Source of the DNA: a virus
DNA: 29,324 nt
IMG/VR virus record: IMGVR_UViG_3300030419_003638
Span: 1-29,324 of that record
Strand: one strand, 5' to 3'
The notes beneath the pieces were generated by a model. That model did no database searches, was not told where the DNA came from, and saw only the letters and a program-made list of their open reading frames with translations. Below, piece after piece: positions 1 to 29,324 of the stretch. The position numbers and the translations under genes were made by a program. The number at the start of each line of letters is the position of its first letter. Position 1 is the stretch's first letter.

Positions 1-200
1 CCGGCGCGGCGCACGACGCCCTCCGAAGGCTCACCGCCTACCGGCGGGCGTCCCCGGACGACGCCGCCGCGACCGACGCCATCGATGAGCGACTGCACGC
101 CGCCTCAGTCGAACTCTACGCGGTCTCCCGAGAGCTGCGCGAGCTGTCCCGAGGCTACTTCTCCCGCGACGCGAACCGCACCACCCTCCACCAGGACTGA
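1..200 (+). CDS. Hypothetical protein, 3' end only
   Basis: The frame beginning at base 3 is open from the window edge to the TGA at 198-200, giving the last 65 residues of a protein that starts outside the window. The visible part is helical in character, rich in Arg, Ala and Asp, and ends THLHQD-like as TTLHQD. Its stop codon lies inside the cassette CAGGACTGAACCATGCCC (192-209) that also starts the next gene, so the two genes are probably translated as a coupled pair. I do not recognise a family. An ATG at 85 in another frame gives a shorter reading that does not fit the junction. Confidence 0.6.
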   Translation, partial: GAAHDALRRLTAYRRASPDDAAATDAIDERLHAASVELYAVSRELRELSRGYFSRDANRTTLHQD

Positions 201-203
201 ACC

Positions 204-488
204 ATGCCCGCTCCAAGCCACACCCGAGACCTCACCCCGCAGCAACGCCGGGTCCTGTTCACCGCGCTGCGCCGTGCCGACTGGTGCCGACTGGCACTAG
301 ACAACACTGGGCAGGCTGTCCGCAACGTCGCAGCGTGGCTGTGTAGCGGTGGCGCTGAGCTGGGCTCCGGCGTCCACCTCGACGAGGCCCGCAAGGTGCT
401 TGCCGTCGTTCACGTCACCAGCCTGGACGACCTGACCGATGCAGGCATCAGGTTCCTTGACGCGGTCTACAGGAACACCCTGAGCTGA
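204..488 (+). CDS. Hypothetical protein, 94 aa
   Basis: This gene starts at ATG 204, four bases after the upstream stop, with AGGA at 193-196 as the ribosome site, and ends at TGA 486-488. The product looks soluble and mainly helical. It has a central segment around residues 27-45 with Trp and Cys (NVAAWLCSGG) and a C-terminal half rich in Asp and Val. I see no membrane segment and no catalytic motif. It is followed by a 97-base gap holding a 9-bp hairpin and then ardC. Function is unknown, though its position directly before ardC suggests an early accessory gene. The coding call rests on the clean junction and typical codon use. Confidence 0.7.
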   Translation: MPAPSHTRDLTPQQRRVLFTALRRADWCRLALDNTGQAVRNVAAWLCSGGAELGSGVHLDEARKVLAVVHVTSLDDLTDAGIRFLDAVYRNTLS

Positions 489-501
489 CACCTGAGCCCT
501 C

Positions 502-525
502 GGCCTACCCCTCACCGGGTAGGCC
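502..525 (+). promoter_or_regulatory. Intergenic hairpin before ardC (no U-tract)
   Basis: GGCCTACCC (502-510) pairs perfectly with GGGTAGGCC (517-525) around a six-base loop. It lies 13 bases after the stop of the upstream gene and about 60 bases before ardC. There is no following T-run, so it may be a GC-type terminator, an mRNA-end stabiliser, or a member of the hairpin-before-start family described elsewhere in this window. Confidence 0.5.
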
Positions 526-573
526 CTGGCCTGAGGCTTCAGCCCTCTACTCCACCCACCCAACCAACACCGA

Positions 574-591
574 CAGGACTGAACCATGCCC
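574..591 (+). promoter_or_regulatory. Translation-start cassette of ardC
   Basis: The 18 bases CAGGACTGAACCATGCCC are identical to those at 192-209, and 17 of them recur with one change at 10544-10560. AGGA is the ribosome site and ATG is the start. At the other two places the TGA inside the cassette ends an upstream gene. Here no open upstream gene uses it, which suggests the cassette was copied in. Confidence 0.6.
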
Positions 592-1560
592 AAGCCCAAG
601 ACCTCCAAGCCCAAGCGTGACATCTACCAAGAGGTCACTGACAAGATCATCGCCGCCCTCGAAGCCGGCGTCGTGCCCTGGGCGAAGCCGTGGCGGTCCG
701 TCCGCGATGGCGTCCGCGATGGCCGCCCCTACAACGGCCTGACCGGCCGTCCCTACAACGGCCTGAACATCATCCTGCTCGGCCTGGAACCCTACTCCAG
801 CCCTGAGTGGTTCACGTACCGTCAAGCCAAGTCAGCAGGCGGGCAGGTTCGCAAGGGCGAGAAGTCCTCGCTCGTGACCTTCTGGCGCATCATCGACCTG
901 AAGTCGAAGGACGGAAAGCCTGAGATCGACCCGAAAACTGGTCGGCCGAAGAAGCTCTTCCTCCTCAAGCACTTCAACGTCTTCAACCGTGAGCAGATCG
1001 ACGGACTCCCGGAGTCCAAGTGGCTCAGGGTCGACGCGGATGGGGAGGAGCAGGACGATCTGACCGAGGACTTCGACGCCGCCCAGGCTGTGCTCGACGC
1101 CCTGGTCCAGGACGGATGCCCGGTTCATCACGGTGGTGGCCGGGCCTTCTACCGGCCCGGCACCGACAGCATCGGACTGCCTGCGCTGCGGACCTTCAAG
1201 GACCCTGAGTCCTACTGGTCCACTGCCTTGCATGAGGCGACCCACGCGACCGGCCACGAGTCCCGCTGCAACCGTCCAGGCATCGTCAAGTTCGACTCGT
1301 TCGGCAGCGACCAGTACGCCTTTGAGGAGCTGGTCGCTGAGATCGGTTCGGCCTTCCTGTGCCACCGTGTCGGCGTCCCCACCGAGGGGCTCCAGCACGC
1401 CAGCTACCTGAACCACTGGCTGAAGACCCTGAAGGCTGACAAGCGGGCGATCGTCCGCGCGTCCTCTCAGGCTCAGAAGGCCTGCGGCTGGCTGCTCCAG
1501 GCTGCTGGCCTGGATGCCGAAGACACCGAGCCCGAGGCCAGTGATCTGGCTGCAAAGTAG
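586..1560 (+). CDS. ardC: ArdC-type anti-restriction protein (ssDNA-binding domain plus zincin-like metallopeptidase)
   Basis: The 324-residue product has the two-domain layout of ArdC. Residues about 11-130 form the N-terminal ssDNA-binding domain (DUF1738-like), with VVPWAKPW at 29-36 and the signature GRPYNGLN. Residues about 165-300 are a zincin-like peptidase with HEATH at 216-220 (zinc ligands His216 and His220, catalytic Glu217) and a downstream EELVAEIG at 247-254 that may supply the third ligand. ArdC of plasmid pSa protects incoming DNA from type I and II restriction, and the domains recur in phage polyvalent proteins. Here the protein is free-standing and of normal length. The RPYNGL motif is present twice, from a 24-bp tandem duplication. 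A shared role with the Dam methyltransferase at 7590 is inferred. Confidence 0.88.
   Translation: MPKPKTSKPKRDIYQEVTDKIIAALEAGVVPWAKPWRSVRDGVRDGRPYNGLTGRPYNGLNIILLGLEPYSSPEWFTYRQAKSAGGQVRKGEKSSLVTFWRIIDLKSKDGKPEIDPKTGRPKKLFLLKHFNVFNREQIDGLPESKWLRVDADGEEQDDLTEDFDAAQAVLDALVQDGCPVHHGGGRAFYRPGTDSIGLPALRTFKDPESYWSTALHEATHATGHESRCNRPGIVKFDSFGSDQYAFEELVAEIGSAFLCHRVGVPTEGLQHASYLNHWLKTLKADKRAIVRASSQAQKACGWLLQAAGLDAEDTEPEASDLAAK
700..766 (+). repeat. Two adjacent short tandem duplications inside ardC
   Basis: A 12-bp unit, GTCCGCGATGGC, occurs twice in tandem at 700-711 and 712-723. Immediately after it a 24-bp-period duplication begins: the 22 bases at 721-742 and 745-766 differ at one position. In protein this reads VRDG twice and then RPYNGL twice. 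Both duplications keep the frame. Confidence 0.85.
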
Positions 1561-1573
1561 TCAGGCGTGACCA

Positions 1574-1608
1574 CTGCCCTGGGCTCCTGGCCCAGGAGTC
1601 CAGGGCAG
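1574..1608 (+). promoter_or_regulatory. Strong hairpin after ardC
   Basis: CTGCCCTGG (1574-1582) pairs with CCAGGGCAG (1600-1608). G1583 and T1599 can wobble-pair, and CTCCT (1584-1588) pairs with AGGAG (1594-1598) around a GGCCC loop. This makes 15 pairs in a row. A run of CTGACCC-like units follows instead of T residues. It may end ardC transcription or shape the leader of the next gene. Confidence 0.55.
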
Positions 1609-1650
1609 CACTGACCCCTGACCCCTGACCCATGACCACGGAATGAAGCC

Positions 1651-2088
1651 ATGAACCGACACTCCTACCTTTCCAACGACGAACTCGACCTGGCTCTCGG
1701 CAGGGAGATCGAGGCCGCGAGGCTCGCCGGGCTCGACACCACCGACGAGCTGGACGCGCTCTTCAGCGAGCGCAGCCACCGCATCCGGGCTGCCCAGCTC
1801 GTCCGGGTTCGGCTGACCCCATCCCAGGTCGACCACGTCTGGACTGCCTGCTTCATGGCTGACGAGCACCTTGCCGACCGCGTGACCTGGGGCAAGACCT
1901 TCATCGAGGGCCTCCCGACTGACCTGGAGGACCTCGCGTTTGCCGTCGACTCCGACGGCTATCTGCTCGACCTCGGCGGGGACAACCTCGGCGAGTCGAT
2001 GAACCTGGGGCTCCAGGAGCACGTCGCGCGGAAGATGGTCGCCTGTGCCGAACGCGCCGCCCGCCGCATCTACGCGGCCCTGCCGTAG
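1651..2088 (+). CDS. Hypothetical protein, 145 aa
   Basis: This gene starts at ATG 1651 after GGAATGAAG, a modest ribosome site, and ends at TAG 2086-2088. The product is acidic and helical, with an opening MNRHSYLSNDELDLALGRE segment, repeated Leu and Asp, and a basic C-terminal helix rich in Ala and Arg. No membrane segment, cysteine cluster or catalytic motif is evident. It stands alone between two hairpins (1574-1608 and 2115-2137), so it may be its own translational unit. I do not recognise the family. Coding is supported by length, start site and consistent G/C third positions. Confidence 0.7.
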   Translation: MNRHSYLSNDELDLALGREIEAARLAGLDTTDELDALFSERSHRIRAAQLVRVRLTPSQVDHVWTACFMADEHLADRVTWGKTFIEGLPTDLEDLAFAVDSDGYLLDLGGDNLGESMNLGLQEHVARKMVACAERAARRIYAALP

Positions 2089-2110
2089 AACCCCAACCCC
2101 AACCCCAACC
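2089..2110 (+). repeat. AACCCC tandem repeat
   Basis: Directly after the TAG at 2086-2088 come three copies of AACCCC and then AACC. The opposite strand therefore carries three GGGG runs and a GG separated by TT, a possible G-quadruplex. Similar A/C-rich linkers without this regularity recur near 2500 and 3071. Confidence 0.6.
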
Positions 2111-2114
2111 ACCC

Positions 2115-2150
2115 GAGGGGCGGTTGGACCGCCCCTCATCACAAGGAGAA
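2115..2150 (+). promoter_or_regulatory. Hairpin plus ribosome-site cassette, copy 1
   Basis: GAGGGGCGG (2115-2123) pairs perfectly with CCGCCCCTC (2129-2137) around TTGGA. ATC then leads straight into ACAAGGAGAA (2141-2150), and ATG follows at 2158. The same order occurs at 5896-5931 and 6517-6550, and in weaker form at 2804-2834. Confidence 0.75.
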
Positions 2151-2157
2151 CAACATC

Positions 2158-2499
2158 ATGATTGACTACGAATGGTGTGCCTGGACAACTGAAGAACAAA
2201 ACCTCGACCGCTCAATGGAGAGTGACTTTGACGGCTGCGAAGGCTGCACGGTCTCTGACCTGAAGCAGGCGATTGCCTGGGTGAAGGAATCCATGGAACA
2301 GGGGGGCGACGCATGCGTCGTGCTCGTTCGGTACGACTGGAGAGATGACAGCCTGGAGGAGCGTCTTCAGGCGTACTTCCGTCCTGGCGAGGAAGCCCCG
2401 GCTTGGCTTCACTGGGAGTTTCTCCCGAACTGGAAGGTGCCCAAGCGCTTCATTGCGCAGTGGAACCGACACGGCGCAGGCGAGCAGGTGAAGTCGTGA
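2158..2499 (+). CDS. Hypothetical protein, 113 aa
   Basis: This gene starts at ATG 2158, seven bases after the ACAAGGAGAA site, and ends at TGA 2497-2499. The product is acidic and rich in aromatic residues (several Trp and Tyr), with Cys at 27 and 30 as CEGC. The codons are less G/C-biased than in neighbouring genes, which may mean recent acquisition. Its 3' end carries GCAGGTGAAGTCGTGA, a diverged form of the overlap junction seen at 6809, 7343 and 8111, so the next gene probably begins at the overlapping GTG 2496. The family is unknown to me. A cytoplasmic early protein is most likely. Confidence 0.75.
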   Translation: MIDYEWCAWTTEEQNLDRSMESDFDGCEGCTVSDLKQAIAWVKESMEQGGDACVVLVRYDWRDDSLEERLQAYFRPGEEAPAWLHWEFLPNWKVPKRFIAQWNRHGAGEQVKS

Positions 2500-2774
2500 A
2501 CCCCAACCCAAACCACAATCAGCGGACCATGACCATGACCACCACCCGCAACCTCATCACCGCCGCCCGCAACCTGGACCCGGACCAGCTCCAGAGCCTC
2601 CGCGCAAAGCGGGAGAGTCTGACCCTGACCGCGTGCAAGGCGCGGGACACCCTGGACCGCATGGACGACTGGCCCGAGGAGCAGTGGGACCCGGTCGTCT
2701 ACTTCAGCGCCCTGTCCGACATGGACGCCGCCAAGACCGGAATTCGCCGGCTTGATCAGTACCTCGGCCGCTAA
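2496..2774 (+). CDS. Hypothetical protein, about 92 aa
   Basis: I place the start at GTG 2496, which overlaps the upstream stop as GTGA and follows GCAGGTGA, because three other genes here start in just this way. ATG 2529 and ATG 2535 are alternatives but have no ribosome site. The product has a low-complexity N-terminus (NPNPNHNQ), then a helical body. Residues encoded from about 2590 on include a likely coiled-coil or helical hairpin, ending GIRRLDQYLGR. It resembles small helical phage proteins of unknown function. No motif allows a function to be assigned. Confidence 0.65.
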   Translation: MNPNPNHNQRTMTMTTTRNLITAARNLDPDQLQSLRAKRESLTLTACKARDTLDRMDDWPEEQWDPVVYFSALSDMDAAKTGIRRLDQYLGR

Positions 2775-2839
2775 GCCAGCGAGCGTAACCAACCCCCGAG
2801 GAACGGCACTGACCGCCTCTCACCACAAGGAGAATGAAG

Positions 2840-3031
2840 ATGAGCAAGCGTAAAGGCCGCAAGGCCGGAACCAAGTCCTGCGTCGCTCGTCATCGCGGAA
2901 TGTCTCCGCGACAGGCAGACGCCCTGGAGCGTCACTACGAGCGTCAAGAGCGAGCACGAGGCCGTGCAGCCGCTGCCGAAGGGCTTGCGGACCACAACTC
3001 AACCGAACCCACCGACCACCAGGAGATCTGA
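2840..3031 (+). CDS. Small basic protein, 63 aa
   Basis: ATG 2840 is chosen over the in-frame ATG 2834 because it lies seven bases from AAGGAG (2827-2832), whereas 2834 is only one base away. The product opens with a Lys/Arg cluster (MSKRKGRKAGTKS) and continues as a charged helix rich in Arg, Glu and Ala. This composition is common in small nucleic-acid-binding or virion-associated phage proteins, but there is no diagnostic motif. An eroded copy of the hairpin and ribosome-site cassette precedes it at about 2804-2834. The next small gene begins 57 bases downstream. Confidence 0.6.
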   Translation: MSKRKGRKAGTKSCVARHRGMSPRQADALERHYERQERARGRAAAAEGLADHNSTEPTDHQEI

Positions 3032-3087
3032 CCTAATCCCCTTCTGAACCTGAACCCATGCACGTACCCCAAACCCTGGACCCAACC

Positions 3088-3192
3088 ATGACCCTCTCTC
3101 CGACAGCCCAGTCCATCCTCGCCGCCCTCGCCCTCGCCGGCTGGGGGCTCCTCTCCAACGCAGCGATCGTCGGCCTGTACCTGTACGGCTGA
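3088..3192 (+). CDS. Tiny single-pass membrane protein, 34 aa
   Basis: The frame from ATG 3088 to TGA 3190-3192 encodes MTLSPTAQ followed by about 22 hydrophobic residues (Ala, Leu, Gly, Ile, Val) and ending LYLYG. This is one transmembrane helix with a very short tail. There is no strong ribosome site; CTGGA at 3076-3080 is the best available. Phages often carry such miniproteins, some of which act on host membranes or other phages, but that is family knowledge and not evidence here. The hydrophobic pattern supports coding more than length does. Confidence 0.45.
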   Translation: MTLSPTAQSILAALALAGWGLLSNAAIVGLYLYG

Positions 3193-3242
3193 TGAACTGT
3201 CAGGACCCCCACCGCCAAGCGTCTATCCATCAAGGAGGCATC

Positions 3243-3485
3243 ATGCGCAAGCGTTCACCATTCGAGGCCTACACCCTGGACCTCACCAGCCGCGGCGGTG
3301 GCGTGGCCCTGATCGAGTTGGTCGAGGTCGTCTACAGCACCGAGTATCTGCCCGGCGATGGTCGTGGCCAGCAGGCCTCATACGTCTACGTCACCATTGA
3401 CGGTCGGACTCTCGCCACGTTCGATGACCGCCTCGAAGCCCACGAGTACGTCAGGACGACGTACCCGACCGCGACGCACCTGTAG
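3243..3485 (+). CDS. Hypothetical protein, 80 aa
   Basis: The ORF is open from ATG 3192, but ATG 3243 is chosen because AAGGAGG (3232-3238) sits just before it. The product is a compact alpha/beta-looking protein. It has a central stretch (VALIELVEVVYSTEY) and a second predicted strand (YVYVTIDGRTLATFDD), followed by a helix and ending TYPTATHL. The order strand-strand-helix hints at a small ferredoxin-like or dsRBD-like fold, which is speculation. The next gene begins 25 bases downstream. I do not recognise the family. Confidence 0.7.
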   Translation: MRKRSPFEAYTLDLTSRGGGVALIELVEVVYSTEYLPGDGRGQQASYVYVTIDGRTLATFDDRLEAHEYVRTTYPTATHL

Positions 3486-3510
3486 CCCCCTCTTCATGCA
3501 GGAGATGCCC

Positions 3511-3723
3511 ATGCGAAGCAACGCCGACCACCACCGCTGGGAACTTGGCTTCCACGACTCCGATGCCCTTGGGACCGAGGCCCACCGACTGCGGAGCATC
3601 CGCTTCCGGGAGAACGAACGCCTGAGGGACGAGGTCGAGGTCCTCCGAGAGGAGGCCCGAGTCTCCGACCGAGACTGGTCCAAGTTCTTGCAGCTCACTT
3701 CCCCACAAGGAGAGACCCCATGA
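3511..3723 (+). CDS. Hypothetical coiled-coil protein, 70 aa
   Basis: Three in-frame ATGs exist at 3496, 3505 and 3511. I use 3511 because GGAG at 3501-3504 lies six bases ahead of it and would be inside the coding region for the other two. The middle of the protein is a heptad-like charged helix (RLRSIRFRENERLRDEVE onward), a probable coiled coil. It ends SPQGETP, with the final codons forming the ACAAGGAGAG ribosome site for the next gene. The stop overlaps that gene's ATG as ATGA at 3720-3723. Function is unknown. Confidence 0.7.
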   Translation: MRSNADHHRWELGFHDSDALGTEAHRLRSIRFRENERLRDEVEVLREEARVSDRDWSKFLQLTSPQGETP

Positions 3724-4022
3724 CCGCATCCAACAGCCCCGACACACTCGTCCTCGATGAGATCGAGACCTCGATCAAGAGGTGGAGCGGCAACACTGAT
3801 CGAGACTATGACTGGGAGCCCTGCGTGCTGTGCCGTCGGCCGGTTCGAATGGACCGACCCGTTTTCATGATCTGCATGATCGACGGCGGTTCCAAGCTGA
3901 TCGCCTTCGATGCAGTCACCGCCGAGATTGAGGACCGCAGTGACTTCGTGGGCTGCCACCCGGTCGGGTCGAGCTGCCGCAAGAAGCTCCCGAAGCGGTT
4001 CGTGCAGCGCTTCCTCGACTGA
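3720..4022 (+). CDS. Hypothetical protein with four-cysteine zinc-site pattern, 100 aa
   Basis: The start ATG 3720 overlaps the upstream stop and follows ACAAGGAGAG (3705-3714). The product has CVLC at residues 35-38 and a second cysteine group near residues 80-87 (CHPVGSSC), a spacing consistent with a small zinc-binding fold. The first pair lies in the context EPCVLCRRPV, and the last residues (KKLPKRFVQRFLD) form a basic amphipathic helix. Such proteins in phages often bind DNA or host factors, but there is no specific match here. It ends at TGA 4020-4022, nine bases before a small hairpin. Confidence 0.7.
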   Translation: MTASNSPDTLVLDEIETSIKRWSGNTDRDYDWEPCVLCRRPVRMDRPVFMICMIDGGSKLIAFDAVTAEIEDRSDFVGCHPVGSSCRKKLPKRFVQRFLD

Positions 4023-4030
4023 GGGCCTTA

Positions 4031-4044
4031 GCCCCCAGCGGGGC
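4031..4044 (+). promoter_or_regulatory. Small intergenic hairpin
   Basis: GCCCC (4031-4035) pairs with GGGGC (4040-4044) around CAGC. It lies between two genes, and the ribosome site AGGAGGA comes about 30 bases later. It looks like a shortened member of the hairpin family of this region. Confidence 0.4.
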
Positions 4045-4085
4045 GGCTCTCACACCCCCACCAACCACCAGCCCAGGAGGACACC

Positions 4086-4226
4086 ATGTCCAAGAAGTCC
4101 AAGAAGCCGGGCAAGCCCCGCAACTGGATCGCCGTTCACGCCCACCTGCGCGGTGGGTCTGGACACCACCCCGACAAGCGCAAGCAGTCCAGCAAGCGCA
4201 AGTGCCGAGGCAAGGTCCGGCTGTAA
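4086..4226 (+). CDS. Very basic miniprotein, 46 aa
   Basis: The frame runs from ATG 4086 to TAA 4224-4226 with AGGAGGA just upstream. About a third of the residues are Lys or Arg, with His and Gly between two basic clusters. One is at the N-terminus (MSKKSKKPGKPR) and the other at residues 31-46, which contain a single Cys. The composition suggests nucleic-acid binding. It is too short for confident family assignment. The ribosome site and the placement between two well-supported genes argue for coding. Confidence 0.55.
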   Translation: MSKKSKKPGKPRNWIAVHAHLRGGSGHHPDKRKQSSKRKCRGKVRL

Positions 4227-4259
4227 AGCGCCGGGACCTGCCAACCGTTCACGCACCCC

Positions 4260-4288
4260 TTGACACAAGGCCAAGTGGTGGATACTCG
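4260..4288 (+). promoter_or_regulatory. Probable sigma70-type promoter for the 522-aa gene
   Basis: A perfect -35 box TTGACA (4260-4265) is followed 17 bases later by TACTCG (4283-4288). GATACT at 4281-4286 is a second reading of the -10 with a 15-base spacer. The same pattern, TTGACG, 17 bases, TACTTT, occurs at 9084-9112. Transcription would begin near 4295, shortly before ATG 4314. Confidence 0.55.
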
Positions 4289-4313
4289 CAACTTGACACC
4301 AACAGGACCTACC

Positions 4314-5882
4314 ATGCTCAAGACCACCGACACCATCGTTCCGTCTCGCAACGCTCAGATTCAGTGGACCCACGGGGTCTACGAATACGGCTCAACCAAG
4401 CCCGTGTCCCTGCACGACAGTCCGGAGGCTGCCCGGACCGAGGCCCACCGCCTGACCTACAGCCCCGACAACCTGGAGGAGCACCATGGTGAGCAGTGGC
4501 CGCTCGTCCAGTACACCTCCAGCAGCCGTGCTACGTCCAGCCGTGACGGGGTCCAGCTCGGACAGGTCTACGCCATCGCTTCCGAGAACCTCAAGCCCCT
4601 GTCCACCAAGCTGAAGCGGCTGGCCACCAAGGCCGCCAAGCTCGGCATCGAGCCTCCGACCTGGACCGAGGTCGGCATTGTCGAGCGCGAGCGCGAGGAG
4701 CGCGACGGCCTGGGCATCAAGCGGTTCTGGACCCAGCGCCTCACCGCCCTGGCCGTCAGCTCCACCACCGTCGCCGTGGCCGGTTACCGGTTCGTGGCCA
4801 CCCTTGAGGGCTTCAAGGGTGAGGACGGCGAGTACCGCAACGTGTTGCGGATCAACCCGTCCATCGAGGACTCGCTGATTCCTCACGAGTACCGTGAGCG
4901 TGGGCCGGTCTGTGACCACTGCGGCACCGAGCGTCGGCGCAACCAGACCTTCCTGGTTCGCAAGGACGAGGACGGGTCCTTCCTTCAGGTCGGACGGAAC
5001 TGCCTCGCCGACTTCATCGGTGGTAAGGACAGCGCCGACGCTGCCCGGCTCGCCAGCTACGAGCGGGACCTTGCCGTAGCCCTGGCCGACGGCGAGGATG
5101 GCGGCGGCTACGCCTCGGTCTCCATGTCCACCAGCATCCTGGCGTTCCTGTCGACGGTCGCAACCCACGTCCGCAACAGCGGCTGGGTCAGCCGTGGGGC
5201 CGCTCGGATTGACGGTGGGCAGGCGACTGCCGACGAGGTGCTGCTGCGGCTTCACCCCGTCGGAGCCAAGGAGGAGCAGGAAGCCGAGGCCCTGGCCGAG
5301 AAGTGCCCCATCGAGGAGCGCGACACCGCCGAGGCCGAGGCCACCCTGGAGTGGGTCCGAGGCCTGGACGTGGACACCGACATCGGTGACAGCGACTACC
5401 TTTGGAACCTGTACGTGGCCTGCTCGCTGGGCACCGTGCAGCCCAAGGAAGCTGGCATCGTGGCGTCCGCTGTCGCCGCGTACCAGCGCCACCTGGGCAA
5501 GCTCCGCAAGCGTGAGCGCCAGCAGTCCCTGGCCGAGACCTCTCGGCACATCGGTGCCAAGGGCGACAAGATCGGGACGAGGCTTACGGCTACCGACAAG
5601 CGCAAGGGTGCCAACCTGCTGGCCCCCATCCCGGTCACACTGACCAGGATTGGTGGGTTCGAGGGACACTACGGGTACACCTGGATCCTCCAGCTGGTGA
5701 CCACCGATGGCTCCGTCCTGAAGTGGTTCTCGTCCCGCAACACCGACAGCGAGGGCGAGTCCCTGACCGAGGGCGAGGACTACATCCTGACCGGGTCCAT
5801 CAAGTCGCACGGCGACTACAAGGGGGTCGCCGAGACCTCGGTCACCCGCGCCACCCTGACCCCTGCCACTGCTGCAAAGTAG
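4314..5882 (+). CDS. 522-aa zinc-binding protein with possible C-terminal OB fold; plasmid/phage conserved family
   Basis: ATG 4314 is preferred to an upstream TTG at 4260, because that TTG is part of the -35 box and AGGA at 4304-4307 serves ATG 4314. The middle of the protein holds CDHC at residues 200-203, followed by RRRNQTFLVRKDEDG and then GRNCL with Cys230, a treble-clef-like zinc pattern. The last 80 residues look like an OB fold, with alternating strands (YTWILQLVTTDG, then VLKWFSSRN) and a GSIKSHGDYKG segment. From memory, similar proteins with the CDHCG and GRNCL motifs occur on plasmids and phages near ArdC-type genes. Their function is not known to me. An ssDNA-binding or processing role is an inference from the OB-like end. 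Confidence 0.8.
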   Translation: MLKTTDTIVPSRNAQIQWTHGVYEYGSTKPVSLHDSPEAARTEAHRLTYSPDNLEEHHGEQWPLVQYTSSSRATSSRDGVQLGQVYAIASENLKPLSTKLKRLATKAAKLGIEPPTWTEVGIVEREREERDGLGIKRFWTQRLTALAVSSTTVAVAGYRFVATLEGFKGEDGEYRNVLRINPSIEDSLIPHEYRERGPVCDHCGTERRRNQTFLVRKDEDGSFLQVGRNCLADFIGGKDSADAARLASYERDLAVALADGEDGGGYASVSMSTSILAFLSTVATHVRNSGWVSRGAARIDGGQATADEVLLRLHPVGAKEEQEAEALAEKCPIEERDTAEAEATLEWVRGLDVDTDIGDSDYLWNLYVACSLGTVQPKEAGIVASAVAAYQRHLGKLRKRERQQSLAETSRHIGAKGDKIGTRLTATDKRKGANLLAPIPVTLTRIGGFEGHYGYTWILQLVTTDGSVLKWFSSRNTDSEGESLTEGEDYILTGSIKSHGDYKGVAETSVTRATLTPATAAK

Positions 5883-5895
5883 ACCACCAACCCCC

Positions 5896-5931
5896 GAGGG
5901 GCGGCTCCGGCCGCTCCTCACACAAGGAGAA
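5896..5931 (+). promoter_or_regulatory. Hairpin plus ribosome-site cassette, copy 2
   Basis: GAGGGGCGGC (5896-5905) pairs with GCCGCTCCTC (5910-5919) through nine Watson-Crick pairs and one G-U pair, around TCCG. ACAAGGAGAA follows at 5922-5931 and ATG at 5936. The arm begins with the same GAGGGGCGG as copy 1. Confidence 0.75.
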
Positions 5932-5935
5932 CAGC

Positions 5936-6223
5936 ATGGCCACCAAGACCTACCCCACCCTCGACCCCTCCACCGTCGTCGTCGAGACCGCCGCCCACTG
6001 GCTCCAGATGCCAACGGAGTACGACGCCGACGAGGTCACCGACGAGGACATCGCCTACGACGGCGCGATCGTTGACCTGAGCAGCGCTGGCTATGGCTGG
6101 CTGATTGACTGCCGCACCGGAAAGTTCATCAGACCGGCCACCTGTGCAGAGTCGGACGCGAGCGACGCCGGCGGCGAGCAGGGGCTTTTCGAGTTCGGTG
6201 GGATGACCTACTGGGTGAACTGA
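5936..6223 (+). CDS. Hypothetical acidic protein, 95 aa
   Basis: The frame is open further upstream, but ATG 5936 is the start because ACAAGGAGAA (5922-5931) lies four bases ahead of it. The product is acidic, with an Asp/Glu-rich stretch (EYDADEVTDEDIAYDG) that looks exposed. After it come a hydrophobic core (IVDLSSAGYGWLIDC) and an aromatic C-terminus (FEFGGMTYWVN). Acidic small phage proteins sometimes mimic DNA, but nothing here demonstrates that. The gene ends at TGA 6221-6223, 34 bases before the next start. The family is not recognised. Confidence 0.7.
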   Translation: MATKTYPTLDPSTVVVETAAHWLQMPTEYDADEVTDEDIAYDGAIVDLSSAGYGWLIDCRTGKFIRPATCAESDASDAGGEQGLFEFGGMTYWVN

Positions 6224-6257
6224 CCCATCACCTCGTCCCATTCACAAGGAGAAGACC

Positions 6258-6509
6258 ATGAAGCGCAACTGGCGAATCTTTCCAGACTCTGAAGCATTCA
6301 ACCGCGTGGTGAAGGCTTGTCGCTCGGGCGATGACTCGGCCCCGATCTCAACTGGCGAGCTGATGTTGTCCGCAGCCAGCGGCTACCTGACCGTCCATGA
6401 CTACACCCTGAAGAACTACTACCGCCTGCCGAATGGAGCACAGACGAAGAACGGCCTGTACGCTGGCAGGGTCTGGAGTTCGACGCCCCTCGACAAGGTC
6501 GTGCGATGA
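6258..6509 (+). CDS. Hypothetical protein, 83 aa
   Basis: ATG 6258 follows ACAAGGAGAA (6244-6253) by four bases, this time without a hairpin in front. The product is basic at both ends and has a tyrosine-rich middle (YLTVHDYTLKNYYRLPNG). There are no cysteine pairs or membrane segments. Codon use is less G/C-biased than in the flanking genes. It ends at TGA 6507-6509, eight bases before the next hairpin cassette. Function is unknown. Confidence 0.7.
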   Translation: MKRNWRIFPDSEAFNRVVKACRSGDDSAPISTGELMLSAASGYLTVHDYTLKNYYRLPNGAQTKNGLYAGRVWSSTPLDKVVR

Positions 6510-6516
6510 CACCCAA

Positions 6517-6550
6517 GGGGCAGCCCGGCTGCCCCTCATCACAAGGAGAA
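6517..6550 (+). promoter_or_regulatory. Hairpin plus ribosome-site cassette, copy 3
   Basis: GGGGCAGC (6517-6524) pairs with GCTGCCCC (6528-6535) around three bases. TCATC then leads to ACAAGGAGAA (6541-6550), with ATG four bases later at 6555. The stem differs from copies 1 and 2 on both sides in a matched way (CGG/CCG becomes CAGC/GCTG), which points to selection for pairing. Confidence 0.75.
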
Positions 6551-6554
6551 GACC

Positions 6555-6824
6555 ATGGCCAACACCACCTACTACGGCATCGTCAACGAAGACTCCCTCT
6601 ACATGCACTACCCACGCCTGTGCGAGGACGGAACCGAGTCGCTGTCGAGGGCATTCGACCTGGCCCGCCAGGAACTTGCGGAGGGGACCAGGGAGGTCAC
6701 CGTAGTCCTCGCCACGTATGACCCGGACACAGGGCTCTTCTACGAGAAGGCCTCGCTGGCCCATGTCACTGCCACCGACGACTTGATGGACCACCTGGAC
6801 ACCCACGCGGAGGTGACGTCGTGA
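6555..6824 (+). CDS. Hypothetical protein, 89 aa
   Basis: ATG 6555 has the ACAAGGAGAA site four bases ahead. The product looks alpha/beta. It opens MANTTYYGIVNED, carries a helix around residues 32-48 (LSRAFDLARQELAEG), then a strand (EVTVVLATYD), and ends DTHAEVTS. The final codons form the GGAGGTGACGTCGTGA junction (6809-6824), so its stop overlaps the GTG of the next gene. Some phage proteins that describe themselves as T4-like clamp or helicase accessory factors have this size, but I see no motif that supports this. Unknown function. Confidence 0.7.
   Translation: MANTTYYGIVNEDSLYMHYPRLCEDGTESLSRAFDLARQELAEGTREVTVVLATYDPDTGLFYEKASLAHVTATDDLMDHLDTHAEVTS
6809..6824 (+). promoter_or_regulatory. 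Overlap junction cassette, copy 1
   Basis: GGAGGTGACGTCGTGA supplies the last codons of one gene, the ribosome site (GGAGGTGA) and a GTG start overlapping the stop. The same 16 bases occur at 8111-8126, and close variants at 7343-7357 and 2483-2499. Confidence 0.7.
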
Positions 6825-7357
6825 GCACACACGTAGAGACCAAGCACGAGGTGGTCATCTGCCTCGACTGCGGCGTGCCCCTGTTCCAGGAGAAGGGACT
6901 GGCCGTCAAAAACTGGACCCTGTTCTGTGAACGGTGTCCTCAACCTTCAACCACCAACGAGAAGACCATGCCCGAAACCAAGAAGCCCGCCCACTGGCTT
7001 GACATCATCCCGGCCCTGCCACCCGAGCGGTGGGGGGTATACCTCAACACGGACGACGAGAACCGAGAGGTTGTGGCGCTCGCCCGCGTGCCCATCGATT
7101 CGATCACTGGGTTTACCGAGTGGTCTGTCGCCGATGAGTTCGGCGAGGAGTTCTACGTCAGGGACGCGGCCCTGCGCGTCAACCTCGAATCCCCCGCCGG
7201 CTTCGCATACGGGCTGCGGCTGCTGATCTCAAGCGGTCGGCCGGTAGAGGCAGCGCTCAACAGCACGGGTGCAGCCACGTTTCGCTTTTGGCTCGGCAAT
7301 ACCACCGACGCCGACCGCGTCGACCTCGCCAAGGCCCTCGCCGAGGTGATGTCGTGA
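6821..7357 (+). CDS. Fusion-like protein: small zinc ribbon plus PAHW/SPxGFA domain, 178 aa
   Basis: The start is GTG 6821, overlapping the upstream stop. Residues 13-39 form a zinc ribbon with CLDC and CERC. From residue 50 (MPETKKPAHW) the protein is a clear paralogue of the 144-aa protein at 10555-10989. The two share PAHW..IIP near the start, SPAGFAYGLR against SPEGFAFGVR, and TDADRVDLAKAL against TDEDRVELAFAL. The paralogue lacks the zinc ribbon and starts exactly at the matching Met, so ATG 6968 may be an independent internal start. The bases before it, CGAGAAGACCATG, resemble the local ribosome-site cassette GGAGAAGACCATG. I read this as two small genes joined by loss of a stop. The function of the shared domain is unknown. 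Confidence 0.75.
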   Translation: MSTHVETKHEVVICLDCGVPLFQEKGLAVKNWTLFCERCPQPSTTNEKTMPETKKPAHWLDIIPALPPERWGVYLNTDDENREVVALARVPIDSITGFTEWSVADEFGEEFYVRDAALRVNLESPAGFAYGLRLLISSGRPVEAALNSTGAATFRFWLGNTTDADRVDLAKALAEVMS

Positions 7358-7590
7358 CCGAGATCAGCCGCACCGCCTTGACGTCCGCCGAAGCTATCCG
7401 CATCGGCACACGTCTGGCCGAGGAGGCCGGGTATGACCGGATCAACGAGGCTTGGCCACGCCGATGCTCAGCCAACAGGCTTTGGACGGTCTACCTCCGA
7501 CACGGGCCTCGCGGCCAACAACTCGCAGGTATCGCCGTCATTCGTGACGACTCCCCCGAGACCGCCACGTTCACAACGGAAGTGATGTAA
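7354..7590 (+). CDS. Hypothetical protein, 78 aa
   Basis: GTG 7354 overlaps the upstream stop (GTGA at 7354-7357) and follows GAGGTGATGT, a variant of the junction cassette. The product opens TEISRTALTSAEAIRIG, carries a helix with Arg and Glu, and ends TATFTTEVM with two strand-like segments (WTVYLRHG and LAGIAVIRD). It resembles a small alpha/beta protein. The stop TAA overlaps the ATG of the methyltransferase gene as TAATG at 7588-7592, so the two are translationally coupled. Perhaps it assists the methyltransferase, but that is context only. Confidence 0.7.
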   Translation: MTEISRTALTSAEAIRIGTRLAEEAGYDRINEAWPRRCSANRLWTVYLRHGPRGQQLAGIAVIRDDSPETATFTTEVM

Positions 7591-8126
7591 TGAGCTTTCC
7601 CAACACCTCAGTCTCCGAGCGCTGGGCCACCCCGCAGTGGCTCTTTGACAGGCTCGACGCCGAGTTCCACTTCGACCTCGACGCTGCCGCAGACTCAACG
7701 AACCACAAGTGCAAGCGGTGGATCGGTCAAGACGAGGACGCCCTTGCCCTTGTGTCTCCTTGGTATGGGCCAATCGGGCAGCGATATGCTGTTTGGTGCA
7801 ACCCTCCGTACCGAAAGAGCGGCGGAGGCATCTACCCTTGGCTGGAGAAGGGTCTGGAGACGGCCCGGAATGGCACGACTTGCGTCATGCTGATCTACGC
7901 CAGGACAGACACCAGGGCTTGGACGGAAATCGTCCATCCCTACGCCGACGAGGTACGCCTGATCGCCGGCCGTCTGAAGTTCGATCCGCCTCCGGACTAC
8001 ACCGGCACCGCAACGACCGCTGGTGCTCCGTCTGCCGTCATCATCTTTCGACCAGAGACAGCCTGGATGGGCAGGCCTGGTGGGGCTCAGTATCGAGTGA
8101 TGGAGCAGGTGGAGGTGACGTCGTGA
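7590..8126 (+). CDS. dam: DNA N-6-adenine methyltransferase, phage Dam family
   Basis: The 178-residue product matches the phage Dam family (PF05869-like). It has SERWATPQWLF at 9-19, the FDLDAAA segment at 28-34 that contributes to the SAM site, and the catalytic NPPY at 71-74. KSGGGIYPWL follows, then a core strand CVMLIYARTDT and a final AVIIFRP strand. It transfers a methyl group from SAM to N6 of adenine in DNA, in the host cytoplasm, and the usual phage benefit is protection from restriction. The length is typical. The start ATG overlaps the previous stop (TAATG), and the end carries the GGAGGTGACGTCGTGA junction. Its target sequence cannot be read from the protein. Together with ArdC it gives two separate ways to escape restriction. 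Confidence 0.88.
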   Translation: MSFPNTSVSERWATPQWLFDRLDAEFHFDLDAAADSTNHKCKRWIGQDEDALALVSPWYGPIGQRYAVWCNPPYRKSGGGIYPWLEKGLETARNGTTCVMLIYARTDTRAWTEIVHPYADEVRLIAGRLKFDPPPDYTGTATTAGAPSAVIIFRPETAWMGRPGGAQYRVMEQVEVTS

Positions 8127-8356
8127 ACGACTTGATTACTTGCCCAGAATGCGGAACCGGTGACACTCGAAAGCTGAGGGTCACAAGGGTCGTCATCCAA
8201 CAGCTTGGTCTGACTCCCACCCAGAGTCCTACCCACTACCTCGAAGGCAGGCCGAGAGACATTGCACCGATGCGGCTGCACTGCGCATGCGGTGCGGACT
8301 TCCCGGTGCCGACAGGTGCGCTGGCAGATGCGGACGCCCCTCGCTCTACCACTTGA
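8123..8356 (+). CDS. Zinc-ribbon protein, 77 aa
   Basis: GTG 8123 overlaps the methyltransferase stop and uses GGAGGTGA (8111-8118) as its ribosome site. The product has CPEC at residues 7-10 and CACG at about 54-57, a two-pair zinc ribbon, with strand-like residues (KLRVTRVVIQQLGL) between them. Small zinc ribbons of this kind are common in phage early operons and usually bind nucleic acid. It ends at TGA or TAG-type stop 8354-8356, and its last 11 bases overlap the 3' end of the leftward gene at 8346-8720. Its specific role is not known. Confidence 0.7.
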   Translation: MNDLITCPECGTGDTRKLRVTRVVIQQLGLTPTQSPTHYLEGRPRDIAPMRLHCACGADFPVPTGALADADAPRSTT

Positions 8357-8720
8357 CCCTGCGGCGCAGTGAGGCATAGACCTCAAGGTCCCTGCCTGCA
8401 TCAGTCGGAGAGACCGACATGCGAGACCTGACCCGCTCCCTGTCGGCCATCTCCTGGTACTGAGAGGCTGCATCCTTCTCAACCGACGCATCCAAAGCCA
8501 ATGCGGACCAGAAGCTGCCTGACTTGGAAAGAAGGTGGCGCACAGCCGTATCGCCCAGAACCTCTAAGTCTGACGGCTTGCCCTGCACCTCGCTCAGCAG
8601 CAGCCTTGACTGCCTGCACAACGTAAGGCCGGCATCAGGAACAAAGGGGGCGGCCTGCTCTAAAGTCAGGTCTGGTCGGACATACCGTCCACCCAACACC
8701 AAAGAGAGTACGTCATCCAT
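8346..8720 (-). CDS. Hypothetical protein on the opposite strand, 124 aa
   Basis: This leftward ORF interrupts the rightward gene array. The frame is open to about 8774, but I start at the ATG whose complement is at 8718-8720 because GGAG lies six bases ahead of it on that strand. The product looks like a real soluble protein. It opens MDDVLSLVLGGRYV, continues with a mix of Leu and charged residues, includes helices such as LEVLGDTAVRHLLSK, and ends in a basic tail (SLRRRVKW). Its start codon overlaps that of the rightward gene at 8719 (shared bases CATG, 8718-8721). It may be a regulator or an orphan cargo gene. No family is recognised. Confidence 0.6.
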   Translation of the reverse strand: MDDVLSLVLGGRYVRPDLTLEQAAPFVPDAGLTLCRQSRLLLSEVQGKPSDLEVLGDTAVRHLLSKSGSFWSALALDASVEKDAASQYQEMADRERVRSRMSVSPTDAGRDLEVYASLRRRVKW

Positions 8721-9087
8721 GCCACGCTCCGACTCCAAGAGACACCGTATCCTAAAAGGTGAACTGCCGGCCACGCACCCGGTTCAGCATCTCATGCTTC
8801 AACTTTGGGCTGGCTGGAGACAAGTGGAGTCCGGGCTGTCAGCAGACGGAAAACCGCCGGGCTTGGACCAGTTCGCCAGCGCTGTCGGAACAAGCGTCAG
8901 GCGTGCGGCACGGGTCCTTCGTGGCAACTACGCTGACAACAGGATGCCCTACGGCAGCATCGAGACCTGGACTCGGAACCTTCAGTCTCACTGGGAGTCT
9001 CGTGGCCTTGACCTCGATGTCTGGATTGTCCGCCGGCCAGACGGCCGGTATTCCGTAACCATCAAGAAACGTATACAAAGGCCTTGA
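8719..9087 (+). CDS. Possible HTH DNA-binding protein, 122 aa
   Basis: The frame is open from 8524, but the stretch before ATG 8719 is antisense to the leftward gene and has poor composition, so I begin at ATG 8719. The weak AAAGAGAG upstream is the only ribosome site. The segment FASAVGTSVRRAARVLRGN resembles a helix-turn-helix (A..G.S...A.R.L.G pattern). After it comes a basic C-terminus ending VTIKKRIQRP. It may be a small transcriptional regulator. The TGA stop (9085-9087) lies inside the -35 box of the next promoter. The divergent arrangement with the gene at 8346-8720 would suit auto-regulation, but this is inference. Confidence 0.55.
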   Translation: MPRSDSKRHRILKGELPATHPVQHLMLQLWAGWRQVESGLSADGKPPGLDQFASAVGTSVRRAARVLRGNYADNRMPYGSIETWTRNLQSHWESRGLDLDVWIVRRPDGRYSVTIKKRIQRP

Positions 9088-9112
9088 CGGAAAGGTGTCA
9101 GGCGTGTACTTT
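9084..9112 (+). promoter_or_regulatory. Probable promoter for the 9132 gene
   Basis: TTGACG (9084-9089) and TACTTT (9107-9112) are separated by 17 bases. The layout matches the site at 4260-4288. Transcription would start near 9119, giving a very short leader that begins at the ribosome site CAGGAGAG (9121-9128 region). Confidence 0.55.
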
Positions 9113-9131
9113 GGCTTTGACAGGAGAGACC

Positions 9132-9755
9132 ATGACCCGCAACGACCTCATCAACGCTTTCATTTCCAACCCACGCGGCGGCATCGTCGTTGTCCGTGGC
9201 TACAACTCTGCGCAGAGTGGCCACAACGAGGACATCTGGCTGAACGTCGGCATCAACTGGCTGCGAGCCAACGAGCGCAGTGCAGCGAAGCTCAAGAGCG
9301 TCAGTGCTTTGAGCGTGGCCCTGGGCTGCCCGACCACTACTCGCTTGGAAGACCCGCGTGAGGCTCAGCGTATCGCCGAGCTTGCGCTGGCCAAGGTCAA
9401 CAAGTCGGTCGACAATGTTCTGGCTGGTGTCAGCACAAGGCCCAGCCCATTCCGTGAGCTTGCTCCCGGCCTGTACATCAAGCGTGACGACGACGTAGTC
9501 GACCTCACCGCTCCGGTCTACATCCGTGGGCTGTTCAACAACGTGTTCGTGAACGAGCACTCCACTGCCGACAAGAAGATCCGTCGGTCTAAGGACGTCA
9601 CTCTCGTCCGCAGGTGGATTGAGAAGGACCTTCCAACCTCCAGGTTCCAGACGGTCAAGCTGGACTGGAGGTCATTCGACACAGTCTCAGTCAACGGTCA
9701 GCGGTTCACCCCGTCGGACCTCTTCATCAACAGCAACCTTCGGAGTCAGGCATGA
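9132..9755 (+). CDS. Hypothetical protein, 207 aa
   Basis: The frame is open from 9084, but ATG 9132 with CAGGAGAG directly ahead is the likely start and falls downstream of the predicted promoter. The product is a mid-sized soluble protein. It has a conserved-looking start (MTRNDLINAFISNPRGG), a helix with many Ala and Lys, and a strand-rich second half (LYIKRDDDVVDLTAPVYI, then FDTVSVNGQRFTPSDLF). There are no cysteine pairs, no Walker motifs and no membrane segments. It ends with an ATGA overlap to the next gene at 9752-9755. I cannot assign a family. Confidence 0.7.
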   Translation: MTRNDLINAFISNPRGGIVVVRGYNSAQSGHNEDIWLNVGINWLRANERSAAKLKSVSALSVALGCPTTTRLEDPREAQRIAELALAKVNKSVDNVLAGVSTRPSPFRELAPGLYIKRDDDVVDLTAPVYIRGLFNNVFVNEHSTADKKIRRSKDVTLVRRWIEKDLPTSRFQTVKLDWRSFDTVSVNGQRFTPSDLFINSNLRSQA

Positions 9756-9964
9756 GTTCCTGGACAAACCACATTCATGAAGCCATCGACAACCTTGGTG
9801 AGGAGGCCGAGTTGGAGATCCTCACTCAGCTCCGGCTGCACCCGTCCCCTCAGCGATACCTGGAAGAGGCCGCCGACATCGCAGAGAGTCGAGGCTACCC
9901 CGAGCTTTCCGACGCCCTGGCTTCCGCAGCCCTCTTGATTTGGCACCGGAGTGAGTCTCGGTGA
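9752..9964 (+). CDS. Hypothetical helical protein, 70 aa
   Basis: The start ATG 9752 overlaps the upstream stop as ATGA. The product appears wholly helical and acidic: MSSWTNHIHEAIDNLGEEAE, then LEILTQLRLHPSPQRYL, then EEAADIAESRG and a final LSDALASAALLIWHRSE. The repeated helix pattern is like a small four-helix or TPR-like bundle. The stop overlaps GTG 9961 as GTGA, though I prefer a later start for the next gene. Function is unknown, and it probably acts with the 9132 product given the coupling. Confidence 0.7.
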   Translation: MSSWTNHIHEAIDNLGEEAELEILTQLRLHPSPQRYLEEAADIAESRGYPELSDALASAALLIWHRSESR

Positions 9965-9983
9965 CGCGACTCACAATCAACCC

Positions 9984-10009
9984 GCCAGGCCAGCATCTGT
10001 TGGCCTGGC
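9984..10009 (+). promoter_or_regulatory. Hairpin before the 10030 gene
   Basis: GCCAGGCCA (9984-9992) pairs perfectly with TGGCCTGGC (10001-10009) around GCATCTGT. The ribosome site GAGGA (10021-10025) and ATG 10030 follow. This is the same hairpin, ribosome site, start order seen in the first 7 kb, with an unrelated stem sequence. Confidence 0.55.
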
Positions 10010-10029
10010 AAACCCCCTCCGAGGACAAC

Positions 10030-10551
10030 ATGTCAACCCCCATGGACACCACAACACTGATCCAGCACGCCGTCTCTCGCAAGAAGTGGCTTGACGATGA
10101 GCTGGTTCGGCTGAGCGCCACGATTCAAGAACACCAGGATGAGCTGAAGACCTTGACACAGGTCATCGGCAAGCTCTCGCCAACGCCGTCCATCCGGCCG
10201 ACGACTGCTCCTCCTCCCACAACGACGGAACTCGCCCGTCTGGCTGTTGCTGAGCGGTCTCCGTGGAAGGGCATCCAATCAACTCGGACCCGCAACGCTA
10301 TTGCGGCAGTTCTTCAGCAGGCCAAGGGATGCTACTTGTCATCCCAAGACATCGCGGCTCGTAGTCATGGTCAGTTGACCGAGAAGAACGTGTCGGACTT
10401 CTTTCACCGACACTGCCATGTGCGACAGAAGCTGAACAAGCCTCCGGTCTTCAGCCGCATCAAGATCAGGCGTCCATCCGACCGCAAGAGGGTCTACGGA
10501 TACCAGTTCAGCAGCTCCAACCCACTCTACTTCCAAACAACCAAGGACTGA
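10030..10551 (+). CDS. Coiled-coil protein with probable C-terminal DNA-binding domain, 173 aa
   Basis: ATG 10030 has GAGGA five bases ahead. A GTG at 9961 in the same frame, overlapping the upstream stop, is an alternative that would add 23 residues and place the hairpin inside the gene. Residues about 10-50 are a coiled coil (KKWLDDELVRLSATIQEHQD onward), followed by a Pro/Thr linker (SIRPTTAPPPTTTE). The C-terminal half reads like a winged helix or HTH (TRTRNAIAAVLQQAKGCYLS then SSQDIAARSH), with many Arg and Lys near the end. A DNA-binding or regulatory role is likely on composition. The family is not recognised. Confidence 0.65.
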   Translation: MSTPMDTTTLIQHAVSRKKWLDDELVRLSATIQEHQDELKTLTQVIGKLSPTPSIRPTTAPPPTTTELARLAVAERSPWKGIQSTRTRNAIAAVLQQAKGCYLSSQDIAARSHGQLTEKNVSDFFHRHCHVRQKLNKPPVFSRIKIRRPSDRKRVYGYQFSSSNPLYFQTTKD

Positions 10552-10560
10552 ATCATGCCC
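10544..10560 (+). promoter_or_regulatory. Translation-start cassette, third copy
   Basis: AGGACTGAATCATGCCC repeats the cassette of 192-209 and 574-591 with a single C to T change. It ends one gene with TGA and begins the next with ATG three bases later. Confidence 0.55.
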
Positions 10561-10989
10561 GCCACCAACCCGACCACCTCCCCCGCTCACTGGAGTGAGA
10601 TTATTCCTCGTCAGATCCGGCTTCCGCCCGGAACGCCGGTCAGGCACGAATACCTCGGGCCCGGAACAACCATCGACATGAAGCCAGCGGTTCGCGGCTG
10701 GCCGTTTGACGGATACATCAGGTGGTTTGTCTTTGGCGAGGACCGACAGTGGAAGAAGTCCTCCACCGAGGATGTCTACCTTGACCTCAGCTCTCCAGAA
10801 GGCTTTGCTTTTGGTGTCCGAGAGTTCTACGCCTGGGCTGACAGCCTCTTCTACGAGAGCAGCAGACACAAGGACCAGAAGGCTCTCGACTGGATGGAGG
10901 CGTACCTGGAGAACGACATCACCGATGAGGATCGGGTTGAGCTTGCTTTCGCACTGTACGCAATCTTCAGCACCGAGGAGTGGAACTGA
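10555..10989 (+). CDS. PAHW/SPxGFA-domain protein, paralogue of the 6821 product, 144 aa
   Basis: ATG 10555 comes three bases after the upstream stop, with AGGA in the repeated start cassette. The sequence opens MPATNPTTSPAHWSEIIP and shares its start, its middle motif SPEGFAFGVR and its end motif TDEDRVELAFAL with the C-terminal part of the protein at 6821-7357. It carries an insertion of about 25 residues near position 30 and a second one before the last motif. Both copies are acidic with many aromatic residues. The duplication within one phage suggests a role worth keeping twice, perhaps with different partners. The domain itself is unknown to me. Confidence 0.75.
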   Translation: MPATNPTTSPAHWSEIIPRQIRLPPGTPVRHEYLGPGTTIDMKPAVRGWPFDGYIRWFVFGEDRQWKKSSTEDVYLDLSSPEGFAFGVREFYAWADSLFYESSRHKDQKALDWMEAYLENDITDEDRVELAFALYAIFSTEEWN

Positions 10990-10990
10990 G

Positions 10991-11179
10991 ATGCCCGACC
11001 TGATTGACCGCCAGGAGCTGCTTGGGTCCATCCGGGACTACCTGTCCTACATCCAGACCAAAGAGCAGCAACACATGAACGACACGCAGCGCGAAAGCAT
11101 TTTGATTTACCAGGGGATGCTCCTGGGAATCACCGGGTGCATCAATCGCATCATCAGCCAGCCACAGCACAACGAGTAA
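10991..11179 (+). CDS. Hypothetical helical protein, 62 aa
   Basis: ATG 10991 lies two bases after the upstream TGA (10987-10989), with GAGGAG within the last codons of the previous gene as ribosome site. The product is helical: MPDLIDRQELLGSIRDYLSY, then a Gln-rich turn (TKEQQH), and a second helix with a hydrophobic face (ILIYQGMLLGITGCINRII). It ends SQPQHNE. The second helix might be amphipathic and not transmembrane. It is followed after five bases by the conserved gene at 11185. Function unknown. Confidence 0.65.
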   Translation: MPDLIDRQELLGSIRDYLSYIQTKEQQHMNDTQRESILIYQGMLLGITGCINRIISQPQHNE

Positions 11180-11184
11180 GCGGC

Positions 11185-11379
11185 ATGAACACATACAAGA
11201 TCATCAGGATGTTCCAAGCTCAGCGCCAAAACGAGGTCGTAAAGACCGGACTGACCTTGGAACAGGCACAGGAGCATTGCTCCGACCCGGAGACAAGCTC
11301 CAGGACCTGCACTACACCGGAGAGCCGTGAGCGGACCGAGAGGTCTGGACCATGGTTCGACGGCTACTCCTCGGAGTAG
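11185..11379 (+). CDS. Conserved phage protein with DPETSSRTCT and GPWFDGY motifs, 64 aa
   Basis: ATG 11185 is used in place of an in-frame upstream ATG at 11137, because that would overlap the previous gene and the family usually begins with a short MxxYKIIR segment. The sequence MNTYKIIRMFQ, then LTLEQAQEHCSDPETSSRTC and the ending GPWFDGYSSE, matches a small protein I recognise from many unrelated phages, always as a hypothetical. The motif order and length are typical. Its function is not established to my knowledge. The residues suggest a compact beta-alpha fold. It ends at TAG 11377-11379 before the structured leader. Confidence 0.8.
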   Translation: MNTYKIIRMFQAQRQNEVVKTGLTLEQAQEHCSDPETSSRTCTTPESRERTERSGPWFDGYSSE

Positions 11380-11393
11380 AGAACATCTCGTGT

Positions 11394-11516
11394 CCCCCGT
11401 TGCTTGTCCTAAGTCCCGCCGCGTCGGGAGCAACGGAATGGGGCATGGTTACGACGCAGCGGGCTCGGCGACTGGGGGCGTCCAGAGGTGACCAGCACGA
11501 TGGTCACCAACCCCCA
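11394..11516 (+). promoter_or_regulatory. Structured leader of the clamp-like gene (two compound hairpins)
   Basis: In the 167 bases between genes, CCGTTGCT (11397-11404) pairs with AGCAACGG (11429-11436), enclosing CCCG (11415-11418) paired with CGGG (11425-11428). Outer bases 11394-11396 can pair with the G-run near 11440. A second structure has TGGGGG (11473-11478) with CCCCCA (11511-11516) around GGTGACCA (11487-11494) paired with TGGTCACC (11501-11508). No ORF explains the region. It could be a regulatory leader, a terminator pair or a small RNA. Confidence 0.55.
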
Positions 11517-11546
11517 ACCCTTCACCCCTCACTGACAGGAGAACCC

Positions 11547-12143
11547 ATGTTCATTCCGTACAAGATGGCCAAGGCCTTGGCCATCACAATGAGCAAAGAC
11601 CCAACCCGACCCACCTTGAATCAAATCGGTGTCCACGCCATCACTGACAACCGGCTCAGGCTTGAGAGCAGCGATGGATACCGGATGACACGACTTCAGT
11701 TTCCAAACAGCATTGGCGCACGCGCTGGCGAGAGGTTCGCCATCAAGGCATCCGAAATCTTGAACCTTTGTGTTGGCATTGCCAACGTCGATCAGGGCCT
11801 CCAAAACATGGAGATGTTGGAGGGGCAGAACCGCTTCCCCTCCACCGACCATGTGGTGCCATTTGAAAACCGGACGCCAGCCAAGATCGTCGGGTTCGAT
11901 CCTTTGTTTCTGAAAGAGGCTTACGAAGTGATCGACTGGACCACCAAAAGAACAGCCCACAAGGAAGTTGGGTTTGGATTCAAGCAGCGCCGAGCCTCGA
12001 ACACCCTTGTCAAGTGGTCCCACGGAGCCCAACATGAGCCTGTGGTCCTGTCCTGGACGTTCGACTTGACCATAGAAGAGCACGAGCAGCCGGAACGGGA
12101 CCTGCGTGGAACCATTGTCCTCATGCCAAAGCGGATTGACTAA
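11547..12143 (+). CDS. Probable sliding-clamp-like protein (DnaN-like domain), 198 aa
   Basis: The frame is open from 11352, but ATG 11547 follows CAGGAGA (11536-11542) and begins after the structured leader. The product resembles part of a beta sliding clamp. The segment GVHAITDNRLRLESSDGYRM matches the pattern in DnaN where a strand is followed by a loop ending in TDGHRL. After it come ERFAIKASEIL and later strands (TIVLMPKRID at the end). A full DnaN is about 366 residues with three domains, so this is shorter and might form a different ring or act as a clamp mimic. Clamps tether the polymerase to DNA. The position upstream of the replication genes supports this. Confidence in the family is moderate. 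Confidence 0.6.
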   Translation: MFIPYKMAKALAITMSKDPTRPTLNQIGVHAITDNRLRLESSDGYRMTRLQFPNSIGARAGERFAIKASEILNLCVGIANVDQGLQNMEMLEGQNRFPSTDHVVPFENRTPAKIVGFDPLFLKEAYEVIDWTTKRTAHKEVGFGFKQRRASNTLVKWSHGAQHEPVVLSWTFDLTIEEHEQPERDLRGTIVLMPKRID

Positions 12144-12325
12144 TGAACATCTTCATTGCAACCGCATCCGCAGTCATTGCTACATGGGTCATGCTCTCCG
12201 AACTCATCTACGACCCAAGAGGTGACCGAGAGGACGCCTATCTTGCAGTAGGGTCTCTACTGACGCTGCTTGGCGTGGCTGCACTCGGAGCATGGGCCAT
12301 CATCAGCAACCTTCCTGTGGCATAG
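12143..12325 (+). CDS. Small membrane protein with two helices, 60 aa
   Basis: The start ATG 12143 overlaps the clamp-like gene's stop as TAATG. Residues about 2-22 (NIFIATASAVIATWVMLSEL) and 35-57 (AVGSLLTLLGVAALGAWAII) are hydrophobic enough to be transmembrane, joined by a charged loop (YDPRGDREDAY). It may be a holin-like, superinfection-exclusion or other inner-membrane protein. The amidase lies far away in the late region, so a lysis role is not supported. It ends at TAG 12323-12325, just before a hairpin. Confidence 0.65.
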   Translation: MNIFIATASAVIATWVMLSELIYDPRGDREDAYLAVGSLLTLLGVAALGAWAIISNLPVA

Positions 12326-12328
12326 GCC

Positions 12329-12345
12329 GATCAGTTTGGCTGATC
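12329..12345. terminator. Hairpin between convergent genes
   Basis: GATCAG (12329-12334) pairs with CTGATC (12340-12345) around TTTGG. It begins four bases after the rightward stop and covers the last codons of the leftward gene that ends at 12331. There is no T-run on either strand, so terminator function is tentative. Confidence 0.35.
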
Positions 12346-12573
12346 AATCCATCCGCAGCACAGGCACAGCCGCCTGTTAGCGTCATCGCCCTCCATCATC
12401 CGAATAAACGGAGGATGGGGGGCTCCGACATGACCACACTCGGGGCAGGACTCGTCAATGACGACGGCCCAGCAGTCCTTCCATTTCACTCGCTGACCCG
12501 GAAACAAGACCATGCTTTCGTCCATGGTCTCTAAGTCTGGGTGAAGAATATACGGCGGTTCCATTCGAGGCAT
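12331..12573 (-). CDS. Zinc-ribbon protein on the opposite strand, about 80 aa
   Basis: The frame is open to a TTG at 12621, but an ATG whose complement is at 12571-12573 is a better start, and another ATG three codons further in is also possible. None has a strong ribosome site. The product reads MPRMEPPYILHPDLE, a middle with VLFPGQRVKWKDCW, then CPECGHVGAP and, about 25 residues on, CLCCGW, a two-pair zinc ribbon, ending IDQPN. The clear zinc pattern supports coding on this strand. It is isolated from the leftward operon further right and ends against a convergent rightward gene. Confidence 0.55.
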   Translation of the reverse strand: MPRMEPPYILHPDLETMDESMVLFPGQRVKWKDCWAVVIDESCPECGHVGAPHPPFIRMMEGDDANRRLCLCCGWIDQPN

Positions 12574-12624
12574 TACGTGTCTTATCACATTACTCACTGG
12601 ACCAGGTGTCCCTTTACACAATCG

Positions 12625-12915
12625 TTGGTTTCAAGCGTCGAGCTGTACCTCGGCCATCCAATATCAGTTGTAGGCTTACATCACTCGACCTGGGCTCCAA
12701 TCTTTGTTGTGTGCAGCCCCTCAAAGGAGGCCTCCAGAAGGCTTCAGGACGCTTCTGACGACCGAGGGAGGGCCGTGGCCTACTGGGGCTCATGGAAGAC
12801 CGTCAACGGGCACCGGGTGACCGGATACCGGCTTCTTCTAAAGGGCGAGCCAGTGCCTGGCTCAAGCACAAGGCCAATCAAATCACGTCTTGCGCAAGCC
12901 GATGCCCAGACATAG
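12625..12915 (+). CDS. Doubtful protein, about 96 aa
   Basis: The frame is open from GTG 12541 to TAG 12913-12915. The first 84 bases overlap the start of the leftward gene and read poorly, so I give TTG 12625 as a possible start, without a ribosome site. From there the product looks protein-like: SSVELYLGHPISVVGLHH, then APIFVVCSPSKEASRRLQDA, then TVNGHRVTGYRLLLKGEPVP. It has strands and a charged helix with reasonable codon use. It could also be the degraded 3' part of a former gene. I do not recognise it. Confidence 0.35.
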   Translation: MVSSVELYLGHPISVVGLHHSTWAPIFVVCSPSKEASRRLQDASDDRGRAVAYWGSWKTVNGHRVTGYRLLLKGEPVPGSSTRPIKSRLAQADAQT

Positions 12916-12952
12916 GCTTCAGGTGGGTGATCTCCTGTCAGAATCAACCCAC

Positions 12953-12987
12953 GCCCCCAGCCCCACCGCTTCTCCGGGGCTGGGGGC
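12953..12987. repeat. 12-bp perfect inverted repeat
   Basis: GCCCCCAGCCCC (12953-12964) is the exact reverse complement of GGGGCTGGGGGC (12976-12987), with an 11-base loop. There is no T-run after it on either strand. Confidence 0.75.
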
Positions 12988-13014
12988 ACCTCACCAAAGA
13001 GGTTACCTTCGCGA

Positions 13015-13071
13015 GTCCGCTGGGTGTAGACCAAACCCTTGTGGGCGGTACTACGCGAGAGCCCAGCGGAC
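13015..13071. ncRNA. 57-base multi-segment hairpin
   Basis: GTCCGCTGGG (13015-13024) pairs with CCCAGCGGAC (13062-13071). Inside, GTAG (13026-13029) pairs with CTAC (13051-13054), ACC (13030-13032) with GGT (13047-13049), and CCC (13036-13038) with GGG (13043-13045) around TTGT. Twenty base pairs in three segments form one long imperfect stem. It is too short for a tRNA and lacks a T-loop. Whether it acts as RNA or as DNA is unknown. Confidence 0.5.
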
Positions 13072-13082
13072 ACACTTTCCTC

Positions 13083-13189
13083 GGCCTGCGGCATCCAACC
13101 AACGGCATTCCGCCTACCATGAACGGAATGAACGCTCTGAGGGTGTGCCGCCAGCATTCCGCTGGAGCCCCAGTGGGATGTCGCAGGCC
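13083..13189. ncRNA. 107-base three-way-junction candidate
   Basis: GGCCTGCGGCATCC (13083-13096) pairs with GGATGTCGCAGGCC (13176-13189) through 13 Watson-Crick pairs and one G-U pair. The enclosed bases hold two further perfect hairpins: CATTCCG (13106-13112) with CGGAATG (13124-13130), and CCAGC (13151-13155) with GCTGG (13161-13165). This is a branched fold. The single G-U pair favours an RNA fold on the plus strand over a DNA cruciform. Confidence 0.5.
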
Positions 13190-13199
13190 ATCTATTCAC

Positions 13200-13239
13200 A
13201 GCGGTAAAACAGACCGCTCACAAGCCCACCTGGATGGGC
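13200..13239. repeat. Two short hairpins next to the replication promoter
   Basis: AGCGGT (13200-13205) pairs with ACCGCT (13213-13218), and GCCCA (13224-13228) pairs with TGGGC (13235-13239). The second ends five bases before the -35 box at 13244. Confidence 0.5.
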
Positions 13240-13243
13240 ATCC

Positions 13244-13273
13244 TTGACAGACCAGAACCGCACAAGGTAGAAG
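13244..13273 (+). promoter_or_regulatory. Probable promoter of the replication operon
   Basis: A perfect TTGACA (13244-13249) is followed 18 bases later by TAGAAG (13268-13273), which matches four of six consensus bases. It would give a leader of about 95 bases before the short ORF at 13374. Confidence 0.5.
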
Positions 13274-13314
13274 ACCTTCACTCCAATCTCTGGATGTGGC
13301 TCACACGAGCCGCC

Positions 13315-13335
13315 CCCCCCGGTCGCTCCGGGGGG
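13315..13335 (+). promoter_or_regulatory. GC hairpin in the replication-operon leader
   Basis: CCCCCCGG (13315-13322) pairs with CCGGGGGG (13328-13335) around TCGCT. It lies between the predicted promoter and the 17-codon ORF at 13374. It could stall polymerase or ribosomes, or simply be another hairpin before a start. Confidence 0.5.
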
Positions 13336-13373
13336 CTCTCCAGGGACGGGAACATCAGAGAACTGGAGACGAT

Positions 13374-13427
13374 ATGTCAGAACAGGCCGGTGCAGAAGTG
13401 CGCCACCGACCAACAGGCTCAAGATGA
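13374..13427 (+). CDS. 17-aa leader peptide coupled to the initiator gene
   Basis: ATG 13374 has GGAGA (13365-13369) five to eight bases ahead and opens a 17-codon frame, MSEQAGAEVRHRPTGSR. Its TGA overlaps the ATG of the next gene as ATGA (13424-13427). The initiator gene has no good ribosome site of its own at 13424, so re-initiation after this peptide could set its expression. It is too short to judge by composition. The call rests on the ribosome site and the overlap. Confidence 0.45.
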   Translation: MSEQAGAEVRHRPTGSR

Positions 13428-14404
13428 GCGTTGCCTCGGACTACGGAGACCTGCTTCGGACCGAGTGGTCCGAGCCAATCAAGCCGCTCTATGCTCGGGT
13501 CGAGCTTCAGACGATCATCGACGCTGGAGACCTCAAGTCCTGGTCTAAGCGAAAGCTGCGGGCACGCTGGCGTTGGTCCTTTGCCAAGACCGCATCCCTT
13601 TGGGACCAGATGACCGGTGAATCGCATCGCAGTAGCGTTCCGGTAGCGTCTGAATCGCGTTCCAGTAGCACCCAGACGAGCCAGTCAGCCAATGTAGAGG
13701 CGCAGCCGGTAGCGCTTGAGTTGCAAGACGATTCCGCCTCACGCACGCCGGCATCCGCGCCCGGATCAACTGTGATTCCCCCCCCTCCCCCTACGGGGGA
13801 GTCTCCCCCCCACGGGGGAGAGGTCACTTCTCGACCCGAGATCAAGCCAAGCCATGCTCACGAGGTCTTCCTCTACTGGAAGGCCTGGCATCCAGGGGCA
13901 AGGAAGCTCAGCACGGGAGACCGGACCCTCATCAACGCCCGGATTCGAGAATCAAGCGTTGCGGACTGCAAGCTGGTCATCCGGTGGGCACATGAAGCCG
14001 GTGATGCCAGCTTCTTCCGAGGCGAGAACGACCGTGGCAAGAAGTACCTCGGGCTGCCGACGCTGATGAAGTCAAAGGGGTGGTCGTCCAGGCTTGGCGA
14101 CGCCACTGACTGGAAGGACCGGGGCTACCAGGACCTCAGGCCAAAGTCATCCGCACAGGATGCATCGGTTGCAGACCGTGCATGGGCGCGACTGAAGGCG
14201 GTTTCAGGAATGGACTCGCCTCCTGGCGTTGGTTGGCACTTCTCAACAAACAAAGACCCGAGGTTTGACTCCATGGCCATCGACGCGGTCCGTAGCGTCT
14301 GGGGTTCATGGCGGGAGATGGGCTCGGACACCGGCCTTGACTTCAAGGCCAAGCAGTTCAAACAAGCATTCTTGGATTCTTACAGCAGGAGAAGCTCTCA
14401 ATGA
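13424..14404 (+). CDS. Probable replication initiator or helicase loader, 326 aa
   Basis: Residues 1-65 are a basic helical domain (SKRKLRARWRWSFAKTASLW) that may be a DNA-binding winged helix. Residues about 65-142 are a low-complexity Ser/Pro linker containing PPPPPTGESPPHGGE. Residues about 145-225 form a helical domain (LYWKAWHPGARKLS, then ARIRESSVADCKLVIRWAHE, then FFRGENDRGKKYLGLPTLMK). I recognise the GENDRGK..Y..L...L pattern from phage replication-associated proteins upstream of helicases. The stop overlaps the DnaB ATG as ATGA (14401-14404). This layout fits a loader that brings DnaB to the origin. Exact family (DnaD-, DnaT- or lambda O/P-like) is not clear. Confidence 0.7.
   Translation: MSVASDYGDLLRTEWSEPIKPLYARVELQTIIDAGDLKSWSKRKLRARWRWSFAKTASLWDQMTGESHRSSVPVASESRSSSTQTSQSANVEAQPVALELQDDSASRTPASAPGSTVIPPPPPTGESPPHGGEVTSRPEIKPSHAHEVFLYWKAWHPGARKLSTGDRTLINARIRESSVADCKLVIRWAHEAGDASFFRGENDRGKKYLGLPTLMKSKGWSSRLGDATDWKDRGYQDLRPKSSAQDASVADRAWARLKAVSGMDSPPGVGWHFSTNKDPRFDSMAIDAVRSVWGSWREMGSDTGLDFKAKQFKQAFLDSYSRRSSQ
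13785..13821 (+). repeat. Two tandem hairpins in the linker of the initiator gene
   Basis: CTCCCCC (13785-13791) pairs with GGGGGAG (13795-13801), and TCTCCCCC (13802-13809) pairs with GGGGGAGA (13814-13821). They encode the Pro/Gly linker. An eight-C run (13778-13785) and a seven-C run (13805-13811) lie here, both prone to slippage. Confidence 0.75.
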
Positions 14405-15804
14405 ACGACCAGACGTTTCCAAATGCCATTGGTGCCGAGCGCTCCTTGCTTGGGTGCATCATCATGGACTCCAGCTTGATTTCAAAGGTCAAGGACCTTG
14501 TCGGGCCTGAAGACTTCTATGACGGCAGGCACCGGAGGATCATGGAGCTTGTTCTCAAGATGCACGAGTCCGGCGACGCCATCGACCAGATGACTGTTGT
14601 TCAGGTGGTTGCAAGTTCTGGTGCTGACGAGAGGACATACGGTGGACCCGCATACGTGCTCGGCCTGTCCGACTCTGTCGTGACAATGCTTCACACGGAG
14701 CAGCACGCTTCCCTGATTCGCCAGACCTCCATACGTCGGATGATGATGATGGGGTTCAAAGACCTGTCGATGAAGGTCCAGGACAGCGAGACCGCCCTGG
14801 CAGCGGTTGTGTCTGAGTGCATGAGCCTGGCAAAGAGGGCATCTGACCAAGCTCCAGGAAGGTCTGTCTGGAAGGACATGGAGGCTGTCATTGATGCCCA
14901 CGACAAAGAGATGGAGGAGAGGTTTAGGGCCGCCAATGAGCAGCGCGTGATCGGTGTTCCGACAGGCTTGATCGAGCTTGACCACAAGCTCGGAGGACTG
15001 AAGCCCGGCAAGAGCTACGTCGTCGCAGCAAGGCCCGCGATGGGCAAGAGCGCTGTCTTGAGCAACATCCTGACCTACGCGGGACGCAACGGGCATCGGT
15101 GCGCCGAGTTCTCTTTGGAGATGGGAGACGTAGAGCTGTTTGACCGTCAACTCGCTGACGTCGCCGGCATCAACTACGGACGCCTGCAGTCGGGGAAGCT
15201 CGACAAGCTCGACATGACGCGGATGGATGATGCAAAGAACGAAATGTACAGCTGGCCAATCCACCTGGATGACACTCCAGGAAGAAGCATTGGCCAAATC
15301 TGTGCAGCGGCCCGACAGCTCAAGTCAAAGCACCCCGACCTCTCCTTGATTGGGTTGGACTACATCCAGTTGACGCAGGCGTCGAGCCCTGAGGCAAAGA
15401 AGAAGCGCGAGCAAGCCATCTCGGAGATTAGTCGAGAGCTGAAGCTGCTTGCGCGAGAGCTGAATGTTGCGACGGTTGTTCTCGCTCAGCTCAACCGAGA
15501 GTGCGAGCGTCGGCCAAACAAGCGCCCCATGCTCAGCGATCTTCGGGAGTCTGGGGCGATTGAGCAGAACGCTGATGCCGTCATCATGCTGTACCGAGAT
15601 GAGTACTACAACCCAGACAGCCCGGACAAGGGCGTTGCGGAGCTTCTGATTCGTAAGAACCGGGGTGGAGCAACCGGAAAGGTGCGCCTGCTTTGGGAGC
15701 CTGAGTATCAGCGCTTCAGCACGCTCGCGGAAAACGTGGTCACCCTGTACGGGTCGTCTGGCTTCACTCCAGATCCCGACGATGACCTTGGTTTCAGCGG
15801 TTAG
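14401..15804 (+). CDS. dnaB: Replicative DNA helicase, DnaB family
   Basis: The 467-residue product has the two parts of DnaB. The N-terminal helical domain (residues about 5-105) begins PNAIGAERSLLGCII and includes the family signature for the collar. The RecA-like motor domain (about 180-450) carries Walker A ARPAMGKS at 210-217 with Lys216, a Glu-containing FSLEMG at 237-242, Walker B LIGLDYIQL at 316-324 with Asp320, the LAQLNRECERR motif at 361-371, and RKNRGG at 418-423 with arginine-finger candidates. It would act as a hexamer unwinding DNA 5' to 3' at the fork, in the cytoplasm. Length is normal. The gene overlaps the initiator by four bases. No primase or polymerase gene is seen in this window, so priming is probably by the host or from genes outside. 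Confidence 0.95.
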   Translation: MNDQTFPNAIGAERSLLGCIIMDSSLISKVKDLVGPEDFYDGRHRRIMELVLKMHESGDAIDQMTVVQVVASSGADERTYGGPAYVLGLSDSVVTMLHTEQHASLIRQTSIRRMMMMGFKDLSMKVQDSETALAAVVSECMSLAKRASDQAPGRSVWKDMEAVIDAHDKEMEERFRAANEQRVIGVPTGLIELDHKLGGLKPGKSYVVAARPAMGKSAVLSNILTYAGRNGHRCAEFSLEMGDVELFDRQLADVAGINYGRLQSGKLDKLDMTRMDDAKNEMYSWPIHLDDTPGRSIGQICAAARQLKSKHPDLSLIGLDYIQLTQASSPEAKKKREQAISEISRELKLLARELNVATVVLAQLNRECERRPNKRPMLSDLRESGAIEQNADAVIMLYRDEYYNPDSPDKGVAELLIRKNRGGATGKVRLLWEPEYQRFSTLAENVVTLYGSSGFTPDPDDDLGFSG

Positions 15805-15872
15805 GTGTCTACTTTCCGAGTGGCACCATGATACGGTCCAGACCAGATTGTTTCTGACTTAGGAGAATCCAC

Positions 15873-16613
15873 ATGTCCTCTACCGTCCCCACCGATCGCA
15901 TTGTTCAGCAGTCGGAAGACCTCATTCCGCACGCGATGAAGCTGAACAAGGACACCCTGAAATCAGAAAAGGCCAAGGGCCCTCCCAAGGTCACAAGCCC
16001 TGGTGTTCTCATGACGGTCGGGCAGCAGGCCATGCAGAAGCTGGTGGACGGGGCCTTTGAAAAGCTGGAGATTTCCAGCGCCGATGAGCTTCCGCCTTAC
16101 CGGGTCAAGCTGTCTGACAAGATCCGGTGGAGCATCCCCAACCTGTTGAACGCCGTCACTGAGCCCGGCTTCTACAACATGGTCACTCGTCAGGCGTGGG
16201 GCATCCGAGAAGACATCATCCGGTCGCAGCCCAATGGGGACTGGCAGCCGACAGCCTTCCGGTTTGTTGAAATCCTTGATGAGATGAACAACATCCCGCA
16301 CCTTCACCTTGTGATTCGCTGGATGGACCTGAACAACGAGGACGAAATCCGGTACGCCAACGGTGCTCCGGTCTCGTCTCCGACGGTCAACGTCCACAAC
16401 GACAATCTGGGCTACAAAGAGCTGATTGCCGCAATGAACAACAAGGACAGCGCCAACGACCAGCTTGTTGAGCTTCTGACCAAGTTGCTTGCCAACCAGG
16501 CTGGCGTTGAAAAGGAGCCGGCAGTTGCCGCCCCACCCTCCAAGGAGGAGCCAAAGGTTGAGAAGAAGACCTCGGGCAAGAAGGCGAAGAAGAACCTTCC
16601 TCCCGGCGTTTAG
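15873..16613 (+). CDS. Hypothetical protein with Lys-rich tail, 246 aa
   Basis: ATG 15873 is preceded by TTAGGAGAA (15860-15868), a strong ribosome site. The 68-base gap after dnaB may carry a promoter (TACGGT at 15832-15837 could be a -10), but no clear -35 is visible. The body of the protein, about residues 45-185, looks like a folded alpha/beta domain (WSIPNLLNAVTEPGFYNMVT, then TAFRFVEILDEMNNIPHLHL). A helix with NDQLVELLTKLLANQ follows, and the tail is disordered with alternating Lys, Pro and Glu (KVEKKTSGKKAKKNLPPGV). The Lys tail suggests DNA binding. It is third in the replication operon and ends directly against the leftward gene at 16614. No known family fits. Confidence 0.75.
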   Translation: MSSTVPTDRIVQQSEDLIPHAMKLNKDTLKSEKAKGPPKVTSPGVLMTVGQQAMQKLVDGAFEKLEISSADELPPYRVKLSDKIRWSIPNLLNAVTEPGFYNMVTRQAWGIREDIIRSQPNGDWQPTAFRFVEILDEMNNIPHLHLVIRWMDLNNEDEIRYANGAPVSSPTVNVHNDNLGYKELIAAMNNKDSANDQLVELLTKLLANQAGVEKEPAVAAPPSKEEPKVEKKTSGKKAKKNLPPGV

Positions 16614-16793
16614 CTACATCTCATCCTGATGAACCGGGACTGTTGTCCCGTCATCCCTGAGACGCCCAGCGGTTTCCAGCCGCTGGGCTCTTGCAATTGC
16701 CTCGCGCTCGGGCTCCGGCTCGTCAACATCCATGGCCCTGCGGACGTACTTGGCCATCCTGAGGACTTGCTTCCTGTTCTTTACTCGTGCCAT
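16614..16793 (-). CDS. Small charged protein, 59 aa
   Basis: The frame runs from the ATG whose complement is 16791-16793 to a TAG at 16616-16614. The stop lies immediately next to the stop of the rightward gene at 16613, with no base between. The product is basic at its start (MARVKNRKQVLRMAKYVRR) and charged throughout, ending DDGTTVPVHQDEM. The composition is that of a helical phage miniprotein. Two hairpins fall inside it. It would be the last gene of the leftward operon, 49 bases after the conserved gene at 16843-17118. A weak GGTAGG is its only ribosome site. Confidence 0.55.
   Translation of the reverse strand: MARVKNRKQVLRMAKYVRRAMDVDEPEPEREAIARAQRLETAGRLRDDGTTVPVHQDEM
16635..16688. 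terminator. Tandem hairpins at the convergent junction
   Basis: CGGGAC (16635-16640) pairs with GTCCCG (16645-16650) around TGTT, and GCCCAGCGG (16664-16672) pairs with CCGCTGGGC (16680-16688). They lie 21 and 50 bases after the rightward stop, within the leftward 59-aa gene. TCTTGC follows the second one, without a true T-run. They could stop rightward transcription. Confidence 0.45.
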
Positions 16794-16842
16794 GCGATGA
16801 ACCTACCATGGTATTCAGCGGCTGGACAAAGGCGTTGAGGCC

Positions 16843-17118
16843 CTACCCAACAACCGCAATCCTGAAAACGGGTGTGTGTGGCCCCACATACGAGCCAACA
16901 ATGTTGAACTCAAAGTGATCAACGGCTTCGGAGTAGGTCATGTTGAAGTCCGACATCAGCAAGCGAATGCACCTGTCCTCGTCGTACATCGCGACCTCCC
17001 CCTGACAGGGCTTCCGCACGACCCCAACCAAGGCGGAGTCCAGCCCGTCACAAATCAAAGCATCCGGGTTGACTTCCTCAAGGTACGCCTTGATCTCATC
17101 GGAACTCATTTCGTCCAT
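16843..17118 (-). CDS. Conserved phage protein of unknown function, 91 aa
   Basis: The product begins MDEMSSDEIKAYLEEVNPDA and continues through LICDGLDSALVGVVRKPCQG, a middle YDEDRCIRLLMSDFNMTYSE, and ends FEFNIVGSYVGPHTPVFRI. I recognise this set of motifs (a DG...ALVG segment, a Y-rich CI.ILM helix and FEFN.VG.YVG..TP.F) from a small protein widespread in tailed phages of very different hosts, where it is annotated hypothetical. Length is typical. It is the fifth gene of the leftward operon. No function is established that I know of. Confidence 0.8.
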   Translation of the reverse strand: MDEMSSDEIKAYLEEVNPDALICDGLDSALVGVVRKPCQGEVAMYDEDRCIRLLMSDFNMTYSEAVDHFEFNIVGSYVGPHTPVFRIAVVG

Positions 17119-17139
17119 GACCCTCGTCCTAACTTCTGG

Positions 17140-17541
17140 TCAATCAAACAAGTCGGCAAGCCAACCAGTCTTGTTGGCCTCAACATCTTCCTCATTTGAC
17201 TCGGAACGCCGCCGCGCAGACTCCAGGCCCGCATCTGTAAACAGAAGGCTTTGGGTGTTGCCTTCCAGGTCATGGACCTTGACTGCGTAGTAGTGCAACG
17301 CAGCACCAAAGCGCCGGTCTTTGTTCTTCCGCAAGGAAAGCACGCCGAGCTTTAGTCCCTCAGTGTCCTCTGGGTTGTCCTCGCCTCGGCTTTGAGCAAC
17401 CTCGAACTCCTTCTCGGTCAGAAGAAGGTACTCCTCAGCGGTTGCCGAGTAGTCGGCTTCCACCTTCAAGCAAAGGTACTGGCCGCTGGAGCCAAACTTC
17501 CGGTCCTTGTTGTCGATCAGCTTGATCTTTCCCTTTGCCAT
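17140..17541 (-). CDS. Protein made of two tandem copies of one domain, 133 aa
   Basis: Translation starts at the ATG overlapping the upstream stop as TAATG (17543-17539), so the longer open frame upstream is not used. The protein is an internal duplication. NKDRKFGSSGQYLCLKV (11-27) is repeated as NKDRRFGAALHYYAVKV (73-89), and EEYLLLTEKEFEVAQSR (36-52) as TQSLLFTDAGLESARRR (96-112). Both copies end in an NPED or NEED turn, 62 residues apart. I recall similar single units (NK.RKFG...YY.V followed by LLFT...L..A..R) in phage hypothetical proteins. The fold looks beta-rich with a final helix. Its partner or substrate is unknown. Confidence 0.8.
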   Translation of the reverse strand: MAKGKIKLIDNKDRKFGSSGQYLCLKVEADYSATAEEYLLLTEKEFEVAQSRGEDNPEDTEGLKLGVLSLRKNKDRRFGAALHYYAVKVHDLEGNTQSLLFTDAGLESARRRSESNEEDVEANKTGWLADLFD

Positions 17542-17657
17542 TAGAACTCCCTTAGTGGAATGGACGAGCCACACCTCGCACAACCAGGCGTGGGCATGTA
17601 GGACTTGTGGCCGCAGAATCGGCAGTAGTAGGTCGGGGATGTGTTGAGAAAAGCCAT
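17541..17657 (-). CDS. Zinc-ribbon miniprotein, 38 aa
   Basis: I start at the ATG (complement 17655-17657) that overlaps the RusA stop as TGATG, with GGGAG five bases ahead. An in-frame ATG five codons earlier would begin inside the RusA gene. The product has CRFC and CARC ten residues apart, a classic two-pair ribbon, in YYCRFCGHKSYMPTPGC context, ending SSIPLREF. It is encoded between RusA and the duplicated-domain protein with overlapping stops and starts on both sides (TGATG and TAATG). It probably binds nucleic acid or a partner, perhaps modulating RusA, which is inference. Confidence 0.7.
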   Translation of the reverse strand: MAFLNTSPTYYCRFCGHKSYMPTPGCARCGSSIPLREF

Positions 17658-18079
17658 CAGTGCTCCCAGCATCCCTGCATGACAACCTTTGCATAGGGGC
17701 TGGAGCCCTTTGGGGCATACCAAGTGCGCACCTTCAGGTTCCAGACTCGGGAGTCCGTGGTGAAGGCACCGCCCGCTTCCATGCCGTCCATGATGGCACC
17801 AACCGCGTTGTCGATGTCTGGCTTGGTGTGGCACGGGTTAGCGATGTCTGTCCACAGCTCCTTGGGGTAGCCCTGAGGCCTGGACTTTGGGCGCTGTTTG
17901 TAGATGTCGACCTCCAGGTAGATGGGCTCATCAAGCGGAGGGGCTCCCCGCATTGCGAGCTTTGTGACCTGGGCCACCATCTGGACGTACTTTTTGTACT
18001 TCTTAGGCATGAAGGTGCCATGCATCGTCACCCTTGGACGAGCCTTGCCAACCACCGCCCCTGGAATCTTGATGATCAT
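17657..18079 (-). CDS. rusA: RusA-type Holliday junction resolvase (variant active site)
   Basis: The 140-residue product matches RusA. It has IPGAVVGKARPRVT at 5-18, a strand-rich middle (YLEVDIYKQRP), then KPDIDNAVGAIMDGM at 86-100 and a downstream Asp109 in TTDSRVWNLKV. RusA of E. coli uses three aspartates (70, 72, 91) to bind metal and cut four-way junctions as a dimer. The equivalents Asp88, Asp90 and Asp109 are all present. The Lys that normally follows (Lys76 in E. coli) is replaced by Gly94 in the usual alignment. The gene overlaps the regulator's stop by four bases. It would resolve branched DNA made by the RecT pathway or in packaging. Length is slightly above the typical 120. Confidence 0.85.
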   Translation of the reverse strand: MIIKIPGAVVGKARPRVTMHGTFMPKKYKKYVQMVAQVTKLAMRGAPPLDEPIYLEVDIYKQRPKSRPQGYPKELWTDIANPCHTKPDIDNAVGAIMDGMEAGGAFTTDSRVWNLKVRTWYAPKGSSPYAKVVMQGCWEH

Positions 18080-18330
18080 TCGTCCATCTCGCTGAACTGC
18101 GGAAGGTCAAAGGGATCGATGTCCAGCCGGTCTATTAGAGCCATCAAAACACTATCGCCTGGGACCTTGCCGGCCTCTATCTGACAAAGGTATGGCTGAG
18201 TCACGCCAATAATATTGGAAAGCTCGACCTGGGTCAGATTTGACTGCAGCCGGTGCTGGCGGATTAGCCGTCCAAGCTGTTTCCCGGCGGGTTCCTTAGC
18301 AAGCAATCCCTTTACCCAGGGGTTATTCAT
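18076..18330 (-). CDS. XRE-family HTH transcriptional regulator, 84 aa
   Basis: Residues about 17-72 form a HTH_3 domain: GRLIRQHRLQSNLTQVELSN, then IIGVTQPYLCQIEAGKVPGD, with the recognition helix at about 44-52 (TQPYLCQIE). The short N-terminal arm and acidic end (LPQFSEMDE) fit a small Cro- or CI-like repressor. GGAGA (complement of 18339-18343) lies eight bases before the ATG. It is first in the leftward operon and diverges from the YqaJ gene. The intervening 56 bases hold promoters facing both ways and a palindrome, so it probably represses itself, the exonuclease promoter, or both. It is too short to carry the CI peptidase domain. Confidence 0.85.
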   Translation of the reverse strand: MNNPWVKGLLAKEPAGKQLGRLIRQHRLQSNLTQVELSNIIGVTQPYLCQIEAGKVPGDSVLMALIDRLDIDPFDLPQFSEMDE

Positions 18331-18332
18331 GA

Positions 18333-18361
18333 TTGATATCTCCAGTACCCACTGTTATAGT
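18333..18361 (+). promoter_or_regulatory. Rightward promoter of the yqaJ-recT operon
   Basis: TTGATA (18333-18338) and TATAGT (18356-18361) are separated by 17 bases, the best sigma70-type match in the window. Transcription would begin near 18368, ahead of CAGGAGAA (18371-18378) and ATG 18387. Confidence 0.7.
18343..18354. promoter_or_regulatory. Candidate operator palindrome
   Basis: CAGT (18343-18346) and ACTG (18351-18354) flank ACCC. It lies exactly between the -35 and -10 boxes of the rightward promoter and next to the leftward -10. A small HTH regulator is encoded a few bases away, so this is the first place to look for its binding site. Confidence 0.45.
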
Positions 18362-18383
18362 CAACCTCGACAGGAGAAGTCCA
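18354..18383 (-). promoter_or_regulatory. Leftward promoter of the regulator operon
   Basis: Read on the minus strand, TGGACT (complement of 18378-18383) is followed by 18 bases and TATAAC (complement of 18354-18359). The -10 occupies almost the same bases as the rightward -10. Transcription would start near 18348 and give a short leader that still includes the ribosome site. TTGACT at 18364-18359 offers a second -35 reading, but would give an almost leaderless mRNA. Confidence 0.5.
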
Positions 18384-18386
18384 GTA

Positions 18387-19271
18387 ATGAGCCGCGACGT
18401 ATATGACCGACGGTCGACCCTCGGTTCCAGCGACATTGCCAAAGTCCTTGGCCTATCCCCGTGGGGAGACGCCTGGGATGTCTGGCTGGAGAAGACCGGG
18501 CGGACCGAGTCCTCACAGGGGTTCACTGGTGACCAGGCCGCAGGTAACATGATGGAGGATGCGGTTGCTCGTGAGATGGGCAAGCGCATGGATCTCATCT
18601 TTGAGCCGGGCCCTGCTCTTTCCGAACCCCCAAACATCGGACAAGAGCCGTGGATGAGCGCAAGAGTCGACTTCCGTGGCCGCGTCTGGAAGGGCCGCAG
18701 CTGGAAGTGCGGGCTGGAGGTCAAGACCCTAAGGTCGTTTGGCGATGATTGGGGGCCTGATGGCTCAGACCTCTTCCCGCCAGACAAAGCGGCACAGGTG
18801 GTCTGGCAGCAGGCGGTCGATGACTCGTACCCGTTTACCGTGCTCGCCGCATGGGCCTGGTCGAGCTACGAGTTGCGCACCTACCGCATTGAGCGAGACA
18901 AGTCCGTCGAGAAGGCGCTTGTTGATCGGATGAGGGGGTGGTGGCACGACTATGTCGAGAAGGACACCCCTCCCCCGGTTACCGGCTCAAAGGGATGCAG
19001 CACTGGACTGGCAAGCCTGTTCCCTACCCCTAAAAAGAAGACCTATCGAGAGGCCACTGCTCTCGAAATCAAGCTGATTGACGCCTACAAGCATCAGGTC
19101 GACGCAGAAAGGGCTGCACAGAAGGAAAAGAGGGAGCTTGGGAATCTAATCAAGCAAGCCATTGGGTCGGACTACGGCCTGAAGGCAGAAAATGGCAGCC
19201 CCATCATCATTTGCTACCACCAAGGCAAGGGCAAGCGCCTAAAGCCTCTCAAACAGGATGAATCTGAATGA
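18387..19271 (+). CDS. YqaJ-family viral recombinase exonuclease
   Basis: ATG 18387 follows CAGGAGAA (18371-18378). An in-frame ATG at 18333 lies in the promoter and is rejected. The 294-residue product has the PD-(D/E)xK core of YqaJ/lambda exonuclease: RRSTLGSSDIAKVLGLSPWG at 8-27, Glu57 in GNMMED, Asp95 in SARVDF, Glu111-Val-Lys113 in GLEVKT, and QVVWQQ at 137-142. Such enzymes digest one strand of duplex DNA 5' to 3', as trimers, to expose ssDNA for the partner annealing protein. After about residue 205 a Lys-rich helical tail follows. The stop overlaps recT as ATGA. The pair forms a standard phage recombination module. Confidence 0.9.
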   Translation: MSRDVYDRRSTLGSSDIAKVLGLSPWGDAWDVWLEKTGRTESSQGFTGDQAAGNMMEDAVAREMGKRMDLIFEPGPALSEPPNIGQEPWMSARVDFRGRVWKGRSWKCGLEVKTLRSFGDDWGPDGSDLFPPDKAAQVVWQQAVDDSYPFTVLAAWAWSSYELRTYRIERDKSVEKALVDRMRGWWHDYVEKDTPPPVTGSKGCSTGLASLFPTPKKKTYREATALEIKLIDAYKHQVDAERAAQKEKRELGNLIKQAIGSDYGLKAENGSPIIICYHQGKGKRLKPLKQDESE

Positions 19272-20455
19272 GCAACAACGCCGTTGTAAAGTTCGAGGCC
19301 ACTCTCGCGCAAGTCATGCCGAAGGTTCGGGCTGGGTTTCCAATGTCCATCCCGGACGACAAGCTCCAGCGGGCCACTGACCGCCTGATGTTTGCCATCA
19401 AGGCGTCTGCGACCGCAAACGCCAAGATTTATGACTGCACAGCATCCTCGGTTGCTAACTGCATCTGCCTCTCGGCCCTGACAGGGCTTCTTCCTGGCGG
19501 CGCAGTGCCCGTGGTGGACCTCATCCCTCGCCAGCGGTCCTTCAAGGGCCCACGGGGCTGGCAGAAGGTCATGGAACTCAACTGGCAGATTGGCTGGCGT
19601 GGGTACAAGGCCCTCGGAGAGAAGCTCGGGGCGGTTCTTGAGCCGCGACTGGTGTTCAAGACCGACAAGTACGATGTGCGGTTTGGGTTGAACCCAGACC
19701 TGGTCCATGTTCCAGACCTCGATGGAGACCGGACATGGGAAAACCTCCGTGGCGCGTACATCATTGTCCGTCTGCCCAACGGACACGTCAGCTTCACGGA
19801 TCTGACCAAGGCAGAGATTGAGAAGCGCCGCGCCGTTTCTCAGGCCTGGCAGTACGACCAGAAGGACAACAAGTCCGCCTCCCCATGGAGCCAGTGGCCA
19901 TTGGAGATGGCTCTCAAGACCATCGTCTCCTACGCAGCCCGAAGGGGGCTCTTCCCCATCGATGAAGAGTTCACCATGGCGCTCGACCTGGACGGAAGAG
20001 AGGCACCAGACAACGTCCTTGTCTTTGACGCCGAGGCCGAGGAGGTCAAAGAGCCCAAGGCCGAGCCAAAGAGCATTGCATCATCGACCGGAATGGGGGC
20101 CCTGGACAGCGTCCTCAAGGCCGCTCCGTTGCCCGAGCCTATTCCGGTTGACTTCAGTGAACAGTCGCCCCCTGAGCGCAAGCCTGAGCCAGAGGAACCC
20201 CAAACTCCTGCGGGGTACAACGGTCCTCAACCATCCTCAGCGCCGGGACTTGCTCTCGGGGGCGGCTCTCCTTCTGGAGTTAGCCAGGCATCAATCGCGG
20301 CTGCTGAGCAGCGGATTCCAGAGCAGTCCGTGTTCTCAATCAGAAAGCAGCTTGGCATCCGAAAGAATGCCCGAGTTGAGTCCATGGATGAGGACGTGAA
20401 GACAACGTACCTGGACTGGCTTGAGTCCGAATACGCTGAACTTCATCCAGGGTGA
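19268..20455 (+). CDS. recT: RecT-family single-strand annealing protein
   Basis: The 395-residue product has the RecT core at about residues 20-250. It includes ASSVANCICLSALTGLLPGG at 59-78, the strand-helix segment ELNWQIGWRGYKALGEKLG near 103-121, AYIIVRLPNGHVSFTDLTK near 163-181, and SPWSQWPLEMALKTIVSYAA near 204-223 followed by RRGLFPIDEEF. RecT binds ssDNA from the exonuclease and anneals it to complementary strands. The usual length is about 270-300, so the additional 130 residues form a Pro/Glu-rich linker and a final helical segment (FSIRKQLGIRKNARVESMDE) of unknown role. It overlaps yqaJ by four bases and ends at TGA 20453-20455. Confidence 0.9.
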   Translation: MSNNAVVKFEATLAQVMPKVRAGFPMSIPDDKLQRATDRLMFAIKASATANAKIYDCTASSVANCICLSALTGLLPGGAVPVVDLIPRQRSFKGPRGWQKVMELNWQIGWRGYKALGEKLGAVLEPRLVFKTDKYDVRFGLNPDLVHVPDLDGDRTWENLRGAYIIVRLPNGHVSFTDLTKAEIEKRRAVSQAWQYDQKDNKSASPWSQWPLEMALKTIVSYAARRGLFPIDEEFTMALDLDGREAPDNVLVFDAEAEEVKEPKAEPKSIASSTGMGALDSVLKAAPLPEPIPVDFSEQSPPERKPEPEEPQTPAGYNGPQPSSAPGLALGGGSPSGVSQASIAAAEQRIPEQSVFSIRKQLGIRKNARVESMDEDVKTTYLDWLESEYAELHPG

Positions 20456-20459
20456 TGTG

Positions 20460-20473
20460 GCCAGAAGGCTGGC
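20460..20473. terminator. Hairpin filling the gap between convergent recT and the late genes
   Basis: GCCAG (20460-20464) pairs with CTGGC (20469-20473) around AAGG. It takes up nearly all of the 18 bases between the recT stop and the end of the late gene at 20474. Only five pairs are made and no T-run follows, so termination would be inefficient. Confidence 0.35.
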
Positions 20474-21007
20474 TTACGCGGTGATGGAGTACTGAGTCCC
20501 CACCGCGTGGGCCTCGAACAGCGTCAGCCCGGACAGGTCGTCTTGAACAGTCAGGACGAGGCTGTCCAGGCTGTTTGGCCTGATGGTCAACGGCTTCGGC
20601 CAGCTTACTGTCGCAACAAGATGGTCTGTTCCGGCTGCAATCCCGTCGGTCTTCCCGACAATCTTGACCCCCGATCCTGACCAGGATGTGTACCTGTAAA
20701 GGTCAATGATCTTCTTGACCGGAGCAGGGAAAACCTCCACCGACACTATCGGGGAGCCCTTCTTTTCTGTCAGCTTGATGCCGTTAGTGAGGGCACCTGA
20801 AGCACCAAACACACGAAGCTCTGAGGCTGTGGCAAGGTCCATACCAGATGAGTGGATGGTAAGGATCAGGTCCGTCACCTCAAAGGTGACTCCGCTTGGA
20901 GGGCTCAAAGTAAACTCAACAGCGGTCGATGAACCATCCACGTTCATCGACGCACTGCTTGAGCTATTGAGCAACTGCTTGCTCAACAAACGGAAGTTCT
21001 TTCCCAT
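20474..21007 (-). CDS. Beta-rich virion-like protein, 177 aa
   Basis: The start ATG overlaps the upstream gene's stop as TAATG (21009-21005). The protein has Ser/Thr-rich, alternating hydrophobic sequence typical of beta sandwiches, for example STAVEFTLSPPSGVTFEVTD, LILTIHSSGMDLATASELRV and DSLVLTVQDDLSGLTLFEAH. It has no cysteine and no membrane segment. Comparable late phage proteins are decoration or fibre components and sometimes carry sugar-binding folds. It lies at the 3' end of the leftward late operon, after the lysis genes. Identification as a virion protein is by composition and place only. Confidence 0.6.
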   Translation of the reverse strand: MGKNFRLLSKQLLNSSSSASMNVDGSSTAVEFTLSPPSGVTFEVTDLILTIHSSGMDLATASELRVFGASGALTNGIKLTEKKGSPIVSVEVFPAPVKKIIDLYRYTSWSGSGVKIVGKTDGIAAGTDHLVATVSWPKPLTIRPNSLDSLVLTVQDDLSGLTLFEAHAVGTQYSITA

Positions 21008-21273
21008 TAGCCTTCTTCGGACGCCTCTTCTGCGCCATCGACCGCCTCTTCTGCCGCGACCTTCAGGTCTTCCGCAGCTTCAGCGATGGCCTTTCCGCCT
21101 TTCCAGGCCTTGGCGAAGTCTTCTGCGCCAATCCCGAGGATTCCTGCGATGCCAAGATTCTGGATGGCCTCCAGACTGCCCTCTCCAAGGGGCAATCCCA
21201 TGAAGTCAGCAATCGCAACCAGCAGTGTGGTGGCAACAACGATGAGTAGACGTCGGCTTCCATAGTCCTTCAT
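21007..21273 (-). CDS. Holin-like membrane protein, 88 aa
   Basis: Residues about 8-25 (RLLIVVATTLLVAIADFMG) form one clear transmembrane helix and residues about 35-50 (AIQNLGIAGILGIGAED) a second hydrophobic stretch. After a short Lys loop comes an acidic helical tail (EDLKVAAEEAVDGAEEASEE). One or two helices with a charged cytoplasmic tail is the layout of class II/III-type holins, which open the inner membrane so that endolysin can reach the wall. The amidase gene is in the same operon. The gene overlaps its upstream neighbour by four bases. Other small membrane proteins would fit too. Confidence 0.55.
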   Translation of the reverse strand: MKDYGSRRLLIVVATTLLVAIADFMGLPLGEGSLEAIQNLGIAGILGIGAEDFAKAWKGGKAIAEAAEDLKVAAEEAVDGAEEASEEG

Positions 21274-21626
21274 GATTCTCTCCGGGCTGCGCGACGGGCC
21301 TGGCGGGCCTCGCGGCGTTCAAGTCGGTTGGCTTTGCGCTCGGCCCGGGCCTCGGGCGCCATGAGCTTAGATACGATGGCCTGGCCGATGGCAATGCCCT
21401 TTGTAATCGCTTTTCCGTCGATGGCTTCCAGCGCTGCACCCCAAGGGCCGCCGAGCAATGCCTCGAAGTCGAGAAGGTCATCTGCAAGAGAGCCGATCAT
21501 CTCGGCAGTCTGGTTCGGAGCAATGCCCAAATCCAGCAGGCCATCAGCGTGGTCCTCCAGCGTCTCAATGAGGTCGCCAGACAGGTCATCGAGAGCAGGA
21601 AGCTCTGAGATATCAAGGATTTCCAT
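21270..21626 (-). CDS. Hypothetical protein, acidic N-terminus and basic tail, 118 aa
   Basis: The product starts MEILDISELPALDDLSGDLI with an acidic, leucine-rich helical region and has a glycine-containing middle (LLGGPWGAALEAIDG). It ends in a very basic helix (ERKANRLERREARQARRAAR). The polarity suggests a protein that bridges a membrane or acidic partner and nucleic acid, or a structural protein. The stop overlaps the holin-like start as ATGA (21273-21270). It sits between small basic and membrane proteins in the late operon. The family is not recognised. Confidence 0.65.
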   Translation of the reverse strand: MEILDISELPALDDLSGDLIETLEDHADGLLDLGIAPNQTAEMIGSLADDLLDFEALLGGPWGAALEAIDGKAITKGIAIGQAIVSKLMAPEARAERKANRLERREARQARRAARRES

Positions 21627-21627
21627 T

Positions 21628-21885
21628 CTATCGCTTACTCTTTGTCCCCTTACATGCCCAGCGTTTACGGCTCAGGCGAAGAGGACTGTTGGGGTTCTTG
21701 GCTGCTTTGGGGTGCTTCTTCATTTGCCCAGCACTCCTGGCACAATAGGCATCGCCCTTCTTTGTTCCGGGCTTTACTCGCGCTCCACCACCCTTGGCCT
21801 TACCGGCCTGGCCGTATGAAACCTTCTTGCCAGAAGCTGTGATCTTGACGCGGGCCTTGCCCTTTGCAGGCTTCCTGGTAGGCAT
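21628..21885 (-). CDS. Conserved basic phage protein (NPNSPLRLSRKRW motif), 85 aa
   Basis: The product is strongly basic, starting MPTRKPAKGKARVKIT. It contains GDAYCARSAGQMKKHPKAAK near residues 44-63 and NPNSPLRLSRKRWACKGTKS near 64-83. I recognise the motif set YCARS...NPNSP..LSRK.W.C from small proteins in many late phage operons, some of which may accompany head or tail genes. Two cysteines, one in each motif, may bind a metal or form a disulfide. The gene follows the 36-aa basic gene and is two bases before the next start. Function not known. Confidence 0.75.
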   Translation of the reverse strand: MPTRKPAKGKARVKITASGKKVSYGQAGKAKGGGARVKPGTKKGDAYCARSAGQMKKHPKAAKNPNSPLRLSRKRWACKGTKSKR

Positions 21886-21902
21886 TGAAATCCCCGGTCT
21901 GG

Positions 21903-22013
21903 TCAGTACTTCTTTGTCTTTGACTTGGCCTTAGGCCTCTTAGGCGAGGAGTAGCCCTTCTTTGCAGCAGGCTTTGGCTTCACCTTCATCTTGGATGGCT
22001 TCTTATAGGGCAT
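21903..22013 (-). CDS. Basic miniprotein, 36 aa
   Basis: The frame from the ATG at 22013-22011 (complement) to a TGA at 21905-21903 encodes 36 residues, of which nearly half are Lys or Arg (MPYKKPSKMKVKPKPAAKKG and so on, ending KSKTKKY). It begins one base after the amidase stop (TGAAATG), so it is probably coupled. The composition matches that of the adjacent 85-aa basic protein, and such peptides occur in phage late operons, possibly packaging-associated. It is short, but the coupling and regular Lys/Pro pattern support coding. Confidence 0.6.
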   Translation of the reverse strand: MPYKKPSKMKVKPKPAAKKGYSSPKRPKAKSKTKKY

Positions 22014-22014
22014 T

Positions 22015-22590
22015 TCACTTCACCTCAAGGTAGCTAAGGATCCCAGCGGCAAGAGCCTCGCCGACCCGGACAAGGCCATCAGCATACCAAAGGTGTCGAT
22101 TGTCAGCGCTGTCGATAAAGCCGGGCTCAAAGCAAATGCCTGAAAGATTGGCAGGTCCTTCGTAGACACCCTTGATGGTGTTGTAGGCATTCCCCCAAAG
22201 AGAGGCGCTCGCCGCTTCGCTTCGGGACTTGCCTACCAGCTTCCCAAGCTCAGACGACACCGCAGACGACAGTCGCTGTCCTGCTCCGCTGCGCTTGTCG
22301 TAGCAGACGAGCCCATAAGATCCGCCACCAGCATTCACATGACAGGCGACGTAGACGCACTTCCCGGTCACAGCTTTAGCGGCTTCACGGACGTAAGCAT
22401 GACGGGCGCTGTACCAGCCATATCCAAGCATGATGGTCGGAACGCCAGCCACTTCCAGCGCGTCACGCGCGGCCTTTATGTAAGCCCGAGAAAGGTCCGT
22501 CTCCCGAAGGTCTTCGAAGCTGGCTCCATGATCGTCCTTCCCAGGCTTTCCATGGTGCTGCCAGTCAAAGACAACGTAGTTCTCACTCAC
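22015..22590 (-). CDS. N-acetylmuramoyl-L-alanine amidase endolysin (Amidase_3 family)
   Basis: The 191-residue product is a compact amidase. Candidate zinc ligands are His12 or His13 in DWQHHGKPG, Glu30 in DLRETDL, and His84 in VACHVNAGG, and the catalytic Glu155 lies in GICFEPGFID. This order (H, E, H, E) is that of Amidase_3. The enzyme cuts the bond between muramic acid and L-alanine in peptidoglycan, releasing the phage at the end of infection. There is no signal peptide and no separate wall-binding domain, so export depends on a holin. It overlaps the upstream gene by four bases and sits with two membrane-linked proteins, a typical lysis cluster. Confidence 0.88.
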   Translation of the reverse strand: MSENYVVFDWQHHGKPGKDDHGASFEDLRETDLSRAYIKAARDALEVAGVPTIMLGYGWYSARHAYVREAAKAVTGKCVYVACHVNAGGGSYGLVCYDKRSGAGQRLSSAVSSELGKLVGKSRSEAASASLWGNAYNTIKGVYEGPANLSGICFEPGFIDSADNRHLWYADGLVRVGEALAAGILSYLEVK

Positions 22591-22895
22591 GGAGCTACCG
22601 ACGGTCCCATGACGGGGACAGGAGCAAGGATCACTTCACCAGAGTCGTCCGTGATTTCCGACTCCTCCATCGAGACAATGACCTCCTGAGCCTCTTCGTG
22701 AGCCTGGATTGCCTTCTTCAACAGCTCGATGTCGATAGTTCGCACGTCCTCCGACATTGCCTGAAGTTCACCCATGAGTTCTTCGTGAGCCTCCTCTGCC
22801 TCCTGAGCAACTTGAGCAGCAGCTTCAGGCGACATCACAACCTGAGCGGGCTCGCCCGCAGTCGAAACAGTAGCGGCCAAGAGGAGGGAGAACAT
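22587..22895 (-). CDS. Possible exported coiled-coil protein of the lysis cluster, 102 aa
   Basis: The first 15 residues (MFSLLLAATVSTAGE) form a short hydrophobic segment that may be a signal peptide cut after AG. After it comes an acidic coiled coil, residues about 22-75 (EAAAQVAQEAEEAHEELMGE onward, then LLKKAIQAHEEAQEVI). The end is Pro/Val-rich (VILAPVPVMGPSVAP). A periplasmic coiled coil next to an amidase resembles a spanin, but there is no lipobox cysteine and the start is short. It overlaps the amidase as ATGA and begins three bases after the upstream gene. Tentative lysis accessory. Confidence 0.6.
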   Translation of the reverse strand: MFSLLLAATVSTAGEPAQVVMSPEAAAQVAQEAEEAHEELMGELQAMSEDVRTIDIELLKKAIQAHEEAQEVIVSMEESEITDDSGEVILAPVPVMGPSVAP

Positions 22896-22898
22896 GGC

Positions 22899-23360
22899 TT
22901 ACTCCAGTACAGTCACGGATGAACAACTCTCAGGCAGTGTAGGACATGGGCCTTCTATCTGACCAATGGCAACTTTCAAAGAACACACCTCAATGCGGCC
23001 TGCCTTGACTTCACACAAGGCCTCGCTGTGCTGCCTTTGGGTCGCAAAAGGGAAGTCTTCAGGGTCCACGAACCCCTCATCGATCACATAGTTGATCAAC
23101 ATGGTGGAACCAAAAAGCACGCTGCTTAGCCAGACAATCACAACGAACGGCTCGTTTTTTACTGTCCACCAAAGCCACGCCCAGGCGTCCCGCTTCCACT
23201 GACTAAAGCGCCGAACTGTCTCCGGGCGGACCTTTCCTGTGCCCTCCCTGGCGTCAAGAGCACTCTCAAGGGCATTGAGCATCTGCTCTTCAGTAAGACC
23301 TTCCCGCTGCTTGGAAGGCTTAGACCAAACAGCAGTCTTCTTCTTCTCGTCGTCTGACAT
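22899..23360 (-). CDS. Single-pass membrane protein, 153 aa
   Basis: The frame is open to 23417, overlapping the upstream gene, so I use ATG 23360, which leaves an 11-base gap. Residues 1-60 are charged and cytoplasmic in character (MSDDEKKKTAVWSKP, then a Lys/Arg helix). A Trp-rich stretch (DAWAWLWWTVKNEP) leads into a single transmembrane helix, FVVIVWLSSVLFGSTMLINYV. The outer segment has four cysteines (CEVKAGRIEVC, then CPTLPESC) that could form disulfides. This N-in, C-out layout with Cys resembles inner-membrane spanin or antiholin proteins, and it lies beside the amidase. A family is not assigned. Confidence 0.65.
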   Translation of the reverse strand: MSDDEKKKTAVWSKPSKQREGLTEEQMLNALESALDAREGTGKVRPETVRRFSQWKRDAWAWLWWTVKNEPFVVIVWLSSVLFGSTMLINYVIDEGFVDPEDFPFATQRQHSEALCEVKAGRIEVCSLKVAIGQIEGPCPTLPESCSSVTVLE

Positions 23361-23371
23361 GGCGCACCTAC

Positions 23372-24358
23372 TTAGGTCTGCTGACGCCAGCGATACCCCA
23401 CCCGAACATTTGACCATGTGATTGTTACCGTTGGACTCGTGTCGATGTGGCTGAGCACGATCCCGATGTGGATACCGTTCTGGTATCCGCCCGAGCTGAT
23501 CGATGAGTGCGCGAGGTGCTGCACGCTGGGATTGGATCCAGTGTCGTAGCAGCTAAGCCATGTCTCGTCACCCTTGAGCGTTCCCAGGCCTTCATCGAAA
23601 ACCGTGGTTAGCTCGGCATAACCAGCAGATCCGCCAAAAGCTGCGCTAAGGCTTCCAAGTCCGCCAAAGCGGGTAGGCCCGCGCATCTTGATGTCGTCAG
23701 CTGAGTCGATTGCGAACCCCCCGTGGTATCCATGGTTGTTCACCTGCGCTCCGCTCTCGGACTCGGGGATGTTGCACAGCTCAATCATCGCTGTGGCGGA
23801 GTCCGGGCCAGAGGTCGCGTAGGTCAGCTTGAGCCGCTGATCGAGGATCACAGAGTCGGTCGGGCGCTGGACCATCTGCATCAGCGTGGCGCCGTCCGAG
23901 GCGTCTGCCCCGCCGTGAACGGCGTCGATCACGACGGTCGAGGTGAGTCCAAGCGACGAGGACGCTGCTTTCAGAATCGTGGTCGTCCCGCGAAGAGTGC
24001 AATCATCCAGATTCTGGTAGATGTACCCGTCCTCGTCGCCAACCCGCACGAGGTGCTTGACCGTGACGGTGCCGTCGGTACAGGCCGCGACCCAGGTCCC
24101 GGCACACCAGTCAGCCCCATTGGTGTCCGTGGGTGTCCAGGTCACCGTGGCTGTGTTGGTGGCGCTGAGAAGGGATGTCCGGCTTACACCATTCGGATCC
24201 TTGAGGGTCCAGGTGTAGGTGCCCTCACCGTCCGCAGCGGTACTGGTGACCTGAGACAGGTCGTCTTGTGTGCTGTCCGCCGTTGTCAGGTTGAGATCGG
24301 ACCCGCTTGCTGCCGCAGCCGCTCGCCGCCTGAAAAATCCTTTGCTAAAAAAGGCCAC
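23372..24358 (-). CDS. Ig-like plus beta-rich virion protein, 328 aa
   Basis: A basic start (MAFFSKGFFRRRAAAAASG) precedes an Ig- or PKD-like beta domain at about residues 20-105 (DSTQDDLSQVTSTAADGEGT, then TYTWTLKDPNG, TNTATVTWTPTDTNG, TVTVKHLVRVG). The second part, about 110-328, is Gly/Ser-rich and strand-like (STVVIDAVHGGADASDG, then AHSSISSGGYQNGIHIGIVL, ending VTITWSNVRVGYRWRQQT). Ig-like modules decorate many tailed-phage virions and bind host-surface sugars weakly. A head- or tail-fibre or decoration role is likely. It lies two bases downstream of the next virion-like gene. Confidence 0.65.
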   Translation of the reverse strand: MAFFSKGFFRRRAAAAASGSDLNLTTADSTQDDLSQVTSTAADGEGTYTWTLKDPNGVSRTSLLSATNTATVTWTPTDTNGADWCAGTWVAACTDGTVTVKHLVRVGDEDGYIYQNLDDCTLRGTTTILKAASSSLGLTSTVVIDAVHGGADASDGATLMQMVQRPTDSVILDQRLKLTYATSGPDSATAMIELCNIPESESGAQVNNHGYHGGFAIDSADDIKMRGPTRFGGLGSLSAAFGGSAGYAELTTVFDEGLGTLKGDETWLSCYDTGSNPSVQHLAHSSISSGGYQNGIHIGIVLSHIDTSPTVTITWSNVRVGYRWRQQT

Positions 24359-24360
24359 GC

Positions 24361-24789
24361 TCAGTCCACGTTCCAGTAGAGCCTTGCCACATCAATCTGG
24401 ACTGTCCCGGTGTCTGTCTTTGCAAACAGGTAAACCTGTCCGGAAGTAGTCGCTGTTGCCGGAAATGTTGCAAACACATCCAGATCAATGGCCAGGCCAC
24501 CATCAGTGGCAGTCGTAAGACCGGTAACAATGGTGGTTGCGCCGCTCGCGGAAGTGCAAGGCAGATCGCCCGCAGCGTCCCAGGTCAAGTAGACATTCAG
24601 TGATGCAGCACTGGATGCAATCGAGGACACATGGATTTCAAGATGACTCCAGTGACACGCGCTTGGCATGGCCCTGGAGTTGGCATCAACGGCGGAGTCT
24701 TCTTTGAGCAAAATGGCCTTACCAAGGGCAAAGCTATTCCCAACTGCAGACATTGCGCCATCGCTGCAGATAAAGCCCTGATCAGCCAT
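24361..24789 (-). CDS. Beta-rich virion-like protein, 142 aa
   Basis: The ATG at 24789 has AGGAGG about eight bases ahead on the minus strand. The product is Ala/Ser/Thr-rich with alternating hydrophobic strands: SHLEIHVSSIASSAASLNVY, then LTWDAAGDLPC, GLAIDLDVFATFPATATTSG and VYLFAKTDTGTVQIDVARLY. This is the pattern of a small jelly-roll or decoration protein. It lacks helices of any length. Together with its two neighbours it forms a group of beta proteins that follow the giant gene, and a capsid or tail surface position is inferred. Confidence 0.65.
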   Translation of the reverse strand: MADQGFICSDGAMSAVGNSFALGKAILLKEDSAVDANSRAMPSACHWSHLEIHVSSIASSAASLNVYLTWDAAGDLPCTSASGATTIVTGLTTATDGGLAIDLDVFATFPATATTSGQVYLFAKTDTGTVQIDVARLYWNVD

Positions 24790-24818
24790 GACTTAGGCCT
24801 CCTGGTTCGGGTGGAGGA

Positions 24819-25649
24819 TCAGCGGATCTGGACGACCTTGACGTAGTCGATCTCGATCTTCTGGGTGGTCGTTCCGTCACCGTTCCGGACCATGAAAATG
24901 GGTGCCATCTCAGCCTGTGTCGCGTAGGTCACCGAGGTGACGGTCGTGTCCTTCACGCCGTCGATGTAGGGAGTGAGGACCCCAGAACCGGTCGCACCGC
25001 CGTTGAAGTGGAACCCAAGCCGAATCCAGGTGTTGTTGACCAAGGTGTGGATGGCCGCTGACTGGAGGTTGGTCCCGTTGTCGCTGGAACTGAAGTCGAT
25101 GTTGGTGTCGCCATCATCCTTGTGGAACCCGATGCCGTTGGCAGGCATGTTGTCAGCCACACCTGTCAGGTCCTCCGCCTCTGCCAGTCCAACGAAGAAG
25201 TCCAGGTTGGTGGCATCTCCCCCAGCGAGTCGGACCCGCGCCTCGAACCAGACTTCCTTGCCCTCGATCAACTGGAAGGTCTCTTGCGCGAATGTGATCT
25301 GCTGGCCGTTGTCGTCAGTGCTCGCCTTGTTCGTCAGGAGCGCAACACCAAAGTTAGCGTCAGTCACCGCCTGCGTGCAGTCAGCGTGATCCTCAGTGAC
25401 AGTCCAGGCAGCCCGGAGAATGTCAAAGTCGTCAAAGAACTCGTATGCGATGGAGCTGTAGGCCGGGTCTGCCGGCGACGGGGCACCGGCCCAGATGGCC
25501 TGGGCACCGATGGTCTGGGCCTCCAGGAAAGTACCATCCCATCGGAGCGTAAAGTCATCAGCCTTGCCCAAGGCAATGCCGCTGTTGTCCTCAAAGGGGA
25601 TATCCTGGGTGAGCCGAGCACCATCAGAAAAAGCGGGAACGCGAGACAT
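24819..25649 (-). CDS. Lectin-like (concanavalin/LamG-type) virion protein, 276 aa
   Basis: ATG 25649 follows GGAGAAAAAC on the minus strand. After an N-terminal segment (SRVPAFSDGARLTQDIPFED) with a short strand repeat, residues about 70-276 resemble a LamG/concanavalin A-like jelly roll. The pattern is FDDFDILRAAWTVTEDHADC at the start, then VWFEARVRLAGGDATNLDFF in the middle, WIRLGFHFNGGATGSGVLTP, and ending KIEIDYVKVVQIR. I recall similar proteins in marine and environmental tailed phages, annotated as structural. Such folds bind carbohydrate or stabilise capsids. It is the first gene after the giant protein and is probably expressed at a high level given its strong ribosome site. Confidence 0.7.
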   Translation of the reverse strand: MSRVPAFSDGARLTQDIPFEDNSGIALGKADDFTLRWDGTFLEAQTIGAQAIWAGAPSPADPAYSSIAYEFFDDFDILRAAWTVTEDHADCTQAVTDANFGVALLTNKASTDDNGQQITFAQETFQLIEGKEVWFEARVRLAGGDATNLDFFVGLAEAEDLTGVADNMPANGIGFHKDDGDTNIDFSSSDNGTNLQSAAIHTLVNNTWIRLGFHFNGGATGSGVLTPYIDGVKDTTVTSVTYATQAEMAPIFMVRNGDGTTTQKIEIDYVKVVQIR

Positions 25650-25682
25650 GTTTTTCTCCTGCGAAGAGTTGATTCAATCCTC

Positions 25683-25707
25683 GATGCGACCTTAGCACGG
25701 ACGCATC
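25683..25707. terminator. Hairpin between the giant gene and the lectin-like gene
   Basis: GATGCG (25683-25688) pairs with CGCATC (25702-25707), then A faces A, and CC (25690-25691) pairs with GG (25699-25700) around TTAGCAC. It lies in the 83-base gap after the giant gene. It has no T-run, so partial termination or leader structure is possible. Confidence 0.35.
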
Positions 25708-25732
25708 AGTTTGGCTGCTGCTGATCAGTGTT

Positions 25733-28700
25733 CTACTCAGCAACCTTTTCCTCAGCGGCTCGGACCAAATCCTGTTGAGCCTGTTGAGCGGCGTATTCTA
25801 CAGACTGGATGCGGGTTGGTTTGACGCCAACGAAGGCCAAGGCCTCCATCCAAGGACTAAGCCACGGTCGGTGGGTTTCCGTATCGTAGATGGCGTTGCC
25901 ATCCTCGTCTTCTCCGACCCTTGTGAAGGGCAGCCTGTGGGTCTCAATAGTGGATTGCCACCCTTCCGGCTCACCACCACCAGCGTAGAGCCTTGCGGCC
26001 TTGACGACATGGTCTGTGATGCCGACCCGGTCTCCAGCTTGCACGGTGTCCTGCATGCGGGTTCCAGGAGTATGCACATCAACCCCAACTCTCCACTCTC
26101 CCTCCTCGTCCAGAAGGCTTGGGCTGATTGGATACGGCCAAAGGGACTTGAATGCCCACCACTTCAGTTGGCCTTCTTTGCTTGTGATCTTCCACTCAAA
26201 TCCCTGGTGCGGGCTCGCGGCCCTGTCGCGTTCCCGGTAGTCAATCGGAACAGGCCGTGCTCCAAAGAACCGACGCATAGAGCCGTTGTTCATGAACTCA
26301 TCAATCGCAATGAAGCTGTTCGGAACGGTCACGTCCTGAAGCTCCCTGCCCATAAACGGCTCAAACCCCGTCAAGGCAACCAGCGGGTATTGGACCCACG
26401 GGGTAAGTCTTGCCGCCAGCTTTGTGATCGCAGCATCCCTGGCCCTGGTGGTGCCGGTTCCGACGAGGGACTCCAGAAGCTGGGTCGCGGTATCGTAGAC
26501 TTCAAACATCAACCCAAATGAGTCTTGGTACGGCAGCGGCGGCACGGTAAACATCACGCCGCTATACCGGTAGTCAGTCATTGCCATGTTGGCGAAGTAG
26601 ACGGGCAGCTTCATCTGCGTCCACTCGTTGTCTACAATCTCAGGCTCATCCTTGAAGAACTCCTTCTTCAAGCCCCGAACCACGCGAACCTGGCCCAGAA
26701 TCCGCGATGGGTTCTTGAGCATCGTGTCCCAGGTAAGGTCGAGGTTCTTACGAATGTAGCTGTAGAACATCACGACGTTCCGAGCGACAGTCTTCTCGGC
26801 ATCAGTCAGGTCGTTGTAGTCGAGCATCGCATTGCGGGCGACTTCTGCTGCTTGATTGGGAGCCTTTCCGGACTTGAGTTGATCAATGAAGACGCCAACC
26901 CGGAAGTAGTTGTCGAGTGCAGTCGCAGACTCAACAAGCAACTTATTGCTGAACCACCAAGCCCTCAGTGGGTTGACAACATTTGTGGTCATCTTGTTGA
27001 TGTCTTCAGCCAAAGATGTCGCTGTTTCAGTCTTTAGCGCAGAGGTGTTGAGGCCTTCGGCCGTAGAAAGCCGAACAAGCTCATCAACTGTGTAGATGCG
27101 CCCAAAGCGGTCAACAATAGGCTTTGAGTACGGGACCCTAACTCCATCGCCAAACAGGCCTGCTACCACAGACGCCGTCATCATCGGTTCGCCAAAAGTA
27201 GACGCCATCGCCCGTTTTCCGCCAACAGCTTGGTACATCTGGAAAGATGCACCAAGAGTTGAGGAAACGTAGTACGCCGCATTGACTGTCCAGAAGAATC
27301 CAGTCGTGATTCCCATGCGAATGTGGTGAGGCATGTTTGGAATCAGCTTCATCATGGCGTCAATAGCTTTGCCAGTAAGCAAGCGTGCCTTGACTTTAGT
27401 AGTCCTCACCTCCTTACTCGAATCGCCAGGAACAAGACCCTTGTCGTATGCGGTCCCGAGCGGCCCGGTGGCTCGGTCCAAGGCCTTATCAAGCTCATTC
27501 TTCATGATTTCAGGCATAAGTGCCGTAGACCCATCAGGGAACGACGCCTCAACCCAATCCATCTGAGATGTCTTGAAGCCGGTCTGCTGGTAGAGGTCCA
27601 TCGCGACCTCCCTGGCTGCAACATCCATCGCGGTGTAGCCAATAGCCTTGGTGTCCTCTTTCAAATGGGCAACGCGCTCAATGTCTCCGCGCTTTGTCAG
27701 GATTCTCTCCTGCTCTTTGCGCGTTCCAACATCCTCAGCTTCCACGCCACCACGTCTCGGCCCAGCAATAACCTCCGGGGCTCCAGGGACTTCCTCTGCA
27801 TAGACAACCCAGTCTTGCCACTCAGAGATTTCCTTGAGGTGTTCGAGAACCCGCTCTTTGAACAGCGCGATGTCAGCCCCATAGGGAGCATCTTTTTCAG
27901 ACGGAAGCCACTCGGAGAACTTGAGGTTGACGCCAACCTCCGCAAGCTCCTTCCACATGTCATCAAGGATTTGCATTGCTCTCATACGAACAATGGCCTG
28001 GGTCAGTGCGGCATCTCTGCTGAACTTAGGAATCTCATCGACCTTGGTGCCCGTCGCCAAGCCACGCTTGACCATAATGTCGGCAATCTCATCCCAATCA
28101 CCATCATGGAACGCCCTATAGAAAGCCCTGACCTGATCAGGCTTGAGGGCGACGTCCCTCTTGATTCCACTAAAGCATTTGAAGATTACATCAGCCCGCT
28201 GTTCAGCTGCGTTGATCCGCTGCCTGACTGCATCTTCAAGAACACTGGCAGCATCTCGGACCATTTCCATTTCGGTGTCGGTCAGCTTGAACTTTGACGG
28301 TGCATCCACATCGTCAACCCAAGACAGTTGCTCTTGGTCAGCCCGGCGACCAATGGTCTCAATGTACTCCATCATGAGTAGTTCAATGGCAGGCTGAGAG
28401 TGCCTGCGCTGATAAGACAGCGCCCTGCTGATCTCTCCAAGGTTCTTTCTCAGGACTTCAAATCCAGCTCCATCCTTGAACACATCGTTTTGCAGCTTGT
28501 ACAAGAACTCAAGGAAATCCGGCTCATACGGCAACGCGAGCTGTTCGTGCAGGTCATGGTGCAGCGCATCCATGATGTCTGTCCGGCTGCGCCAGCCAAA
28601 GCGCGTCCTTCGGGCTCGCTTGCCGGTTTTCCTGAACCACCCCGGAATGTCCTGCAGCGCCCTGGAGGCTCTATCCATGGCCTCCTGAACAGGGGGGTTT

Positions 28701-29324
28701 ACAAGAGCGCCTTCTTCCGTCTCAAGGGACCGACGAGTCTTTACCAGGTCTCGGACTTTGTTGACGAGCGAGCCAGGCTCTTTGGCTCCTGCAAACACCG
28801 CCCTGTACCCATTCTTGAAAGCATTATGTGCGGCCTCGATTGCCCCAACGGGAATGTCTTGCGCATAGCGGGTTCTCGCAGTTCCAAACCCAGCCTCCGA
28901 GTCAATGACGCCTTCAACCAACGAGTTGAAGTCTCGAATGCTGATAGTGGAAACATCCTTCTCAGGATTCAGCCAGTCTGGGTTCAGCTTCTGCCGGATC
29001 ACAGGGTCATGCACCAACTGGTTTGCGAGCGTCCTAAGCCTGTCCTGAGCGGCCTGGGTCAGCTTGATCTTGTCTCCATCAAGCTCCGCACCCGCCTCTT
29101 CCATCCTCTTGCGCCAACGACGTGACCCAAAGGGGCCACCAACCGATTGCTCTGCGGAGTCAAACAAGGGAGCCAGCTTTTCCCTGACGGCCCGCTCAAC
29201 AGCCTTGAGGCGGGTGACTGGGACAACGCTGTTCCTTGTTAGGACAATGGTCTTCTCGCTTGCGATGCGCTTGGATGTTTCGGCAGCAACATACCGGACA
29301 GCATCCATGTACAGCTCGTATGGG
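25733..29324 (-). CDS. Giant virion-associated protein, C-terminal 1196 residues visible
   Basis: An ATG exists at 29308, but the frame stays open through the last 16 bases, so the gene very probably begins beyond the window. The visible part is mostly helical. About residues 690-760 are moderately hydrophobic (RMGITTGFFWTVNAAYYVSS, then MTASVVAGLFGDG). A segment near 790-880 reads QAAEVARNAMLDYNDLTDAE, then NVVMFYSYIRKNLDLTWDTM, then KNPSRILGQ. I recognise this DYNDLT..E...R....FY.Y.RKN pattern from very large late proteins of environmental tailed phages, thought to be internal virion or ejection proteins. No protease or lysozyme motif is evident in this part. It is first in the visible late operon. 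Confidence 0.75.
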   Translation of the reverse strand, partial: PYELYMDAVRYVAAETSKRIASEKTIVLTRNSVVPVTRLKAVERAVREKLAPLFDSAEQSVGGPFGSRRWRKRMEEAGAELDGDKIKLTQAAQDRLRTLANQLVHDPVIRQKLNPDWLNPEKDVSTISIRDFNSLVEGVIDSEAGFGTARTRYAQDIPVGAIEAAHNAFKNGYRAVFAGAKEPGSLVNKVRDLVKTRRSLETEEGALVNPPVQEAMDRASRALQDIPGWFRKTGKRARRTRFGWRSRTDIMDALHHDLHEQLALPYEPDFLEFLYKLQNDVFKDGAGFEVLRKNLGEISRALSYQRRHSQPAIELLMMEYIETIGRRADQEQLSWVDDVDAPSKFKLTDTEMEMVRDAASVLEDAVRQRINAAEQRADVIFKCFSGIKRDVALKPDQVRAFYRAFHDGDWDEIADIMVKRGLATGTKVDEIPKFSRDAALTQAIVRMRAMQILDDMWKELAEVGVNLKFSEWLPSEKDAPYGADIALFKERVLEHLKEISEWQDWVVYAEEVPGAPEVIAGPRRGGVEAEDVGTRKEQERILTKRGDIERVAHLKEDTKAIGYTAMDVAAREVAMDLYQQTGFKTSQMDWVEASFPDGSTALMPEIMKNELDKALDRATGPLGTAYDKGLVPGDSSKEVRTTKVKARLLTGKAIDAMMKLIPNMPHHIRMGITTGFFWTVNAAYYVSSTLGASFQMYQAVGGKRAMASTFGEPMMTASVVAGLFGDGVRVPYSKPIVDRFGRIYTVDELVRLSTAEGLNTSALKTETATSLAEDINKMTTNVVNPLRAWWFSNKLLVESATALDNYFRVGVFIDQLKSGKAPNQAAEVARNAMLDYNDLTDAEKTVARNVVMFYSYIRKNLDLTWDTMLKNPSRILGQVRVVRGLKKEFFKDEPEIVDNEWTQMKLPVYFANMAMTDYRYSGVMFTVPPLPYQDSFGLMFEVYDTATQLLESLVGTGTTRARDAAITKLAARLTPWVQYPLVALTGFEPFMGRELQDVTVPNSFIAIDEFMNNGSMRRFFGARPVPIDYRERDRAASPHQGFEWKITSKEGQLKWWAFKSLWPYPISPSLLDEEGEWRVGVDVHTPGTRMQDTVQAGDRVGITDHVVKAARLYAGGGEPEGWQSTIETHRLPFTRVGEDEDGNAIYDTETHRPWLSPWMEALAFVGVKPTRIQSVEYAAQQAQQDLVRAAEEKVAE

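Follow-up and report, generated by a model that had tools for sequence, protein, structure and literature searches.

Upstream of the putative replication initiator gene of the virus recorded as IMGVR_UViG_3300030419_003638, we identified a run of hairpins that very probably represents a real, conserved structured RNA encoded on the + strand. The whole record, 29,324 bases, was analyzed (the window), and was compared with a related viral contig (L002, hereafter the relative). The element may act as the regulatory 5' (or intercistronic) leader of the initiator-DnaB operon and control initiator translation through a short leader ORF, a reading that we favor tentatively and at somewhat less than even confidence. 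The features concerned are the following:

12917-13368, + strand: the element overall, ~450 nt and non-coding, from two bases past the stop of the preceding gene to the GGAG of the leader ORF.
12917-12922, + strand: CTTCAG, the 5' border helix strand; its predicted partner (13363-13368) covers the leader ORF Shine-Dalgarno.
12924-12951, + strand: hairpin Z, 10 pairs with two bulges, from the consensus fold of the window and the relative; all pairs invariant.
12953-12987, + strand: hairpin A, 12 perfect pairs (12953-12964/12976-12987); no U-tract on its 3' side.
12990-13001, + strand: small hairpin A', located in the most diverged stretch, with a double compensatory change (12991/13000, U-A to C-G).
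13015-13071, + strand: hairpin B, three segments and 21 pairs, with an invariant asymmetric loop GCGAGAG.
13083-13189, + strand: element C, a 14-pair closing stem with inner hairpins 13106-13130 and 13147-13168.
13200-13218, + strand: hairpin D, 6 pairs, all invariant in the relative.
13224-13239, + strand: hairpin E, 5 pairs, all invariant in the relative.
13244-13273, + strand: possible promoter TTGACA-N18-TAGAAG, read from the sequence; TAGAAA in the relative.
13282-13350, + strand: element G, a three-way junction of a closing stem and hairpins 13296-13313 and 13315-13335, just 5' of the Shine-Dalgarno.
13365-13368, + strand: GGAG, Shine-Dalgarno of the leader ORF, 5 nt 5' of the ATG at 13374; the same in the relative.
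13374-13427, + strand: 17-codon leader ORF, MSEQAGAEVRHRPTGSR, whose stop overlaps the initiator start as ATGA.
13424-14404, + strand: putative replication initiator gene (phrog_428, E = 0.0016, a weak profile match), adjoining the DnaB gene.
13631-13713, + strand: four iteron-like RGTAGC boxes (at 13631, 13642, 13664 and 13708) in the initiator gene, a candidate origin; all kept in the relative.
14401-15804, + strand: DnaB-like replicative helicase gene (Pfam DnaB_C, 3.7e-82).

The region is carried by two viral contigs at 89.6% identity to the window (approximately 1.1 kb compared). These contigs are identical to each other across the region, so that the comparison effectively involves two distinct sequences, and the covariation evidence is accordingly thin. 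A blastn search of phage records with the region DNA gave no match, and the nearest deposited phages share at most about 36% identity in DnaB. Apart from remote initiators, searching viral contigs with DnaB and the initiator yielded nothing beyond the two near-identical contigs; three motif patterns run against viral contigs, and one against genome contigs, revealed no further relatives (the same two contigs or none), and no DnaB was found in the genome contigs searched for it.

Between the stop at 12915 and the initiator start at 13424 the window and the relative differ by 81 substitutions in 508 nt, compared with 51 in the 981 nt of the adjacent initiator gene. Codon-position counts reveal a third-position excess in the real genes flanking the gap and none in the ORFs that cross it, which rules out coding sequence through the gap. 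The claim that no gene explains the hairpins therefore holds, the only plausible ORF being the 17-codon one at the end of the gap.

All hairpins that the original prediction had listed between 12953 and 13239 were recovered by sequence reading and RNA folding, although the pair counts differ slightly. The 12-bp perfect hairpin is the stem of hairpin A; stems of 12 perfect pairs enclosing loops no longer than 110 nt occur twice in the whole 29-kb window, this being one of them, and in none of 5 simple shuffles. The 57-base three-segment hairpin is hairpin B, for which folding gives 21 pairs and not the 20 counted before, and the 107-base structure is element C, complete with closing stem, two inner hairpins and a G-U pair (13091/13181). 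The two smaller hairpins are D and E, followed by TTGACA from 13244. The cluster is real, but its limits had been drawn too narrowly, as the run also takes in hairpins Z and A', element G and a possible hairpin at 13242-13267, in which bases of the TTGACA box may alternatively form five pairs (13242-13246/13263-13267).

A stretch of 495 nt from 12930 folds at -219 kcal/mol (z = -6.05), with 0 of 100 dinucleotide-preserving shuffles as stable, and hairpins A, B and C are each more stable than all 200 of their own shuffles. By single-sequence folding energy alone the region is not the strongest in the window; it is the comparison with the relative that singles it out. The strongest single-sequence fold (z -6.2, + strand) is found at 20441-20560, at the ends of two converging genes, where the relative is missing 12 nt.

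The consensus fold of the window and the relative contains 128 pairs, six of which are changed on both sides (12921/13364, 12991/13000, 13016/13070, 13093/13179, 13098/13174, and 13143/13170), and the covariance check that had been proposed thus finds the pairing conserved. None of the 21 pairs of hairpin B is broken in the relative, and one (13016/13070) is changed from U-A to C-G; element C contains the double changes at 13093/13179, 13098/13174, and 13143/13170, and its G-U pair becomes A-U. Shifting the partner column by 1-3 leaves at most one double compensatory pair; this control is biased toward the fold, as the fold was derived from the same two sequences. In the window's own fold, 35 of 310 paired positions are changed in the relative, versus 46 of 198 unpaired ones. 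For stems defined from the window only (A, B, the closing stem of C, D/E, and the core of F, hairpin 13316-13334), the relative breaks a single pair, compared with 10.1 expected if the same changes were placed at random, and none of 5000 simulations was that low; the double-change count alone is modest in this test. In a pairwise-alignment scan over 10 kb, the top eight of 678 conserved-structure windows all fell in the gap region. The GC content is high and many GC-rich stretches of the window fold, as would be seen if GC-rich DNA folded by accident; this explanation is contradicted by the dinucleotide-controlled z, by stems that are kept while loops have diverged, and by the 10-kb scan, and we consider it extremely improbable.

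The + strand usually outscores the - strand in the scan windows of the region, with the clearest differences at 13073 (z = -7.8 versus -4.4), 13193, and 13253 (-7.1 versus -1.8). For element G, the fold z on the + strand is -3.8 in the window and -4.4 in the relative, compared with -1.65 for the - strand of the window. The whole-gap consensus energy gives z = -11.1 (+) and -6.6 (-) over 200 column shuffles, values that are inflated on both strands because such shuffles do not preserve dinucleotides (the dinucleotide value is the -6.05 given above). Palindromic DNA selected as duplex or cruciform would be expected to lack a strand preference, and a + strand RNA is thus favored. The original prediction had argued for RNA from the G-U pair in the closing stem; the conclusion stands, the argument from a single pair is weak, and the two-strand comparison is the better evidence. 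Its suggestion of a new structured RNA is likewise supported, by the compensatory changes that keep pairing, by the strand preference and by a covariance-model search of Rfam 15 (including large phage RNAs), which gave no match at the gathering score and, at E <= 5, weak matches at chance level.

The position of the cluster just before the initiator and DnaB genes, together with its conserved arms, would also suit a DNA element in which extruded hairpins serve as replication origin or single-strand initiation site. In addition to the + strand preference, the cluster's composition argues against this: it has at most 2 repeat pairs per 150 nt and a GC content of 61.6%, and it lacks iteron-like direct repeats and an AT-rich stretch. 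Iteron-like boxes are found within the initiator gene instead, as are repeats in L006 and L013, which carry remote relatives of the initiator. In L013 and L015 the closest of the ORFs listed on the upstream side lie within a few bases of the initiator gene or overlap it, leaving no comparable gap. Nothing was found that points to a single-strand initiation site at the cluster. A DNA element is therefore improbable, and the earlier proposal that the cluster may be the origin is not supported.

The replication origin most likely lies inside the initiator gene itself. The assignment of this gene follows from the weak phrog_428 match, the neighboring DnaB gene and a predicted outline of two helical parts, N and C, separated by an unstructured linker; the structure model is of low confidence (mean pLDDT 48) and was used for the outline only. 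The RGTAGC boxes are spaced by 11, 22, and 44, none of which is a multiple of 3, so they are not simply codon repeats. The gene contains 17 repeat pairs, compared with a local-shuffle mean of 0.37 (maximum 5), an excess that is marginal against the best window of whole-gene shuffles (maximum 15) and that in the relative does not surpass its own control. A striking GGAACGTTCC palindromic repeat array inside the initiator gene of L013 (L013:3800-4000) is a good candidate for an origin; in L006, likewise inside the initiator gene, CTCCGGAC repeats precede a stretch that is rich in purines and in AT. The lambda origin lies inside the O gene, and there, as predicted here, iteron-like boxes occupy the part of the initiator gene coding for the linker between two domains (PMC4488673). 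Unlike those of lambda, the boxes here are short and irregular in spacing and have no AT-rich segment beside them: 13565-13760 is 61.7% GC, and the most AT-rich 50-mer of 12600-14400 begins at 14355. The boxes, the L013 and L006 arrays, the lambda precedent and the gapless arrangement in L013 and L015 together favor the initiator gene over the hairpin cluster as the probable site.

Two candidate origin marks were rejected. The repeats of L015 are low-complexity codon repeats (CTCCTG) rather than iterons, and the substitution-free run at 13727-13900 was dropped since longer ones exist elsewhere (213 and 205 nt). Within this 174-nt run the initiator gene contains two tandem CCCCCnACGGGGGAG hairpins (13787-13820; - strand fold z -5.7).

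Several other features of the window were recorded. The product of 11352-12143 is possibly a phage sliding clamp, judging from weak matches to DNA polymerase III beta/processivity factor, and also matches weakly a RusA-like resolvase family. A small HTH_3 helix-turn-helix gene (18076-18330, - strand) lies beside RecE-like and RecT-like genes (18333-20455, + strand) and a RusA gene (17657-18079), in what may be a lysogeny or early control region. An ArdC-like anti-restriction protein with a zincin domain is encoded at 586-1560 and a Dam methylase at 7590-8126. Two 540-codon ORFs overlap on opposite strands (4260-5882, +; 4392-6014, -), the + strand ORF matching phrog_2319, a family of unknown function for which one phage has a RecT-like annotation. 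The sequence GCCCAGCGG/CCGCTGGGC at 16664-16688 forms a terminator-like hairpin followed by TCTTGC, just 3' of a + strand gene.

At the 3' end of the element, the leader ORF is short and fast-evolving, yet its frame stays open in both sequences across 15 differences (the product in the relative is MPEQAGATVRRGPMGPR). GGAG is the only good Shine-Dalgarno at this end of the leader. The initiator start has no recognizable one, although many other genes of the window do, and both the ATGA overlap and the good leader ORF Shine-Dalgarno are present in the two sequences. As the initiator start overlaps the leader ORF stop and lacks a Shine-Dalgarno, its translation is probably coupled to that of the leader. 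The predicted helix 12917-12922/13363-13368, which covers GGAG, forms in both sequences with pair probabilities of 0.83-0.97, and one of its pairs, 12921/13364, is changed on both sides from A-U to G-C. Shuffled alignments often form such a helix, with at least 6 long-range pairs in 36% of them and a compensatory one included in 14%; by itself the helix is thus not significant, and we treat it as a prediction rather than a result.

If the element is the leader of the initiator-DnaB operon, the + strand transcript would carry a structured leader of ~450 nt, in which local hairpins and two junctions follow one another and the two ends are paired. The closed fold would sequester the leader ORF Shine-Dalgarno and keep initiator output, and hence replication, low, whereas a ribosome, protein or RNA partner that opened the fold would allow the initiator to be made. 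A promoter scan of the region on both strands found no promoter-like site; the TAGAAG box is not listed by it, as the scan demands a final T. As we identified no promoter that could give the full leader, we assume that transcripts begin farther upstream and run through hairpin A; were the TTGACA box the promoter, the mRNA would contain element G only.

Transcription rather than translation might be the process controlled, with hairpin A (and perhaps 13315-13335) acting as a terminator without U-tract that insulates two operons, and B and C as a put-like antitermination element in the nascent RNA. Hairpin A does begin 37 nt past the stop of the preceding gene, and its stem is identical in the relative while its 11-nt loop has diverged; the put RNAs of HK022, placed early in phage operons, are cis-acting structured nascent RNAs (PMC9378689), as the present element would be. 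They measure ~70 nt and have two stem-loops, compared with ~450 nt and at least 7 local structures here, and the architecture of B and C is unlike put (sequence relation was compared through Rfam only). No T-run follows hairpin A, ACCTCACC coming next, a terminator scan listed nothing in this region, and a hairpin of more typical terminator form, ending in a TCTT tail, lies elsewhere (16664-16688). We regard this reading as unlikely.

The ornate architecture, with the invariant internal loops of B, could instead belong to a free-standing structured ncRNA (approximately 13000-13350), processed or separately transcribed, working in trans or as a ribonucleoprotein and unrelated to initiator translation. 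Bacteria and phages are known to make large RNAs such as GOLLD and ROOL (PMC12286853), and prophages with a required ncRNA near the replication region are known (PMC7157519). The RNA-based prophage origins of cluster A mycobacteriophages similarly place an ncRNA near phage replication functions (PMC7157519); those phages have parABS and no RepA-like initiator, whereas the phage studied here encodes DnaB and probably an initiator, and par genes were absent among those of its proteins that were scanned. Against a free-standing RNA, Rfam contains no match, no promoter was found between hairpins A and B, and the element reaches as far as the replication operon's Shine-Dalgarno, which suits a leader. 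This reading is in our view unlikely.

The leader reading has its closest parallel in R1/IncFII and I-complex plasmids, in which a structured leader and a short, translated leader ORF precede the initiator gene and the initiator is thought to depend on coupling (PMC5717011; PMC10724649); in plasmid R1, repA is translationally coupled to the leader peptide tap (PMC5717011). As in those systems, the initiator start is overlapped by the leader ORF and has no Shine-Dalgarno of its own, in both sequences. Unlike them, this is a phage operon with another sequence and layout; the plasmid systems include CopA (R1/IncFII) or a pseudoknot and RNAI (I-complex), and the phage resembles them in a leader layout read from sequence. 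The Rfam antisense and leader families gave no match to the element, and no phage with this arrangement turned up in a literature search. To our knowledge, lambda has no such structured leader.

A more far-reaching version, which we consider possible though doubtful, is that the element is a large undescribed phage RNA of ~450 nt with two three-way junctions and possibly a pseudoknot, in which end-to-end pairing would be a translational switch of the initiator, giving plasmid-like replication control. A loop-linker pseudoknot between 13038-13049 (the B loop) and 13213-13224, complementary at 11 of 12 positions, is an only suggestive lead, such matches occurring in 1 of 20 shuffles.

If the leader reading is true, initiator production in this phage is regulated by a leader that is both large and structured, together with a leader ORF coupled to the initiator, as is known chiefly from plasmids. 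The element would then be a defined RNA with a conserved architecture, without a match in current RNA family databases and set apart from the likely origin in the neighboring gene.
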